DNA from: Methanorbis furvi
GTDB taxonomy: Archaea > Halobacteriota > Methanomicrobia > Methanomicrobiales > Methanocorpusculaceae
Reading direction: 5' to 3'
Assembly: GCF_032714615.1 (NCBI RefSeq)
Contig: NZ_JAWDKA010000002.1
Location: 124,001-188,000, forward strand
Length of the DNA stretch: 64,000 nucleotides
Below are positions 1 to 64,000 of this stretch, piece after piece. Made by a program: the position numbers and the translations under genes. The notes under the pieces are model-generated. The model was not told the DNA's origin and searched no databases. It saw nothing but the letters and a program-made list of their open reading frames with translations. Within the stretch, counting starts at the first letter, position 1. The number at the start of each line of letters is the position of its first letter.

Positions 1-2
1 AA

Positions 3-1380
3 AAACTCCTGGCAGTGATAGCTCTCGCAGTCTTCATCGACTCACTTGACGGCTCGATTGTAAATATTGCGCTGCCAACAATCGCAACAGGTTTTTCCGT
101 GGATCTCTCAACAGCAGCCTGGGTGATCATGGCCTACTTTTTGTTTCTCGTTGGCCTTATTCCGCTGTTCGGACAGATTGCGGATCACGGGAGACTCCAG
201 GAGATCTTCTGCCTCGGGTTTGTGGTGTTCACGGCAGGTTCGGTTGCCTGTGGTCTTTCGCCTGATCTGAACATTTTAATCGCTTCACGTGCAGCGCAGG
301 GTGTTGGTGCTTCGATGATTGCGGTGACCGCACCGCTTCTGGTCGTGAGGCTGATGCCGAAACGTCACTGGGGAATGGGGATGGGCATGACGGCAACTGC
401 CGGTGCGATCGTTCTGGTGTTTGGTCCGGTACTTGGCGGAATTTTAACTGAGTACCTCTCCTGGCACTGGTGTTTTTTCATCAATATCCCTGTCGGCATT
501 GCGGCGGTTATTCTCGGATTGCGCATTATTCCAAAAGCTGTCCGTCAGCCGAGGATCAAGTTCGATCTCGCGGGGGCTGTTCTCATCTTTACTGCAATGG
601 CGTCGCTGATCTATCTCTTGGAGCGGGGAGCGCCGCTTGGCTGGACGAGTCCTGAGATTTTGTTCTGTGCTGCAGTGTTTGTAATTTCTGCAGTGGTGTT
701 TGTTGTTCGGGAACTCAGAATCAAGGAGCCGATCCTGCGGGTGAAAATTTTCCGGTCTGTGCCCTTCACGCTCGTGACCGCGTCGTATTTTCTGATCAGT
801 ATCATCTACGCAGGATTTTTGTACATCATTCCGTTCTATATGTCAATCGTTCTCGGACTTTCCCCGGCGGCTTCGGGAATGGTTCTTTTGATCAGTTCCG
901 TACTTACCGCGATAACTGGCTTGCCGTCCGGCGCACTTTCCGATAAAATCGGTCCGCGCTGGCTGGTGACTGGGGCAGGAGTTGTTCGTGTGGCATTTTG
1001 TCTGGTGATGGCAGTGATGATGCCGGAGAATGGGTTGTTCTGGATTCTTTTACTGATGGTGCTTTCCGGTCTGACGTTTGGTATTTCCGGCGGCCCGTCG
1101 AGTGCGAGACCGATTGAGCATGCGCCGGAAGGGGAAGGCGGAACAGGTTCGGTTGTTCTGATGCTTGCCCAGTACAGCGGTATGGTTGTGGGGGTTGCCC
1201 TCTACCGCTCTGGTGTTTAATCTGGCGGTTCCGGAAGCGGCGAATGTTGCTGTGGGACTGCTTACTGCTGATGAGTTTCTGCCCGGCTTTCACATGACCG
1301 GTGTGTTTGGTGCGGTTTGTGCGATAGCGGTGGTGATCTTTTCTGTGGTGGTGAAGGATAAGATCGTGGGGAAGGAGTGA
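3..1380 (+). pseudogene. MFS multidrug-type exporter, 5' end outside window, frameshifted
   Basis: Proton-driven drug exporter of the DHA2 (EmrB/QacA-like) group, a membrane protein with many hydrophobic helices. The frame is open from base 3, so the true start lies upstream of the window; the GTG at 15 is only the first start codon inside it. Family signs are DSLDGSIVNIALPTI in the first helix and a motif-C-like GPVLGGIL after it. The frame stops at 1218-1220, but the missing last about 57 residues (STALVFNLAVPEA to VVKDKIVGKE) continue in the +1 frame to 1380. Removing one base from GGGGG at 1190-1194 or CCC at 1198-1200 rejoins them. This is either a real frameshift or a homopolymer sequencing error. 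Confidence 0.75.
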
Positions 1381-1426
1381 GATACTTGGGGATGGGGAAA
1401 GTACTGAATTATTTATAGATATTTTT

Positions 1427-1515
1427 GCGATGTGAAATAGCATAAGGAAAGAAAATTTTCTGATTTTGGTTTTATTTGGAGTAACCACATTCGCCACTGC
1501 ATAACTCCTATTTTA
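1427..1515. repeat. Dispersed intergenic repeat, family C copy
   Basis: The block begins GCGATGTGAAATAGCATAAG, which recurs at 23731 with one change and in reverse complement near 36330. It carries the GAGTAACCAC and ACTCCTATTTTA words seen in the other family C copies (5325, 23722, 36238). No protein is evident between 1381 and 1620. Confidence 0.5.
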
Positions 1516-1620
1516 AGAGACTCAATTTGATGAAGATCACCAAGAAAAACTACGGAGAAAAAAATAGTCAGGATATTTTATTGTCTGATGTGTGTGAGTG
1601 ATACATCATGCTCACTCATG

Positions 1621-1824
1621 TTAGTCTGGAGCATTGGCGTCAAGCTCTGCCAATGCAGAAAAAATTTTCTGCAGCTCTTTGTCGGTGATCTTGGTGTCTG
1701 CATCCGTGAGGTACTCAAGGACCCGTGAGATGATGTCCTCATAACCGGAGTCCTCTTCCTCCCTGAACACGTCAAGCATGCGCACAAGTTCCGGGCTGAG
1801 GGTAACGGTGACAGGTTCAGTCAT
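1621..1824 (-). CDS. Small ribbon-helix-helix protein, antitoxin-like
   Basis: A 67-residue protein. The N-terminal strand VTVTLSPELVRML followed by two predicted helices (FREEEDSGYEDIISRVLEYL) fits a ribbon-helix-helix DNA-binding fold as in CopG-type repressors and antitoxins. The acidic C-terminal half could bind a partner. I chose the ATG at 1824 because the upstream alternative at 1842 is a TTG without a clear ribosome site. No toxin gene is adjacent, so it may be an orphan antitoxin or a stand-alone regulator. Function is inferred from the fold pattern only. Confidence 0.55.
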   Translation of the reverse strand: MTEPVTVTLSPELVRMLDVFREEEDSGYEDIISRVLEYLTDADTKITDKELQKIFSALAELDANAPD

Positions 1825-1923
1825 GATGATTGTATCTTTCAATCTCTGAAATCAAATATATTGCGACAGTCGGAATACAATCTGATCTATGCGCGGGAAC
1901 GTTGAAATACCAAAAAGAAAATA

Positions 1924-1995
1924 CGCACCTGCCGGGATTTGAACCCGGGTCGAAAGCTCCGGAGGCTTCCAGGATGTCCGCTACCCTACAAGTGC
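1924..1995 (-). tRNA. tRNA-Arg, anticodon CCG
   Basis: On the minus strand a full cloverleaf can be folded. The acceptor stem pairs GCACTTG with CAGGTGC. The D arm starts GGGT with A14 and A21 in place. The anticodon stem GAAGC/GCTTT closes the loop CTCCGGA with U33 followed by CCG. The T arm is CCGGG-TTCAAAT-CCCGG, and the discriminator base is G. CCA is not encoded. No intron is needed for folding. CCG reads arginine codon CGG. Confidence 0.93.
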
Positions 1996-2076
1996 ATGAA
2001 AAGAATTTGCTCTATACTATAGACATTGTCAGTATAAATAGAGATGGTATCACATCTAATCCCATCAAAAAACACC

Positions 2077-2329
2077 TGTAACCAGATCTGCGGTTACAAA
2101 ATTTCGGCAAATTACATCCCCAAACGAAAATCAAACAGGAAAAAATGAATTTCATCAAAACTGTAACCTCTGTAACCGCTAAATCGACATTGTTCTTATC
2201 AGAAAATATAATCCAGAAACCACAATAGCAAAACATCGGTTACATTAATTAAAAATCAACAGATACAGAATAATTTCCAAAACAAAACGCAAAAAACAGT
2301 TGAATTTGTAACCGCACCTTGCGGTTACA
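2077..2329. promoter_or_regulatory. Cluster of TGTAACC / GGTTACA heptamers between tRNA-Arg and hypD
   Basis: This 348-bp gap (2000-2347) is AT-rich and I see no credible gene in it. It holds seven copies of one heptamer: TGTAACC at 2077, 2162, 2171 and 2307, and its complement GGTTACA at 2092, 2239 and 2323. The pairs 2077/2092 and 2307/2323 face each other as short inverted repeats. The last pair lies just beyond the hypD stop and could form a terminator-like hairpin. Such a density suggests protein binding sites or a degenerate repeat; function unknown. Confidence 0.45.
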
Positions 2330-2347
2330 TCAGGGCCGGCACGGTCA

Positions 2348-3376
2348 CTACTTATTCAGCTGATACTGATACCAGATCCGGCATGCTCCCTCATGACTCA
2401 CCATACAGGGGCCAATCGGAACACGAGGCGTACATGCCTTCCCGTAGAGCTTACAGTCCGACGGATCGCAGAGACCGCGAAGAACCTTATCACAGATACA
2501 GCCCGAATTCTTCGTCACCTTCGCATACACCAGATCAAACTTCTTCTGGGCATCAAACATCTCAAACTCTGGCCTCAACGCAAGACCTGAATCAGGAATC
2601 ACCGGAAAACCCCGCCACTCAACATCAGTCGGCGTGAACACCTCCTGCATAAGCATCTGTGCCTTCACATTTCCCTCGCGGGTAACCACACGCGGATACG
2701 CATTCTCCACCTTCGCCTCACCATCCTGCACCTGCCGGCAGATCATCAGAAGAGAAAGCAAAATATCCTCAGGCTCAAATCCTGCCACAACCTGTGGAAC
2801 AGGAAACGCCTCATACTCATGATACCCCATCACCGCACACACGTGGCCTGGAAGAATAAAACCATCAAGCGACGCCTCACCCTGTGCCATCAGCCACTTC
2901 ATTGCAGGAGGAACAAGACGGTGCGACACTAAAATACTGAAGTTATCCGGAGGATTTGTAAGAAGCATCGCCGCAACCGTTGGAACAGTCGTCTCAAAAC
3001 CAACCGAAATAAACACAACCTCCTTCTCAGGATTCTGCCGTGCAATCTCCACCGCCTTAGCCGCTCCCTGCACAATCCGAACATCACCGTTTACCTGCTC
3101 AAGAGAAGTTTTCGTTCCGGGAACCCTCAGCAGATCGCCATACGTCGCAACAATACAGCCGCGCTCCGCAAGCTCACAGGCAGCATCAATCTCTCCCTGC
3201 GGCGTAATACAGACCGGACACCCAGGGCCCATCACAATCTTCAGCTGCGGGGGAAGGACAGACCGAATGCCGTACTTCGCAATCGCAGCCTCATGTGTGC
3301 CGCACACATGCATAATCCGGATATCCCGATCAACCACCTCTGCGAGGAGTTTCGCCATATCAGTTCCGACCGTCAT
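2348..3376 (-). CDS. hypD: Hydrogenase maturation factor HypD
   Basis: HypD is the Fe-S scaffold protein that, with HypC and HypE, builds the Fe(CN)2CO centre of NiFe hydrogenases in the cytoplasm. The 342-residue length fits the family. Visible motifs are HVCGTHE (Cys25), GPGCPVC (Cys53 and Cys56) and a Cys-rich C-terminus (CDKVLRGLCDPSDCKLYGKAC split over about 20 residues) that holds the 4Fe-4S cluster. I start at ATG 3376 because the family begins there; an open frame runs on upstream to 4006 but is antisense to the MscS gene. The other hyp genes are not in the window. Confidence 0.95.
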   Translation of the reverse strand: MTVGTDMAKLLAEVVDRDIRIMHVCGTHEAAIAKYGIRSVLPPQLKIVMGPGCPVCITPQGEIDAACELAERGCIVATYGDLLRVPGTKTSLEQVNGDVRIVQGAAKAVEIARQNPEKEVVFISVGFETTVPTVAAMLLTNPPDNFSILVSHRLVPPAMKWLMAQGEASLDGFILPGHVCAVMGYHEYEAFPVPQVVAGFEPEDILLSLLMICRQVQDGEAKVENAYPRVVTREGNVKAQMLMQEVFTPTDVEWRGFPVIPDSGLALRPEFEMFDAQKKFDLVYAKVTKNSGCICDKVLRGLCDPSDCKLYGKACTPRVPIGPCMVSHEGACRIWYQYQLNK

Positions 3377-3466
3377 ACGTACTGGTAGTATTGTGCCTGA
3401 AACCACAAATACCCATTGACACGGGGCGAAGGTATAAGGAGAGACGCGGACTAAATTTGTAGTTAT

Positions 3467-4489
3467 ATGCTTGAACTCGATGACCTCTTCATGGGAGGGG
3501 GAATACTTGTCATCGGCATCGTTGTGGCAGTCGGTATAGCAGTAGCCACACGCATCCTCACCAAATACTTCCGTCGTCGCGGAGTCGCCAGATTCATCGT
3601 CAGCTCGTTCGGCTATCCGCTTGCTGGCTACGTCCTTGTCACGACGACGTACATCGCATTTCACATCTATATGCCCGAACTCCTTGACATCAGTGCCAAA
3701 TATTATCAGGCAGTGATCGTTCTGCTTGCGGTCTGGACGGTTTACCGCATGTGTATGAGTGCGGTTGACTACTTTTTCCCGCACGAAGAGCATGAACCAA
3801 GCAGAGTCGGACCCATTCTGAAGTTCTCCCTGCGAGTCGTCATCTGGGGCCTTGGCATAATGATGGTGCTCGCAACGCTTCAGATCAACATCACCCCGCT
3901 TCTTGCCGGTGCAGGAATTGCCGGTATTGCTGTTGCTCTCGCAGCTCAGGATCTGCTGGGCAACATCTTCGGCGGCGTAGTCCTCTACCTTGACACGCCG
4001 TTTCATGTCGGAGACTGGGTGAAAGTTGACGGACAGTTCGGCGAAGTTCTCCAGATTGGGCCGAGAAGTACGCGAATCAAAACGCTGGACTCCCAGCTGA
4101 TGACCATTCCGAACGCAAAGATTGCGGGCGATTCGGTGATCAACTTTTCAGCTCCTCAGGATTATATGCTGATTCGGCTGAAGATCGGAGTTGCCTACGG
4201 TTCGGATGTTGCTCTGGTGAAGCAGACGATGAAGGATGCGGTGGAGAGTGTTTTTTCCACAACGCCGTACCTTTCGCATGACGAGCCGGCCCAGGCAAAT
4301 TTTCTGTCGTTTGGCGACTCGAGTCTGAACTTTGAGCTGGTAATTTGTGCAGCAAAGCCTCTCTACTATTATGCGGCAATGGACGCGGTAAACTGTGAGG
4401 TCGACAGACTGTTTCGCGAACGCGGTATTACGATTCCGTTCCCGCAGCGTGAGGTTCGTATTTTGAATATGCCGGAGAAGGGTCTCTGA
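3467..4489 (+). CDS. MscS-family mechanosensitive channel
   Basis: A 340-residue small-conductance mechanosensitive channel that releases solutes on osmotic downshock. It has about four hydrophobic segments before residue 165. Next comes the pore-lining helix with the Gly/Ala pattern GAGIAGIAVALAAQDLLGN, then the signature segment FHVGDWVKVDGQFGEV and PNAKI of the beta domain. A soluble C-terminal domain ends in RGITIPFPQREV, typical of the family. It is divergent from hypD, with 90 bp between the two starts. It appears monocistronic. Confidence 0.92.
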   Translation: MLELDDLFMGGGILVIGIVVAVGIAVATRILTKYFRRRGVARFIVSSFGYPLAGYVLVTTTYIAFHIYMPELLDISAKYYQAVIVLLAVWTVYRMCMSAVDYFFPHEEHEPSRVGPILKFSLRVVIWGLGIMMVLATLQINITPLLAGAGIAGIAVALAAQDLLGNIFGGVVLYLDTPFHVGDWVKVDGQFGEVLQIGPRSTRIKTLDSQLMTIPNAKIAGDSVINFSAPQDYMLIRLKIGVAYGSDVALVKQTMKDAVESVFSTTPYLSHDEPAQANFLSFGDSSLNFELVICAAKPLYYYAAMDAVNCEVDRLFRERGITIPFPQREVRILNMPEKGL

Positions 4490-4571
4490 CCTGATTCTTC
4501 TAAACTTCAATTATTTTGGTAGTTTAGGATAGCTATATGACGGATTGGGGGCAATTACTTTTCTGATACAA

Positions 4572-5306
4572 ATGAAAAAAATTACTCTTGCAGTCCTTCT
4601 GCTGTTCGCGGTGTTCGCCGTTTGTGCACTTCCCGCGGCAGCCGAAACTTCTCCAACCGACCGGGTGATTCTGACCTCAGGATATGGTGAGTCGGTAACG
4701 ACTCCTGATAAGGTTACGATCAGCTTCGCAGTTCAGACAACCGATCCTGATGTAAAGGTTGCACAGCAGCAGAATGCACAGGCATCTTCAGCAGTGATTG
4801 CCGCACTGAAGAATGCAGGCATTGCAGAGAAGGATCTGAAGACCACCGGATACAATATCTATTCGTATGTGATCGGCGAGTACAATCCCGGCAAGTGGCC
4901 GAACGGAACTGAGGTCTATCAGGTTACGAACACGATTCAGATGACTTCGTATGATGTGTCCAAAGCGGGCGACTATATTGATACAGCGGTCGCGGCAGGT
5001 GCAAACAATGTGAACAATCTGCAGTTTGGACTTTCCAATGCAAAACAGATCTCTGAACGCAACAATGCTCTTGTTTCTGCGGTGAAGGCGTCACGTGCTG
5101 ATGCGGACGCGGTTGCAGGAGCACTGAATGTGAGAATTATTTCAACCGGAACAATTCAGATCGATCAGAGCAGATACTCGGTATCCTACCCAACTTATGA
5201 GACCACAATGATGGTAAAAGACAGTATGGCAGGTTCGGCACAGACTCAGATTCAGTCTGGTGAGCTGAAGACAACCGCAACGGTGTCGATTGCCTACACT
5301 TACTAA
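4572..5306 (+). CDS. Secreted SIMPL-domain (DUF541) protein
   Basis: A 244-residue exported protein. Residues 1-25 form a Sec signal (MKKITLAVLLLFAVFAVCAL then PAAA). The mature part has the SIMPL/DUF541 pattern: SGYGESVTTPDKVTISFAVQT, then AQQQNAQASSAVIAALKNAGI, KDLKTTGYNIY and YQVTNTIQM. Bacterial YggE-type relatives are linked to oxidative stress, but the biochemical role is unknown. I chose ATG 4572 rather than the TTG at 4545 because the signal peptide begins there. Confidence 0.88.
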   Translation: MKKITLAVLLLFAVFAVCALPAAAETSPTDRVILTSGYGESVTTPDKVTISFAVQTTDPDVKVAQQQNAQASSAVIAALKNAGIAEKDLKTTGYNIYSYVIGEYNPGKWPNGTEVYQVTNTIQMTSYDVSKAGDYIDTAVAAGANNVNNLQFGLSNAKQISERNNALVSAVKASRADADAVAGALNVRIISTGTIQIDQSRYSVSYPTYETTMMVKDSMAGSAQTQIQSGELKTTATVSIAYTY

Positions 5307-5309
5307 ATC

Positions 5310-5317
5310 TTTTTTTT
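5310..5317 (+). terminator. T-tract terminator after the SIMPL gene
   Basis: Eight T residues directly after the stop codon on the coding strand, the usual archaeal intrinsic termination signal. Confidence 0.55.
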
Positions 5318-5324
5318 CATTTAG

Positions 5325-5443
5325 AAGTTATGCACACAAGGAAAAGGGATTCTCTGTTCTTTGTCACGTGGTTACTCAGAGTGAGACCAAGGACTGAATA
5401 ATTTCAAACAATGAAACTCATCGTCGCATAAATTCTATTTTAT
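5325..5443. repeat. Dispersed intergenic repeat, family C copy
   Basis: It contains AAAGGGATTCT, GTGGTTACTCAGAGTGAGACC, AAGGACTGAATAA and CAATGAAACTCATC followed by an ATTCTATTTTA end. The same words in the same order occur at 23722-23851. The right end overlaps the fdhD stop codon. Confidence 0.6.
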
Positions 5444-6108
5444 CTGATCCTCTCTGAATGCGTGTAGACCTTCTCCGGCAGACAGATGAGCGTGAGGTTG
5501 CAGGAATCAGCAAGCTCTACAGCGAGAGCTGTGGGCGGCTGACAGGATGAAAGAATCGAGTAGCCTGCGTTGAGTGTTTTTCGAACAGTGTCTGCGGTGA
5601 CTTTTCCTGAGAGAAGAAGAATGGCGTCAGCTGGCTTACGCCCATTTTTCAGAACAAGACCGGTCACTTTGTCAAGAGCGGTGTGCTGACTCAGGTCGGA
5701 TGCAAGGAAAGTTGCTCCATCAAAAAATCGTGTGGCAGCAGAGTAGCCGCCAAGAGCGAGAATGTTAGAAGGAAACTCTGCGGCAAGAAGCGAAGAAGAG
5801 GCAGTGATTCCTTTTCCCAAGACCGGCAGTTTTGCCGGATCAAGATAGGACGCAGTCCCTCCGCAGCCGGAGATTACCGCACGTTTGGGCAGAAGAACCT
5901 TGAACGGGTTCGTGGTCAAGACGCTGATCGTCTGATGATCGATCATGACGGACTCGATCTCGTCCGAAGGAATGATTGCTTCGGTTGCGAGGTAACCGCG
6001 GGCGAACTCTTCGAGATTCTCCGGCAGCATGAGGATTGAGAGAAGGTTTCTGCCGTTGACAGTCAGAGCAAAGGGCTGTTCAGGCAGGAGGCCGGAAAAA
6101 ACTGTCAT
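5440..6108 (-). CDS. fdhD: FdhD-like sulfurtransferase for formate dehydrogenase
   Basis: FdhD passes sulfur to the molybdenum or tungsten pterin cofactor of formate dehydrogenase; it acts in the cytoplasm. The 222-residue protein shows the family blocks EQPFALTVNGRNL, EEFARGYL, SGCGGTASYLD (Cys82), LGGYSAATRFFDGATFLASD and QHTALDKVTG (142-150). Only one Cys is present in the loop where E. coli FdhD has CxxC. The start ATG overlaps the stop of the upstream HTH gene (ATGA), so the two are translationally coupled. It fits formate-using methanogenesis. Confidence 0.88.
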   Translation of the reverse strand: MTVFSGLLPEQPFALTVNGRNLLSILMLPENLEEFARGYLATEAIIPSDEIESVMIDHQTISVLTTNPFKVLLPKRAVISGCGGTASYLDPAKLPVLGKGITASSSLLAAEFPSNILALGGYSAATRFFDGATFLASDLSQHTALDKVTGLVLKNGRKPADAILLLSGKVTADTVRKTLNAGYSILSSCQPPTALAVELADSCNLTLICLPEKVYTHSERIR

Positions 6109-6428
6109 TCGATTGGGCCGCCGCAGCCTTCATTGCCGCGAAGATGCCGGCAGATGAAACAGAACTTGTCGCCGAGTTCGTTTTCGGTGATGGTGCCGTT
6201 ATTGATATCCTCGGCAAGTTTGCCGATGATTTCTTTGATCTCGTCGTCGAAGACGATTCTGTATCCGCGTTTGCCGGAAAGGTACTGGGAGACTGCTGAG
6301 GGTGCCACTGACAGGGCCTTGGCAACATTGATCTGGGAGACGCCGCGACTGACCAGTTCAGCTGCGAGAGCTGCCTGCATCGCGGGGATGATGTCCCATA
6401 CGATCTCCTGACAGGGGACTTTAACCAT
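6105..6428 (-). CDS. Archaeal HTH regulator coupled to fdhD
   Basis: A 107-residue predicted transcription regulator of the archaeal Xre-like type. The HTH lies in AAELVSRGVSQINVAKALSVAPSAVSQYLSGKRG. The C-terminal part has a small Cys cluster (CFICRHLRGNEGC) that may bind metal or Fe-S. It overlaps fdhD by four bases. A redox or metal-responsive role in controlling fdhD is an inference from the Cys cluster and the coupling. The start is ATG 6428; an upstream in-frame ATG at 6452 would add eight residues. Confidence 0.75.
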   Translation of the reverse strand: MVKVPCQEIVWDIIPAMQAALAAELVSRGVSQINVAKALSVAPSAVSQYLSGKRGYRIVFDDEIKEIIGKLAEDINNGTITENELGDKFCFICRHLRGNEGCGGPIE

Positions 6429-6918
6429 ACTAATAATTCTCGCTGTGAACAATATAAATATGTGCTTTTCAGAAGAGATGAACAGTGCAGATAAATGACG
6501 AAAAAGTGACGATGAAACACATCATGAGCACTTCTATTCAAGGCTATACTAAAATTATATTCCAAAATAACATTCAAATTAACCGATTCGGTGCTGAAGT
6601 GCTGAAGAAATAAGTATAACCTAAGAAATTTTTCGTTTTTTTATTTGGAACACAAAATAAAATCTATAATGTTTCTCTTATCTCATCATCACTTCAGCAC
6701 TGATATCCCAATATTACGAGTAGATTCGAAAACAAACAAAGATAACTGCTTAAAATGGTGTACTCAGGATGTGCTTCGTCGTCACTTTATCGTCACTTCT
6801 TCAGACAAACAAAATGCAGATCTGATCCCCCATCCATTTCCTCTCTGCAAAAATTACATGATCAAAATCATGTTTATCGGCAAACATATATGCAGATATC
6901 ACAAATAACAGAAAGATT
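6429..6918. other. Gap without a credible gene; small inverted repeats
   Basis: This AT-rich 490-bp gap separates divergent genes. GTGCTGAAGTG at 6591-6601 has a perfect reverse complement at 6690-6700, and AGTGACGA words recur near 6505 and (inverted) near 6780. An 87-codon open frame at 6645 has no family character. The promoter of the glycine-zipper gene should lie near 6880. Confidence 0.4.
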
Positions 6919-7242
6919 ATGAAAAAACTCTCGGCAGATCTGGCGGTACCGATCAAGATCGCATCGGTTGCCGCAGGTTCGGCTATTGGCGGATTTGCCG
7001 GAAAACATATCGGAGGAGTCGCAGGATCAGTGATTCCCATTGTCGGAGGAGCTGTAGGAAAAACAACCGGCAGATATATCGGCGCAACACTCGGCGGATT
7101 TGCCGGCGAAATTGCAGGCGACAAACTCGCAGAAGTGATCGTGCCCGCAGTTCTTGACGCAGCAAATCCCGGCTATATTCGTGTGGATGTGAAGGAAGGA
7201 CACCACACGCCGAAATTTTTCGACCGGTTGATGGACAAATAA
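6919..7242 (+). CDS. Glycine-zipper hydrophobic protein
   Basis: A 107-residue protein. Residues 10-80 are a run of small residues with repeated GxxxG spacing (GSAIGGFAGKHIGGVAGS, then GRYIGATLGGFAGEIAGD), typical of glycine-zipper helices that pack in membranes. The C-terminal 30 residues are polar. No signal peptide is seen. Similar bacterial proteins are membrane or stress proteins, but the function here is unknown. It stands alone upstream of thiC. Confidence 0.7.
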   Translation: MKKLSADLAVPIKIASVAAGSAIGGFAGKHIGGVAGSVIPIVGGAVGKTTGRYIGATLGGFAGEIAGDKLAEVIVPAVLDAANPGYIRVDVKEGHHTPKFFDRLMDK

Positions 7243-7428
7243 ACGCAACCTCATTTGCGAACACGATCAAAAACCCCGCACTCAGCACAACATCTCTTTT
7301 GCAACTTACCAATTACTTCGCATTTTTTGTTCTGGTATCGCCCCTGCTTGCCCGCATCACAAATTAAATTGAATTTGTATTAATGAAAATAATATAGATT
7401 TATATCACAAACATACCGATAACTATCC

Positions 7429-8706
7429 ATGACAATTGTGGAAGACGCAAAACGCGGCCTCATCACCGAAGAGATGAAGGTCGTTGCGGCAGCTGAAGGA
7501 GTGACCGAAGATTTCATCCGCCGCAGTATCGCAGGCGGACATATTGTAATTCCGATGAGCCCGTACCGGAACGTGAAGCTCTGCGGTATCGGCTCAGGCC
7601 TTCGCACCAAAGTAAATGCGTCTCTTGGAACCTCTTCTGATATCGTGGACGTGGAAGCAGAGATCGAAAAAGCCAGACAGGCAGAACTTGCCGGCGCAGA
7701 TTCTCTGATGGAACTTTCAACCGGTGGAGATTTCCTTGACATCCGCCGCCGCGTCATTGCAGCGACAACGCTCTCTGTCGGATCGGTTCCCCTCTATCAG
7801 GCGTTCATCGAGGCCGCACGCAAGAAAGGCGGCGTGGTCTTCATGGACGAGGATGATCTGTTCAAGATCACTGAGGAGCAGGCAAAACTTGGAACAAACT
7901 TCATGGCAATCCACACCGGAATCAACTACGAGACCGTGAAGCGGCTGAAGAATCAGGGACGTCATGGCGGCCTTGTTTCACGCGGCGGCGCATTCATGAC
8001 CGCATGGATGCTGCACAACGAGCAGGAGAATCCGCTCTACCGCAGATTCGATTATCTGGTGGAGATCTTAAAGGAACACGAGGTCACACTTTCGTTCGGT
8101 AACGGCATGCGGGCAGGCGCCTGTCATGACGCAACCGACCGTGCGGCAATTCAGGAGCTTTTGATCAATGCTGAGCTTGCCGATCAGGCACATGCGGCAG
8201 GCGTCCAGTGTATTATGGAAGGACCCGGACACATTCCGCTCGATGAGATCGCAACCAATGTGCAGCTGGAGAAACGGGTTACCAATAACAAGCCGTTCTA
8301 CATGCTCGGCCCACTGGTGACCGATATTGCTCCGGGATATGATGACCGTGTTGCGGCAATCGGAGCTTCAGCATCGTCTGCGGCAGGTGCGGACTTCATC
8401 TGTTATGTTACGCCAGCCGAGCATCTTGCCCTGCCGACTCCTGAGGAGGTGTATGAGGGTGTGATCAGTTCCCGCATTGCGGCTCACGTTGGCGATATGG
8501 TGAAGCTGCCAAAAACTCGCGAGCTGGATCTGGAGATGGGTCATGCAAGACGCGATCTTGACTGGGACCGCCAGTATGCGGTTGCTCTGAATGCGGCAAA
8601 GGCAAAGGAGATCCGCAACTCAAGAATGCCTGCCGATACGGATGCGTGTACGATGTGCGGCGATTTCTGTGCGATTAAGATTGTGCAGAAGAACTTCCAC
8701 TTCTAA
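7429..8706 (+). CDS. thiC: Phosphomethylpyrimidine synthase ThiC
   Basis: ThiC is a radical SAM enzyme that rearranges 5-aminoimidazole ribotide into the hydroxymethylpyrimidine phosphate of thiamin. The 425-residue length matches the archaeal form. Seen are PMSPYRNVKLCGIGSGLRTKVNASLGTSS, split by the usual loops, MEGPGHIPLDEI, and the C-terminal cluster motif CTMCGDFCAIK (CxxCxxxxC). A TATA-like TTTATATC lies about 30 bases before the ATG. I found no thiamin-pyrophosphate riboswitch core upstream. Confidence 0.95.
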   Translation: MTIVEDAKRGLITEEMKVVAAAEGVTEDFIRRSIAGGHIVIPMSPYRNVKLCGIGSGLRTKVNASLGTSSDIVDVEAEIEKARQAELAGADSLMELSTGGDFLDIRRRVIAATTLSVGSVPLYQAFIEAARKKGGVVFMDEDDLFKITEEQAKLGTNFMAIHTGINYETVKRLKNQGRHGGLVSRGGAFMTAWMLHNEQENPLYRRFDYLVEILKEHEVTLSFGNGMRAGACHDATDRAAIQELLINAELADQAHAAGVQCIMEGPGHIPLDEIATNVQLEKRVTNNKPFYMLGPLVTDIAPGYDDRVAAIGASASSAAGADFICYVTPAEHLALPTPEEVYEGVISSRIAAHVGDMVKLPKTRELDLEMGHARRDLDWDRQYAVALNAAKAKEIRNSRMPADTDACTMCGDFCAIKIVQKNFHF

Positions 8707-8708
8707 TC

Positions 8709-8716
8709 TTTTTTTT
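8709..8716 (+). terminator. T-tract terminator after thiC
   Basis: Eight T residues immediately after the thiC stop on the coding strand. Confidence 0.5.
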
Positions 8717-8757
8717 CGATATCCTTATTGTGATGTCAGGTTCATCAATCATCATCT

Positions 8758-9573
8758 ATGAGACAGATGATTACGGAGGCGGTCGGCAGATTTGTCAAAG
8801 ACTACGAAGAACGTCCCGGCATTGCCACACGATGGGGCGAGCCAATTGTCGGATTCTGCGATGCAAAAAGTTCTGCGGTAGAGAATCTGAAGCAGGCCGT
8901 GTCACTGAATCATCTGATGCCGCAAGATCTTCTTGCTGATGCGAGTGTGGTTGTGGTATATTATCTACCGTTCGCAAAAGTTATCGCCGAGACGAACCGC
9001 GAGGGAACTGCCGCATCACCTGAATGGGCACGGGCGTATTCTGAGACGAACGAGCTGTTTGCAGAGCTGAATGTTCATCTGGTAGAGCTGATTGAACGAA
9101 ACGGCGGAAAGGCAAAACTTCCGGGACCTGCGGCAGGATTTTCCGGCGATTTACTCATAAGCAACTGGTCTCACCGGCATTTTGCAGTGCTTGCCGGTCT
9201 TGGAACGTTCGGGGTAAACAATATGCTGATTACGAGGATGGGATGCTGCGGAAGAGTGAGTTCGTTTGCAGCGAGTATTCCGGTTGAGCCTGATGTCCCT
9301 CTTAGAGAGGAGTTGTGTCTCTACAAACAGAAGGGAACCTGCGGGAAATGTTTTGAGAGGTGCCCCGCGGGAGCACTTTCGCCGGATGGGTTTGACCGAC
9401 AGCGGTGTTTTGCGGTGTGCATGGAAAATGAGGCGGTGTATCCGGGATGTGATGTGTGCGGGAAGTGCGGGGTTGGCGTGCCGTGTACGTTTTTTGGGAG
9501 ATTAAAAAATAATTCGTTCGGTTGCCTGCGAAAGTCTGAAATAAAGATCCTTAAAACAGTACTGTACAAATAA
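8758..9573 (+). CDS. QueG-like 4Fe-4S protein with an altered C-terminus
   Basis: A 271-residue protein of the epoxyqueuosine-reductase-like Fe-S group. The N-terminal domain includes VVYYLPF and SNWSHRHFAVLAGLGTFG. The C-terminal ferredoxin part has CGKCFERCP and CDVCGKCGVGVPC. Its exact substrate is unknown; many archaeal members are annotated only as Fe-S proteins. The last 23 residues after VPCTFFG are unlike a Fe-S end. The natural end appears to be displaced: at 15500-15573 the same DNA reads on to GRNA and stop. The protein's present tail is encoded by the edge of the inserted island. Confidence 0.8.
   Translation: MRQMITEAVGRFVKDYEERPGIATRWGEPIVGFCDAKSSAVENLKQAVSLNHLMPQDLLADASVVVVYYLPFAKVIAETNREGTAASPEWARAYSETNELFAELNVHLVELIERNGGKAKLPGPAAGFSGDLLISNWSHRHFAVLAGLGTFGVNNMLITRMGCCGRVSSFAASIPVEPDVPLREELCLYKQKGTCGKCFERCPAGALSPDGFDRQRCFAVCMENEAVYPGCDVCGKCGVGVPCTFFGRLKNNSFGCLRKSEIKILKTVLYK
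9437..9497 (+). repeat. Left copy of the 61-bp direct repeat flanking the island
   Basis: It begins TGTATCCGGGATGTGATGTG and ends in the TTTTTTGG run. It matches 15500-15560 at 60 of 61 positions (C/T at 9467 against 15530). The left copy lies inside the QueG-like coding frame. Likely an attL-type junction (inference). Confidence 0.9.
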
Positions 9574-9608
9574 ATTTGTAGGGCCGTCAATCGCTTCTAC
9601 TATTAGTG

Positions 9609-10784
9609 CTATTGTCTTACAACGTAGTCTTTAATATGCCGGATAATTTCTTTTCTTGCATCACAATAGAAATCCAATTTTGGATTACCATCTTCAGCAG
9701 GCAGGCGACGATTGTAACATCCAGCCTTACAGATAGTAAATACATCACAGTCAAGGCATTCTGATCGATAAAGATTCGTATTGCCCGCCATATTTACAAA
9801 TGGCTCATCGAGAATTATTTCAGAAAATGATTTTTCCAGAATATTTCCAATACGATTCTCAGGTTTCGAATTCAGGCACTCACAGGAATAAATATCTCCA
9901 TTCGACCCAACAGAAATATTTCTATGGCATTTTCCAGAAAGTTCGCAAATCACAGATGACTTGTCCGGAATCTCTTTGTAACCCAGAAGATATAGCACAT
10001 CTTTGAAAAATCTGATTTCATACACCGGATTTTTTTCAGAAATCCAGATATCAAATAATTTTATCATAAATGATGAATAGTCTTTTGGAGGGAGAGAGAT
10101 GTCGGTTTCGTAAAAAAATGCCGGTGTAAAGTCTACTTCAAATGGTTTTTGTTCCTGAAAAAACGCATGTATCTCTTTTTCATGACCAATGGCTTCCGTA
10201 TTGATAACGGAGATCGCACTCCACGGATAATCGCACTCGCGTAAGAGAGAAATTCCCTGCATTGTCTGATCGAAGGATGGCTTTCCATTTTTATGAATTC
10301 GATGAGCGTCTTGAATTTCACGTGGTCCATCAATGCTGACACCTATTCTAAAATGTTCCTTTTTGAATAGACGAAGAAAATCATCATTAATAAGAGTCCC
10401 ATTGGTCTGAATACAATTGTCAATGAGGAGACCTTGTTTGCGATATTTTTCCTGAATGGATAAAATAGCTTGAAATCGATCAATTCCTACTATAAGTGGT
10501 TCTCCCCCGTGCCAAATAAAATAGAGAGATGGTGTTTTATTCCACCCATATTTTCTATAAAGGTTCTGCTTATACTCAAGAATTGACGCTAACATATTAT
10601 CAATGATTTCCAGATCCATGTCTTGCAGGGCATGTGTTTGAAGGGCATTTTCCCGATAACAGTACGTACAGTGAAGATTGCAAAGATCGGATATCTTGAA
10701 AACCGCGCTAAATACATCATAGTATTGATAATCCTGAAGCGGTGGGAAAGGAGAGAGATTCTGAATATCTGGAATTCTGTTCAT
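9609..10784 (-). CDS. Radical SAM/SPASM peptide-modifying enzyme
   Basis: A 391-residue enzyme. The radical SAM cluster motif CNLHCTYCYRE has Cys35, Cys39 and Cys42, followed by WHGGEPL and QTNGTLI. The C-terminal SPASM region carries at least seven Cys (CELSGKC, YSCEC, CLDCDVFTICKAGC, FYC), enough for auxiliary 4Fe-4S clusters. Enzymes of this layout include anaerobic sulfatase maturases and makers of C-C, C-O or thioether links in ribosomal peptides. It lies 45 bp downstream of the repeat peptide on the same strand, so that peptide is the likely substrate. No sulfatase is nearby. The N-terminus (about 30 residues) contains no full RRE-type domain that I can recognise. Confidence 0.9.
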   Translation of the reverse strand: MNRIPDIQNLSPFPPLQDYQYYDVFSAVFKISDLCNLHCTYCYRENALQTHALQDMDLEIIDNMLASILEYKQNLYRKYGWNKTPSLYFIWHGGEPLIVGIDRFQAILSIQEKYRKQGLLIDNCIQTNGTLINDDFLRLFKKEHFRIGVSIDGPREIQDAHRIHKNGKPSFDQTMQGISLLRECDYPWSAISVINTEAIGHEKEIHAFFQEQKPFEVDFTPAFFYETDISLPPKDYSSFMIKLFDIWISEKNPVYEIRFFKDVLYLLGYKEIPDKSSVICELSGKCHRNISVGSNGDIYSCECLNSKPENRIGNILEKSFSEIILDEPFVNMAGNTNLYRSECLDCDVFTICKAGCYNRRLPAEDGNPKLDFYCDARKEIIRHIKDYVVRQ

Positions 10785-10829
10785 AGTCTTGAGATACTTG
10801 GAATGAAATTTTCTAAAAAAATGAAATGA

Positions 10830-10970
10830 TTACTGGTGTTCTGGTGCTCTTGCAAAACCAGCTTCAGGCGCTCTCGCAAAACCTGCTTCTGGAATCATTA
10901 CTGATTCTTTGAGAAATGCAATATTTTTTTCCCTAAGTTCAGTAATCATGATGTTAACCATTTCTTCCAT
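10830..10970 (-). CDS. Predicted RiPP precursor peptide with two PEAGFARA repeats
   Basis: A 46-residue peptide too short for routine calling. Residues 1-26 are a charged, amphipathic leader-like part with ELREKNIAFLKES. Residues 27-42 are PEAGFARA twice, followed by PEHQ and stop. The two 24-bp units differ at four bases, all at third codon positions and all silent, so the peptide sequence is under selection. It lies between a toroid gene and the radical SAM gene, all on one strand. I propose a leader plus a two-unit core, with Phe-Ala-Arg as the likely modified triplet. Met4 or Met8 could also be the start. The chemistry is inferred, not shown. Confidence 0.8.
   Translation of the reverse strand: MEEMVNIMITELREKNIAFLKESVMIPEAGFARAPEAGFARAPEHQ
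10843..10890 (-). repeat. Two tandem 24-bp units coding the core repeats
   Basis: The units 10843-10866 and 10867-10890 match at 20 of 24 positions. Each codes PEAGFARA. The four differences are synonymous (Pro CCT/CCA, Ala GCT/GCA, GCA/GCG and GCA/GCG). Confidence 0.9.
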
Positions 10971-11016
10971 ACTGCTATACTATAGTTACTCCACTATATT
11001 ATATTTTGTTATTGGA

Positions 11017-12618
11017 TCAATCGAGAATGCGGAGAATAATTCCAATAATTTCATGAGATTTTATGTAAGTATAAGTAAAGGCAAATACTGCAACAATAAC
11101 AGCAAATACCATTGGAATATATTCATTTACACTGTTAGACGTCAGATGGAATAAAAATATAATTGAACTTAGGATTGTTATCGCTGCTGCAAACGCTGTC
11201 AATATCTGATTGAGAAACACGGCGTTGAGGTAATCTTTTTTGCAATGTTCGTTCGCTGTTTTCAGTTCAATTGATTCAATTAGATCTGCCCCACTTTCAA
11301 TAGTGGACAATGATATTACCTCATCATATATAGTGTAAATTGTTTTTCTTTCTTTTGTAAAGGCAGTAAATTCCGCCAATGTTAGTAATGCATGAGAAAA
11401 AAATACCGTCATATATGAACTATGAAGATAACTACCATCAAAACAATAATGTTTTTCATCAAATATCCAGCGAATTGCTTTAAAAACTCGGTCGTGTTGA
11501 AGATGGAATGGGTGAGTTGGTTCCAGTTCTTTCTTGGATATGTAACGTGCCATCAATTTACGTCTGCCAGTGGGTACAGTTATTTGTTGATCAATGTTCT
11601 TTAATACACTTCCAATAATAAGGTAGGCATTAAGACAACGAACTGTATCATCATGAGTACCCCATGTTCCATTGTTTTTCTGTTTTCGTTCTAGGCAGTT
11701 ACAAGAACTTAGCAGAATGTTGTATATCTTGCAACAAAGTTGAGAATTTTTCCTATACAATGAGTAATCCCATAAATATGCCAAATAGAAGGCTAATGCC
11801 TCACCACCATCAGCAGTAGCCATATATTTATTCCAGCTCCACACCATCTTGTCTCCTGCAGAAGACTTTTCCATATCGTTTGCAATGCGTAACGCGATAC
11901 TATGCATTAATGAGCGTAGATGGCGTGAAGTCAATCCTAATTTATTACGAGTATCCTTATCTCCGAGTAATAATACTTCTACATTAGGATTTTTTAAGAT
12001 ATCTATTATCATGGCTAAGACGGGAGCCAAGTCAGTTGCACTAAGTGTTGTTTTGGCATGTTCCCTATGCTTTAGATATATTATGTATCGTATCCAGGAC
12101 AAGGCACCAGAAACAATTTTTTGAACATATTTCGGAGATATTGTTGTTGGAATGGGGTGTCGAAGTACAAATGATATGATATAATGCAAGATCATCGCGG
12201 TATCCCAAAGATTGTTATCCCAGTTGTAGTAACTTTGGGTTAATGTATTCTCATCATATCCGTTTTTTTTAGAATTTGTCTCTATTTCTTCAGTAATATT
12301 TGGATGGGTTGCGGAGCGTATCAACCATGAAAATGTATCAGACTCAGTAGATCGTATTTTTTGTTGGAGTATATTTATTTCAGTACATCTTGGAGAATTC
12401 GGATCTAATATGAGATATTGTTCAGATTTTAATAGAAAATGAGCTGAAAGAGCTGCCTCCCAATATGATGAGCGTCCTGCACCAAAAACTTCGTTTGTAC
12501 CATCAAAAGTTTTCTCTGTACTGTTGCAGAACCATTCAGCCGCGGAGATAATGTTTTCAGTAATTTCAGAGATGAATGCATTGTTTGGATCTGAAAACGG
12601 TCGATGTTTTTTGCTCAT
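11017..12618 (-). CDS. Membrane-anchored alpha/alpha-toroid protein A (prenyltransferase/terpene-cyclase-like repeats)
   Basis: A 533-residue protein I cannot name. It has helix-pair repeats with regularly placed aromatic and small residues: SYWEAALSAHFL (51), NWDNNLWDTAMILHYI (132), MATADGGEALAFYL (266), NGTWGTHDDTVRCLNAYL (316) and FDGSYLHSSYMTVFF (393). The GTWG..DDT block resembles the QW repeats of squalene-cyclase and prenyltransferase toroids. Two TM helices (about 471-491 and 501-518) end the protein, so the toroid is membrane-tethered. It has no LanC-type zinc ligands. It precedes the repeat peptide by 46 bp. A role in processing, carrying or recognising the peptide is inference. Confidence 0.75.
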   Translation of the reverse strand: MSKKHRPFSDPNNAFISEITENIISAAEWFCNSTEKTFDGTNEVFGAGRSSYWEAALSAHFLLKSEQYLILDPNSPRCTEINILQQKIRSTESDTFSWLIRSATHPNITEEIETNSKKNGYDENTLTQSYYNWDNNLWDTAMILHYIISFVLRHPIPTTISPKYVQKIVSGALSWIRYIIYLKHREHAKTTLSATDLAPVLAMIIDILKNPNVEVLLLGDKDTRNKLGLTSRHLRSLMHSIALRIANDMEKSSAGDKMVWSWNKYMATADGGEALAFYLAYLWDYSLYRKNSQLCCKIYNILLSSCNCLERKQKNNGTWGTHDDTVRCLNAYLIIGSVLKNIDQQITVPTGRRKLMARYISKKELEPTHPFHLQHDRVFKAIRWIFDEKHYCFDGSYLHSSYMTVFFSHALLTLAEFTAFTKERKTIYTIYDEVISLSTIESGADLIESIELKTANEHCKKDYLNAVFLNQILTAFAAAITILSSIIFLFHLTSNSVNEYIPMVFAVIVAVFAFTYTYIKSHEIIGIILRILD

Positions 12619-12656
12619 GTTTACCCCAATTTACTTCTGTCATTGTGTGATTAACA

Positions 12657-14075
12657 TTACCAAATAATAATGCCAATAATGGCATATAATCCTATTATGA
12701 AATTAAGTATGAATAATGTCCGACGATATGTTCGAGCTGTTCTCAATTCTCGCCAATATTTATGATTTTCTGCCTTTAAACGAAGAACATCTCCACGTTC
12801 CTTTGTCGCTTTAAGAGGCATATGTGTCAGAACATCATCATATAATTTATACATGGATTTTTCGAAAAATACTTGGCATGTTTCATATAATGAGAGAAGA
12901 AATTCTGAAAAAAACAATGTAAGATAGGGGGTGTGTATTATACTCCCATCACCAGGATATTGCTTCGCATCAACAAGTGTTCGAAGAGCCTTGAATATTC
13001 GATATGGTTTGATTATATATGGATAACCGGATGTTTTTGAAACAGAACTATGCGTTCCTAAGTGAATGGATTGATATTTATTTAGCACATAACCCATTTG
13101 AAGATAAGCATGGGCACTGCGAATGGTATCATCCTGACTCCCCCAAGTACCAGTGGATGTCTGCTTCTCTTCCAACCACCGACACGTCCCAATCAAACAT
13201 TTGTGGATGTTCTGATAGTTGTGATGCGTAGTTCGATAGATTTGTACGTTGGTATCATAATATTCTGCAAGAGCTAAACCGCAATCAGCTGTTTTCACAT
13301 AGGTTTCCCATCTACACATATTCTGTTTATCACCGTCTTCCCATTTACAATCCTCAATTAGCTTTTCGATGATTTCATGTATAAAATTATCTCTCCATTT
13401 TTTGTATACATCCAATTCAGTTGATGATTCTAATTCTGAAAGATGTAATAATAGAATGAGTGTTTTTGAAAAATTCGACGAATATAATGCATATTTATTT
13501 TGAGCAAGGGGGTTGTTTTTTGGATCGTTGCTGAGAAACATGAGCTCAATCCATCGAAGGGAGGTGTAAATGAGCTGCTTGAGTTCATTTCTCGTTATTT
13601 CATTAGGAATGTCTGTATCATTTTTTTTCAAAAAATCAAAGATGAATTGCAAAACACATGAAGTGTTCCAAACATTCCCATCCCAACGATAACATGTATA
13701 TTTTTGTAGAGGAAATGACTCAGCATTCGAATACAATTGTTCATCTCCATCATCGCAACATATTTCTTTATTATCAAAAATCCATCTGAGAGTTGCCAAT
13801 ATCTGGGTATCAATATTTAATTCACGGTCTAATTTATTGGTGTAAGATATTTTGTCAAATTTAATCAGAAAACTTCCAGCTGATGCTGCTTCCCAATATG
13901 CATTGGAATGAAGCATGAATATTTTTCCATGATATTTCGAAGAGTATTCCGATGCCCCAACAAGCCATCCAGCAAGATCTGTCATATATCGCATGATTTC
14001 TTCAGATACATGACTATTTGGATTAGGGAATGGGTGTGAGGTTAGAATATTTTGCTTCATATTTTTCATTACCAT
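12657..14075 (-). CDS. Membrane-anchored alpha/alpha-toroid protein B, paralog of A
   Basis: A 472-residue paralog of the next gene. The same five blocks occur in the same order: NAYWEAASAGSFL (58), RWDGNVWNTSCVLQFI (130), KTADCGLALAEYY (261), TGTWGSQDDTIRSAHAYL (308) and GDGSIIHTPYLTLFF (375). One C-terminal TM helix (about 452-471) follows a basic stretch. The identity between the two paralogs is low outside these blocks, so they may act as a heteromer. They are 38 bp apart on one strand. ATG choices at 14075, 14069 and 14060 cannot be separated. Function unknown. Confidence 0.72.
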   Translation of the reverse strand: MVMKNMKQNILTSHPFPNPNSHVSEEIMRYMTDLAGWLVGASEYSSKYHGKIFMLHSNAYWEAASAGSFLIKFDKISYTNKLDRELNIDTQILATLRWIFDNKEICCDDGDEQLYSNAESFPLQKYTCYRWDGNVWNTSCVLQFIFDFLKKNDTDIPNEITRNELKQLIYTSLRWIELMFLSNDPKNNPLAQNKYALYSSNFSKTLILLLHLSELESSTELDVYKKWRDNFIHEIIEKLIEDCKWEDGDKQNMCRWETYVKTADCGLALAEYYDTNVQIYRTTHHNYQNIHKCLIGTCRWLEEKQTSTGTWGSQDDTIRSAHAYLQMGYVLNKYQSIHLGTHSSVSKTSGYPYIIKPYRIFKALRTLVDAKQYPGDGSIIHTPYLTLFFSEFLLSLYETCQVFFEKSMYKLYDDVLTHMPLKATKERGDVLRLKAENHKYWRELRTARTYRRTLFILNFIIGLYAIIGIIIW

Positions 14076-14144
14076 TGCAAATGTGAATAATTTTGGAGTA
14101 TGCTTCTTGTAATCATTATTATCTCAAATATTGTGACCTCAAGT

Positions 14145-14792
14145 CTATTTTCTGTATTGATTGGGATCATATTTTTGTTTCACTACCGATATCAGTTCTT
14201 GAAACATCTCCATCTCCATTTCCTGTTTCTGGTGTATCTCTCTATTAGATTCGCATTGTTTAAGATCATATATTTCTTTCATTATCTGAAAATTTGTTTC
14301 AAACACACTCATCTCCTTTTGCTGCATCTGATGAATGAACCAAACAATGATGATTACACATATAATATATCCGATGATCAGACCAAGATTTAAGATCAAG
14401 TCGGAAATCAACTGTGATTGGATAAGATTTCCCTTCATAGTATCCAAAAAAAATACATTATCCTCAATTTTAACTAATAGTACGTTCATTGGATCAGTAG
14501 AGATACGATCAAAATTCCATAAAACACCATGATTATCTAGTGACGATGAATATATCTGTGACACCATACAATAAATCAATGGAAGTAACAATATAGTAGA
14601 GTATATTAGTAATTTTACTCCATGCCATTTTGGATACGATTTGGAAACATCTACTACTTGATTTTCAAAAATCTTACAAAAGTCATTATCAGCCAAAATA
14701 TTCATGCCGAAGCCTGAAGTAGGTACCATGGAGCCGCAAACTGGAACATTAGGATCGGAAATCAGTCTTTCAGAATCATCCTTGTCACACAT
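14145..14792 (-). CDS. Two-TM protein with C-terminal coiled coil, first gene of the island set
   Basis: A 215-residue protein of unknown family. It has a polar N-terminus with SDPNVPVCG, a TM helix near 59-78, an external-type segment of about 50 residues, a second TM helix near 132-152 and a long charged coiled coil (QQKEMSVFETNFQIMKEI onward, rich in Gln and Glu). I start at ATG 14792, since upstream codons are AT-rich and without protein character. It lies 69 bp upstream of toroid B on the same strand. A transport, sensing or immunity role is possible but unsupported. Confidence 0.65.
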   Translation of the reverse strand: MCDKDDSERLISDPNVPVCGSMVPTSGFGMNILADNDFCKIFENQVVDVSKSYPKWHGVKLLIYSTILLLPLIYCMVSQIYSSSLDNHGVLWNFDRISTDPMNVLLVKIEDNVFFLDTMKGNLIQSQLISDLILNLGLIIGYIICVIIIVWFIHQMQQKEMSVFETNFQIMKEIYDLKQCESNREIHQKQEMEMEMFQELISVVKQKYDPNQYRK

Positions 14793-15297
14793 ATAATTAT
14801 TGCTCCTACAATACCAACAGATTGGTAGTATACACATATGCAGCAATACTACATAATAATTGTGCATAGTAAATAAATATAACATTGCAACATAAATATT
14901 ATGTGGGTATTTATACAAATGACCGGTGCAATTGGTGGTGGCACATAACATACACATACAAACATTACAAAAGTCCACATCATCGTAAATCAAAATATAC
15001 ACCACAGTATAAACATTACACATTATGAATATTCATGAATATTATGAGTGAAATTATCGCAAATAATTGATATACTCCATGTAAAAAGACCTTTGGCAGT
15101 TCTCAAATTTGTAAAATTATTAATTTCACATCATCGTTTTTCAAGACAAATACAAATGATTTTAAGAGATATAGCTATCTAATTTTGTAGATCTTAATAA
15201 TAATCTCCCGATCGCCAAAACATTCATTAACCAACTAATTCCATCATAACATACGAACAATCTCTAAATACATAAGCACCAAAGAGGACTCCCTCAA
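14793..15297. other. AT-rich noncoding flank of the island
   Basis: No protein-like frame is seen. The DNA is very rich in A and T with repeated AACATTAC and ACATAAATATT words, and a 12-bp palindrome ATGAATATTCAT at 15025-15036. It should carry the promoter of the minus-strand gene set starting at 14792. Confidence 0.45.
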
Positions 15298-15432
15298 GAA
15301 CTAGAAATCCATCTCCTAAAGCTAAGCGAATATCTTGGTATTGAAAACTATCGAAGCCTTTGGTTCAGTCAACAGAGGGGAAGACATCCCTACAAATTCT
15401 CCGCCCAGACAGTAGTAGTACGTCTCAGGTAG
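15298..15432 (+). pseudogene. Possible remnant of a transposase N-terminus
   Basis: The frame reads ELEIHLLKLSEYLGIENYRS, then LWFSQQRGRHPYKFS and a stop at 15430. The RGRxPYKFS-type block after a short helical region resembles the N-terminus of some IS transposases. A +1 frame continues with HRIERQPLRTAQAKRWELRG. No inverted repeats or DDE residues are visible. I offer it as a decayed fragment only. Confidence 0.3.
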
Positions 15433-15499
15433 TTCATAGGATCGAAAGACAACCTCTAAGAACTGCTCAGGCGAAACGTTGGGAGTTACGTGGAGACGT

Positions 15500-15560
15500 T
15501 GTATCCGGGATGTGATGTGTGCGGGAAGTGTGGGGTTGGCGTGCCGTGTACGTTTTTTGG
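15500..15560 (+). repeat. Right copy of the 61-bp direct repeat flanking the island
   Basis: Second copy of 9437-9497 with one mismatch. It lies just outside the AT-rich block and carries the natural downstream sequence of the host gene. Likely an attR-type junction (inference). Confidence 0.9.
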
Positions 15561-15573
15561 AAGAAATGCTTAG
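15500..15573 (+). pseudogene. Displaced 3' end of the QueG-like gene
   Basis: In the frame of the host gene this reads VYPGCDVCGKCGVGVPC, TFFGRNA and stop (TAG 15571-15573). That is a sensible short end after the last Fe-S Cys. It has no start codon or upstream coding sequence, so it is the orphaned tail left after insertion at 9437-9497. Confidence 0.8.
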
Positions 15574-15610
15574 GGGTATGGGCAGAAGATACTGCCACGT
15601 GAGGAATCTT

Positions 15611-15669
15611 TTTAGGGTTATAACCCTAAATATATGCTAAGTACCTGGAATGTTTCTGGGTATAACCCA
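15611..15669. promoter_or_regulatory. Palindromic operators before the AAA/DUF4143 ATPase
   Basis: A perfect 20-bp palindrome with half-site TTTAGGGTTA lies at 15611-15630. A second related site, TGGGTATAACCCA (15657-15669), ends five bases before the ATG. Both share GGGT(T)ATAACCC. A TATA-like AATATATG follows the first site, so repressor binding would block transcription or translation (inference). Confidence 0.6.
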
Positions 15670-15673
15670 TAAC

Positions 15674-16897
15674 ATGTCAATAGTTCCACGCAACCAGTAT
15701 ATGCAGAAAATTCTGCCATATAAGGATCAGCCTTTCATCAAAGTGATCACCGGCATACGACGCTGCGGCAAATCAGCGATTCTTTCGCTGCTCCAAGCCG
15801 AACTTCTCAGTACAGGTATTCCTGCATCACACATTATCCGGATCAATTTTGAGAATCTGGATTATGCCGAGATTACATCGGCAAAGGAGCTGGACAGATA
15901 TGTGAAGGTGAGAATGACAGATGCAGGGAGATATTATGTTCTGCTTGATGAGATTCAGGAAGTTGAACAGTGGGAGAAAGCGGTCAATTCACTTTTGGAA
16001 GACGACAGAGCTGATATCTATCTGACCGGATCGAACTCACGGCTGTTGTCTTCAGAGCTTGCGACCTACATTGCGGGAAGATATGTGGAAATTCCTGTGC
16101 AGACACTGTCATTTTCAGAGTATCTGGAGTTCGTCGAGCATCGGACGGGGGAGAGACCTACTGATATTCATGCGGCATTTTTGTCATACTTGCGCCTCGG
16201 AGGATTTCCTGTGATTCATACTGCCGAGTACTCTCCTGGATCCATGGAAAAAATCGTGTATGATATTTATTCGTCGGCAATCCTGCGGGATACCGTGCAG
16301 CGATACAATATCCGAAATATTGATCTGCTGGAACGGATTGTGGGGTATGTATTTGAGAATGTAGGAAATATTTTTTCTGCGAAAAATGTGGCGGATTATT
16401 TTAAAAGCCAGCACCGGAAGGCGGATCTGAACACGATCTATAATTATCTGAATGCACTCGAGAGTGCATTTATTATCCGGCGGATTCCCAGATATGATCT
16501 TCGGGGTCGGGAAGTGCTCGCAACAATGGAGAAGTATTATGTGGGCGATGTGTCGCTGATTTATGCGCTGATGGGGTATAAGGACCGAATGATTGCAGGA
16601 ATTTTGGAAAATCTGGTGATGCAGGAGCTGAGCCGCAGAGGGTATCGGGTGTTTGTGGGAAAACAGGATGTGCGTGAGGTGGATTTTGTGGCGGAGCGGC
16701 AGGAGGAGAGAGTGTATGTGCAGGTTTGTTTCCGGATGGAGTCAGAGGAGACGGCAAAGCGTGAGTTTGCCCCTCTGCTGGAGATCCGTGATCATTATCC
16801 GAAATTTGTGGTGAGTATGGATGAGGTGTGGCGAGATAATGTGGAAGGAGTTCGGCATGTCCACATCGCAGATTTTCTGCTGATGGATGGATATTGA
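15674..16897 (+). CDS. AAA ATPase with DUF4143 domain
   Basis: A 407-residue P-loop ATPase of the AAA_14/DUF4143 type common in archaea. Walker A is GIRRCGKSA, Walker B is YYVLLDEIQEV, and a sensor-like YLTGSNSRLLS follows. The C-terminal DUF4143 part has LGGFPVI and a PD-(D/E)xK-like FVGKQDVREVDFVAE stretch, as many members do. The biological role of the family is unsettled. I chose ATG 15674 because the AAA domain begins close to it. It has a paralog at 41844-43136, also preceded by paired operator-like repeats. Confidence 0.88.
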   Translation: MSIVPRNQYMQKILPYKDQPFIKVITGIRRCGKSAILSLLQAELLSTGIPASHIIRINFENLDYAEITSAKELDRYVKVRMTDAGRYYVLLDEIQEVEQWEKAVNSLLEDDRADIYLTGSNSRLLSSELATYIAGRYVEIPVQTLSFSEYLEFVEHRTGERPTDIHAAFLSYLRLGGFPVIHTAEYSPGSMEKIVYDIYSSAILRDTVQRYNIRNIDLLERIVGYVFENVGNIFSAKNVADYFKSQHRKADLNTIYNYLNALESAFIIRRIPRYDLRGREVLATMEKYYVGDVSLIYALMGYKDRMIAGILENLVMQELSRRGYRVFVGKQDVREVDFVAERQEERVYVQVCFRMESEETAKREFAPLLEIRDHYPKFVVSMDEVWRDNVEGVRHVHIADFLLMDGY

Positions 16898-16949
16898 TCG
16901 GCGATGGGATTCGCAGGTAATTGATCTCAGACATTAAACCCCTCCCCAC

Positions 16950-16971
16950 TATTTAGAAAAACATCTAAATA
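16950..16971. promoter_or_regulatory. Inverted repeat, likely operator of the SdpR-like gene
   Basis: TATTTAGA and TCTAAATA face each other across 6 bp, 38 bp before the ArsR-family start. Position and symmetry fit an autoregulatory ArsR operator. Confidence 0.6.
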
Positions 16972-17009
16972 CCTTCCTGAACAGAAATTATTACCCAAGG
17001 CAGCGCATC

Positions 17010-17291
17010 ATGGGATTTCCGGAAACATTCAAAGCTCTCTCTGATCCTGCGAGACGGGAAATTCTCGTCATGCTCAAATCAGGCAGGATGTCTGCCGGAG
17101 AGATCGCCGCAAACTTTGCGATGACAAACGCCACCATCTCCTATCATCTCTCTCAACTCAAAAAAGCCGGTCTTGTACTGGAACACAAAGAAAAAAATTT
17201 CGTGTACTATGAACTCAACATCTCGGTCTTTGAGGAGTTGATGTTCTGGATTGCACAGTTCAAAGAGGAATCCTCACATGAAAAACCTTGA
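17010..17291 (+). CDS. ArsR-family repressor, SdpR-like
   Basis: A 93-residue winged-helix regulator. FKALSDPARREILVMLKSG, AGEIAANFAMTNATISYHLSQLKKAGLV and EHKEKNFVYYELN are the ArsR helix-turn-helix and wing. It lacks the Cys sites of metal sensors, which fits the SdpR type (autorepressor beside SdpI). Its end overlaps the start of the SdpI-like gene by 14 bp. Confidence 0.88.
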   Translation: MGFPETFKALSDPARREILVMLKSGRMSAGEIAANFAMTNATISYHLSQLKKAGLVLEHKEKNFVYYELNISVFEELMFWIAQFKEESSHEKP

Positions 17292-17916
17292 TCTGACCCT
17301 GATCCTTACTTCAATAGTCTGCCTGCTGCCGATCATTCCTGGTCTCGTACTTTACGACCAGCTGCCGGATCAGCTTATCATTCACTGGAACGCATCCGGC
17401 CAGCCGGACGGCTACGCACCAAAAGATATCGTGCTCTTCGGCATGCCGCTGCTCTTATGCGGTCTGAACATTTTTATCCAGTTCGCGCTGAAAACAGATC
17501 CGAAGATCAACAATGCCTCCGTGATGCTGGTCACATTCAGCAAATGGATCATTCCGATCATCAGTGTGATTGTGATGTCGCTCACGCTCCTTGCAGGACT
17601 CGGCATGGATGTCCCGATCAATGTGGTGCTTCCAATCGTTATCGGTATGATATTTGTAGTGATCGGCAATTATCTGCCGAAATCAAAACAGAGTTACACG
17701 GTTGGCATCCGCCTGCCGTGGACACTGAACAGTGAGGAAAACTGGAACAGAACGCACAGGCTTGCAGGATATCTCTGGATAATTGGCGGAGTTGTGTTGA
17801 TTCTGTCTGCGTTCCTTGCACCTGCATGGATGTTTGCGGTGATGATGACTGCGATTATCGTAATGGTTGGAGTTCCGTTCGCCTACTCTTACAGTCTGTA
17901 TCGAAAAGGGGTATAA
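17278..17916 (+). CDS. SdpI-like membrane protein
   Basis: A 212-residue integral membrane protein with six predicted TM helices. The DUF1648 block YDQLPDQLIIHWNASGQPDGY and the SdpI block GIRLPWTLNSEENWNRTHRLAGYLW are both clear. In Bacillus, SdpI gives immunity to the SdpC toxin and signals to SdpR. No SdpC-like toxin is seen here, so it may protect against outside peptides or act in envelope sensing. It is co-transcribed with the ArsR gene. Confidence 0.88.
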   Translation: MKNLDLTLILTSIVCLLPIIPGLVLYDQLPDQLIIHWNASGQPDGYAPKDIVLFGMPLLLCGLNIFIQFALKTDPKINNASVMLVTFSKWIIPIISVIVMSLTLLAGLGMDVPINVVLPIVIGMIFVVIGNYLPKSKQSYTVGIRLPWTLNSEENWNRTHRLAGYLWIIGGVVLILSAFLAPAWMFAVMMTAIIVMVGVPFAYSYSLYRKGV

Positions 17917-17923
17917 ATCCCTT

Positions 17924-18385
17924 TTACTCTACTACTGCGATGTAGAGATAACAGTGAGCTTTTCCCTCTTTGGTGTATGCTGCGGGAACGGTACTTTCAA
18001 AGTCCTCGGTGAAACTTCTCCGGATTGTTCCGGTTTTTTTATCAGACCAGACCATTCCCCATGCTTTTTTTGCACAGAGTCCGACATCTCCGCCTTCATC
18101 GGACGCGTCGTACTTTTTGTAGAGTCCTTTCTCTACTTTTTCATCCATCTCTGCAAAAAATTCTGCTGTTACTGTCATGACGGTGAGATCATACTCTCCG
18201 GTCTCGTCACTTGCGTAGTTGCTGTACCGGGATACTGGCGAGATGTCTGCGGGCATTGTATGATCGCTGTCAAAAAGCAGTGGAAGTTTTCCGCTGACAA
18301 TGTCCTGCCAGAGTTCACTGATGCGTTCCATTCCTTGGGCGGAATTGTCTGTTCTGATGGTTACTGCATGTAATCGGTATGTCAT
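17924..18385 (-). CDS. GyrI-like / effector-binding domain protein
   Basis: A 153-residue protein. The order of blocks (VTIRTDN, ISELWQDIVSG, VSRYSNYASDETGEYDLTVMTV, FTEDFESTVP, YLYIAVVE) fits stand-alone GyrI-like effector-binding domains. Such proteins bind small hydrophobic ligands; the ligand here is unknown. It is convergent with the SdpI-like gene, 7 bp apart. Confidence 0.75.
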   Translation of the reverse strand: MTYRLHAVTIRTDNSAQGMERISELWQDIVSGKLPLLFDSDHTMPADISPVSRYSNYASDETGEYDLTVMTVTAEFFAEMDEKVEKGLYKKYDASDEGGDVGLCAKKAWGMVWSDKKTGTIRRSFTEDFESTVPAAYTKEGKAHCYLYIAVVE

Positions 18386-18403
18386 AGAAAAAGTGAAAAA
18401 GAG

Positions 18404-18562
18404 TTATCCTCTTTTTGCAAAATATTTTTTGGATGCTCCGCACATTGGGCATACCCAGGTGTCGGGGATTTTTTCAAACTCTGTTCCCGCAGGAACTGCG
18501 GGCGGAGCTCCTTTGGTCTCATCATACAGGTAACCACAGGTGACACAAACGTACTTTGCCAT
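18404..18562 (-). CDS. Rubredoxin 1
   Basis: A 52-residue one-iron electron carrier. It has CVTCGYLYDETKG at the N-terminus and CPMCGASKKYF at the C-terminus, the two CxxCG loops that bind iron. The ATG at 18562 starts directly before the first loop. It lies 57 bp downstream of a second rubredoxin gene on the same strand. Likely partners are rubrerythrin-type peroxidases, one of which is at 63153. Confidence 0.93.
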   Translation of the reverse strand: MAKYVCVTCGYLYDETKGAPPAVPAGTEFEKIPDTWVCPMCGASKKYFAKRG

Positions 18563-18619
18563 ACTATCCCTTTTGTCGGTACTATTGGTAAAGGGTTTGC
18601 TTCCCTGCATAAAAAATTT

Positions 18620-18778
18620 TTATTCAATCTGTGCAAACGACTCTTTTCCTGCTCCGCAAACAGGACACTCCCACGTGTCAGGAATCTTTTCAAAAGGAGT
18701 CTTTGGAGGAACATTTGGCACATCTCCGACTTCTTCATCGTAAATGTAGCCGCAGGGTCTGCATTTGTACTTTGACAT
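18620..18778 (-). CDS. Rubredoxin 2
   Basis: A 52-residue rubredoxin. [13 protein letters not shown] and [11 protein letters not shown] provide the four Cys. It is a close tandem paralog of rubredoxin 1, with the same [14 protein letters not shown] core. Both should carry electrons to oxygen-protection enzymes in this anaerobe (family knowledge). Confidence 0.93.
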
Positions 18779-18923
18779 ACATCCTAATTGTCCTGAGGCT
18801 TCGTAAACCTTGACATTGTTGCATTTTTTGATTTTATGCAAAAAACGCGAATGACGCGTTTACTGAACAAAACATCCTGACGAAACAGTTATGCAGTTTC
18901 GGATACGATACTCTCCAAGAAAA

Positions 18924-20096
18924 ATGGCTCTGCCTCAAAAACCACTCATCTATCTCAACAACGCTGCAACCAGCTGGCCAAAACCTCCCGAAGTTCTCAG
19001 CGCGATCACCGAATCACTCTCACTGCCCGTGTTCGGCTCAGGCCGGACGACCGGAACGCAGGGAGAAGATTACGTAACTCTTGCAAGAGAGCGAGTCTCC
19101 GAATTTTTAGGAACCAAAAATCCTGAGAACATCATCTTCACAGAAAACGCAACAGACTCCCTGAATATATTGATAGCAGGATTTCTTGCAGGTCAGCAGA
19201 ATACCTGCCGCGTTCTCACCACCGCCCTTGATCACAACTCAGTCCTTCGGCCGCTTCACGAACACCAGCATGCAGGCCGCATCAAACTCGACACGCTTCC
19301 ATTCACTGACGGAATCGTCAGCCCGAAAACCATCGAAGACGCACTCACGCCTGACACCAAACTCATGGTCATGACCCATGGAAGCAATGTTCTTGGTTCC
19401 CTACAAAACATTCAGGCAATCGGCAAAATTCTCCAGGACCACGGAGTATTCTTCATCGTTGACGGAGCCCAGACCGCAGGCCACATTCCAATCTCCCTTA
19501 GCGACCTGCCACTCGACGCCTTTGTGTTTACCGGCCACAAAGGACTCCTTGGCATCTCAGGCACCGGAGGATTCTATCTGAAAAATCCTGACAAAGTTGC
19601 GCCGGTCAAGTTCGGCGGAACCGGCACAAACTCCCAGTCGCTCCTTCACCCACGTTCAATGCCCGAGAAGTTTGAAGCAGGAACCCACAACCATACCGGC
19701 CTCGCCGCTCTCGCCGCCGGAGTAAAATTCGTTCAGGAAAAAGGCATTACAACAATCGAAGAACAGGCAAAAAAGCAGACGTCCGCAATCATCCAAGCGC
19801 TTGCCAAAGAAGAAAACATCACCATCCACAATCACCACCCTGACCTGCCGGTAATCTCCTTCAACATTTTGGGACTTCACAACGATGACGTAGGATTCAT
19901 TCTTGCCAGAGCCTACAATATCATCGTGCGAACCGGACTCCACTGTGCCCCGCTCGTCCACGAAATCATTGACGGCGGAGAGGGCTCTGTCCGCTTAAGC
20001 CTCTCCTGTTTCACGACTGATGAAGAATGCCGGACCGCGGCAGAAGCAATTCTGGAGGTCGCAGAAAATGCGAATTCAACGATCCATTCAGCATAA
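18924..20096 (+). CDS. Cysteine desulfurase family protein (class V aminotransferase)
   Basis: A 390-residue PLP enzyme that likely removes sulfur from cysteine for Fe-S or other sulfur transfer. It begins at IYLNNAATSWPKPPEV, with FTENATDSLN, FFIVDGAQTAGHI, FTGHKGLLG (PLP lysine) and RTGLHCAPLVHE (active Cys). The short active loop and these motifs fit the EF2568-like subfamily. I chose ATG 18924 because homology begins there. The next gene starts inside its 3' end. Confidence 0.88.
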   Translation: MALPQKPLIYLNNAATSWPKPPEVLSAITESLSLPVFGSGRTTGTQGEDYVTLARERVSEFLGTKNPENIIFTENATDSLNILIAGFLAGQQNTCRVLTTALDHNSVLRPLHEHQHAGRIKLDTLPFTDGIVSPKTIEDALTPDTKLMVMTHGSNVLGSLQNIQAIGKILQDHGVFFIVDGAQTAGHIPISLSDLPLDAFVFTGHKGLLGISGTGGFYLKNPDKVAPVKFGGTGTNSQSLLHPRSMPEKFEAGTHNHTGLAALAAGVKFVQEKGITTIEEQAKKQTSAIIQALAKEENITIHNHHPDLPVISFNILGLHNDDVGFILARAYNIIVRTGLHCAPLVHEIIDGGEGSVRLSLSCFTTDEECRTAAEAILEVAENANSTIHSA

Positions 20097-20442
20097 GTAC
20101 TGTGCTGACGGCTCGTTCATGAAGGAGTATCAGCTTGACTCTCCGGTTACGGAAGGATTTTTTTGGTATCTGAAAAACTTTGGAAAAGTTGAGACGATGC
20201 CAAACCTCGGGCAGGGATTTTACACGTTTGAGAAACCGGACTGGTTTTCGATCAAAGGATTTGTCGGCGACACAACAGTTGAGGTGCGGTTCAAGACCCA
20301 GACGATGGATCTGACAAGTGATTTTCTGTATTTTCTGTTCTCATCATACCGCGAAGGAGAGACGATCGATCTCACTGTTCTAAAAAGAAGAGAGAGTTCG
20401 CTTTCTGAACGGGTCAGAAAACATCTGTATGGGAACTCCTGA
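20068..20442 (+). CDS. Hypothetical protein coupled to the desulfurase gene
   Basis: A 124-residue protein I do not recognise. It starts at ATG 20068 after a GGAGGTC ribosome site and overlaps the desulfurase end by 29 bp, so the two are co-expressed. The sequence is a mix of strands and aromatic residues (EGFFWYLKNFGKVETMPNLG, FYTFEKPDWFSIKGF), suggesting a small compact fold. Its 3' end overlaps the convergent asparagine-synthetase-like gene by 29 bp. Confidence 0.7.
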   Translation: MRIQRSIQHKYCADGSFMKEYQLDSPVTEGFFWYLKNFGKVETMPNLGQGFYTFEKPDWFSIKGFVGDTTVEVRFKTQTMDLTSDFLYFLFSSYREGETIDLTVLKRRESSLSERVRKHLYGNS

Positions 20443-21409
20443 TTTTTCTTGCGTACTCGTTGATATCGGAACATCCGTTTTTCTTTGCGATGCGTTTGAG
20501 TGCTGTGGTCGTGCCGGTTCCATACTGCATGGCTTTCTTGTGTTTCCATGCAATGTCTTCTGGAAGATATTTTTCGGCAACTTTTCGGAGAGCAATTTTT
20601 CTCAGATCTCCTTTGACCAGTTCGTCGTCGGAAAATTTTCGCGATGCTTTGATGACGCGTTCGTCCATGTAGGGCATGGAGTACCAGACGCCAAAACATC
20701 CGGCCGCGGCCGCGTCGCGTGCACGCTGGGAGGCGAGTCCGAGAAAATCTTTTGCAAGGTCCGACCGAAGGTTGGGACTTCTGCCGTAACGTGCGTAGCC
20801 GCCAAAGAGTTCGTCGGCAGCCTGGCCGGTGAGAATTTTTTCTGCGCCGAAGTGGTTTGCAGCTCTTCCGATGAAGTATCCGGCAAGCCCGATCTCAATG
20901 TCCATTGCTGTTACTGCGGGAAGGATGCGTAACAGGGTTGGCAGGGCTTCTTCGATATCGTCTTCGGTGATTTCACAAACATTCAGTCGAAGATTCAGTC
21001 TGTCGGCAGCGTCAGCTGCTGCGGCAAGGTCGTGCGAGTCGGAAAAGCCGACTGCGATACAGGGGAGATCAGCAAGGACTGCGATCAGAGTTGAGTCAAC
21101 ACCTCCCGAAAGAGTGACGACCGCTGCTTCACTGCGATCTTCAGCCCGAAGCCGGACCGCTTCGCGTACTGCATCCTCTAAAGATAGATCCGGAACTTCA
21201 GGATGGATGGGGAGTTCCTCGTTCGAGAAACTGATCACTCCTGCTGGGGCAGGGCCTGGCATGATGCCGTAATGGTCGCGAGCGGTGAAGAGTTTTGTCT
21301 GAAGAAAAAATTCGCCGCCGCATTTTTGCAGATACGCAGGCGTGACCGACTCTATCTCAGGTCGCGTGAGGATGTGTCCGTCATGTTCGATCCAGCCGCG
21401 GAACTTCAT
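20414..21409 (-). CDS. Asparagine-synthetase-like PP-loop enzyme without N-terminal Cys
   Basis: A 331-residue protein. The ATP pyrophosphatase motif SGGVDST is at 101-107, and AADELFGGYARYGR and MPYMDERVI match the AsnB synthetase domain. The N-terminal 95 residues look like a cut-down glutaminase domain, but Met is followed by Lys, not the nucleophile Cys2, so glutamine hydrolysis is unlikely. It may use ammonia or a different amine. Its ATG directly follows the TGA of the upstream RHH gene, so the pair is an operon. Confidence 0.82.
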   Translation of the reverse strand: MKFRGWIEHDGHILTRPEIESVTPAYLQKCGGEFFLQTKLFTARDHYGIMPGPAPAGVISFSNEELPIHPEVPDLSLEDAVREAVRLRAEDRSEAAVVTLSGGVDSTLIAVLADLPCIAVGFSDSHDLAAAADAADRLNLRLNVCEITEDDIEEALPTLLRILPAVTAMDIEIGLAGYFIGRAANHFGAEKILTGQAADELFGGYARYGRSPNLRSDLAKDFLGLASQRARDAAAAGCFGVWYSMPYMDERVIKASRKFSDDELVKGDLRKIALRKVAEKYLPEDIAWKHKKAMQYGTGTTTALKRIAKKNGCSDINEYARKIRSSHTDVF

Positions 21410-21616
21410 TCAGTATCCCCGTGAAAGCATTTCAAGCTCATCACGAACACAGGAGCGGATCATTTTTTCGAGGGCTTTCATGTCGATCGGTTTTGCGGAC
21501 TGATCAATTTCCAAGAGTTTTGCTTCCATACTGCGGATGCCTTCGCTGGGTGTTTTTCCATATTTGAGCGATATGGCGATTGCGTCTTCGTCAAGGCGGA
21601 TGACCTTTGTTGGCAT
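21410..21616 (-). CDS. Small RHH-like regulator behind three operators
   Basis: A 68-residue protein. TKVIRLDEDAIAISLKYG plus EGIRSMEAKLLEID fits a ribbon-helix-helix N-terminus with a helical tail. It is the first gene after three palindromes (21652-21730). A TATA-like TATATATGGA (minus strand, near 21645) lies between them and the ATG. Autoregulation of this gene and the downstream synthetase is the simplest reading. Confidence 0.6.
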   Translation of the reverse strand: MPTKVIRLDEDAIAISLKYGKTPSEGIRSMEAKLLEIDQSAKPIDMKALEKMIRSCVRDELEMLSRGY

Positions 21617-21651
21617 TGTAATAGGGAGATCAGCGGTGTTTCCATATATAT

Positions 21652-21730
21652 GTTACATTTTGTAACAAGGATTTTTGAGAGTGTTACATTTTGTAACAAG
21701 GGTTTTTCGCACTCAGTTACAAATTGTAAC
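21652..21730. promoter_or_regulatory. Three GTTACA-N3-TGTAAC palindromic operators
   Basis: Sites of 15 bp lie at 21652-21666, 21683-21697 (both GTTACATTTTGTAAC) and 21716-21730 (GTTACAAATTGTAAC). The centre spacings are 31 and 33 bp, about three helical turns, so proteins would bind one face of the DNA. They lie upstream of the minus-strand TATA box of the RHH gene and 106 bp before the Fic start. Confidence 0.75.
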
Positions 21731-21835
21731 AGTTGGGATAACAGGGAGGTTCGGAGTTAAAGACACAAATTCACAGAAACCGAAACTCTCTTATTTTCCC
21801 ATGCCGATTGGTAACATACTCAAAATAATTTTCCA

Positions 21836-22879
21836 ATGAAAATGTCTCTGTCTGTTTACACCCCTCCCTTCACTATTACGAATCAGATGATCGATCGTAT
21901 TGCATCTATCAGTGAGCTGGTTGGTACCTTATCCGCAGCCGGGGCTGTAAATAAAAATCCGCATCTTCGACGCAACAATCGGATAAAAACGATTCATTCT
22001 TCGCTGGCCATTGAAAACAACACGTTGACGCTTGCACAGGTCACGGCTGTTATCGATGGAAAATCTGTTCTTGGTCCGCCCAAAGAGATCCGGGAGGTTA
22101 CGAATGCTTACGAGGCATATGATCTGTTACTGAAACTCAATCCGTATCAGGTAGAGGATCTGTTGAAGGCTCACAAAATTATGATGAAGGATCTTGTTCA
22201 TGAATCAGGAATGTTCCGGACAACCGGAGTTGGTGTTTTTGCAGGAACACGGCTTGTCCATATGGCCCCACCGGCAGAACTTGTTCCTGAACAGGTGACG
22301 AATCTGTTGGCATGGTGTAAAAGTTCGGATGTTCATCCTCTGATTAAGAGTTGTGTCCTTCATGCAGAGATTGAGTTCATCCACCCGTTTGTCGATGGGA
22401 ACGGAAGGATGGGGAGAATGTGGCAGACATTGATCCTGAGCAAATGGAAACCTTTGTTTGCCTGGATACCGGTAGAGTCTCTTATAGAAAAACATCAGGA
22501 ACGTTACTATGCAGCTCTTGGCGATGCGGGAAAAACCGGAAACAATACCCAATTTGTCGAGTTTATGCTTGAGGTGCTTGAACGTTCTCTAAAAGAGATC
22601 AGAAAAATGCAGAGATATGATACCGTAAATGATACTGTATCTGATACTGTAAATGAACCTGCATTTGATACTGTATATGAGACGGTAAATCTTTCCGAGA
22701 AGGAACGGCTTGTTCTGAAATATCTGAAAAATAACGAGAGTATAACAATTCAGGAGCTGACGAAAAAGACCGGATTTTCCCGTCCGACGATCACCCGCTG
22801 TCTTGCGTCTCTGAAGGAAAAAAATCTGGTGACACGGAGCGGTTCGGATAAAACGGGTAAATGGGTTGTTCTCTTTTGA
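21836..22879 (+). CDS. Fic-domain AMP transferase, class II, with C-terminal HTH
   Basis: A 347-residue Fic protein, a family that adds AMP or related groups to protein hydroxyls. The catalytic motif HPFVDGNGRMGR is at 183-194. The inhibitory-helix motif SLAIEN (56-61, SxxxEN) lies N-terminal, which defines class II self-inhibited members. A linker at 262-285 repeats DTVN/DTVS/DTVY units. A winged helix (IQELTKKTGFSRPTITRCLASLK) ends the protein. It may modify a target and bind DNA. The nearby triple operator could serve it too. Confidence 0.92.
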   Translation: MKMSLSVYTPPFTITNQMIDRIASISELVGTLSAAGAVNKNPHLRRNNRIKTIHSSLAIENNTLTLAQVTAVIDGKSVLGPPKEIREVTNAYEAYDLLLKLNPYQVEDLLKAHKIMMKDLVHESGMFRTTGVGVFAGTRLVHMAPPAELVPEQVTNLLAWCKSSDVHPLIKSCVLHAEIEFIHPFVDGNGRMGRMWQTLILSKWKPLFAWIPVESLIEKHQERYYAALGDAGKTGNNTQFVEFMLEVLERSLKEIRKMQRYDTVNDTVSDTVNEPAFDTVYETVNLSEKERLVLKYLKNNESITIQELTKKTGFSRPTITRCLASLKEKNLVTRSGSDKTGKWVVLF

Positions 22880-22903
22880 AGAGTTTTCTCTCAAACGAAA
22901 AAA

Positions 22904-23515
22904 TCACCGGATAAATCTCTCCACAACTGCATACACCGGCATCTTCACAAACTTGATGCAGACTCCAACAAGCACTGCTGCAATCAGCGTTCCTTCTCGA
23001 ACACCATACACGGTTGAAAACATCAGCATGGACACAACGACCGACAGAATCACGAGCGTTACATCAAGCCCGATTTTTACTGTACCAAACTCCACCTTAA
23101 ACCTCCGGGAGAATGCCGTGAGCATTCCTTCGCTTGCCATCACCAACACATTTGGTGCGACTTCAAAGCAGATGCCGATAGCAAGCAGCACACAGCTTAC
23201 TACAACGAACAACAGCTGTTCGAAATAATTTATCGGCACCAGCCAGGTAAATCCCCAGAGCGTCAGATCAATAAACACACCGAACACTCCTGCCGCGGCA
23301 AGCTGAAGCAGCTGGATGATCTCAAACTCTTTTCGCATGAGCAGATACTCAATCAAAAGAAAACATGCATGCAGAAGAATTGTCAGCGTTCCAACCGTCA
23401 AGGGCACGCCAAGACTTATGACATACGGAAGACTTGAGATCGGGGTGATCCCCATGTTGGCTTTAATCGACAGGGAAATTCCGAGAGCCATAACAAACAG
23501 GCCCACAATGAACAC
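22904..23515 (-). CDS. YczE-like membrane protein
   Basis: A 203-residue protein with five or six TM helices. GLFVMALGISLSIKANMGI and PISSLPYVIS are typical of the YczE/YitT-like group (DUF6198-type). The role is unknown; some bacterial members sit beside transport genes. The start is uncertain: GTG 23515 is the first usable codon, though the frame stays open upstream without an ATG. Confidence 0.7.
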   Translation of the reverse strand: MFIVGLFVMALGISLSIKANMGITPISSLPYVISLGVPLTVGTLTILLHACFLLIEYLLMRKEFEIIQLLQLAAAGVFGVFIDLTLWGFTWLVPINYFEQLLFVVVSCVLLAIGICFEVAPNVLVMASEGMLTAFSRRFKVEFGTVKIGLDVTLVILSVVVSMLMFSTVYGVREGTLIAAVLVGVCIKFVKMPVYAVVERFIR

Positions 23516-23964
23516 AAGGTATCTGCGGGCTAACCTATAATAAACTGATTTTGGTTGCGTGATAAATATATTAGCGGGAAAAGTATTTGGGGGTTGCCTT
23601 TAGAATGGCATTGCATCCAAAATCATTTGTTTACAAACAATATCCATCATTGATTGAATTTTGTCCTATGAAAAAATGCGGTGATATGAATATTTTCTCT
23701 GGCAAATGGATTTTGTTTTGATGGGACTTACGCGATGTGAAATAACATAAGAAAAAGGGATTCTTTGACTGTGTTCCGTGGTTACTCAAAACGAGACCGA
23801 GGACAAAAAATTCCAAACAATGAAACTCATCACCGCGCAAATCCTATTTTGATAGAAAAAAAGCAAACCACATAAAAAATATTTTTCCAAAAAATATTTC
23901 GTCACAATTTTTTTTGAAAAATTTTCCAGAAAAAAAATCATGACGAAATATTTTCACGCGCCCC
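23516..23964. other. Gene-free gap with a family C repeat and AT-rich end
   Basis: The 449-bp gap shows no credible gene. Its centre is a family C repeat (separate entry). From about 23855 it is almost pure A/T with TTTTTTTGAAAAATTTTCC-like runs, close to the stop of the phosphate regulator; these may serve as terminators. Confidence 0.45.
23722..23851. repeat. Dispersed intergenic repeat, family C copy
   Basis: It shares GCGATGTGAAATA, AAAGGGATTCT, GTGGTTACTCA, CGAGACC and CAATGAAACTCATC with the copy at 5325-5443, in the same order. It ends in AATCCTATTTTGAT. Confidence 0.65.
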
Positions 23965-24975
23965 TCACGTCGAATCAAAACCAACCATCTGATTGATCAT
24001 AATCTCCGCAATATCAGAACTGTACTCACTCATCCGATGCATACTGTTTGCAATCGTCGTCATCGCCACTGCCTCTTTTACCTTCATCTTCTGCGTGATC
24101 GCAGAAAGTGTATGATACTCAGGCTTCAGCTCATCCGCAGCATCAATAATCGAGTTCGCCTCAGGAATACTGTTCGCATAAATTGCCTTGATACTCCGGT
24201 TAAAGATCTCAAGTGACGCCTCGCCCGCCTTTGTCACCTTCGCAACAACCGTATGGTCAACACGCATATCGATTAGAACAAGAGCTGCTTCAGAAATCGC
24301 CACCGCGTGATCTCCCACCCGCTCAATAATGCGTGAGATCTGATAATAGGTCGCAGCTTTTGCAGGAGTAATCTCCATTCTCCTTGATAGAGCTGGATTT
24401 GTCACAATCAAAGAAAACTGCCGGTGAATCAGCCAGTGCAGACGATCAACATCCGAATCACGTGCCGAAACATCCTCAGCAAGCTCGCGGCGACCCTGCT
24501 CAAGAGCATACAACGCGTCCTCATGCATCGCCTTCACGATTACATACATTCGCCGAATCGTATTCTCAAACGGCATCTCCGAGGGATTCAAAATATCCTT
24601 CAGAATAATACTGTTGTCACTTTCTTCCGCAACCTCCTGACCAATCGTCATCTGCGTAAACTTCCGCACCACCTGCCGGACCTTTGGCGGAATACGTCCG
24701 GCTGATGTAACACGAATCGTCGTAAAACCGGTAATATATGCACCAATAAGAGATCGCAGAAGCATGTTTGGATCAGGATAATCTTTCAGGGAAAACTCCT
24801 TCACCCGCACAGTACTATCATACATCAGATTCGGTGTGAGAAGCAGGGTCCCGTCAGCTTGGGCAATCACACCAACCGGATCATTTTTCTCAATCTTCTG
24901 CTGGCGGACCCAACCTTTCGGCAGGGAAATCACATACGATGACCCTCCCGTAACCTGCACTTTCCGAATTTCCAT
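23965..24975 (-). CDS. AbrB-PhoU phosphate regulator
   Basis: A 336-residue regulator. The first 50 residues are an AbrB/SpoVT-like DNA-binding domain (VQVTGGSSYVISLPKGWVRQQ). The rest is two PhoU-type helical bundles with a VGDHAVAISEAALVL motif and a second bundle ending in MSEYSSDIAEI. PhoU proteins sense phosphate uptake through Pst. It is divergent from pstS across 208 bp, so it likely controls the pst operon. A stand-alone PhoU follows pstB. Confidence 0.9.
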   Translation of the reverse strand: MEIRKVQVTGGSSYVISLPKGWVRQQKIEKNDPVGVIAQADGTLLLTPNLMYDSTVRVKEFSLKDYPDPNMLLRSLIGAYITGFTTIRVTSAGRIPPKVRQVVRKFTQMTIGQEVAEESDNSIILKDILNPSEMPFENTIRRMYVIVKAMHEDALYALEQGRRELAEDVSARDSDVDRLHWLIHRQFSLIVTNPALSRRMEITPAKAATYYQISRIIERVGDHAVAISEAALVLIDMRVDHTVVAKVTKAGEASLEIFNRSIKAIYANSIPEANSIIDAADELKPEYHTLSAITQKMKVKEAVAMTTIANSMHRMSEYSSDIAEIMINQMVGFDST

Positions 24976-25183
24976 TGTCTGAAGTAGTATATGATGCGGA
25001 TGCTATTTATTGACATCCACATATTCTCTATAGACACAATAGCAAGATAGAAAAAACGATAGCCTCATGTCAAAACAGAGATTACTCAATCTATGTCGAG
25101 TATCACTATACCAGATAGCCCCTAATCTTGTAATCGGAAAAACAGCGGAACAGTTCCGTTGGGTTTTCCGGGTGTAATTTCCT

Positions 25184-26032
25184 ATGCGTAGCTTCAAAAG
25201 CTCTCACAAATCTGGTCTTGCCGCTCTTCTTGCAGCAGCAGTTCTCGTTCTCGTGGTCCTCACAGCAGGATGTGTCAGCACACCTGCAGAGGATGATGTC
25301 TCCGGCACCATCTCACTTGCCGGCTCAACAACAGTTCTTCCGGTTGCCCAGGCGGTCGCCGAAGTCTACATGAACAATCACCAGTCCGCAGACATTCAGA
25401 TCAGCGGCGGAGGTTCCGGCGTCGGAGTAACCGCAATCACTGCGGGCACTGCTGATATCGGTATGCTTTCCCGTGATCTCAAAGATTCTGAGAAAACCGG
25501 TAACGACTTCAAAGAGTATGTCATCGGCCGTGACGGAATCGCCATCATTGCAAACCCTGCAAACACCGTCTCTGAACTGACGCTTTCTCAGGTGAAAGAC
25601 ATCTATCAGGGCAAAATCACCAACTGGAAAGAAGTTGGCGGAGCTGACATGCTGATCGTTCTTGTCGGCCGTGATAGTGCATCAGGAACCCGGGAGTTCT
25701 TCACCGAGTTCGTCTTAAACAAAGAAGACGCCGCAAAAACCATGCAGGAACTCAACTCGAACGGAGCAGTACAGAAAAGCGTTGCCCAGACTCCGGGAGC
25801 GATCGGATATGTCTCTCTTGAGTACGTTGATAATACCGTCAAAGCCTTCACCATCGATGGAGTAAAACCCTCAGTCGCAACAGTCATTGACGGAACCTAC
25901 AAGATCAACCGCCCGCTTCTGATGATTACCAAAGGAGAGGCAACCGGCCTTGCAAAAAGCTACCTCGACTTCATCCTTTCATCTGCCGGCCAGAAGATCT
26001 TAAGCGAGAACGGATTCGTTCCAATCGCATAA
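25184..26032 (+). CDS. pstS: Phosphate-binding lipoprotein PstS
   Basis: Extracellular phosphate receptor of the Pst ABC importer, 282 residues. A lipobox-like LTAGCVS near residue 30 anchors it to the membrane. LAGSTTVLPVAQAVAE, GGGSGVGVTAI, DIGMLSRDLK and GRDSASGTREFF are the phosphate-contact blocks. It is first in the pstS-pstCA-pstB-phoU operon, 35 bp before pstCA. Confidence 0.95.
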   Translation: MRSFKSSHKSGLAALLAAAVLVLVVLTAGCVSTPAEDDVSGTISLAGSTTVLPVAQAVAEVYMNNHQSADIQISGGGSGVGVTAITAGTADIGMLSRDLKDSEKTGNDFKEYVIGRDGIAIIANPANTVSELTLSQVKDIYQGKITNWKEVGGADMLIVLVGRDSASGTREFFTEFVLNKEDAAKTMQELNSNGAVQKSVAQTPGAIGYVSLEYVDNTVKAFTIDGVKPSVATVIDGTYKINRPLLMITKGEATGLAKSYLDFILSSAGQKILSENGFVPIA

Positions 26033-26047
26033 CTCCTGTCATCAATC

Positions 26048-26054
26048 TTTTTTT
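26048..26054 (+). terminator. T run between pstS and pstCA
   Basis: Seven T residues 16 bp after the pstS stop. It could lower transcription into the rest of the operon so that the binding protein is made in excess (inference). Confidence 0.3.
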
Positions 26055-26067
26055 CGGGGGAAAAATC

Positions 26068-27984
26068 ATGACGGAACATACAGGCACCAAAGCACGCAGC
26101 CGTGCGGTTCGGGAGAGAGCCATCAAATCTATCTGGCTCGCTACCGCCCTCATCTCTGCTGCTGCTGTTGTCTTCATTCTCGGATACCTGATCTACACAG
26201 CCCTTCCGGCCTTTGCCGAAGTGGGGATTTCAGGATTTTTACTCAATACCGACTGGAACCCGACAGGCTCGACTCCTTCCTATGGTATTGCCGCACTTAT
26301 TATTGATACTCTGCTGGTGACTTTGGGCGCACTCATCTTTGCTGTGCCGCTCGGACTTGCCGCAGCAGTCTACCTATCCTACCTTGCGCCGCCAAAAATC
26401 CGTGACACGGTAAAACCGATCATCGAACTCCTCGCAGGAATTCCATCAGTGGTCTACGGATTTTTTGGTATGGTTGTACTCTGTAATTTTCTCAGAGTCG
26501 CTCTTGACATCCCAAGCGGATTCTGCTGGCTTGCAGCTTCGGTGATTCTCGGTATCATGGCACTTCCAACAATCGTCTCGGTCTCTGAAGACGCTCTCTT
26601 TGCAGTCCCAAAAGATTACCAAGAAGCATCGCTCGGACTTGGGGCAACCTACTGGCACACCATCTCCCGCGTTCTTCTGCCGGCAGCAGCTTCGGGAATC
26701 TCCGCAGCCGTTGTGCTCGGAATGGGTCGGGCAATTGGTGAGACCATGGCGGTTATGATGGTTGCCGGAAACGCTGCGATCATTCCTGATCCGATCTGGA
26801 ATGTTCTCTCGCCGGTCAGAACACTTACCGCAACACTTGGCATCGAAATGGCCGAGGTTGCGACCGGCAGTATGCACTACTATGCCCTCTTTGGCGTCGC
26901 GGTCGTGCTTCTTCTCATCACGCTCATCGTGAACCTCGCGTCTGCGTGGGTGATCAAACGAATGCAGACCGGACAAAAAACCACACCGCACATCTCAAAC
27001 AAAACCAAACGATATCTCAAACTCGCAGCTGTTGCCGCGGCCGCAGTAATTTTCTTCTGTTTCCTTACAGCATCACTCGGCATTCTCTGGGCGATAGGAA
27101 TCTCCGCAGCAGTTGTTGCCTGGTACTTTGGCAGAAAAAAAATTTCGCACAAAGTTGCAGAAAAAAGTTCCTTCGTTTTGATCTATGCCTGTACCGCAGG
27201 GGTCATTCTGATTCTTGCAGTCATTCTCTGGGATATCTTCTCCAATGGACTTCCGGTAATCTCCTGGGAGTTCCTCACCGAAAGTCCAAAAGATCTCGGT
27301 CGGGCAGGAGGAATCTATCCGGCAATTGTTGGAACATTACAGCTGGTTGCCGGAGCAATCATCATTGCGTTGCCGGTAGGAATTGGTGCTGCGATCTATT
27401 TAATCGAGTACGCACGCGAAAATTTCCTGACCAAAGCACTCAGAACCGGAAACGATCTTCTGAACGGAACGCCTTCCATTGTGTTTGGTCTCTTCGGTTT
27501 TGCCTTCTTCGTCATCTACCTGAACTGGGGAATCTGTATGCTGGCAGGTCAGATCTGTCTCGCATTGATGATTCTTCCAACGATCGTTCGGACGACTGAG
27601 GAGGCGCTCAAAGCAGTGCCGAACGCACAGAGGGAAGCATCGCTCGGACTTGGAGCAACCAAATGGCAGACGATTAGAAAGGTCGTTCTCCCCTCAGCTG
27701 CTCCCGGAATTCTTACCGGCGCAATTCTCTCGGTCGGCAGAGCCGCAGGAGAGACCGCCCCAATTATGTTCACAGCTGTTGTGTTCACCAAACGATTCGT
27801 CAGCCTGAACGTATTTGATCCGGTCATGGCACTTCCCTTCCACTTATTCGTCCTCTCGACCAGTGTGCCGGGAGCGACCGCCCAGCAGTACGGAACTGCG
27901 GTCGTTTTGATCGTGATTGTCATGGCAATTTATCTTGCGGCAATCGCTCTTCGCAGACACTACCAGAACAAACTTCTCAGATAA
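26068..27984 (+). CDS. Fused PstC-PstA phosphate permease
   Basis: Both permease subunits of the Pst importer in one 638-residue chain. The first half (about 1-300) is PstC-like with [14 protein letters not shown] and the EAA loop [14 protein letters not shown]. The second half (about 365-638) is PstA-like with [14 protein letters not shown] and [20 protein letters not shown]. About 60 residues with two hydrophobic stretches join them. No internal stop or start is evident. Separate pstC and pstA are the norm. The pstB ATG follows by two bases. Confidence 0.93.
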
Positions 27985-27986
27985 TT

Positions 27987-28736
27987 ATGACAAGCGTTAT
28001 TCAAACCAACAATCTCAATCTTTCGTACGGAACCAAACAGGCACTGTTTGAAGTGAATTTCCCGTTTGCAGAAAAAAAAGTCACCGCACTAATCGGTCCT
28101 TCGGGTTGCGGGAAGTCAACTCTTCTCCGTTGTCTCAACCGGATGAATGATCTCATCCCGACCTGTAAGATCAATGGAGAAATTTTGTTCAGAGATGAAA
28201 ATATTCTAAACGCTGATCCTGTCGAGCTTCGCAAACATATCGGCATGGTGTTCCAGCGCCCGAATCCGTTTCCGAAGTCGATCTATGACAATATTGCGTA
28301 TGGTCCCCGCGCTCACGGCGAGCATGATGCGTCAACGCTTGACAAAATTGTCGAGACGAGTCTGAAAGGCGCAGCTCTCTGGGATGAGGTCAAAGACCGT
28401 CTTCATGACTCGGCTCTCGGACTTTCCGGCGGTCAGCAGCAGCGTCTCTGTATTGCACGAACGCTTGCGGTAAGTCCTGAGATTATTCTCATGGACGAGC
28501 CATGTTCAGCACTTGATCCAATCGCCACCTCGAAAATTGAGACGCTGATTACCGATCTCAAGAAAAATTATACGGTTATTATTGTGACTCACAATATGCA
28601 GCAGGCAGCAAGAGTCAGCGATACGACCGGTTTTATGTACATCGGCAAGCTTGTTGAGGTCAATGATACGAAGAAGATCTTTTCAAATCCTGCTGAAGAA
28701 CTCACCGAACGTTATGTTACCGGAAGGTTTGGTTAA
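27987..28736 (+). CDS. pstB: Phosphate ABC transporter ATPase PstB
   Basis: A 249-residue ATPase that powers phosphate import. Walker A is GPSGCGKST, the signature is LSGGQQQR, Walker B is [13 protein letters not shown], and the switch His is in [18 protein letters not shown] and [20 protein letters not shown] are PstB-specific. The gene ends directly at the phoU start. Confidence 0.96.
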
Positions 28737-29402
28737 ATGAATGAGTATTTCCATTTGGAGCTTGGCTCCTACAAGGATCAGGTAAACTGGTACGGCCGGT
28801 TTGCGCTTGGTATGCTGAAGAATTCGCTGATGGCGTTTGAGACGATCGATCGCGAGGTTGCGGCAGATGTTGTCCGCCAGAAGGAGTATATCGCGAGCCA
28901 GTATGATCTTTTAAACGAACGCGGTGTTCTGTTGATTGCTCTTAATCAGCCGATGGCGGCAGATCTGAGGCTGATTGCATGCAGTCTGGATATGATTACG
29001 TCGTCTGAACGTGTTGGCCGTTACGGGAAGGATGTCGGTGAGCTGCTTGTGCAGTTTGAGAACCGCGATCATGTTGCACGTCTTGCAAGTCAGTTGTCAA
29101 AGATGGGTACTATTACGGTGTCGATGCTTGATGTTGTGTACAATTCGTTTGCGACCGGAGATACGGAGTCTTTGTCTGCGCTTTCTGCGATGGAGGAGGA
29201 GGTTGATCAGATGTATGATGTTATTTATGCTGATTGTGTTGCGGCAATGGAGGCTGATGTTTCGGTTGTTCCTCAGTGCAGTGCGTATCATATGATCAAT
29301 CGGTATCTTGAGCGGTGTGCGGATCATGCATGCCGGATGGGGGAGAAGGTGTATTATATGCAGACCGGTAAACGGGTGGCTATTGATCACGTCAATGAAT
29401 GA
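28737..29402 (+). CDS. phoU: Phosphate signalling protein PhoU
   Basis: A 221-residue two-bundle PhoU. It begins YFHLELGSYKDQVNWYGRFA and contains NQPMAADLRLIACSLDMITSSERVGRYGKD and RYLERCADHACRMGEK, the two metal-binding E/DxxxD-type repeats. It is the last pst operon gene and abuts pstB. It probably damps Pst activity when phosphate is high. Confidence 0.94.
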   Translation: MNEYFHLELGSYKDQVNWYGRFALGMLKNSLMAFETIDREVAADVVRQKEYIASQYDLLNERGVLLIALNQPMAADLRLIACSLDMITSSERVGRYGKDVGELLVQFENRDHVARLASQLSKMGTITVSMLDVVYNSFATGDTESLSALSAMEEEVDQMYDVIYADCVAAMEADVSVVPQCSAYHMINRYLERCADHACRMGEKVYYMQTGKRVAIDHVNE

Positions 29403-29409
29403 TGTGATC

Positions 29410-29417
29410 TTTTTTTT
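29410..29417 (+). terminator. T-tract terminator of the pst operon
   Basis: Eight T residues seven bases after the phoU stop. Confidence 0.5.
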
Positions 29418-29430
29418 GGAAAACTTCGTG

Positions 29431-29513
29431 AGAAAACGCGAATAGCGCGAATAAAAAATCGCCAATGGCGATTTTTTTAATTCGCGCTATTCGTGCTATT
29501 CGCGTTTTAGATA
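29431..29513. repeat. Dispersed palindromic repeat, family A copy
   Basis: The outer arms are CGCGAATAGCGCGAAT and its complement; the inner palindrome is AATCGCCAATGGCGATTTTT. It lies between the convergent phoU and pyrI genes and may act as a two-way terminator. Confidence 0.8.
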
Positions 29514-29540
29514 TAATCACGTTTCAAATATATCCACATT

Positions 29541-30008
29541 TCAGATATAATCGCCGATATCCATCTCGCGGGAGATGACCGTATCGCAGTAACAGCAGCG
29601 GAACCCACGCGAATGGAAAGTGAACCGGCTTTCAGCAGGCTCGCGGGTATTGGTGATGCAGTTTGGATTCGGGCACTTGATAACACCCGTGATATCAGTT
29701 GGCACCTCGACCGATTTCTTCTCAACCACTTTGGAGTCACGGATAATACTGATCTTTGCGTCTGGTGCAATCAGGGCAAGTTTGTCCACCTCGGACTTGA
29801 CCAGTTCGCGGTTCTCGATCTTGACCATGTCTTTTCTGCCGCCGCGGCTGCTCACCACATTTGTCGCAACCGTGAAGGTCACGTTTGTTCCGTCCTGAAT
29901 TCCAAGAATACGGATCACCGTCAGGCCCTCGCCGGGCGTGATGTGATCGATCACCGTTCCGTTTTTGATCGGTGAGATAACAATTCCTTCGTCGCTTGAC
30001 CGTTTCAT
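29541..30008 (-). CDS. pyrI: Aspartate carbamoyltransferase regulatory chain PyrI
   Basis: A 155-residue regulatory subunit that binds nucleotides and relays allosteric control to PyrB. GTVIDHITPGEGLTVIRILG is the nucleotide-binding part. The zinc domain has CPNPNCI and CCYC. The ATG at 30008 overlaps the pyrB stop (ATGA), so the two are coupled. Confidence 0.95.
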   Translation of the reverse strand: MKRSSDEGIVISPIKNGTVIDHITPGEGLTVIRILGIQDGTNVTFTVATNVVSSRGGRKDMVKIENRELVKSEVDKLALIAPDAKISIIRDSKVVEKKSVEVPTDITGVIKCPNPNCITNTREPAESRFTFHSRGFRCCYCDTVISREMDIGDYI

Positions 30009-30919
30009 GACCGCATCACCTCGTTTAACATCGCCATTCTGATGGGAACACCGTAGTGCGCCTGCTGGAAGTATTTTGCACACGGCATTTTGTCAACCGC
30101 CGGATCGATCTCGTCCACTCTCGGCAGCGGATGCAGTACAATCATCGAGGGTTTTGCCATCTCCAGAAGTTCGGGCGTGACCCGATAGGTTGCGGCAAAG
30201 CTTGCGAACGCCGCAGGGTCCGGGAAACGTTCCCGCTGAAGCCTTGTCACATACAGGACGTCGAGTTCGGGAATGGTTTCTTCGATGTTTTCATGGACGA
30301 TGATCTCCATTCCGGCGTCGGTGAGATCCTGTTTGAGGTGGCTTGGCAGGTCAAGACCTTCGGGAGCGATGGTGTGCAGACGAATGTCATCGTATTTTGT
30401 CAGCGCGGCCGCAAGGGAGTGCACGGTTCTGCCGTACCGCAGGTCTCCCTGAAGTCCGATGTCGATGTTCTCCAGTTTCATGGATTTGCGGATGGTGAAC
30501 AGGTCCAATAGTGTCTGGGACGGATGCTGGCCTGCGCCGTCACCGCCATTGATGACCGGAACGGATGCTACTTCGCTCGCGAGCCGTGCGGCTCCTTCTT
30601 TGGGATGGCGCAGTACGATTGCGTCGGCGTAACCGGAGATGACGCGGATGGTGTCGGAGAGTGTTTCTCCTTTGGCGATTGAGGAGGCTTCGACACTTCC
30701 GAGGTTGAGAATTTTTCCGCCAAGCCGCATCATTGCGGAGGCGAAGGACATTCTGGTTCTGGTACTTGGTTCAAAAAAGAGCACGGCAAGAATTTTTCCC
30801 TCAAGTTCATGTCCGGTGAACTTTTTTTGATCAAACTTTGCAGCAGCCGTGAGAAGAGCGTCAATTTCTTCACGGTCCATGTCCCGTACAGACAGGATAT
30901 TTTTTTGATCATGTGTCAT
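30005..30919 (-). CDS. pyrB: Aspartate carbamoyltransferase catalytic chain PyrB
   Basis: A 304-residue enzyme that joins carbamoyl phosphate to aspartate, step two of pyrimidine synthesis. FFEPSTRTRMSF binds carbamoyl phosphate, GDGAGQHPSQTLLDL and GDLRYGRTVHSL follow, and VLHPLPRVDEI closes the site. I use ATG 30919 because the 35-residue upstream extension is AT-rich and without homology. It is first in the pyrBI operon. Confidence 0.96.
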   Translation of the reverse strand: MTHDQKNILSVRDMDREEIDALLTAAAKFDQKKFTGHELEGKILAVLFFEPSTRTRMSFASAMMRLGGKILNLGSVEASSIAKGETLSDTIRVISGYADAIVLRHPKEGAARLASEVASVPVINGGDGAGQHPSQTLLDLFTIRKSMKLENIDIGLQGDLRYGRTVHSLAAALTKYDDIRLHTIAPEGLDLPSHLKQDLTDAGMEIIVHENIEETIPELDVLYVTRLQRERFPDPAAFASFAATYRVTPELLEMAKPSMIVLHPLPRVDEIDPAVDKMPCAKYFQQAHYGVPIRMAMLNEVMRS

Positions 30920-31020
30920 GGGTTTTTGTCCAACTCTGATATGTGTATTTGTTGCGGGAGAGATAAATAATGGTCGTCTTGGTTTCTTGATCAGAAAAAA
31001 TATATTTGAAAAAAAATTAT

Positions 31021-32034
31021 TCAAACCCCATTCTTCTCCAGATACGCCGCAGTTCGTTTCGCAACATTCTCCTTCAGATTCTCATAAAAGAAAGCATAAT
31101 CATTCGTATGAAACACTCCTTCCGCAAACAGTTCCGGAGTGGAATACACTGCCGGATCAGGGGAGTCGGCAATGAGAACTATCGAACCGTCAACCTCTGC
31201 AAGATATGCGCCGGTAAAGTTCGCCACTCGGGAAGACACACTACCGTTCTCGAAAAATACCGCACCATAGTTCTCATCAGCAGACGCATACGTCCCGTCC
31301 GTCTTCCAGTTCAGCGGATTAATTCCGATCGATCCCGGAAGCACAACAACATTCTCACCAGAAAGCTCTGGCGCCTGCGTGTGATACGTGATGATAACGC
31401 CAGTATCAAGCTCGCCGGTTGCAGGTTTCAGCTGACCGTACTGGGCAAGCTCAAACTCAGAGACGGTATAGCCGATAGGATACGCAGCCACCAGCTTTCC
31501 CTGAAGCTCGGGATCAACGAACAGATCGATCATCAGCTGCTTGATCCGGTATGACCCCTGCGAGTGTCCGGCAAGAATGAACGGCTTTCCATCATTGTAG
31601 TTCTCCAGATAATAAAGGAACGCAGCCTTCGCATCTTCGTAGGCAAGTTGTCCTGCGACATACTGATCTTCTGTCCAGGTGCCGTTACCGATCATCGAGT
31701 AGAGACCGGTCTGCCGGTAGTATGGGGCGTAGACATTTGCCGTCTCCTCATAGACACCTTTGTTCGTCATCACATTCACCACTGCCCGATCCCGGGCTGC
31801 CGGATCACTCAGGTTCATCGAGTCAACGTACAAGTTCGTGGCCAGAGTCGGGTAGAGATAGAAAACATCAACCGCTTTCTGTTCAGCAGATGCGTTCGGC
31901 ACCATCACCCAGTTTTCCGCAAGCGAGTAGTCAAGCGGCTGGTAGGGCGAGTCGCTCACGGGCTCCGGAGTGACGCAGCCTGCAGAAATGATCACAAGAA
32001 AAAGGAGGGGAAGCAAGAAATATCGTTTGTCCAT
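31021..32034 (-). CDS. DUF3089-type alpha/beta-hydrolase lipoprotein
   Basis: A 337-residue exported lipoprotein. After a signal helix the lipobox-like VIISAGCVT places Cys near residue 20. The core has an alpha/beta-hydrolase nucleophile elbow GHSQGS, with DVFYLYPTL, YAPYYRQ and TNDYAFFYENL as in DUF3089 proteins. The substrate is unknown. Internal ATG 32034 is preferred to 32043 because the signal starts there. Confidence 0.8.
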   Translation of the reverse strand: MDKRYFLLPLLFLVIISAGCVTPEPVSDSPYQPLDYSLAENWVMVPNASAEQKAVDVFYLYPTLATNLYVDSMNLSDPAARDRAVVNVMTNKGVYEETANVYAPYYRQTGLYSMIGNGTWTEDQYVAGQLAYEDAKAAFLYYLENYNDGKPFILAGHSQGSYRIKQLMIDLFVDPELQGKLVAAYPIGYTVSEFELAQYGQLKPATGELDTGVIITYHTQAPELSGENVVVLPGSIGINPLNWKTDGTYASADENYGAVFFENGSVSSRVANFTGAYLAEVDGSIVLIADSPDPAVYSTPELFAEGVFHTNDYAFFYENLKENVAKRTAAYLEKNGV

Positions 32035-32087
32035 GGAAAACAATTGGCGGTTATCCTACATAAGTGATACTGGGTTTCTCGCGAAAA

Positions 32088-32367
32088 TTTGAAACGCGAA
32101 GAATGCGAATAGCGCGAATCGCATGCCTTCCACACGCCGTTCCGTCGTGTTTTGCTCCTCCTTTCAGGAGTCGCTTCGGCCTGCTCACCGCTTCGCACGC
32201 CGTTCCGTCGTGCTCACTGCTTCGCAGCTTCGCGGAATAAAAAAATCGCCAATGGTGATTTTTATCGAGTTCTGCAGTTCGTGTTTCAAAAACGCGTCAC
32301 ATAAATTCTATTGGAAAAATCGCCATTGGCGATTTTTTATTTTTTATTCGCGCTATTCGCGTTTCAT
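32088..32367. repeat. Compound family A repeat filling the gap 32035-32366
   Basis: Two family A hairpins (AATCGCCAATGGTGATTTTT near 32250 and AATCGCCATTGGCGATTTTT near 32320) lie between CGCGAATAGCGCGAAT and ATTCGCGCTATTCGCG ends. Between them is a module with CGCATGCCTTC, GGCCTGCTCACCGCTTCGC and two copies of CACGCCGTTCCGTCGTG. No gene is seen in this 332-bp gap. Confidence 0.75.
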
Positions 32368-33191
32368 CAAACCGAAAACGAAACACCATACACCCTCTCA
32401 GGCACCAGCGAATGCACCCGCCACATATCCTCACTCGTCACAACCCCCTCCTGAATCATCCGCTGCATCTTGCGGGGAACCGACCGCGGACCATTCACCG
32501 CCCCAGGCCGTGAAAGATCATCCATATAATCACTCTCAAGCGTGAACTCGCGTTTCTCCAAAAACCAGTCCGCAAGAAACGGCTCCCTGACCGTCACTGA
32601 CGGATGAAGCGGCGTCTCAGTAGTCGCAAAATGTTTCACCACACGAGAAGGATTCATCCCAACTGCTCTTGCCATATCAGGCACATCCAAACAAGGTCCG
32701 CTCTCTGCATGAATTTGTAAAGAACAGTCCAGCTCCCTTGCAAGCATCAAAGCATGGGAAAGCACGCGGTTTGACGCATCCCACACATTCTGCTCGACCG
32801 GATAATGGGGACGGCCTGACTTCAGACCAATCGCTTTCCCTTCCGCCACATACTCAGCCGCCACATCCAAAGCCCCGCACATCAAACGCTCCGCATCCAT
32901 CAAACTCATCCGCTGAGTTAGCCTCCCGATCTCAGCAGGATGCACACCGCACATCGCATAACAACCGCAGCCCTCAGTTCGCACCGCGTCCGCAGTTGCC
33001 AACAACTCATCAAACACAGCCCGGAAATCCTCAGGCTTCGTTGGAGAGATCTCATGCGACCAGGACGGCAGAGACACCAGAACAATATGCGTCCCCCCAG
33101 ACCGCATAAACTCCCGAACTACTGAGGGACCAACACCTGCCCGACGATTAATATGAAAATGATCATCCAGAATCGGAAAAGACTCAGACAT
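32367..33191 (-). CDS. TatD-like metal-dependent hydrolase (COG1099 type)
   Basis: A 274-residue predicted TIM-barrel metal hydrolase. FPILDDHFHINRRAGVG gives the first metal ligands (HFH). CGVHPAEIG, AIGLKSGRPHYPV, LQIHAESGP and LESDYMDD supply later strands and metal residues. The archaeal group is uncharacterised. Its stop overlaps the end of a family A repeat. It lies 2 bp downstream of mptD on the same strand. Confidence 0.85.
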   Translation of the reverse strand: MSESFPILDDHFHINRRAGVGPSVVREFMRSGGTHIVLVSLPSWSHEISPTKPEDFRAVFDELLATADAVRTEGCGCYAMCGVHPAEIGRLTQRMSLMDAERLMCGALDVAAEYVAEGKAIGLKSGRPHYPVEQNVWDASNRVLSHALMLARELDCSLQIHAESGPCLDVPDMARAVGMNPSRVVKHFATTETPLHPSVTVREPFLADWFLEKREFTLESDYMDDLSRPGAVNGPRSVPRKMQRMIQEGVVTSEDMWRVHSLVPERVYGVSFSV

Positions 33192-33193
33192 TT

Positions 33194-33517
33194 TCAGTCA
33201 AGAATCTTCATCATCGGATAACCATTCTCAAACTTCAGCTGCGCCCGACAGACAGCATTCCCGAACTTCGTCTCAATCACCGCATCATACATCGCACCAG
33301 TCAGCTCCGAGTACCCAAACGGATTCTCATTCATCAGCGTTCGGTCCAGACGCACCTCAATATGCGTCACATACGGCTGAAGCGAGACCGCACTCTCAAT
33401 TGCCGCCTCAACCTTCTCAGCCGTTGACCTGCTGATAGGCGTTCCCACAAACTGGTGGTAAAGTGCACCAAGTTTAATCGCTGCTTCAAACACTGCATTT
33501 TCTCGATCAGTTGCCAT
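33194..33517 (-). CDS. mptD: Dihydroneopterin aldolase, MptD type
   Basis: A 107-residue enzyme of the DUF372 family, typified by M. jannaschii MptD, which cleaves dihydroneopterin in tetrahydromethanopterin synthesis. FEAAIKLGALYHQFVGTPIS is the family hallmark. GYSELTGAMYDAVI and a final LKFENGYPMMKILD also match. It is sandwiched between mcm and the TatD-like gene, spaced by a few bases, so all three may be one transcript. Confidence 0.82.
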   Translation of the reverse strand: MATDRENAVFEAAIKLGALYHQFVGTPISRSTAEKVEAAIESAVSLQPYVTHIEVRLDRTLMNENPFGYSELTGAMYDAVIETKFGNAVCRAQLKFENGYPMMKILD

Positions 33518-33527
33518 TGTTATTTCC

Positions 33528-35660
33528 TCACAAAAGTTTTACCGTATCATTGCGCGGCGAAATAATATCGCCCGACCGCTTGAGTTTGTCCAGAAGTTTC
33601 TCAACCTCATCTTTACCATATTTGTGCTGACTCACCATCGTATCAATCACATTATCAATCTTTGCCGAACCCGCACCCTCAGCAAGAATCTTGATCGTCT
33701 CACGAAGAATACGTGTCATGTCGCGGCTGGATTTCGTGATGCCGGTCGCAACCCGATCGATATCAATCGTGCCGGACGCAGGATCGTAGGCGACCTGCTT
33801 AAGACAGGTGTCCACGATCTTTACCACACGTTTCGCATCATCGACATCGATCTCATCAGCAAGTCTGACGCGGGCGCTCGCTTCTGCGAGCCTCACAAGT
33901 GCTTCCAGCTGACGGGCGGTAACCGGCACCGGTTTGTCGGAATCAATTGCGACGCTGCGGAGATTCTGATAGTACTGCACCAAAATCTCTTTTGCATCAT
34001 CGGTCAGCATCGGGAAACAGTTTCGTTTCGCATACGCGAGATATTTGCGGAGCAGGACAGCATCGATCTCAGGCATGACCGGAGCGAGTTCGCGTTTGAA
34101 GTACTCATCGTCAGCGCCCGGAATCGGATGCTTTTTGTGATGCATGATCTTCTCGCCTGCCATGTGGGACTTTAAGATGTGGTTTGCGATGTTTAAGTCG
34201 CGGACCGCGTCAGGTTTGTCCTTCATAATAAAGATCAGATCAAAACGCGAGAGCAGCGAAGGCGGCATGTTGACCTGCTCGGAGATGTTGGAGAACTCGT
34301 CGAACCGTCCGAGCTTCGGGTTTGCTGCGCCAAGAAGCGAGCAGCGGGTACGAAGCGTTGCGTTGATGCCGGCTTTTGCCACCGAGATGGACTGCTGTTC
34401 CATTGCTTCGTGCAGGGAGGAGCGGTCGTCCTTTTGCATCTTGTCCATTTCATCGACTGCGGCAATTCCTTTGTCGGCAAGTACGAGCGCTCCTGCTTCC
34501 AGCGTCCAGCGTCCGTCGCCGAGATCGTCTTTGACTGCAGCCGCAGTGAGACCTGCGGAGGATGCGGACTTTCCTGAGGTGTAGATGCCGCGGGGAGCGA
34601 GTTTGATGACGTAGCGAAGCAGCTGCGACTTTGCGATACCCGGGTCTCCGACAAGGAGGACGTGAATGTCTCCCCTGAGACTACTGCCGTCAGGCATCTC
34701 TTTGGCGATGCCGCCAAACATCTGGAGAGCAATTGCTTCTTTGACTTCGTCGTTTCCGTAGATGGTTGGGGCGATGGATCTGGCGATTTTTCCGTAGACA
34801 CCAGGGTCAGTCGCCATGTCTTTGATGGTCTCTTCGTCCTCTTCGCTGATGTTGACCTCTTCGAATTCTTTGATGGAGATCTCTATAGAATTACATTCAA
34901 CGAAGAGGTCAAAGACGGTGCTTTTCTGTCCTGCGGTGATTCGCTGCACACTTCTGAGAATGCCGTTGACAATCACGCGGTCGCCCGGAGATACAATTCC
35001 GCAGATGTCGTCAACGATGTCGATGTCGATGTTCTGCGGCTGTTCGCCGCCGCGGAGTCCTTCGGGTGTTTCCTGAATGCGGAGTTTCTGGGAGTCGATG
35101 AAGGTGGATCTGTTCTGGACGAGTTCGAGTTTTTTCTGGGTGCACTCTGCGTTGCCGCAGACGTCTGGTTCGGTGTAGGTGCCGTAATCCTGGGCTTTGT
35201 AGGTGAAGTGGCCTGCTGGACAGCGGAATGCGCCGATTACGAGCCGAGGACGAACTTCGGTGACGCGGCGGATGATGCCGTCGACGCTGACGAATTTGTT
35301 GATGTGTTCGGCACGGATGTCTCGAATTTGGGTTTTTCTGGGAAGGTGAATGAATCTGATGTTGATTCCTGTGATGATGTCTTCGGAGATGTCGTTTCCT
35401 TCGCGGTCTTTGCGGCTGATGAGGTGGCCGGTTCTGATTGCGTCACGGATGTCTTCGAGTGTTTTGCCGGGGCGTTCGAGCAGTTCGTCAGCAAGGATGG
35501 TTCCGGTTTTGCCGTAGCCTTCGAGGACGTCGTAGCCGATGGTGAGGGATTTGGTGTACGGGTATTCGCGGGCGAGTTTGTTTAAGTCGGTTTTGTACTT
35601 CTTTTTCAGAAATACACCCCACTCTTCAGAGCGGTCGATGATTTCGAGTTCTGCTGCCAC
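33528..35660 (-). CDS. mcm: Replicative minichromosome maintenance helicase MCM
   Basis: A 710-residue replicative helicase. The N-terminal domain includes the zinc site region CPAGHFTYK and CGNAECTQKK. The AAA+ part has Walker A GDPGIAKSQLL, Walker B AAVDEMDKM and the arginine-finger motif SRFDLIF. A winged helix (VIDTMVSQHKYGKDEVEKLL) ends the chain. The start is GTG 35660, behind a strong GGAGGGAG ribosome site. Confidence 0.96.
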   Translation of the reverse strand: MAAELEIIDRSEEWGVFLKKKYKTDLNKLAREYPYTKSLTIGYDVLEGYGKTGTILADELLERPGKTLEDIRDAIRTGHLISRKDREGNDISEDIITGINIRFIHLPRKTQIRDIRAEHINKFVSVDGIIRRVTEVRPRLVIGAFRCPAGHFTYKAQDYGTYTEPDVCGNAECTQKKLELVQNRSTFIDSQKLRIQETPEGLRGGEQPQNIDIDIVDDICGIVSPGDRVIVNGILRSVQRITAGQKSTVFDLFVECNSIEISIKEFEEVNISEEDEETIKDMATDPGVYGKIARSIAPTIYGNDEVKEAIALQMFGGIAKEMPDGSSLRGDIHVLLVGDPGIAKSQLLRYVIKLAPRGIYTSGKSASSAGLTAAAVKDDLGDGRWTLEAGALVLADKGIAAVDEMDKMQKDDRSSLHEAMEQQSISVAKAGINATLRTRCSLLGAANPKLGRFDEFSNISEQVNMPPSLLSRFDLIFIMKDKPDAVRDLNIANHILKSHMAGEKIMHHKKHPIPGADDEYFKRELAPVMPEIDAVLLRKYLAYAKRNCFPMLTDDAKEILVQYYQNLRSVAIDSDKPVPVTARQLEALVRLAEASARVRLADEIDVDDAKRVVKIVDTCLKQVAYDPASGTIDIDRVATGITKSSRDMTRILRETIKILAEGAGSAKIDNVIDTMVSQHKYGKDEVEKLLDKLKRSGDIISPRNDTVKLL

Positions 35661-35772
35661 GTTCTCCCTCCTGTTGTTTATGAGGTTTGATGCGTGAAGG
35701 ATTAAGGGTTTGGAATGTCTGGGTGTGGGGGGTACAAATGTTTATCGGAGAGTTTGTCCTAATACTTTTCAC

Positions 35773-36201
35773 ATGAAGTATGGGTTGCTGGCTGCTGTTG
35801 TTCTGTTTTTGGCAGCTGTGGTGTTGTCTGCGGGTTGTGTTGGGTTTCCTCCCGCCGAAGACCCTCTTGCCGGAGATCCTGCTCTTGGGACTTGGGTTGG
35901 AAATAGACTGATTACTAAGATTGATTCCGATACTGGTGAGAAAGTGAATATTTCCAGGAGTTGTATGATCAAGATTCGGGAGGACGGCAGATGTACTATG
36001 AGCTACAGTCATGGTGAGGGAGAAGGTCCCGGCATTTATCGTTCTTTCAGTGGGGTTGTTACTGTTTCCAAACAGGATAACTTCTATATCATTGATGCCT
36101 CTTCTGCGGGGATCTTTGTGATGACTCTTTCTGAGGATGGTTATGTGAAGATGATGACGCCCTATGGTTCGGAGCTTTATCTTCAAAGAGGCGAGGCCTG
36201 A
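35773..36201 (+). CDS. Small lipoprotein, lipocalin-like size
   Basis: A 142-residue exported protein. It has a signal helix followed by VLSAGCVGF (lipobox-like, Cys near 22). The mature part has GTWVGNRLITKI and a strand-rich remainder, similar in layout to the next lipoprotein (36447). I know no family function. ATG 35773 is chosen because the signal starts there. Confidence 0.72.
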   Translation: MKYGLLAAVVLFLAAVVLSAGCVGFPPAEDPLAGDPALGTWVGNRLITKIDSDTGEKVNISRSCMIKIREDGRCTMSYSHGEGEGPGIYRSFSGVVTVSKQDNFYIIDASSAGIFVMTLSEDGYVKMMTPYGSELYLQRGEA

Positions 36202-36217
36202 TTTTTTTTCTTTTTTT
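36202..36217 (+). terminator. T-rich terminator after the small lipoprotein
   Basis: Two T runs separated by a single C directly after the stop codon. Confidence 0.5.
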
Positions 36218-36237
36218 ATTCTGGCTCGGATTTGTAT

Positions 36238-36349
36238 AATATAAGGAAGTGTTTTTCTCTATATGTGTTTTCCGTGGTTATTCCGAGTGAGGCCAAGGAC
36301 AAGACATCCTTTTTCCTTATGCTATTTCGCACCACGGAACTCCTACTGA
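36238..36349. repeat. Dispersed intergenic repeat, family C copy
   Basis: It carries CCGTGGTTATTCCGAGTGAG, GCCAAGGACAAGAC and CACCACGGAACTCCTA. The CCTTATGCTATTTCGCACC end is the reverse complement of the GCGATGTGAAATAGCATAAG end at 1427 with small changes. The inner ends pair as ATAAGGAA/TTCCTTAT. Confidence 0.6.
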
Positions 36350-36446
36350 AAAAAATTTCTAAAAATTTTCGTTCCGGCATCTGTTATGTTCCAAGCGGAA
36401 CAGTTTGTACTTACCATTATACGTTTTGAAGGAGTATGATATTTCT

Positions 36447-37295
36447 ATGAAATGGTTCATTGTACCTGTTGCTGTTATTCTTACAGCTCTGCTGCTGACA
36501 GCCGGATGTATCGGGACTGATACTCCCGTACAACAATCGTTATCAGAAAAACCTCTTGGCACTTGGGTAGTGATGCTCACTTCCGAAACAGTAAACTGCA
36601 CTGAGAGATATGACAGCTATGAACTGAGACTTTGGGAGAATGAGTCCGGCACCGTGATATATTCCCATACGGAAAAAGTGAATAACCAGACATCTACCAC
36701 CACGCATCAGATGGAAGGACCAGTCATTAAAAACGAAAATGCCTACACCATTGTCACTGAAAATGACGGTAACTTTACGCTGACATTCTCCACAGATACC
36801 AATTACTGGGGACCAGAGATTCTGACTCTGCCGGATGGAACAGAAGTAACGAATGAATTAATCTACACCGTGTACGAAACCTCCAGCATCGACAGTGCGC
36901 CAAGCAGCACATGGGACTCGCCCAAAGAACCGGTCGGACTCTGGACAACAACCCTTCCCTCAAAAATTGTGAACGGAACAGAAGTTGTAGTTAATTACTC
37001 CCTGCTGTTCCTTGGAAACGACACTGCCGCCGTAACCTATGAAGAAACACAGTTCAATCATGAAGAAACAGAGTTCTATAATTATCAGACAACAACCCTT
37101 CTCCTTACAGAAGAAGGAACAATGACCAATGAAGGAAATAATTACACCATTACCACCGACAATCTCGGTAACTTTACCATGATCTGTTCCTTCACCGAAG
37201 ACGGAGTATGGGAAGCGGGACCCGTGGTTTTACCGGATGGAACACTAATTGCAGACTACTGGCATTTGATCACCTACGACAACATCTACACCTGA
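36447..37295 (+). CDS. Lipoprotein with duplicated GTW-type domain
   Basis: A 282-residue exported lipoprotein. The lipobox-like LLLTAGCIG puts Cys near 20. Two similar halves follow: LGTWVVMLTSETVNCTERYD with DGNFTLTFS, LPDGTEV and TVYETS, then GLWTTTLPSKIVNGTEVVV with LGNFTMICS, LPDGTLI and ITYDNI. Each half resembles the single domain of 35773. Many N-x-T/S sites suggest a glycosylated surface protein. Function unknown. Confidence 0.72.
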   Translation: MKWFIVPVAVILTALLLTAGCIGTDTPVQQSLSEKPLGTWVVMLTSETVNCTERYDSYELRLWENESGTVIYSHTEKVNNQTSTTTHQMEGPVIKNENAYTIVTENDGNFTLTFSTDTNYWGPEILTLPDGTEVTNELIYTVYETSSIDSAPSSTWDSPKEPVGLWTTTLPSKIVNGTEVVVNYSLLFLGNDTAAVTYEETQFNHEETEFYNYQTTTLLLTEEGTMTNEGNNYTITTDNLGNFTMICSFTEDGVWEAGPVVLPDGTLIADYWHLITYDNIYT

Positions 37296-37433
37296 ATCAC
37301 TCACCCCCAATAAGAGGAAAATAATCTTCTCTTATCTCTTTTCTCACCCTCATTACACATCTATAAATTCCCGCAAACCAAAATAGTACCTGTAAATTGA
37401 GGCTGGATTTATCTCCCGCCTCTGGTGAAAAAC

Positions 37434-38996
37434 ATGAAAAACGATGACTCTACCGTATCCACAGGATACCAGTCGGATCGTGTCTATATCTTTGACACAA
37501 CGCTCCGTGACGGCGAACAATCTCCCGGCGCAACCATGACCCTACAGGAGAAGGTGCGTCTCGCCCGTCAGCTTGAGCTACTCGGCGTAGATATCATCGA
37601 AGCAGGATTCCCTGCCGCAAGCCCGGGCGACTTCGAAGCAGTCCGTGCAGTCTCAGAAACGGTCACCAACTGTCAGGTCGCAGGACTCTGCCGAGCGGTT
37701 GCCGCAGACATCGACCGTGCATGGGAAGCCCTCAAACATGCAGCCAACCCGCGAATCCATGTATTTCTCGCAACCAGCCCGATCCACATGGAACACAAAC
37801 TCAGGAAAACCCCTGACCAAGTTCTTGAAATGGCAGAAAAAGCCGTTCGGCACGCAGCATCCCTCACCAAAAACGTCGAATTCTCCGCAGAAGACGCATC
37901 CCGCAGTGAACTCCCGTTCCTTGCAAAAGTCGTTGAAACCGTTATTGACGCAGGAGCCACAACCGTCAACATCCCTGACACGGTAGGGTACATCCAGCCC
38001 GGAGAGTACGCAAACATCATCCGCTACCTCGCCGAAAACGTCAAAAATATCAACAAAGCAGTAATCTCCGTTCACTGCCATGACGACCTCGGCCTTGCCG
38101 TTGCAAACAGCCTTGCCGCAGTAAAAGCAGGCGCCCGCCAGATCGAATGCACCATCAACGGCATCGGTGAACGTGCAGGAAATACCGCAATGGACGAAGC
38201 AGTCATGAACCTCAACGTCCGCAGCGACTACTACCAGTGCAACTGCGGCATCATCACCGAACAACTCTATCCAACCGCACGAACCCTTTCCCACATCATC
38301 GGAATGCCAATCCCTGCAAACAAAGCAATTGTCGGTGCCAACGCATTCGCCCACGAATCCGGCATTCATCAGGACGGCGTCCTCAAATGCCGCGAAACAT
38401 ACGAGATCATGGACGCAGCATCCATAGGAAAAACCGGCAACGACATGGTCTTAGGCAAACACTCAGGCCGTCACGCAATCAAAGCCAAAGTCGAAGAACT
38501 CGGCTACACCTTAAACGACGACCAGATAACAATCGTCTCAGACGCAGTCAAAAAACTCGCAGACATCAAAAAAGAGATCTTCTCCGAAGACGTCGAAGCA
38601 ATCGTCCTTGAAGAAATCTTCAGAATGCCTGACAAGTTCAAACTCAAATACCTCCAGGTCCACGCAGGCAACGGCCCCATCCCCCCGAACGCCAGCGTCA
38701 TCATGGAAGTAAACGGCGAAGACAAACAGCTGCACAACTTCGGCGTAGGACCAATCGACGCCGTCTTCAACACAATTGGCACCATCTCAGGATGCAAACC
38801 TGACCTCGAACAGTTCTCAGTAAACGCAATTACTGGCGGAACCGATGCACAGGGAGAAGTAACCGTTCGGCTGCGGAGAAACAACTACACCGCAATCGGC
38901 AGAGGAGCAGACCCTGACATTCTCGTTGCCGCAGGAAAAGCCTATGTGAACGCACTCAACCGCCTCGCCAAAAAAGTGGAGGAAAACCATGCATAG
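37434..38996 (+). CDS. leuA: 2-Isopropylmalate synthase LeuA
   Basis: A 520-residue enzyme that joins acetyl-CoA to 2-ketoisovalerate, the first leucine step. FDTTLRDGEQSPG, SAEDASRSE, NIPDTVGY, HCHDDLGLAVANS and GIGERAGNTAMDE are the catalytic blocks. The C-terminal LeuA_dimer domain (residues about 395-515) is where leucine inhibits. Homocitrate synthase is an alternative, but the leuCDB genes follow at once. ATG 37434 sits 7 bp after GGTG; GTG 37425 is possible. Confidence 0.92.
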   Translation: MKNDDSTVSTGYQSDRVYIFDTTLRDGEQSPGATMTLQEKVRLARQLELLGVDIIEAGFPAASPGDFEAVRAVSETVTNCQVAGLCRAVAADIDRAWEALKHAANPRIHVFLATSPIHMEHKLRKTPDQVLEMAEKAVRHAASLTKNVEFSAEDASRSELPFLAKVVETVIDAGATTVNIPDTVGYIQPGEYANIIRYLAENVKNINKAVISVHCHDDLGLAVANSLAAVKAGARQIECTINGIGERAGNTAMDEAVMNLNVRSDYYQCNCGIITEQLYPTARTLSHIIGMPIPANKAIVGANAFAHESGIHQDGVLKCRETYEIMDAASIGKTGNDMVLGKHSGRHAIKAKVEELGYTLNDDQITIVSDAVKKLADIKKEIFSEDVEAIVLEEIFRMPDKFKLKYLQVHAGNGPIPPNASVIMEVNGEDKQLHNFGVGPIDAVFNTIGTISGCKPDLEQFSVNAITGGTDAQGEVTVRLRRNNYTAIGRGADPDILVAAGKAYVNALNRLAKKVEENHA

Positions 38997-40245
38997 AACC
39001 ATCGCAGAAAAAATTCTTCAGTCCAAAACCGACCAGAAGATCACCGGTTCCGGCCAGATCGTCAGATGCAAACTCTCGCTCGTTCTTGCAAATGACATCA
39101 CTGCCCCCCTGGCAATCAAATCTTTCCGGGAAATGGGAGCAAACAAAGTCTTTGACAAAGACAAAGTCGTCTTTGTCTGCGACCACTTCACCCCGAACAA
39201 AGACATCGACTCAGCCGAACAGGTCAGCGTGACCCGCAGTTTCGCTCAGGAGATGGGAATTACCCACTACTATGAAGGAGGCAACTGCGGAATTGAGCAT
39301 GCCCTCCTTCCCGAAGAGGGACTTGTTGGTCCCTGGGACCTTGTTATCGGAGCTGACAGTCATACCTGTACGTATGGCGGTATCGGCGCATTCTCAACAG
39401 GAATGGGTTCAACCGATATCGCAGCCGGCATGGTTCTTGGTGAGAACTGGTTCAAAGTTCCGCCAAGCATCAAAGTTGATCTCCACGGCAAAATGGGAAA
39501 GTACGTACAAGGCAAAGACGTAATCCTGAAACTTATCGGAACAATCGGCGTGTCCGGCGCTCTCTACAAGGCTCTTGAGTTTGGCGGATCCGGCGTTGAC
39601 AAGATGTCGATCGAAAGCCGTCTCACAATTGCCAACATGGCAATCGAAGCAGGTGCAAAAGCAGGACTCTTCCCAGCCGACAAGAAGACGCTGAAGTACA
39701 CCCGCAAAGCCGGACGCAGTGATGAGGAGATCAAGCCTGACAAGTTTGCGATGTACGAGTCAGAGATTGATATGGAGATCAAAGGGATGGCTCCACAGGT
39801 AGCTCTCCCGCACCTGCCGGAGAATGTGAAAGGAGTCGACGAGGTCGGCGAGCTGGAAATTCACCAAGCGGTTATCGGCAGCTGCACAAACGGAAGAATC
39901 GAGGATATGCGCCAGGCAGCAGATATTCTCCGCGGCAGAAAGGTGGACAAACATGTCCGCTGCATTATCATTCCGGCAACTCCCCGCGTATGGCGCGACT
40001 GCGTGCACGAAGGGCTGATGCAGGTGTTTATCGATGCGGGAGCGATCATCTCCCCGCCAACCTGTGGCCCTTGTCTGGGCGGTCACATGGGAATTCTCGC
40101 CAAAGGCGAACGGGCAATCTCCACAACGAACCGCAACTTCCGCGGCAGGATGGGATCGCTTGATTCAGAAGTTATTCTGTCCAATCCTGCGGTTGCCGCG
40201 GCATCTGCTGTTACCGGTCGGGTTACTGATCCAAGGAGTCTGTAA
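38989..40245 (+). CDS. leuC: 3-Isopropylmalate dehydratase large subunit LeuC
   Basis: A 418-residue aconitase-type subunit that isomerises isopropylmalate with Leu[21 protein letters not shown] gives one cluster Cys, with [11 protein letters not shown] and [12 protein letters not shown] supplying the rest of the 4Fe-4S site. It overlaps leuA by 8 bp and has a GGAGG ribosome site inside leuA. Confidence 0.94.
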
Positions 40246-40247
40246 AA

Positions 40248-40742
40248 ATGGAGTATAAAGGTAAAGCCCACGTTGTCGGGGAAAATATTGATACGGATGC
40301 AATTATTCCGGCACGATTCTTGGTAACTACTGACGAGGCAGAGCTCGGCAGACACTGCATGTCCGGCCTTGAAGAGAACTGGGTCTCCCGCGTCTCGAAG
40401 GGAGATATTATGGTTGCCGGCGAGAACTTCGGCTGCGGTTCGTCCCGCGAACATGCGCCTGTCGCAATTAAGGGTGCGGGCATTCCGGTTGTGATCGCCC
40501 ACAGTTTTGCGAGAATTTTCTACCGCAATGCGTTCAATACCGGACTGATTCTGCTTGAGGTCGGTGATGAGTATCAGAAGATCTCTGATGGCGAGATGCT
40601 GACTGTTGATACTGAGAAGGGAACGATCACAACAGCAGAAGGCGTTGTTATCTCCTGTTCTCCGGTTCCTTCGTTTATGCAGGAGATTTTGGATGCCGGC
40701 GGGCTTGTTGGGTATGTGAGAAAACAGATCGGGGCTGAGTAA
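40248..40742 (+). CDS. leuD: 3-Isopropylmalate dehydratase small subunit LeuD
   Basis: A 164-residue swivel domain that completes the isomerase active site. [17 protein letters not shown] and [21 protein letters not shown] are the family motifs. It starts two bases after the leuC stop. Confidence 0.94.
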
Positions 40743-40743
40743 G

Positions 40744-41823
40744 GTGGGAAGCTACAAAATTGCGGTTCTGCCGGGCGATGGTATCGGTCCTGAGGTTGTT
40801 GCTGAGGCGGTGAAGGTTCTTTCAATCGTTGGCAAAAAGTTCCATCACTCGTTTGATCTGCGGTATGCGGACTTTGGCGGTGCGGCGATTGATTCGTCGG
40901 GCGTTCCGTTCCCTCCGGCCACGCAGGATGTCTGCATGAGTTCAGACGCGGTTCTTTTTGGTGCGGTTGGCGGACCGAAATGGGATACGCTTGATCCTGC
41001 CATCCGTCCTGAGAAGGGACTTCTTGCGCTGCGAAAAGCTGCCGGAGCGTTTGCGAACCTGCGTCCTGCGAAGTTGTTTTCCGAACTTGCGGATGCATGT
41101 TATCTGCGGCCTGATATTGTGGCGAACGGGATTGATATTCTGGTTGTCCGCGAGCTTATCGGGGATGTTTACTTCGGTGAGCCGTCAGGGATTGAGGTTC
41201 GTGACGGCGAGCGGGTCGGTTTTTCGAATATGATTTATGCGGAACATGAGATCCGCCGTGTGGCTGAGGTCGCGTTTGAGACGGCGATGAAGCGAGGCAA
41301 GCGGTTGTGTTCGGTTGATAAGGCGAATGTGCTGGCGGTGTCACGGCTCTGGCGCGAGGTGGTGACAGAAGTTGCCAAAGGGTATCCGGAAGTGGAGCTG
41401 TCCCATATGTATGTAGATAATGCGGCGATGCAGCTGGTGAGAAATCCTGCGGCGTTTGATGTGATTGTGACCGGCAATCTGTTCGGCGATATTTTGTCGG
41501 ATGAGGCTGCGGCAATTACGGGGTCGATTGGTATGCTGCCGTCTGCGTCGGTTGGGGGAGCAAATACTCCGGGTCTTTACGAACCGGTTCACGGTTCTGC
41601 TCCTGATATTGCGGGGCAGAATCTTGCAAATCCGGTTGCAACGATTCTGTCTCTTGCGATGCTTCTGCGGTATTCGCTGAATCTTTCAGCGGAGGCTGAT
41701 GCGGTTGAGGCTGCGGTTGCTGCGGTTCTGGCTGCGGGTTACCGGACAGGGGATATCTACCGCGATGGAATGAAGCGTGTCGGCTGCACTGAGATGGGGC
41801 AGCTGATCGCAGACCGCGTGTGA
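40744..41823 (+). CDS. leuB: 3-Isopropylmalate dehydrogenase LeuB
   Basis: A 359-residue NAD-dependent enzyme that oxidises and decarboxylates 3-isopropylmalate. [49 protein letters not shown] and [23 protein letters not shown] are typical. The start is GTG 40744, one base after the leuD stop. It closes the leuACDB operon, a complete path from ketoisovalerate to ketoisocaproate. Confidence 0.93.
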
Positions 41824-41824
41824 T

Positions 41825-41841
41825 ATTTTTTTCTTTTTTTT
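41825..41841 (+). terminator. T-rich terminator of the leu operon
   Basis: Long T runs broken by single C or G bases start two bases after the leuB stop. They overlap the start of the convergent ATPase gene's 3' side. Confidence 0.5.
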
Positions 41842-41843
41842 GT

Positions 41844-43136
41844 TTACTCTGTGAGCAGCCATCTCCAGAGCGGAATGGCTGTGATTTCATCATCCAGCTG
41901 AAGAGAGAGATCCTCAGTAAGCAAAATCTTTCTGACCGCAACATCTGGATGTAGCTTGACAAACTCAGCAAATCCTTTCAGTTCCCGTTCAGGAATATCG
42001 CTGGTATAGCAAACGTTCAGAAGGGTCAACGGATCTCCTGACTTTTGCACGACAAAATCAATCTCGTTTGTCTCCTTCCAGTATTTTGGCGTGTATCCTC
42101 TCCGCAGCAGTTCAATACAGACGAGATTTTCCACCAGTCTTCCGGTATCCTGAGAAAAGACAAAACCCGCGGCAGAACGGAGACCGTTATCGGCAAGATA
42201 CATCTTTCTTGGAGCGACCAGTTGTTTTTTGTAGGAGAAAGAAAACTTTGTCGCGGTGTACAACAGATATCCGTCCTCGGCATACGACAGATAATCCTGA
42301 ACGCGGGCAGGATCTGTTTTGAAAGTTTGTGCAAGACTACGGAATGTTTGCGGCACGGCAATATTGGTAATAACATAGCTCAGGAGTTCCTGCATCAGAC
42401 TCTGGTTCCTGACATCATGCGAAGCAATGATGTCACGGTACAGGATGCTGTCATAGTACGCTTTCAGATAATCACGTCGGATTTCATCCTGTTCAATATG
42501 CACGATTGCAGGAAACCCGCCGTTTCGCAAGTAAGTATTGAGGTGCCCAATGAGTTCATACTTTTTTGTCAGGAGATTAATCTCATTGTTAGGAGGAACT
42601 GTTCCTATAAACGTCAGATACTCGCAAAAACTTAACGGATAGACACGGACTGGGAGATATCTGCCGGTCAAATGTGTTCCGGACTGGGATTCAAGGATGT
42701 GGGAGGTTGAACCGGAGATGATAATGCGGTATCTGCCGGTATCATACAAATTTTTCAGAACCCGAGGAAAATCGGGAACATCCTGTACTTCATCGAAGAA
42801 AAGCCAGAGATCCGTCGTGGTCCCGACAAGTTTCTGATATGTGTCCAGTACGGTATTGATCGGATCGGAAAGATTACGAATCGCATTATTGTCACAGGAA
42901 AGGAAGAGGATGTGACTGGGATTGACGGACTCGTGCTCGATCAGATGTTGGATGGTCTGATACATCAGCGTGGTTTTGCCGGATCTCCTAACACCACCGA
43001 TGATAACTATTTCCCGGATGTTTTTGAGATAGCCAAGAATTTTGTCAAGATATACTCTGCGAAGAATGCCGGAATCCGGTTTGGTTCCGACCCACCAGGG
43101 ATTCTGCATCGCCAGGTACTGCACAAGCTCTTCCAT
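41844..43136 (-). CDS. AAA ATPase with DUF4143 domain, second copy
   Basis: A 430-residue P-loop ATPase related in layout to 15674-16897. Walker A is GGVRRSGKTTLM, Walker B is LWLFFDEVQDV, and IISGSTSHILESQ follows. The C-terminal DUF4143 part has LRNGGFPAI and a nuclease-like WKETNEIDFVVQ. The family role is unsettled. A TATA-like TTATATC (minus strand, near 43168) lies about 30 bases before the ATG, with paired operators above it. Confidence 0.88.
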   Translation of the reverse strand: MEELVQYLAMQNPWWVGTKPDSGILRRVYLDKILGYLKNIREIVIIGGVRRSGKTTLMYQTIQHLIEHESVNPSHILFLSCDNNAIRNLSDPINTVLDTYQKLVGTTTDLWLFFDEVQDVPDFPRVLKNLYDTGRYRIIISGSTSHILESQSGTHLTGRYLPVRVYPLSFCEYLTFIGTVPPNNEINLLTKKYELIGHLNTYLRNGGFPAIVHIEQDEIRRDYLKAYYDSILYRDIIASHDVRNQSLMQELLSYVITNIAVPQTFRSLAQTFKTDPARVQDYLSYAEDGYLLYTATKFSFSYKKQLVAPRKMYLADNGLRSAAGFVFSQDTGRLVENLVCIELLRRGYTPKYWKETNEIDFVVQKSGDPLTLLNVCYTSDIPERELKGFAEFVKLHPDVAVRKILLTEDLSLQLDDEITAIPLWRWLLTE

Positions 43137-43179
43137 CGTATGCTATTCTTTGTCTACAATCCTGATATAATTTTGCAAA

Positions 43180-43235
43180 GTGATAGTGTATATACCATCA
43201 CATTTCACAAAAAGTGATAGTGTATGTACCATCAC
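43180..43235. promoter_or_regulatory. Paired 22-bp operator-like repeats before the DUF4143 ATPase
   Basis: The copies 43180-43201 and 43214-43235 differ at one base. Each is nearly palindromic, with ends GTGATAGTGTA and TACCATCAC. Their starts are 34 bp apart. They lie just upstream of the ATPase TATA box. The second copy covers the hef stop codon. Confidence 0.7.
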
Positions 43236-45496
43236 TCATACTTCCGCTCCGCCGCACCCACAATACCGCCCGCAGTTTTCTCTCCGACCCCTTTCACTTT
43301 CATCAGCTCCTCCGCAGTTGCCGAAAACACCGCACGAAGCGTTCCAAACGCAGACAAAATATCGCGTGCAGACTTTGGGCCCACCTCAGGCACAGCCGTT
43401 AAAATATACTCAAGCTCCTCTCTCCCGCTTCGTGCAGACTTATGGCGGTGAAAACTCCGCTCAGACTTTGCCTCGCCCAGATCCCTGCGGGCAAACGCAT
43501 ACAGCATACCGGCAGTTTCCTCCGCATCCCGCGTAAACACAAGCGACACATCAAAGTCCACCGCAATTGAGGCAAGCGTGTTGCGGATCGCATTCGGATG
43601 AATATTACGCAGCTCATACAAATCCGCAATCGACCCGCCTTCAACAATCAGAACCGGTCTGGACGCAGACTCAGCAAGACTTTTTACCTGACCAAACAGA
43701 TCCCGGTCCACAAGCGTATCCACAAAATCCTGCGCAGTCTTTCGTTCAACAAGAACCCGGTCACCGATCGCATAATCTCCTACCGGCAGAGCCGCAAGCG
43801 TAATCTTTGCACCAAGATTGCTGAGATGCTCCGCAACCTTTGAAGACATCTCCCGATTATCGATAACGATTGCAGGACGCTCAGCATCATCAGCCTCAGC
43901 AGACGATGCGGCCGCCCGAAGGACTGCGTCGGCAAGTGTCATCTGGGCTTTTGCAGGATCGGGCGCAGGAACTGGAACATTTCCGCTGCGCATCGCCTTC
44001 ACGCCTTTTTGCATCTGCTTCTCGCGGGTGTTGCTCACCCAGCGGAAGGTTTCATCCGTCGTCCCTTTCGTAATCAGAACAATGATCTTTCCTGACGAGT
44101 TCCTGCCGGTCCGCCCCTTTCGCTGAATACTCCGCACCTCGGAAGGCACCGACTCGTAAAAGACGACGAGATCAGTGGACGGAATATCAAGACCCTCCTC
44201 GCCAACCGAGGTCGCCACCAGCACATGAAACTCTCCTTCGCGGAACTGGCGGATCGCTTCGATCTGTTCCTTTTGCGACAGACCCTTCTCGGTGTCGCGG
44301 GATGCCTGGCCCACGAACCGGATTGCAGGAATTCCTGCGGCTGCCAGATGGTTCACGAGCATCGAGACTCCGTCGCGGTAGGTTGCAAACACAATCACTC
44401 TGGACTCAGCGTCCTCAACCAGCTGATCGCGGACGATTCTCACCACTTCGTCAGCTTTTGGGTGCAGTTCCTTCTTCCAGTTGTCAGCGAGTGCAAGCAG
44501 GCGCTGGAAACGTTCGTCAGAACAGATGCGTTTGCTTGCTTTGCTTCCGGCTCCTGACGCTCCTTCGCTTTCGAGCCGAGAGAGGTAGGCTTTCAATGCG
44601 GTGGTTCCCTGCGACTCGGCCATTGTTACGCCGTGTTTGAGCTTCATCAGTTCGGCATGCACTGACATTGCGGTGTAGGCTGTGCGGTCACGCTGCTGCA
44701 TTCTGGTCTGAATTTGTGCCATGACGCCGTTCAGTGCTTTCATGGACAGGGCTTCCCGACGAGGCACGCGGTAGTTGAGATCGGTGAGGGTTACGAGGCG
44801 GTCATCGATCATGCTGTTCAAAACACTCAAGGCAAGCCAGAGGTCTTCGGGCAGATCGACCGACCGGTACTCGATCTCGCGTTCATGGACGTAAGCACGA
44901 ACATCCGCATCAGTCTCAACCCGGCTTTCGACGATGCTGACCGAGAGATGTCCGCAGATTTCAGCGACCATCTCAGGATCAGAGCCGGGAGATGCGGTCA
45001 TGCCAAGAATGAGCGGTTGAGACGCGGTTGCGGTGTAGCGTTCGGCGATGAAGACGTAGGCATAGTTGCCGACAGTTCTGTGACACTCATCGACGATTAA
45101 GAGCGAGACGTCGTGGAGCGAGTAGCGTTCGGCGATGAGGTCGTTTTTGATGACTTCAGGGGTTGAGATGCAAAGCTTCGCTTTCCCCCACATCTCGATT
45201 CGTTTTGCCGGAGGATTGCTGCCGGTAAACATGGCGACGTCATGTTCTTCGAGGAGAAGATTTTTGGAAAAATAGCGGTAGTGCTGCTCGACTAAGGGTT
45301 TGGTCGGGGCGAGCATGAGAATTTTGCCGATTGAGAGCCTCTCAGCCGCGACGCGAAGGGCGACTGCGGTTTTTCCCATTCCTGTCGGAAGAACGACGAG
45401 GGTGTTGCCGTCAAGTGCGTGTCTGGCGATATTGGTCTGGTATGCACGCTCTTCGATGGTGTCCTGAGGGATATTGGGGTGGCTGACGTAGGGCAT
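43232..45496 (-). CDS. hef: Hef helicase/nuclease (FANCM/XPF-like)
   Basis: A 754-residue DNA repair enzyme of stalled forks. The N-terminal SF2 helicase has PTGMGKT, VDECHRTVG, GMTASPGSD and QRKGRTGRN. The C-terminal ERCC4 nuclease shows IDNREMSSKVAEHL and the catalytic GDYAIGDRVLVERKTAQDF. A tandem helix-hairpin-helix (VPEVGPKSARDIL and VKGVGEKTAGGIV) ends the chain. Both halves look intact. Confidence 0.95.
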   Translation of the reverse strand: MPYVSHPNIPQDTIEERAYQTNIARHALDGNTLVVLPTGMGKTAVALRVAAERLSIGKILMLAPTKPLVEQHYRYFSKNLLLEEHDVAMFTGSNPPAKRIEMWGKAKLCISTPEVIKNDLIAERYSLHDVSLLIVDECHRTVGNYAYVFIAERYTATASQPLILGMTASPGSDPEMVAEICGHLSVSIVESRVETDADVRAYVHEREIEYRSVDLPEDLWLALSVLNSMIDDRLVTLTDLNYRVPRREALSMKALNGVMAQIQTRMQQRDRTAYTAMSVHAELMKLKHGVTMAESQGTTALKAYLSRLESEGASGAGSKASKRICSDERFQRLLALADNWKKELHPKADEVVRIVRDQLVEDAESRVIVFATYRDGVSMLVNHLAAAGIPAIRFVGQASRDTEKGLSQKEQIEAIRQFREGEFHVLVATSVGEEGLDIPSTDLVVFYESVPSEVRSIQRKGRTGRNSSGKIIVLITKGTTDETFRWVSNTREKQMQKGVKAMRSGNVPVPAPDPAKAQMTLADAVLRAAASSAEADDAERPAIVIDNREMSSKVAEHLSNLGAKITLAALPVGDYAIGDRVLVERKTAQDFVDTLVDRDLFGQVKSLAESASRPVLIVEGGSIADLYELRNIHPNAIRNTLASIAVDFDVSLVFTRDAEETAGMLYAFARRDLGEAKSERSFHRHKSARSGREELEYILTAVPEVGPKSARDILSAFGTLRAVFSATAEELMKVKGVGEKTAGGIVGAAERKYE

Positions 45497-45503
45497 ATTA
45501 GGG

Positions 45504-45848
45504 TTATTCGAGGGTTTTTCGGATGGTCTTGATCTGTTCGTAGAGAGATGGAATATCGTTTACAGCGACATCCCAGACATATTTGAGATTGACATTGGCA
45601 TATGCATGGATGAGTCTGTCCCTCATGCCGGTCATTTTCTTCCATGGAATTTCCGGATGCTGTTCCCTGAACTCCTGCGGTATGTGTTTTGCTGCTTCGC
45701 CGATTATTTCGATGAATCGGATGATACCACTGTGATACAGGGGATTTTCGCAGTAGTCCTGATAGGTAATCGTTTCAAGAGCGGTGAGAATATTTTCCGA
45801 CTGTTCAAAGATGTCATCCAGATAGGGAAGAATGTCTGGATCGTTCAT
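45504..45848 (-). CDS. HepT-like toxin (DUF86)
   Basis: A 114-residue all-helical protein. The RX4HXY ribonuclease motif is in [12 protein letters not shown], and [23 protein letters not shown] precedes it, as in HepT. The start overlaps the stop of the MntA-like gene (ATGA). In studied pairs MntA adds AMP to the HepT tyrosine to silence it. This is a type VII toxin-antitoxin pair by family. Confidence 0.88.
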
Positions 45849-46174
45849 GCACTGACGCTTCCTTCGCCACAGGTAATGGCGTCTTTTTCAATGCGGGTAC
45901 GAATGCGGGGTTTGAGATATTCGGGAGAGATGAGATCAACTTTTCGCCCAAGAATCGTTTCCAGATACTCGGCGAGAGCGAGATAGTTGTCAAACGTATC
46001 ATATGCAGAGGCAAAGGTGTAGAGAAGATCAATGTCGCTGTCCGGCATGTCATCGCCGCGGGCAACCGAGCCGAAGAGCGTGAGAGTCTGAATGCCGTAC
46101 GCTGCCTGTATCTCAGAGAGGTGTTGTGTCAGGGTTTTGAGGACAAACGGTTTGATACTGGTGTATGCAGACAT
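45845..46174 (-). CDS. MntA-like nucleotidyltransferase antitoxin
   Basis: A 109-residue minimal nucleotidyltransferase. The catalytic [17 protein letters not shown] has the GSx10DxD pattern. It is first in the two-gene pair, and its last codons overlap the HepT start. No clear promoter repeat is visible in the 275-bp gap that separates it from glyS. Confidence 0.88.
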
Positions 46175-46449
46175 TACTCGTTATCAGATATTTTTGTTTT
46201 CAGAGTATAAATGTGCGTCTTTGATCGACTTTTCATTTTTAGGAGACAGACCTGTATATCTTTTCTTGGATTCATGCCGCCACTTCCGGAATTTTTCCGA
46301 ACAGAATCATCGACGGTTCAATATATCGGACAATTTTCTGAGGACGTCCTCTTTGATGCTCACGTACGCAGGCATTGGTATGTTGGTAGTTTGTCCGTAA
46401 ATTCTTATGAACATTTGCCAAAGATACGAAGTCGTGAAAAATAAAAAAA

Positions 46450-48177
46450 TTATCCCAGCTGATCGAACGTCTTCTTACCGTTCATCAGCTGTGACACCAC
46501 CGCAGGAATCTCTGCCAGCGGCAGCCGCACCTGCTTCATCGAGTCGCGATCGCGAACGGTCGCAGCCGCATCCTCCTTTGTATCATAATCGATCGTAATA
46601 CACACAGGTGTACCGATCTCATCCTGACGGCGGTATCTGCGGCCGATAGCTCCTGCATCATCGTACTCGGTCTGAATGCCCTCGTTCTGTAACGCGTCCA
46701 CCAGCTTACGTGCAATCTCATCAAGACCATCACGTGCCATCAGCGGAAGAACCGCAGCCTGCACAGGAGCAACGCAGGACTTGAACCGCATCACCGTTCT
46801 CGTCTCGCCATCAGCAACATCCTCGGCATACGCATGCTCAAGGACCATGTAGCTCATCCGGTCAATACCATACGAAGGCTCGATCACATGCGGCATAACA
46901 TCCTCGCCGAACACATCGACCATCTCGTCCTTTACCGTGTACATCTCTGGCGGAACAATGATTTCCTCGCCATCAACGACAAGGTGCAGCCCATCTGCCT
47001 GTGGTTCGGCTGTTGGCATAAGCTCAGCAATCGCCTTTGCTTTTCCGCGGAACATTGGACCCATCTTGCCGTAGTTGGGAACAATCGCCTTGTGGTGAAC
47101 CTTCTTTGCCTCAGGATACTGGACGAAGACCGTCATCTTCTCGCCCGATACTTTGGAGTGAGCTTTGAGATCATAATTTGTGCGGTCCGCAATACCCACA
47201 ATCTCCACCCAGCCGAACCGGTCGGAGAGCGCTTCTGCATCCCAGCAGTCGGTCGCGTAATGCGCACGCTCGTCAGGCATATGCTGGCGGAACCGGATCT
47301 TGTCAGGGTTGAAACCAACCGTACAGAGGATATCATGCGTCATTGCAACGTAATATGCCACATACTCGTTTGCAATAATGCCTTCGTCAACTGCCTGACG
47401 CATCGTCTTCGTAACTGCCGGAGCATCCGCTTCCTGCTGGGCAATACCGCATAAGGGCATTGCATAGTCTGCGTAGCGGGAGAAGAACGGATGATCCTTT
47501 TCTTCGGGGTGGACGAAGATCTCGGCTTCTGCCTGCGTGAACTCACGAAGACGAATCATTCCCTGACGGGGCGAGATCTCGTTACGGTAGGATTTTCCAA
47601 TCTGAACTGCACCAAACGGCAGATGATCGCGATAGAATCTGAGAAGCCGCGGGAAGTCAACGAACATTCCCTGGGCGGTTTCGGGACGAAGATATCCTTT
47701 CCGCTGTCCTCCTGGACCGATGCTTGTTGTAAACATCAGGTTGAAGTCGAAAACGTCAACTGGTCCGAGAACTTTGCCGCAGGCAGGACATTCTTTGTCG
47801 ACGAGGACGTCATGCAGATCCTGTTTGGACATGGTTCCTGCATGCGGAATGCCAAAGGATTCGGCAACGTGATCAGCTCTGAGGAACTCCTGACAGTGCG
47901 GGCACTGGAACATTTTGTCAGAGAAGCCGCCAACGTGACCGCTCGCAACGTAGATTGGTTCAATACCAACGGTCGGGCATTCAATCTCATAGTATCCTTC
48001 CTGCACGACGTAGAATTTGCGCCAGACATTTTCAATTCTGCGCTTCATCATTGCGCCAAGCGGGCCGTAGTCAATGAAACCTGCAACTGAGCCGTATATC
48101 TCAGAGGACGGCCAGACAAAACCGCGTCTGCGTGCAAGTTCCGTGACTCTTTCGTAGGTATCTTCCATATCTGCCAT
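46450..48177 (-). CDS. glyS: Glycyl-tRNA synthetase
   Basis: A 575-residue class II enzyme of the archaeal/eukaryal homodimer type. It begins EDTYERVTELARRRGFVWPSSEIYG. The zinc part has CPHCQEFLRADH and CPACGKVL. TSIGPGGQRKGYLRPETAQGMF, YRNEISPRQGMIRLREFTQAE and EPSYGIDRMSYMVLEHAY are the class II motifs. A C-terminal anticodon-binding domain follows. The ATG at 48177 is used because the family starts there. Confidence 0.96.
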   Translation of the reverse strand: MADMEDTYERVTELARRRGFVWPSSEIYGSVAGFIDYGPLGAMMKRRIENVWRKFYVVQEGYYEIECPTVGIEPIYVASGHVGGFSDKMFQCPHCQEFLRADHVAESFGIPHAGTMSKQDLHDVLVDKECPACGKVLGPVDVFDFNLMFTTSIGPGGQRKGYLRPETAQGMFVDFPRLLRFYRDHLPFGAVQIGKSYRNEISPRQGMIRLREFTQAEAEIFVHPEEKDHPFFSRYADYAMPLCGIAQQEADAPAVTKTMRQAVDEGIIANEYVAYYVAMTHDILCTVGFNPDKIRFRQHMPDERAHYATDCWDAEALSDRFGWVEIVGIADRTNYDLKAHSKVSGEKMTVFVQYPEAKKVHHKAIVPNYGKMGPMFRGKAKAIAELMPTAEPQADGLHLVVDGEEIIVPPEMYTVKDEMVDVFGEDVMPHVIEPSYGIDRMSYMVLEHAYAEDVADGETRTVMRFKSCVAPVQAAVLPLMARDGLDEIARKLVDALQNEGIQTEYDDAGAIGRRYRRQDEIGTPVCITIDYDTKEDAAATVRDRDSMKQVRLPLAEIPAVVSQLMNGKKTFDQLG

Positions 48178-48236
48178 GGTTTTCCGGTGCTGTATGTATG
48201 GGGCGGACAGACATATAGTTCTCTCGCTGTTGTCGG

Positions 48237-48830
48237 GTTTGTGTTTTTGTTCGCTGCTCCGCCCACGGAACACACTGACCACACGGAAATTTCACAGAAA
48301 AAAATCACGGAGCAGACGTGAACAACACGGAACTTACAATTTCGTGATTATTTTTTTTCGTGTAGGAGTTACGCGGTGATGAGTTTCATCGTTTAAGATT
48401 TTTCTGTCCTTGGCCTCACTCGGAGCAACCACGGAATGCACTGAGCACACAGAGCTTCACGGAAAAAAGAAATCGCATGCCTTCGGCCTGCTCACTGCTT
48501 CGCAGAAATGCACGGAGAACGCCTGCGGCGCCGGAATGCACGGAAAAACTAAGAGTATGAGTATATATGTCTGTTATTGGTTAGAGGGCCAACTTCCTTA
48601 GCTCTTCTGTGCATTCCGGCTCCGCAGGCGTTCTCCGTGCATTTTATTCCGTGAAGTTCCGTGTGCTCAGTGCATTCCGTGGTTGTTCCAAACAAAACCA
48701 CACCGCGGAACTCCTATCGTGATAATTTTTTTTCCGTGTTGTTCACGTCTGCTCCGTGATTTTTTTCTGTAAAATTTCCGTGTGTTCAGTGTGTTCCGTG
48801 GGCGGAGCTACGAGCACGAACAGCGAACAC
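48237..48830. repeat. Giant nested palindrome in the gap 48178-48905
   Basis: Nested inverted arms pair across the whole region. CGCCCACGGAACACACTGA (48260) pairs with 48790-48812. CACGGAGCAGACGTGAACAA pairs with its complement near 48740. CACGGAATGCACTGAGCACA (48432) pairs near 48665, and GCACGGAGAACGCCTGCGGC (48510) pairs near 48630. The inner loop is about 48545-48606. It joins family B ends to family C words (AGGAGTTACGCGGTGATGAG). No gene is seen in this 728-bp gap. Confidence 0.82.
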
Positions 48831-48905
48831 AAATTTTGTGACCATCGATACAGTTTTTAAATTCCATACCAAACATCATCTCATCACAACCTCTCCGGTG
48901 TATGC

Positions 48906-50948
48906 ATGTCCGCTGAAACAACCATGATGGGGATTTTTCTCCTCCTTGCCTGTACTCTCATCGTTCTTTTACTGAGCAGCAAGATCAATCTCCCCACAAT
49001 CATCGGATTTTTCGTGACAGGCATTATTATCGGGCCCTCAGGTCTCAACCTATTTAATTATGAACAGGTAAGTCTCGTCGCAGAGTTTGGTCTCATTCTT
49101 CTGATGTTCACAATCGGTCTTGAGATCTCACTGAAAAAACTTCTTGAGATGAAAAAGCTCGTCCTCATCGGCGGCGGACTTCAGATAATTCTCACCACAC
49201 TTTTTGTCTGGGTTGTTTTGTCCGCGTTCGGCATTCCCTCAAACACTGCATTTCTGCTCGGACTCATGGTATCAGCCTCCTCAACCGCAATTGTTCTCAA
49301 CATCTATCAGAACAATGGCCAGATCGACACGAGGCACGGAAAACTGCTTCTTGCAATTTTGATCAGTCAGGATATTGCAGTAATTCCCATCATGCTCATG
49401 CTCCCCATGATTGCCGGAACCGGAGCAGGCGTTATGGCCTCGCTCTTTACGCTTGGCACAAACATGATAGCACTGCTTGTTGTGATGCTGGTAGCTTTGG
49501 TAGTTGTTCCAAAGATTCTTGAAGTGGTAGTCTCACGAAGAAACCGCGAGCTGTTCATCATCTCAGTGATGACGATCTGTATCGGCATTGCCTGGGTGCT
49601 GTCGCTTGCGGATGTCTCGATGTCTTTGGGTGCGTTCCTTGCCGGAGTTGCGATTGCAGGATCAGAGTATAACCATGAGGTTATCGGAATCATCATGCCG
49701 ATTCGGGATATGATGACGGGAATTTTCTTCATCTCTGTTGGCATGATGTTGTCGGTTGCAGTCATGATGGAAAATATTGTGCTGATCTTAATTCTGGTAG
49801 GTCTGCTGATTCTTGCAAAGACGGTGATTGCAACTGCTGCCGGATGGATTGCCGGAGCAACTGCGGGGACGGCGATTATCGGGGGCTTGAGTCTTGCCCA
49901 TATCGGAGAGTTTTCCTTTGTGCTTGGATCGTCCGGGTTGTCGCTTGGTATTCTGACGGATGGAATATATCAGATTTTTCTCGCAGTCGCAATTATTTCG
50001 ATGACGATTGCGCCTTTCGCGGTAAATGCTGCGCCGAAAATTTCGCAGAGGATTGTGCATGCAGCAACGCACGGAAAAGGGGGTGCTTCGATCTCATTTA
50101 GTACTGAGAGTCCTGCATCAAAGCTGGAGGAGGAGGGAGGGCCTGTTATTGTGGTTGGTTTTGGTCCGGCAGGGAGGTATGTTGTTCGGGCGCTGAAGCA
50201 TGTTGGCCGCGAGTATATTATTCTTGAGATGAATCACGAGACGGTTGCTGAGGAGAGGAGGAACGGTGAGCATATTCTGTACGGGGATGCGTCGCTTGAG
50301 CCGGTTCTTCAACATGCAGGTATCAGGCATACGAGGACGCTGGTGATTACGATCTCGGACTCTTCGGCTGCTGAGTCGATTGCGTTGATGGCGAGGAGGC
50401 TGAATCCCTGGACGACGATTATTACCCGTGCCCGGTACACGACCGAGAGTTCGACGCTGTTCAAGCTTGGTGTGGATGAGGTGATTGCTGATGAGCGTGA
50501 GGCTGGTCTTGCGATGGCACGAAGAGTGTTTGCGAATGAGAATGTGCCGGCACAGGATCTGGAGCAGTATGTTTTGGATGTGCGGGGCGAGATGTTTGCC
50601 GAGCGGGAGAAGGTGCTGATTCAAAAGGTGATCGATAGTAAGGTGCAGAAGATTTCGTCCAGTCTTGCACCTTCGTCGAAGTCTGAGTTTGTTCATATTG
50701 CGGTGAGCCCGGACTCCGAGGCTGCGGGTAAGGCGCTTGCTGATTTACATCTGCGAAAGAGGTTTCATGTGTCGGTTGTGTCGCTGCATCATGCGTCAGG
50801 CGAGGTTATTCTGACGCCTGACGGGACGAAGGTTCTGATGCCTGAGGATATGCTGGTTCTGAGCGGGAAGCATGAGGATCTTGAGCGGGTGAAGGAGGTG
50901 TTTGGGGATGGTGTACACGTGGATGATGAAATTTTGAAACGCGAATAG
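48906..50948 (+). CDS. CPA2 cation/proton antiporter with TrkA domains (Kef-like)
   Basis: A 680-residue membrane antiporter. Residues 1-390 hold about 12 TM helices with LPTIIGFFVTGIIIGPSGLN and the ion-site region ISQDIAVIP. A TrkA-N domain (VIVVGFGPAGRYVVRALKHVG) binds nucleotide, and a TrkA-C domain ends the chain. The group moves K+ or Na+ against protons under redox control. The last codons and stop (KRE then TAG) are made of the family A repeat that starts at 50936. Confidence 0.92.
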   Translation: MSAETTMMGIFLLLACTLIVLLLSSKINLPTIIGFFVTGIIIGPSGLNLFNYEQVSLVAEFGLILLMFTIGLEISLKKLLEMKKLVLIGGGLQIILTTLFVWVVLSAFGIPSNTAFLLGLMVSASSTAIVLNIYQNNGQIDTRHGKLLLAILISQDIAVIPIMLMLPMIAGTGAGVMASLFTLGTNMIALLVVMLVALVVVPKILEVVVSRRNRELFIISVMTICIGIAWVLSLADVSMSLGAFLAGVAIAGSEYNHEVIGIIMPIRDMMTGIFFISVGMMLSVAVMMENIVLILILVGLLILAKTVIATAAGWIAGATAGTAIIGGLSLAHIGEFSFVLGSSGLSLGILTDGIYQIFLAVAIISMTIAPFAVNAAPKISQRIVHAATHGKGGASISFSTESPASKLEEEGGPVIVVGFGPAGRYVVRALKHVGREYIILEMNHETVAEERRNGEHILYGDASLEPVLQHAGIRHTRTLVITISDSSAAESIALMARRLNPWTTIITRARYTTESSTLFKLGVDEVIADEREAGLAMARRVFANENVPAQDLEQYVLDVRGEMFAEREKVLIQKVIDSKVQKISSSLAPSSKSEFVHIAVSPDSEAAGKALADLHLRKRFHVSVVSLHHASGEVILTPDGTKVLMPEDMLVLSGKHEDLERVKEVFGDGVHVDDEILKRE

Positions 50949-51106
50949 CGCGAATAAAAAAATCGCCAATGGCGATTTTTAAGAGATTGTGTAAATAATT
51001 TAATTTTAAATAATTGATCTGTTTTGAGAGGCATAGAGATTTTTTTTATTCGCGCTATTCCGCGAAGCGGTGAGCAGGCCGAAGGCATGCGATTCGCGTT
51101 TCAAAA
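50936..51106. repeat. Compound family A repeat in the gap 50949-51299
   Basis: GAAACGCGAATAGCGCGAAT and its complement (near 51045-51106) form the outer arms. The AATCGCCAATGGCGATTTTT hairpin is at 50971. The right half carries CGAAGCGGTGAGCAGGCCG and AAGGCATGCGATT, found inverted near 32180 and 48475. The rest of this 351-bp gap is AT-rich and gene-free. Confidence 0.75.
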
Positions 51107-51299
51107 TATCATCCCACACCCAAAAATTTTTTTTTCAGATTTTTGGAGCAAAGGGGTTTGGGGGTAATCATACTGTCGTTGTGGTTATTAATTTTTTGCA
51201 TCCGGGTCTGTTGTTTGAATCACGGGCCGAAACATCCAGAATAATTATATGCTCAGAAGTATATTTTCATCGAATAACCCATTGGGAGGATATACAAAT

Positions 51300-51908
51300 A
51301 TGGCCCCAAAGAAGAGACAAAAGGATTTGCTGAAGCTGTTTTCTGATATAACGCAGAAAACGAAGATTGTGGAGCCCATGAAGCAGCTCCACGGGACACT
51401 TCGTGATCAGGATGCGGTTGAACGTGAGATTGCCCTGATTATGCGGGAGATTCAGGACCGCGGATTTTTCAAGACAAAGCTTGAACCAATTCAGCTGGCA
51501 CGACTTATCACCGCGTTTCATGCAGGCAAGAATGATACCGAGATCGCCCGCGAGCTTGGCGACGAGAAGCTTTCAAAGACGGTTGCCCGTGCCCGGGTTC
51601 GGCTGAAGCTGTTCCGCGATCTTGACTTTAATATGCCGTTCGATCAGGAACAGATGCGGACTTTGATGAGTACTGATAAAACGATGCGGGAGATCTCTGA
51701 GGAGTTGGGAATAAGCCCGACGACGCTTCGTGAGTACCGGCATGTGATTGAACAGAAAGAGGATGTGACGCTTGATCCATATCTGGAACGCATCCGGGAT
51801 GTGATGGAGGATCGGGATCTGACGGAAAAGATGGCGTCAGGTCTGCAGGAGGACACGCTTGGCGAGGCTATTGATGTGTCTGAGTCCGACAGTATTGAGA
51901 TCAACTAA
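51300..51908 (+). CDS. Basic HTH protein, conditioned-medium-induced-protein-4-like
   Basis: A 202-residue cytoplasmic protein. The start is fixed by GGGAGGA nine bases before ATG 51300. An HTH pattern is seen twice: NDTEIARELGDEKLSKTVARARV and TMREISEELGISPTTLREYRHV. The acidic tail ends in SESDSIEIN. It resembles archaeal proteins named after conditioned-medium induction, which I recall only by name. Regulation or RNA binding is possible. Confidence 0.7.
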   Translation: MAPKKRQKDLLKLFSDITQKTKIVEPMKQLHGTLRDQDAVEREIALIMREIQDRGFFKTKLEPIQLARLITAFHAGKNDTEIARELGDEKLSKTVARARVRLKLFRDLDFNMPFDQEQMRTLMSTDKTMREISEELGISPTTLREYRHVIEQKEDVTLDPYLERIRDVMEDRDLTEKMASGLQEDTLGEAIDVSESDSIEIN

Positions 51909-51982
51909 CTTCATATCCAATATTTTTTTCTTCTTTTTCCCTGACCTATTTCTATTTATAGCATCAGGGAGGAGTATATTGC

Positions 51983-52645
51983 ATGTATATCAGATATGTC
52001 GGGCACTCCTGCTTTTCGCTGGAAGGGTCCAAAAAAATTCTGATTGATCCCCTGCCTGTTGACGCGGCGAAGGTTGATGCGGATCTTGTTCTGGTTACGC
52101 ACGGTCATGGCGATCATCTGGGAATAACGGTACAGCTGAAGAAGCGGACGATCGCAATTCATGAGCTTGCAAGGTATCTGTCAAAAAAGGATGTGCCGGC
52201 AACCGGAATGGGTATCGGGGGAACGGTTGTTGTTGACGGCGTGAAGATCACCATGGTTCCGGCAGTTCATTCTTCTTCGGTGGAGGAGAACGGGGTGGAT
52301 CTTTATATGGGAGCTGCGGCAGGTTTTGTGGTGGAGATGGACGGGGTTGTGGTGTACCATGCGGGAGATACGGGACTGTTTTCGGACATGAAGCTGATTC
52401 ATGAGTTGTATCATCCTGATGTTGCCCTGCTGCCGGTTGGCGGCCATTTTACGATGGGACCGGATGAGGCGATGATTGCGGCTGAGTGGATTGGTGCTCC
52501 GCTGGTTATTCCGATGCATTACAATACGTTCCCGGCAATTATGCAGGACTTAACCGGGTTCAAGCATGCGATCGAGTCGACGACGTCGATGACGGTGGAT
52601 GCGATTTCGCCCGGAAGCGGCGTTACGGTCTCGCCCAGAAAATAA
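51983..52645 (+). CDS. UPF0173 metal-dependent hydrolase (beta-lactamase fold)
   Basis: A 220-residue hydrolase. THGHGDHLG gives the HxHxDH metal motif, YHAGDTGLFSDM and LLPVGGHFTMGPDEA follow, and PMHYNTFP closes the site. The start lies behind a GGGAGGAG site. The family substrate is unknown. Confidence 0.92.
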   Translation: MYIRYVGHSCFSLEGSKKILIDPLPVDAAKVDADLVLVTHGHGDHLGITVQLKKRTIAIHELARYLSKKDVPATGMGIGGTVVVDGVKITMVPAVHSSSVEENGVDLYMGAAAGFVVEMDGVVVYHAGDTGLFSDMKLIHELYHPDVALLPVGGHFTMGPDEAMIAAEWIGAPLVIPMHYNTFPAIMQDLTGFKHAIESTTSMTVDAISPGSGVTVSPRK

Positions 52646-52695
52646 AATATTTTTTTCGTTTTCTCAACAGGTGTATTGAAAAACCTGATAACTCT

Positions 52696-53640
52696 CTACA
52701 AAATAATTTCCTGCGGTAGATAAGTATCCGGGTCGTCGAAGAATCCGGCATCCTGTACGCACTGCTCTTCCTGCCGAAGAACGTAGAGGACGGAGAAGCC
52801 GCTGCGATTGAAGCTGAGATCACAGTCAGCGTCAAAAAAGTCTGATAATTTTTTGAAGACAGTGATGGTTTCAGCGTTGACTGAGTAGACGTACTCGTCT
52901 GCGGGTACATCGATATGCCAGCGACCGGGCCAGTTGTGAATGGTGTTGTGATGCAGGAGTTGTCCACCGAGTTTTTGCATGAGATTTTGCGATGCAGGGG
53001 AGGGGGAGCCCGGGAAGATGAGGGAGAGGGTGTCGCTGTATCTTGCAAGGTCGTCAAGCAGTTTTCGATATTCGTCGGAAGAGAGAGCCGGCATGAGATA
53101 GGGACAGGCATGGTTGCTGGCCGTGTCATAATCAGTGTAGACTGTTTCGCCGATTTTTTCTTCGGCGAGTCTGAACTCAGCAAGGTCGAGGAAGAATGAT
53201 GGGTCAAGGTAGTAGATGGATTCGTGGGCGATGGTGGTGAGGACGCATCTGTTTCCTGCGAAAAATCTGATGTCAAGGAAGCGATCAAGGGTGATGAAGT
53301 TTTCAGAGCTGCGGAGAAGATCAATTGACTCTTTGCAGCAGCGGTAGTGATGGTCGTCATAGAAGGCAATTTGTGTGATGCCGTCTCCATCCGAGTATCT
53401 GGCGCCGTGATCGGTTCTCCTGCGTTCGATGAACCAGGGGGCGAATTGGTTTTTGATCTCAGGGAGGGTGGTGATGTCCTCGAGTTGACATGGGTCGGAG
53501 ATGACGATTCTGTCGCAGTGTTGTTCGAGGTAGTCGAGGATGCAGAGATAGGTCTCGTGATCCCTGCTTTCCGGATAGTAGAACTGGCCGATGTCGCGGC
53601 TGGAGATGAGGCTGAAGCTGGTTTCCTGTGTGTACATCAT
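52696..53640 (-). CDS. Hypothetical protein, 314 residues
   Basis: I do not recognise this soluble protein. It begins with two Met and has YLCILDYLEQHCDRIVISDP, HYRCCKESIDLL, LDRFLDIRFFAGNRCVLTTIAHESIYYLDP and a final FNRSGFSVLYVLRQ. It has no TM helix or signal. The gene is alone between the UPF0173 gene (convergent) and the membrane cluster. ATG 53640 or 53637 starts it. Confidence 0.72.
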   Translation of the reverse strand: MMYTQETSFSLISSRDIGQFYYPESRDHETYLCILDYLEQHCDRIVISDPCQLEDITTLPEIKNQFAPWFIERRRTDHGARYSDGDGITQIAFYDDHHYRCCKESIDLLRSSENFITLDRFLDIRFFAGNRCVLTTIAHESIYYLDPSFFLDLAEFRLAEEKIGETVYTDYDTASNHACPYLMPALSSDEYRKLLDDLARYSDTLSLIFPGSPSPASQNLMQKLGGQLLHHNTIHNWPGRWHIDVPADEYVYSVNAETITVFKKLSDFFDADCDLSFNRSGFSVLYVLRQEEQCVQDAGFFDDPDTYLPQEIIL

Positions 53641-53653
53641 AGTTGGTGACTCG

Positions 53654-53748
53654 TTAGATGATGAACCTCATATGAGCGATCACGAGGATGCCAATTCCTG
53701 CATTCCTGTGATTCCAAGAATGATTGTTGCTGCTGTGAGAGATGTCAT
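53654..53748 (-). pseudogene. Possible frameshifted single-TM mini-gene
   Basis: ATG 53748 overlaps the upstream stop (ATGA) and reads MTSLTAATIILGITG before leaving frame. A second frame continues AGIGILVIAHMRFII and stops at 53654. The 95-bp length is not a multiple of three. It would be one short TM helix, like the mini-gene at 54881. It may instead be nothing. Confidence 0.3.
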
Positions 53749-54305
53749 GCCGTCCTCGCTTCGATGTTTCGAAGAATTTCTTCCAGTCTTTCTTCCGTTA
53801 CCGTTGTGTTGTGTTTGATATTTTCCGAGAGTTCGATATCGTATCTCAGTATGACTATCATGAACTGGACCGGAAGAGGCGGATTTTTTTTGGCGGCTGA
53901 AATTCTGTCGATTTCGGCGAGAACTTTTTCAGGTTCTTCGGGTGAGTAATATCCTTCGAGGAGGATGGTGAGGTAGCCGGTTTCGTTGACACCATAGTCA
54001 CTGATGTTTCGATCATACTCTGTCACTTTGTTCCAGAGGTGGCTGTTGATATCAGGATCACTGATGGAGTAGCCGGATGCATTGAGCATTGTGCTGTAAT
54101 TTACTCCGTCCACTCCCGGCCGGAGGAGAATTACGGTCCCCGGGGCGGCGGTTACTTTGCTGATGTTTTCCGACGGCAGTGGCGGTTGCGGGGGGGTATC
54201 TGAAGCTCCCGCGAGGAGAATAACTGCGAGTATGGCCGCGACTACAAGAATGATTGCGGTTATTATGAGAAGGTGTGTGTGGGTTTTAGCATTGTACTCA
54301 GACAT
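53745..54305 (-). CDS. Signal-anchored protein of the membrane cluster
   Basis: A 186-residue protein. One TM helix (about 10-32, HLLIITAIILVVAAILAVIL) follows a short cytoplasmic tail. The external part has VTAAPGTVILLRPGVDGVNY, ILLEGYYSPEEPEKVLAEIDRI and a final RLEEILRNIEA. The function is unknown. I use ATG 54305, just before the helix. It is the last full gene of the minus-strand set starting at 55966. Confidence 0.7.
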   Translation of the reverse strand: MSEYNAKTHTHLLIITAIILVVAAILAVILLAGASDTPPQPPLPSENISKVTAAPGTVILLRPGVDGVNYSTMLNASGYSISDPDINSHLWNKVTEYDRNISDYGVNETGYLTILLEGYYSPEEPEKVLAEIDRISAAKKNPPLPVQFMIVILRYDIELSENIKHNTTVTEERLEEILRNIEARTA

Positions 54306-54333
54306 GATGAGCGTTCCGATAGTTTTTGGGTTA

Positions 54334-54774
54334 TCAGTTTTTTTCGATTTCAGATTTGTTGTTCTTTTTGCGAGGCAGATACTCCATAAGACAGTACAAA
54401 GACATCGTCGCAACAACGCTGATCATAAATCCGCACGAGAACATGTAGACTGAAAATCCTCCTTTCTCCGGGAGATATTCCATAAGAAGATTGGCGATTT
54501 CAATGATAGCAGCAAGGAGAATGAGGATCACGCCCCCGGCAAGAATGTAGGAGAAAGGCGTAAGAGGATTGGTATTCTTTGGTTCACGAGGGTAGAGCTG
54601 CGTAATCCAGAGCATGGTGATAAAACCAAGAACAATACCTATGAGATAATACAGATGAGAGAGTTCAGGGCTGGAACCTACAACTGCATGATAGTCGCAG
54701 AGGGCGATTCCTACAGAAAAGATGCCAAGAAACAGGAGAGCGGAATAGATGAGTTTTTCATGAGTGGTTAGCAT
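54334..54774 (-). CDS. Four-TM protein, DUF2178-like paralog 1
   Basis: A 146-residue membrane protein with four TM helices. GSSPELSHLYYLIGIVLGFITM, PREPKNT and YLPEKGGFSVYMFSCGF are shared, with changes, by 55538-55966 and 57001-57432. The layout is like DUF2178 proteins. It is 29 bp upstream of the signal-anchored gene. Confidence 0.75.
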   Translation of the reverse strand: MLTTHEKLIYSALLFLGIFSVGIALCDYHAVVGSSPELSHLYYLIGIVLGFITMLWITQLYPREPKNTNPLTPFSYILAGGVILILLAAIIEIANLLMEYLPEKGGFSVYMFSCGFMISVVATMSLYCLMEYLPRKKNNKSEIEKN

Positions 54775-54869
54775 GTGAGATCACCTGAGTAATTTTTAAT
54801 GAGGCCGGAAATGTGATGATGCAAATCATCAGGCAGGACTACAACCGGGAGGAGGATGTTTTTCTTCAT
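54768..54869 (-). CDS. Putative 33-residue peptide gene
   Basis: It reads MKKNILLPVVVLPDDLHHHI and ends GDLTC. The stop overlaps the start of the four-TM gene at 54774. It starts 11 bases after the preceding mini-gene stop, behind AAGGAAAAAT. The placement in a tight operon supports it; the length makes it uncertain. It may be a small leader or coupling peptide. Confidence 0.4.
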   Translation of the reverse strand: MKKNILLPVVVLPDDLHHHISGLIKNYSGDLTC

Positions 54870-54880
54870 GATATTTTTCC

Positions 54881-55060
54881 TTAGAGAATGATCCTGAGAA
54901 GGAAAAAGTAACAGATGACGACACCTATCCCAAGAAGAAGGAACAGTCTGATCTTTTTTGGCTCGGCATTGTTCTTCCGCATCTGACGGAATGCATATGC
55001 ATAGAGAGTGACTGTGACTATGATGAGCAGGAAATAGCCAATGACCATGAAGGTGTTCAT
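54881..55060 (-). CDS. 59-residue two-TM membrane protein
   Basis: MVIGYFLLIIVTVTLYAYAF forms one TM helix after MNTF; a basic loop RQMRKNNAEPKKIR and a second helix LFLLLGIGVVICYFFLL follow. The start overlaps the stop of the upstream gene (ATGA), which argues for a real gene. Function unknown. Confidence 0.65.
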   Translation of the reverse strand: MNTFMVIGYFLLIIVTVTLYAYAFRQMRKNNAEPKKIRLFLLLGIGVVICYFFLLRIIL

Positions 55061-55503
55061 GATCTTCTACCGAAAAATTTCTGCAACTCACCACAGGCAG
55101 CGTTGAACTCAAAGGTTAATCCATTGAATAGCAGACCGAACACGACGCCGAACGTGTAGATGGAATATGTTCCTGTGAAAAACTGCGAGTAGTTTGTCAT
55201 CAGAATATATCCGAATGCTGCGATGCAGAGAAGAAGGACGGCAAAGAGAAGGAGGCGGAGTATGTTCGCTCTTTTTCCTATGCAGACCGGCTGGTCATCA
55301 GCATTTTGTGCCGTGAGAGTTGTCATGCGATACATGGCAGAGGCCGTGAGGATGCCGATAATGATTCCTGCAATGTAGAGGGTCATGCAGAATTCTGAGG
55401 TGAGTTCGGTGTGATCTCCATACCATGAAAGTACTCCGCCCAGGATAAAGGAGAGTATGAGAGGGAGGATCACGATGAGTGAGGCGATAAAGCGGTTGTG
55501 CAT
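55057..55503 (-). CDS. Four-TM protein, distant paralog
   Basis: A 148-residue membrane protein with four TM helices. TELTSEFCMTLYIAGIIIGIL and GTYSIYTFGVVFGLLFNG line up with the conserved blocks of the three DUF2178-like paralogs, but PREPK is missing. ATG 55503 is used because AGGA lies about 10 bases before it; an upstream ATG at 55557 would overlap the previous gene. Confidence 0.65.
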   Translation of the reverse strand: MHNRFIASLIVILPLILSFILGGVLSWYGDHTELTSEFCMTLYIAGIIIGILTASAMYRMTTLTAQNADDQPVCIGKRANILRLLLFAVLLLCIAAFGYILMTNYSQFFTGTYSIYTFGVVFGLLFNGLTFEFNAACGELQKFFGRRS

Positions 55504-55537
55504 TTTTTTTGTTCCTGATTTTTCAAATTTTTTCAAT

Positions 55538-55966
55538 TCAGATCTGCTGTTCCTCATACAACAGTTCGTTTGGGAGATAGTAGATGATGGCGACTGCGGT
55601 AAAGCCTATCGCAAGACCTATGATGTACGATAGTGGGGCGAAGCCGATTTTTTCCGGCATGTAGCTGCTGAGGAGGTATGCAACCCATACTACGATGCCT
55701 GCAAAGATGAGGAGAATTGATGTAAGGATTGCGATGCCGGATTTTTTCAGGACTACGTTTTTGGTGTCTTTTGTTTCACGGACATCGAGCAGAAATGCGG
55801 CAAACATTACGGCAAAGCCGATGAGAAGACCAAAGCAGTAGGTGAGCAGGGAGAGTTCCGGGCTTGATCCTGCGAAGACTTCGTAACTTCTGAGAGGCGT
55901 GGCCATTATGAGGGAGCCGAGGATGAGGATGGCGTAGAGTATCCATTTTGTGCGTTTGCCAAACAT
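55538..55966 (-). CDS. Four-TM protein, DUF2178-like paralog 2
   Basis: A 142-residue membrane protein. GSSPELSLLTYCFGLLIGFAVM, VRETKDTKN and YMPEKIGFAPLSYIIGLAIGF match paralogs 1 and 3. It is first in the minus-strand set and divergent from the membrane-anchored wHTH gene (140 bp between starts), which may regulate it. Confidence 0.75.
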   Translation of the reverse strand: MFGKRTKWILYAILILGSLIMATPLRSYEVFAGSSPELSLLTYCFGLLIGFAVMFAAFLLDVRETKDTKNVVLKKSGIAILTSILLIFAGIVVWVAYLLSSYMPEKIGFAPLSYIIGLAIGFTAVAIIYYLPNELLYEEQQI

Positions 55967-56105
55967 TTTTGATATATTGATGGTATTGGAAATGAGCCAA
56001 TATAATAATTGTGGACAAAGTGTGATACTTTGGGGAGGGGTGCTCTGGTAAAGTGTGAGATTGTGATCAATAACTATATTTGAGGTTATCGGCAATTGTT
56101 TTTGT

Positions 56106-56927
56106 ATGCGTCGCTGGATTCTCATTCTCTGTCTTCTTGGTATTTTGCTGAGCGGAACAGGGATGGTGTCCGCAGAGATGGTTGGGAACTATACTATCTG
56201 GGATATGGAAATCAGTCCGATGTATGAAGAGATTGTTCCCATAGATGACGGAAAAGAGATCGTCCTTGTTGAAGGATGGGGTTATTTAGAAATCTGGCGA
56301 CAGATAGTTATTACGGACTTAGTTGCCATTTTTGAGGGAACAGTCCTCGAGTGGCCTCTCATCATTTTCTCTCCGGTTATCTTTGCTCTTCTTGGATTCA
56401 TTTCTGTATTTATCTACACGTCCCGGAAAAATCAAAAGATCTCCCTGCCTCAGGAAAAAATTCTTGCTTATCTTAACGATAATTCAGGCTCCACCCAGCA
56501 GCAGATCATCTCTGCTGTGGGAGCCTCCCGCGGCTCTGTCTGTTATCATCTGCATGCTCTTGAGAAACAAAATAAAATTCATCCGGTGACTCGCAATGGG
56601 CGTTCCTTCTATTACACCAGTAAAGACTCGGGCGACATGCTGGAGCAGACAATTCATTATCTTCTCTCGCGGGAAAAGTCCGGGAAATTTTTACAGACAC
56701 TCTATCTTCATCCGGGAATCACGAGAAAGGAGCTTGCGGGGCAGCTTGGAATAACGCCTGCTACTGTTCGGTGGTATCTGATCCGGTACATGGATGAACG
56801 GGTTTGCAGAACGGAAAAGTGCGGGAAGGAGTACTGCTACTCGCTCACGGATGAGGCGAGAGAGATCTGTGAACGGTTTGTGGAGGAGAGTGTTGCGGGA
56901 GAAAAAGATCAGGAACGTGATGGGTAA
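56106..56927 (+). CDS. Membrane-anchored winged-helix regulator
   Basis: A 273-residue protein. A signal sequence ends near residue 23 (SGTGMVSAEMV). About 50 external residues follow, then a TM helix near 82-104 (PLIIFSPVIFALLGFISVFI). Two cytoplasmic winged helices follow: STQQQIISAVGASRGSVCYHLHALEKQNKI and TRKELAGQLGITPATVRWYLIRYMDERV. It can sense outside and act on DNA directly. Archaea have several families of this type. Likely targets are the paralog genes on each side. Confidence 0.8.
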   Translation: MRRWILILCLLGILLSGTGMVSAEMVGNYTIWDMEISPMYEEIVPIDDGKEIVLVEGWGYLEIWRQIVITDLVAIFEGTVLEWPLIIFSPVIFALLGFISVFIYTSRKNQKISLPQEKILAYLNDNSGSTQQQIISAVGASRGSVCYHLHALEKQNKIHPVTRNGRSFYYTSKDSGDMLEQTIHYLLSREKSGKFLQTLYLHPGITRKELAGQLGITPATVRWYLIRYMDERVCRTEKCGKEYCYSLTDEAREICERFVEESVAGEKDQERDG

Positions 56928-57000
56928 TGATGGGAAAAAAATGTGAGTTGATTTTGTTTACAGAATTTTTGCGGAAGAAAAATTCCGCAGAAAAATACTC

Positions 57001-57432
57001 TCAACTCTCCTGCTGTTCGTCATGAGGTAAGTGCTCGGGGAGATAGTACACGATTAACACTGCGATAAATCCGATCAAAAAACCAATTGAGTACGCAGAT
57101 GTGGAAACCATGACTTTCTCAGGACTATACACGATGAGATAATAGTACAAAAATCCGGCAACAGCCATGATTGCAATCCCAACAACTCCCATGATACCTA
57201 AAGAAGTACGTGTTAACGGAAGAAGATCGATATCTTTCGGTTTACGGGGATCTAATAATACTGCTCCAAGCATTGTGGAAAACCCGAGAACAAGACCTAC
57301 CGGATAGAGCAGAGAGATGAGAGATAGAGTTGATTCTGCTGCTGCTGTGTACTGGGCAACTTCGATACTTATCCAAAAGATACCAAGAATGAATATACCA
57401 AAAAGGATACGTTTTATACGATAACTTAGCAT
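57001..57432 (-). CDS. Four-TM protein, DUF2178-like paralog 3
   Basis: A 143-residue membrane protein with four TM helices. AESTLSLISLLYPVGLVLGFS, DPRKPKD and YSPEKVMVSTSAYSIGFLIGF are the shared blocks. It is convergent with the regulator gene at 56106, while the other paralogs lie on the regulator's far side. Confidence 0.75.
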   Translation of the reverse strand: MLSYRIKRILFGIFILGIFWISIEVAQYTAAAESTLSLISLLYPVGLVLGFSTMLGAVLLDPRKPKDIDLLPLTRTSLGIMGVVGIAIMAVAGFLYYYLIVYSPEKVMVSTSAYSIGFLIGFIAVLIVYYLPEHLPHDEQQES

Positions 57433-57629
57433 GAAACATCACCAGAGTTGTCTGTATCAGACTTCATCTCAACCACAAATACTTCTACAGATATGATGGT
57501 ATATAATTTTCAGGAACCATCAAGATTGTGGCCAAACACTCATCACATCCACTCCAAAAAGTTCAGGGTTGCCGGACGAAAGACATGACAACAAAACCTA
57601 TTATCTCATGCTCCCTATTATTTCATATC

Positions 57630-58076
57630 ATGCAGGTGATGGAGTCCGAAGGTAAACCGCAAAAAGCAATGGTAACCATCTCGGTAACTCCGGATGTCAA
57701 AGAAACTCTCCGATCTCTGAAGCGGGGAAATGAATCATACAATGATGTTTTAGAGCCTCTTCTCTTCACCGCGGCAGTCCATGAAAAAGGAGACGGGATT
57801 GGTGCGGTCTTTCTTGATTCGGTTTATATGAATGATACTCTCAGGAAGCTGAAGAAGCCCATTCCGCTGAAGATCGTGATCGATGAGAATGGCTCCCTTA
57901 TTCTCGCAAACAATGAGTACTCACTTTTAGTCGTCTGCGACAGTCTGGAGGATGGGCTGGAAGAGGCAAGATGGGAGTTTAATTCTCTCTCCAAAGTATT
58001 TCAAAATCCTGAAATTCCTGATGATGCTCCGGCAAAACAGTTTGGAAAGAAGTTGCAGAGTGTTGTTTGGATGTGA
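57630..58076 (+). CDS. Putative antitoxin partner of a HicA-like gene
   Basis: A 148-residue protein. KAMVTISVTPDVKETLRSLK and RGNESYNDVLEPLL form an RHH/antitoxin-like N-terminus. The C-terminal part has KIVIDENGSLILANNEYSLLVV and EEARWEFNSLSKVF, with a HicB-like strand order. The starts 57630 (ATG) and 57639 (ATG) are both possible. The toxin-like gene follows after 4 bp. Confidence 0.6.
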   Translation: MQVMESEGKPQKAMVTISVTPDVKETLRSLKRGNESYNDVLEPLLFTAAVHEKGDGIGAVFLDSVYMNDTLRKLKKPIPLKIVIDENGSLILANNEYSLLVVCDSLEDGLEEARWEFNSLSKVFQNPEIPDDAPAKQFGKKLQSVVWM

Positions 58077-58080
58077 TCAG

Positions 58081-58368
58081 ATGTCTGTTCTGAAGTGTGA
58101 TAATGTCAGAAAATCATTAAAGAAGAAAGGATTTCTGACAGAATCAGGAAAACAGAAGCATGTGATCTATACCTTTCATCATAATGGCGTTCCGGCAGCG
58201 GTTGCCACTCATATGAGTCACAACAATCAGGAGATATCCGACACTCTGCAAAGTATGATGGCTGAGCAGCTGCATCTTTCCAAAGGAGAGTTTGTGGAGA
58301 TGATCTCCTGCAAGACCGGACATGCTGAGCTTGCCGCACGATATGCAGCTCTTGGTCTTCTGAGATGA
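58081..58368 (+). CDS. HicA-like mRNA interferase toxin
   Basis: A 95-residue basic protein. VRKSLKKKGFLTESGKQKHVIYTF and VATHMSHNNQEISDTL fit the dsRNA-binding-like HicA fold, but the usual catalytic His spacing is loose and an extra C-terminal helix (AELAARYAALGLL) is present. It begins 4 bp after its partner. Confidence 0.6.
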   Translation: MSVLKCDNVRKSLKKKGFLTESGKQKHVIYTFHHNGVPAAVATHMSHNNQEISDTLQSMMAEQLHLSKGEFVEMISCKTGHAELAARYAALGLLR

Positions 58369-58703
58369 AATTTTTTGGCGGAAAAAATTTCATAACAAAT
58401 ATTTTGATTCTTCACAGAGACGTGAGAAAAAAATTTACATTACAAATATTTTCAAAAAAAATTTGAAATTTGTTTTTCGCGTTTCATCCCGTCGATTATT
58501 TCACGCAAGACAAAATATTTTTTTGAAAAAATAATCAGAATAAAAATCGCCATTGGCGATTTTTTTATTCGCGCTATTCGTGCTATTCGCGTTTCTCTCG
58601 AAATCAGCTACGCAGTTTCGGCTGCTTCGCGTTCGCACGCCCCTCACGCCGTGCTCGGCTCCTCAGCCAAAACTGACTCGCCGCACGTCACTTCGTTCCG
58701 TGC
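58369..58703. other. Gene-free gap with AT-rich runs and repeats
   Basis: It starts AT-rich with TTTTTTTGAAAAAA-like runs (two TTTCATAAC/AATATTTT words), then holds a family A repeat and inverted words around CTCAGCCAAAACTGA / TCAGTTTTGGCTGAG (58662 and 58713). The second arm is the pepM42 3' end. Confidence 0.45.
58541..58598. repeat. Family A repeat, short copy
   Basis: AATCGCCATTGGCGATTTTT is followed by ATTCGCGCTATTCG, TGCTATTCGCG and TTTC. The left outer arm is missing. Confidence 0.75.
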
Positions 58704-59759
58704 TTAACTCCTCAGTTTTGGCTGAGTCGCAACAGCCTTCGCGATCAGCGAAATGCCTGCCTGCACATCCCTCAGATCCACAACCTCAACCGGCGAATGA
58801 ATATACCGTGCCGGAACAGAAACCGGAACACTCGGAATACCTCCACGCTCAAAATTGATCGCAGACGCATCCGTATTACCGCCATCCCCTACCTCGACCT
58901 GAACCGGAATATCAAACTTCTTACCCGTCTTCACCAGCCACGAAACAACACGCGGATCAGCAATATGACCGCGGCCTGACGCAGAAACCGCCACAACAAC
59001 AGGACCCTTCCCCATAAACACCGGAGCCTTTCTCCGCTCAATACCCGGAGAATCTCCCGGGATCGTCACATCAGTTGCGATCGCAACATCAGGATTCAGC
59101 GAAAACGAACTCGTCTTCGCACCCTTCAGACCAACCTCCTCCTGCACCGTAAACACCGCATAAATCGTATGCTTCGTCTCCATCTCGCGAAGCGCCCCAA
59201 TCAGCATCGCACAACCCGCACGATTATCAAACGCCTTGCCGGTCACCACAGATCCTGACAACTGAGCAAACTCACGGTCGATCGTCACCGGAGTACCGAC
59301 AGAAATACCCAGAGCCTCAACCTCTTCAGGACTGGTTGCACCCACATCAATAAACATATCCTCAAAACCAATTGGCTTCTTGCGATCATCCTCGCTCATC
59401 ACATGCGGCGGCTTTGTGCCGAGAACGCCGCGGACAACTCCCTTCTCGCCGTGCAGAAGAACACGCTGGCTCACCAGAACCGGATTATACCATCCGCCGA
59501 TACCAACAAACCTGATAAAACCATTATCATCCACAAACTGGACCATCAGACCAATCTCATCCATGTGGGCAGCGAGCATGATCTTAAAATCATCGCCCTT
59601 CTTAATTGCGATCAGATTTCCCATCTTATCGGTCGTAACCTCATCAACGTACGCTGCAACCTCATCTCTGATGATCTTTGCAACCGACGACTCAAAGCCT
59701 GAAATGCCGTGGGCATTTGAAAGCTTCTGTAATAATGCACTGATTTCTGTAATTTCCAT
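58704..59759 (-). CDS. M42 family metallo-aminopeptidase
   Basis: A 351-residue cobalt/zinc aminopeptidase of the TET type. AAHMDEIGLMVQFVDDNGF gives the first metal ligands, FDNRAGCAMLIGAL and VQEEVGLKGAK the catalytic acids, DGGNTDASAINFERGGIPS and YIHSPVEVVDL the last ligands. These enzymes trim peptides in the cytoplasm. It is 6 bp downstream of the aminotransferase gene. Confidence 0.93.
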   Translation of the reverse strand: MEITEISALLQKLSNAHGISGFESSVAKIIRDEVAAYVDEVTTDKMGNLIAIKKGDDFKIMLAAHMDEIGLMVQFVDDNGFIRFVGIGGWYNPVLVSQRVLLHGEKGVVRGVLGTKPPHVMSEDDRKKPIGFEDMFIDVGATSPEEVEALGISVGTPVTIDREFAQLSGSVVTGKAFDNRAGCAMLIGALREMETKHTIYAVFTVQEEVGLKGAKTSSFSLNPDVAIATDVTIPGDSPGIERRKAPVFMGKGPVVVAVSASGRGHIADPRVVSWLVKTGKKFDIPVQVEVGDGGNTDASAINFERGGIPSVPVSVPARYIHSPVEVVDLRDVQAGISLIAKAVATQPKLRS

Positions 59760-59765
59760 ACAACT

Positions 59766-60875
59766 TCACTCCATAACTTTTGCAATTCTCTCAAGAGCTG
59801 TTTTGATATTCTTCTGCGACGTCGCATAACTCATGCGGGCATAACCAACACCTGCACTGCCAAACGCAGTACCGGGCGTGATAATAACTCCCGCATTCAC
59901 AATTTTCATAACCATTTCTGCATCCATCTTCGGGAACGCATAAAACGCACCGTCAGGTTTGTTCACCGGAATACCGAGGTCCGTAAGTCCTGCGATAAGC
60001 AGATTTCTTCTCGCCTCATACTCCTTCTTCATCGCAGCAACCGAGTCCTGCGGCCCTGTATATGCCTCAAGAGCCGCGTACTGGGCGATCGAGGTCGCAC
60101 ACGCAAGCGTATACTGCTGGACTTTGATCACTTCGTGAACGATCTCTTCACTTGCCGCAAGAAAACCGATCCGCCATCCGGTCATTGCATAGGTCTTGCT
60201 CGCCGCATTGACCGTCACGACGTTGTCGCCGAAGGTTGCCGCACTCACGAACTTCGTGCTGCCGTAGCAGAACTTTTCGTACACCTCATCGCTGATGACG
60301 GTCACATCATAATCAGCTGCCGACTCAACGATTGCACGAATGGTTTCCGGCGTCTCCACCATGCCGGTCGGGTTGGCCGGACTGTTCAGAACAAACACCT
60401 TTGCTTTCGGGTCCGACATATGTTCTTTGATGGTCTCAACATCCAGATGAAGATCAGGCCGGAGAGCTACTGGATCGGGAATGCCGCCGGCAAGAGTGGT
60501 GAGTGCTCCATACGAGACAAAGCCCGGATTGTTGAAGATGACCTTTTCGCCTGAGTCGATCAGCGACTGAATCGCAATATTGAGTGCGCCTGATCCTCCG
60601 GCGGTGATGACAACATTTCCTGCACCGCAGGAAATGTTGTTCTCCCGCTGAAGTTTTGCGGCAACTGCTGCACGCAGTTCGTCAACTCCTGCGTTGTTGG
60701 TGTATCCAGTCTTTCCCCCGGCAAGGGCTGCGACTGCTGCGGCCTTGATATTTTCCGGGGTGTCAAAGTCAGGCTGGCCGAGTCCCATGTTGATGGCATC
60801 AGGTCCCGCTCCTTCAAACATTTTGCGGATACCTGAGATGTCAATTGCGGTTACACGTTTTGCAAACTGGGTCAT
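59766..60875 (-). CDS. Class I aminotransferase
   Basis: A 369-residue PLP enzyme of the aspartate-aminotransferase superfamily. MGLGQPDFDTPE, TAGGSGALNIAIQSL, NSPANPTGMVE, SDEVYEKFCYG and the PLP lysine in NAASKTYAMTGWRIGF are all present. The substrate cannot be fixed from sequence. It follows hxlB by 4 bp and precedes the M42 gene. Confidence 0.92.
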   Translation of the reverse strand: MTQFAKRVTAIDISGIRKMFEGAGPDAINMGLGQPDFDTPENIKAAAVAALAGGKTGYTNNAGVDELRAAVAAKLQRENNISCGAGNVVITAGGSGALNIAIQSLIDSGEKVIFNNPGFVSYGALTTLAGGIPDPVALRPDLHLDVETIKEHMSDPKAKVFVLNSPANPTGMVETPETIRAIVESAADYDVTVISDEVYEKFCYGSTKFVSAATFGDNVVTVNAASKTYAMTGWRIGFLAASEEIVHEVIKVQQYTLACATSIAQYAALEAYTGPQDSVAAMKKEYEARRNLLIAGLTDLGIPVNKPDGAFYAFPKMDAEMVMKIVNAGVIITPGTAFGSAGVGYARMSYATSQKNIKTALERIAKVME

Positions 60876-60879
60876 GGTC

Positions 60880-61482
60880 TTACTCGATGTTGGTGTGGCG
60901 GCGTTTCAGATCGCTTTCTTCGGTTTTGGTCATGTCCATTAGGGTGGAGATGACAGCGTCGCCGAACATGAGGGAGCTTGTTTCAAAGATGGTGCCAAGC
61001 GGGGCGAACGAGCGGTGTTCGCCAAGCATCTGGCGGATCTCATACTCATGGGCGTCGCAGCTGACAGGATCTCTCTGGGTTTCGATCTTGATGACGAAGT
61101 CGGCGATTTTGCCGATGCGTGAGTCAGGGTTGGAGGAGATCAGGGCGACTTTTACGCCGAGGCTTTTTGCGGTTTCGGCGATGTCGCCGATGGTTTTGGT
61201 GTTGCCGGAGCCGGAGAAGGCAACGATCAGGTCGCCTTCACCGATTGCCGGGGTTATGGTTTCGCCAACGACATAGGAGGTGAGGCCCATGTGCATCAGA
61301 CGCATGGCGAAGGATTTTGCAACCAGTCCGCTGCGGCCTGCTCCCATTACGTAGATGCGTTTTGCTTCAAGGATTGCCGCAAGAAACGCATCGATTTCAC
61401 CGCTGGAGATCTGCCGGGAGATGGCATCGATTCGGGATGCCATTAAACTCATCATGTTTTTGACTGAGGCTCCGTGAGTCAT
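60880..61482 (-). CDS. hxlB: 6-Phospho-3-hexuloisomerase (SIS domain)
   Basis: A 200-residue enzyme of the ribulose monophosphate route, which archaea run in reverse to make ribulose 5-phosphate. VMGAGRSGLVAKSFAMRLMHMG and FSGSGNTKTI are the SIS motifs; the C-terminal FETSSLMFGDAVISTLM is also typical. The hxlA partner is not in the window. I use ATG 61482. Confidence 0.85.
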   Translation of the reverse strand: MTHGASVKNMMSLMASRIDAISRQISSGEIDAFLAAILEAKRIYVMGAGRSGLVAKSFAMRLMHMGLTSYVVGETITPAIGEGDLIVAFSGSGNTKTIGDIAETAKSLGVKVALISSNPDSRIGKIADFVIKIETQRDPVSCDAHEYEIRQMLGEHRSFAPLGTIFETSSLMFGDAVISTLMDMTKTEESDLKRRHTNIE

Positions 61483-61550
61483 ACTGCTACTATATGGGTT
61501 GTGCAGATAGATGAGGGTATGGTGTTTGGGATGTTGCCTATTAATTCCTG

Positions 61551-61712
61551 CCGCCCACGGAAAATCTGAAAACACGGAAATATCACAGAAAAACATCACG
61601 GAGCAGACGTGAACAACACAGAATCCAAAAACAATTCATTTCCGTGATGTTCACGTCTGCTCCGTGATGTTTTTCTGTGATATTTCCGTGTTTTCAGATT
61701 TTCCGTGGGCGG
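61551..61712. repeat. Perfect 65-bp inverted repeat, family B
   Basis: The arms 61551-61615 and 61648-61712 are exact reverse complements around a 32-bp loop. The arm begins CCGCCCACGGAAAATCTGAA and ends GCAGACGTGAACA. It fills the gap 61483-61789 with otherwise no gene. Related copies are at 48237-48830 and 63778-63931. Confidence 0.95.
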
Positions 61713-61789
61713 AGCAACAAACAATACCGAACTGTGTCTACCCATAAACGAATTTATAGGCAAAGTCAAAAAAAATTTCAAAAAAAAAA

Positions 61790-63133
61790 TCAGACATGCG
61801 GGATATCGGTATGTCCCGCAATCTCACTACTGATCGTCGCAAGATCAGCGATCGAAAGATCATGAATATCCGCATGCCCGGTTACGCGGGCAAACACCCG
61901 CAGCTCCTCAGTAGACACTGCAAAAAAGTTCGCGACCCGCAGTTCCCCCTCATCAATCGAAAGATTTGCACGAAGAGTTGCATCCTGCGTCGCAATTCCT
62001 GCCGGGCAGCGGCCATTGTGACAGACGCGGTGACGGTTACAGCCAAGAGCAATCAGTGCCGCAGAAGAAACTGCAACCGCGTCCGCACCAAGCGCAAGAG
62101 CCTTCACAAAATCTTTGCTCGTCCGAAGACCGCCCGTGATAATGAGATCAATTTCGGATTCATGTTCACGCAAAAACTTCGCCGCTCTTGCAAGAGCATA
62201 CACCGTTGGAACACTTGACGCATCCTTCAGAAACTTCGGCGAGGAACCCGTTGCCCCGCCTCGTCCGTCGATCGTGACAAAATCAGGATCTGCCGCAACA
62301 ATGAACGCAAGATCCTCCTCGATATGGCCTGCCGCAATCTTCACCCCGATCGGTCTTCCGCCGCTTCGCTCTCGAAGAGACGTGATCAGATTTTTCAGAT
62401 CCTCAGGAGTATTGAGTCCCGGAAAATGCGAAGGACTCACCACATCCTCGCCGACCATCTTTCCCCGGATTTTTGCGATCTCATCCGTGACCTTTCGTCC
62501 CGGCAGATGACCACCCATCCCGGGTTTTGTTCCCTGCCCGATCTTGATCTCAATCGCATCCGCTTCGGAGAGATTCTGATCGTTCACGCTGTAGAGATTT
62601 GGCACATACTCAAAGATGTACTTGTATGCCGCAGCTTTTTCCTCAGGAAGGATGCCCCCTTCACCGCTGCACACTGCGGTTTTGGCAAGAGCAGACCCTT
62701 TTGCCAGAGCAATCTTTGCTTCGCGGGACAATGCCCCAAAACTCATGTGAGAGATATAGACGGGCGTTTCAAGAACCATCGGCTTTTTCGCATGTTTGCC
62801 GATAATCGTCTGCACATTCACAAACGAGCCGTCACCCAGCGGCTGTCTGGCAAGCTGCGCTCCGAGTACAAGAATGTCATCAAAAGAGGGGACCCTCATC
62901 AGGGTGTCCATGGGTTCGGTGATGCTTTTGCCGGTCGTTGCCATATAATGAATCTCATCAACGACACTGCTGCCAAGATACTCAGTTTCGGCAACGGGAG
63001 TTGAGGTGCAGGAGAACTGCGAGGTTGCGGCTGAGCAGATCGGACACTTCCAGGTCTTTGGGAGATCAGAGAACATTGTTGTGTCTGTCTCTGAAAATAC
63101 ATAGCCGCAGACCCCGCACTGGTATTCAGCCAT
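61790..63133 (-). CDS. Glutamate-synthase-like FMN protein with N-terminal rubredoxin
   Basis: A 447-residue protein. Residues 1-45 form a rubredoxin (CGVCGYVF and CPICSAA). The rest is the FMN-binding GltB core: HMSFGALSREAKIALAKG, SGEGGILPEE, IKIGQGTKPGMGGHLPG, DGRGGATGSSP and the 3Fe-4S motif GCNRHRVCHNGRCPAGIATQ (Cx5Cx4C). No GATase domain is present, so it is the short archaeal form. The start is ATG 63133. It is 19 bp downstream of rubrerythrin. Confidence 0.9.
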   Translation of the reverse strand: MAEYQCGVCGYVFSETDTTMFSDLPKTWKCPICSAATSQFSCTSTPVAETEYLGSSVVDEIHYMATTGKSITEPMDTLMRVPSFDDILVLGAQLARQPLGDGSFVNVQTIIGKHAKKPMVLETPVYISHMSFGALSREAKIALAKGSALAKTAVCSGEGGILPEEKAAAYKYIFEYVPNLYSVNDQNLSEADAIEIKIGQGTKPGMGGHLPGRKVTDEIAKIRGKMVGEDVVSPSHFPGLNTPEDLKNLITSLRERSGGRPIGVKIAAGHIEEDLAFIVAADPDFVTIDGRGGATGSSPKFLKDASSVPTVYALARAAKFLREHESEIDLIITGGLRTSKDFVKALALGADAVAVSSAALIALGCNRHRVCHNGRCPAGIATQDATLRANLSIDEGELRVANFFAVSTEELRVFARVTGHADIHDLSIADLATISSEIAGHTDIPHV

Positions 63134-63152
63134 AACTTTTCTCCAAAAAAAG

Positions 63153-63695
63153 TTAGTAGTTTCTGGCCTCGATTCGGAAGTAGGCCTTCGGGTGATCGCA
63201 GACCGGACAGACGTCTGGAGCGTTCTTTCCAAGAACTATGTGGCCGCAGTTTGCACACTGCCAGATGGCTTCGCTGTCGCGGGAGAAGACGATTGCCTGA
63301 TCGATGTTTGCGAGAAGTTTGCGATACCGCTCTTCGTGATGCTTTTCGATTGCGCCAACCATTGCGAACAGTGCGGCAATCTCGTCGAATCCTTCTGCCT
63401 TTGCGTCTTTGGCAAAGTTTGCATACATGTCGGTCCATTCATAGTTCTCGCCATCTGCTGCGTCTTTGAGATTCTGCATGGTGTCAGGAACGCTGCCGCC
63501 GTGGAGCAGTTTGAACCAGATTTTTGCATGCTCTTTTTCGTTGTCAGCGGTCTCTTCAAAGAGGTCGGCAATCTGGTTGTAACCTTCTTTGCGGGCTTTG
63601 GATGCATAGTAGGTGTATTTGTTTCGTGCCTGGGACTCGCCGGCAAAGGCGGTCATCAGGTTTGCTTCGGTTTTGGATCCTTTCAGATTTGCCAT
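63153..63695 (-). CDS. rbr: Rubrerythrin
   Basis: A 180-residue peroxide reductase. The diiron part has [34 protein letters not shown] and [17 protein letters not shown] (Glu/His ligands). The C-terminal rubredoxin domain is [10 protein letters not shown] and [11 protein letters not shown]. It reduces hydrogen peroxide with electrons from rubredoxin. It is first in a pair with the rubredoxin-fused FMN protein. Confidence 0.95.
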
Positions 63696-63777
63696 TTTTC
63701 TGTAACCTCGTTTGAGTACTGTCTTCATATTGGTAATCGGCGGGTAAAAGTATTTTGCGGGGATCGTATTCATTTGC

Positions 63778-63931
63778 CGCCCACGGAAAAACGGAACACA
63801 CAGAATTTCACAGAAAAACATCACGGAGCAGACGTGAACAACACGGAATTCTAAAATAATATATTTCCGTGATGTTCTTGTCTGCTCCGTGATGTTTTAT
63901 TTCCGTGTGTTCTGTTTTTCCGTGGGAGGCG
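63778..63931. repeat. Imperfect inverted repeat, family B
   Basis: Arms share CGCCCACGGAAAAAC, ACACACAGAA/TTCTGTGTGT-like steps and ATCACGGAGCAGAC. The centre TTCTAAAATAATATAT is the loop. Arms differ by a few substitutions and a 4-bp gap, so this copy is older than 61551-61712. Confidence 0.8.
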
Positions 63932-63950
63932 GGACTTGACGCAAAAAAAA

Positions 63951-64000
63951 TTACAACAAAACCGCCATCACCAGAATCAGCGCTGTCGCACCCACCAGAT
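63951..64000 (-). CDS. C-terminal end of a membrane protein gene, cut by window
   Basis: The minus-strand frame entering at 64000 reads LVGATALILVMAVLL and stops with TAA at 63951. It looks like the last TM helix of a membrane protein; the family cannot be told. Confidence 0.45.
   Translation of the reverse strand, partial: LVGATALILVMAVLL

Follow-up and report, generated by a model that had tools for sequence, protein, structure and literature searches.

A mobile island in Methanorbis furvi carries a putative RiPP pathway with an F-x-R-A-P precursor and a radical SAM/SPASM enzyme of a subfamily also found in bacteria

The window analysed here is a 64,000-nucleotide stretch of the Methanorbis furvi contig NZ_JAWDKA010000002.1 (positions 124,001 to 188,000, assembly GCF_032714615.1). 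Five open reading frames, all on the minus strand, run from position 14792 to 9609 and are separated, in that order, by 69, 38, 46 and 45 bp in the ORF list, just as the initial annotation had described (five minus-strand genes with gaps of 38–69 bp). The leading gene encodes a 215-aa protein (the 2-TM protein, 14145..14792) that contains two hydrophobic segments and has a charged tail at its C-terminus. It is followed by toroid-like protein A (472 aa, 12657..14075), with a GTWGSQDDT block and one C-terminal hydrophobic segment, and by toroid-like protein B (533 aa, 11017..12618), with a GTWGTHDDT block and two C-terminal hydrophobic segments. Next come a putative precursor peptide of 46 aa (10830..10970; MEEMVNIMITELREKNIAFLKESVMIPEAGFARAPEAGFARAPEHQ) and a 391-aa radical SAM/SPASM enzyme, the candidate peptide maturase (9609..10784), which contains CNLHCTYC, NGDIYSCECL and CLDCDVFTICKAGCYNRRLP. 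An Rfam search returned no element.

The five-gene block is a low-GC insertion, a mobile island of ~6 kb, since it is bounded by direct repeats and the corresponding site is uninterrupted in a relative. The GC content is 35.0% across 9502–15492 and 49.2% in the remaining window. The repeats are 72 nt long, 94% identical and located on the plus strand at 9430..9501 and 15493..15564. The left copy forms the 3' part of a gene for a QueG-like 4Fe-4S protein (8758–9573), whose similarity to the QueG and reductive-dehalogenase models is weak. The right copy is the displaced native 3' end of this gene and runs on toward an AAA_14/DUF4143 gene (15650–16897). This onward order matches the uninterrupted site of a same-genus relative (genome G024, locus L076), where the QueG-like gene leads directly into the AAA gene and the block is absent. 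At E ≤ 1e-50 the enzyme has no close relative in the remaining 32 genomes of the family, and no integrase gene was recognised within the island. Imperfect 16-nt inverted arms are present near the island ends (9573–9588 and 15383–15398).

The peptide terminates in PEAGFARA-PEAGFARA-PEHQ, so the two PEAGFARA units that had been read at the end of a short peptide are indeed there (minus strand, 10869..10892 and 10845..10868). Four nucleotide differences separate the two 24-nt units, and all of them fall at third codon positions and are synonymous. Based on ~26% of random changes being synonymous, the chance of four out of four is ~0.005. Because every difference between the units is synonymous, the repeat is under coding selection, an indication that the peptide is translated and that its sequence is maintained. 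The peptide contains no Cys, nor does the Cetobacterium peptide described below; the window peptide, lacking a core Cys for thioether bonds, cannot undergo sactipeptide or ranthipeptide chemistry. No NCBIfam model matched the F-x-R-A-P precursors, the repeat peptide had no match among plasmids (tblastn), and a DNA search of viral contigs for the doubled F-x-R-A-P core had none either. Part of the 2-TM protein resembles the core motif (MVPTSGF versus MIPEAGF), but we rejected it as a copy: with the full-length protein 376 of 2000 shuffles did as well, which is not significant, and the count falls to 35 of 2000 only when the comparison is restricted post hoc to the first 50 residues.

The neighbour of the peptide was originally annotated as a radical SAM/SPASM enzyme, and the Pfam matches confirm this (Radical_SAM PF04055, 61.8 bits; SPASM PF13186, 28.5 bits), with CNLHCTYC at residue 35. 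Its top NCBIfam model is the anaerobic sulfatase maturase TIGR03942, at 251.9 bits against a curated cut-off of 349.45, followed by the peptide maturase DynA (NF041298), at 229.8 bits against 450; the precursor core is also unlike that of DynA. Against NF038005, which tests for dynobactin and darobactin maturases, the enzyme scores 125 bits (cut-off 650). None of the named cyclophane-maturase models reaches its cut-off: YhhB gives 166.8 bits against 445, GrrM 149.5 against 310, AmcB 138.9 against 425, FxsB 135.6 against 370 and XyeB 116.7 against 450. Membership in TIGR04083, a methanogen radical SAM family predicted to modify peptides, was rejected (100.7 versus 300 bits). The closest solved structures are sulfatase-maturating enzymes (E 4e-39); anaerobic sulfatase maturases (PDB 4k37) belong to the same broad SPASM group. 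A genome-wide contig scan with the enzyme found two maturases, both unrelated.

Ordinary archaeal relatives of the enzyme are ~27–33% identical to it, and in their SPASM regions most of them have NGDxYSCDHF and CPKNR. A protein encoded on a 9.4-kb plasmid of Cetobacterium somerae is 41% identical, and it shares NGDIxxCECL and CxDCDVFxICxxGCxNRRLP with the window enzyme. Among 398 genomes sampled from the phylum of a Clostridia-like centre there was one further member of this subfamily. Within the order of that member (24 genomes), the subfamily is present in three genomes, two of which have two tandem copies; we infer that these bacteria are Thermoanaerobacterales-like. In a phylogenetic tree the subfamily lies on one side of a branch with support of 94/87, and the window and Cetobacterium enzymes pair at 96/85. 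Among the genomes sampled, which are a partial set, the enzyme subfamily thus appears small, and outside the window it is confined to the Cetobacterium plasmid and a few Thermoanaerobacterales-like genomes. As all sampled subfamily relatives are bacterial, the enzyme was likely transferred from bacteria to the archaeon. More generic, sulfatase-maturase-like relatives occur in 50 of 393 Halobacteriota; no F-x-R-A-P peptide was found near those examined, and a sister sequence from a different archaeal family (L027/L092) has no convincing peptide nearby.

The bacterial members of the subfamily are accompanied by similar peptides. On the Cetobacterium plasmid (L017), an unannotated 29-aa ORF (MNLKDFNKMTVSSDSPVTAFERAPKISNK) that contains PVTAFERAP ends 62 bp upstream of the enzyme start and is preceded by a perfect AGGAGG Shine-Dalgarno sequence, six bases from the ATG. 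Between the two genes lies a stable hairpin that has a T-run (MFE −13.7 kcal/mol, z −3.25), an arrangement that is common where a precursor is made in excess over its enzyme. The start of an MFS transporter gene overlaps the end of the enzyme gene. In ~276 kb of sequence used for comparison, small ORFs with F.RAP were rare, with ~2 chance cases, so one that lies on the same strand as the plasmid enzyme and <100 bp upstream is probably no coincidence. In the Thermoanaerobacterales-like lineage, an island combines a 51-aa peptide ORF (L063/L071), which has KDGFCRAP and a strong ribosome site and reads in part LTSHKDGFCRAPWITDE, with a LuxR-type regulator, an MFS transporter and two radical SAM genes. 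This third association is weaker because the distance is larger: the peptide is ~3.6 kb from the radical SAM genes, with insertion-sequence debris and the MFS gene between them. A related genome (G872) has kept the peptide (96% versus the query) beside the same regulator, and the radical SAM genes are absent.

The motif common to the three peptides is [GA]-F-x-R-A-P. Of 2000 shuffles, 18 and 11, respectively, equalled the pairwise alignments of the window peptide with the other two; the flanks of the core differ among lineages, similarity of the leaders is not established, and there are only three independent peptide–enzyme associations. Based on this recurrence of an F-x-R-A-P peptide with one enzyme subfamily in three lineages, the proposal of the initial annotation that the peptide and radical SAM enzyme form a RiPP (ribosomally synthesised and post-translationally modified peptide) pair is well supported. 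The insertion, the enzyme subfamily and the conserved motif were beyond what could be seen in that annotation.

Proteins A and B are paralogous (29% identity, E 3e-44). For protein A, a structural model of modest quality was obtained (mean pLDDT 57.6, pTM 0.61), and its best PDB matches are mostly alpha/alpha toroids, with probability ~1 and E ≥ 5.8e-3. These include transcobalamin, GH105, GH76, the complement TE domain and squalene-hopene cyclase. The model weakly suggests an alpha/alpha-toroid fold for protein A, at class level and with no sequence relationship detected, and the model of protein B is too poor to judge. Thus, of the earlier description of two paralogous toroids with C-terminal anchors and GTWG..DDT blocks, the paralogy, the hydrophobic C-termini and the blocks hold, and the fold stands at class level for A and is not confirmed for B. 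Searches of Pfam, NCBIfam, PADLOC and PHROGs gave no convincing match for proteins A and B or the 2-TM protein; the toroids would belong to a known fold class (weakly, for A) and to no known family. A role as terpene or squalene cyclases was rejected, as the DxDD motif of class II cyclases is absent (SQDD and THDD in the alignment) and Pfam has no cyclase or prenyltransferase match up to E 1.

In a partial sampling, toroid relatives were found in none of 150 order-level, 393 phylum-level and 398 Clostridia-like-phylum genomes, nor in plasmids, phages or viral contigs; a match in genome G444 was discarded as weak (0.0075) and interrupted by an internal stop. A viral-fold search with protein A returned nothing, and no relative of the 2-TM protein was found. 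The view that the five genes constitute one system finds no support in recurrence: the toroids and the 2-TM protein occur in no other genome searched, and the bacterial relatives carry an MFS transporter (Pfam MFS_1 and MFS_3) adjoining or near the enzyme. The complete combination, a putative single system, has been seen once, and the toroids and the 2-TM protein lie outside the conserved core. Because the window island has these proteins where the bacterial loci have the transporter, the gene order at this one locus suggests that they may replace it, with a role in export, immunity or a second modification.

Among known systems, those nearest to this pathway are the triceptides (XncB, OscB, MscB and YhhB; PMC11002830), in which a SPASM enzyme likewise lies beside a short precursor whose core has an aromatic-x-x motif. 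A third-residue Arg is known there for XncB and YhhB (PMC11002830), as in the F-x-R found here across the window, L017 and L063/L071 peptides. XncB joins Trp, and YhhB Tyr or His, to the beta carbon of Arg in an i,i+2 arrangement; MscB and others use Phe, and links from Phe C4 are known (PMC11002830). The window system differs from the triceptides in that the enzyme is below every named cyclophane-maturase cut-off, the precursors are outside the NCBIfam models, the host is an archaeon and the partners are toroid-like. The pathway would work like the triceptide type, but membership is not established because no curated maturase model was reached and no product is known.

On balance, we favour with some confidence the reading that the ~6-kb island came from outside the genus and encodes a RiPP pathway with a Phe–Arg cyclophane in each unit. 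In this pathway, the 46-aa precursor would be translated with an N-terminal leader (probably residues ~1–26) ahead of two tandem PEAGFARA cores, and the radical SAM/SPASM enzyme would act on each unit. Phe would be joined to the beta carbon of the Arg two residues on, giving two three-residue cyclophanes with a loss of 2 Da per unit; attachment of an aromatic ring to the beta carbon two residues on is an established reaction of several related enzymes (PMC11002830). A protease would then trim the leader before the product is exported. The membrane-anchored toroids and the 2-TM protein may serve as exporter, as immunity proteins or in a second modification, and the product may be delivered to a membrane. 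As for the bond itself, a triceptide-like Phe-x-Arg cyclophane is the leading guess, because F-x-R is present in all three precursors and fits the known pattern; we give it about an even chance.

Other chemistry on the same peptide, such as epimerisation, a bond centred on Arg or Pro, or an alteration of the backbone at the conserved R-A-P, seems unlikely, though it deserves consideration. The conserved stretch, F-x-R-A-P, extends beyond F-x-R, so A-P may matter, and the two models that score highest, sulfatase maturase and DynA, stand for chemistry unlike that of simple three-residue cyclophanes. Against this, the scores to YhhB, GrrM, FxsB and XyeB are substantial too, though below cut-off, and aromatic-x-Arg is a proven type of cyclophane substrate (PMC11002830). 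Far less probable is that the enzyme matures sulfatases or other proteins and that the peptide is incidental. Such a function would agree with the top model and the closest solved structures, but the score is under the curated cut-off, and the subfamily, with NGDIxxCECL and GCxNRRLP or similar in place of NGDxYSCDHF and CPKNR, is separate in the tree. Moreover, no sulfatase is encoded in the island and no sulfatase-like product was found among the ORFs examined around the locus, and the peptide is associated with the enzyme subfamily in three lineages, the reverse of the constant sulfatase neighbour and missing peptide that had been named as grounds against a RiPP.

A further proposal, which overlaps with the cyclophane RiPP pathway that we favour, is that the whole island, as cargo of a mobile element, functions in defence or competition and pairs an archaeocin-like product with immunity provided by the toroids and 2-TM protein. 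Mobility of the insertion with its direct repeats, its occurrence in one genome of the family only, the plasmid-borne relative and the presence of membrane proteins without relatives would all suit such a module. PADLOC, however, gives only a generic viperin-like radical SAM similarity, and no bioactivity is known. We consider the proposal possible but not probable.

Radical SAM-modified types are among the RiPP clusters predicted in archaea, and identified archaeal products are scarce (PMC12144867). A literature search, with most subscription journals outside its scope, found no paper describing the F-x-R-A-P motif. The island might represent a RiPP class not described before, marked by an F-x-R-A-P core with a dedicated radical SAM/SPASM subfamily and carried between bacteria and archaea by plasmids and islands, with a new membrane-anchored toroid pair as exporter, immunity or tailoring proteins, but we put this forward tentatively and with considerable doubt. 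Unrelated bacteria have this enzyme and a comparable peptide too, so it seems to be a rare peptide-modifying system, so far uncatalogued, that has crossed from one domain of life to another. A mobile family in two domains with an explicit core motif offers a directly testable enzyme–substrate pair, and its product is a candidate archaeal antimicrobial or signal. The locus would also illustrate how a RiPP pathway can keep its maturase and motif and exchange its membrane partners.

A candidate promoter of the five-gene unit is an archaeal-type TATA-like element, TATAAATA, on the minus strand at window 14908-14915; it precedes the start codon (ATG) of the first gene by about 116 bp. Within the unit, the gap from the peptide stop to the start of the radical SAM/SPASM enzyme gene (window 10785-10829) holds the T-rich run TTTCATTTTTTTAG, and no hairpin was found there. 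This run could be a leaky archaeal terminator, the counterpart of the hairpin in the Cetobacterium locus. Residues 22-28 of the 2-TM protein (14145-14792) read MVPTSGF, similar to MIPEAGF in the peptide core; the likeness is without significance when the full protein is taken into account. Close to either end of the island lie imperfect 16-nt inverted repeats (window 9573-9588 and 15383-15398), possibly the ends of a mobile unit separate from the 72-nt direct repeats.

Among the relatives, the precursor ORF of the Cetobacterium somerae plasmid (NZ_CP092524.1; 5736-5825 of locus L017) has a perfect ribosome site and is absent from the record's annotation. In Thermoanaerobacterales-like loci, the peptide ORF lies at 9216-9371 in L071 and at 12960-13115 in L063, and it is retained next to a LuxR-type regulator in a genome that lacks the radical SAM genes. 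L063 also contains a gene for a group II intron-like reverse transcriptase. The locus appears to be decaying through insertion sequences and, in L063, this reverse transcriptase gene.
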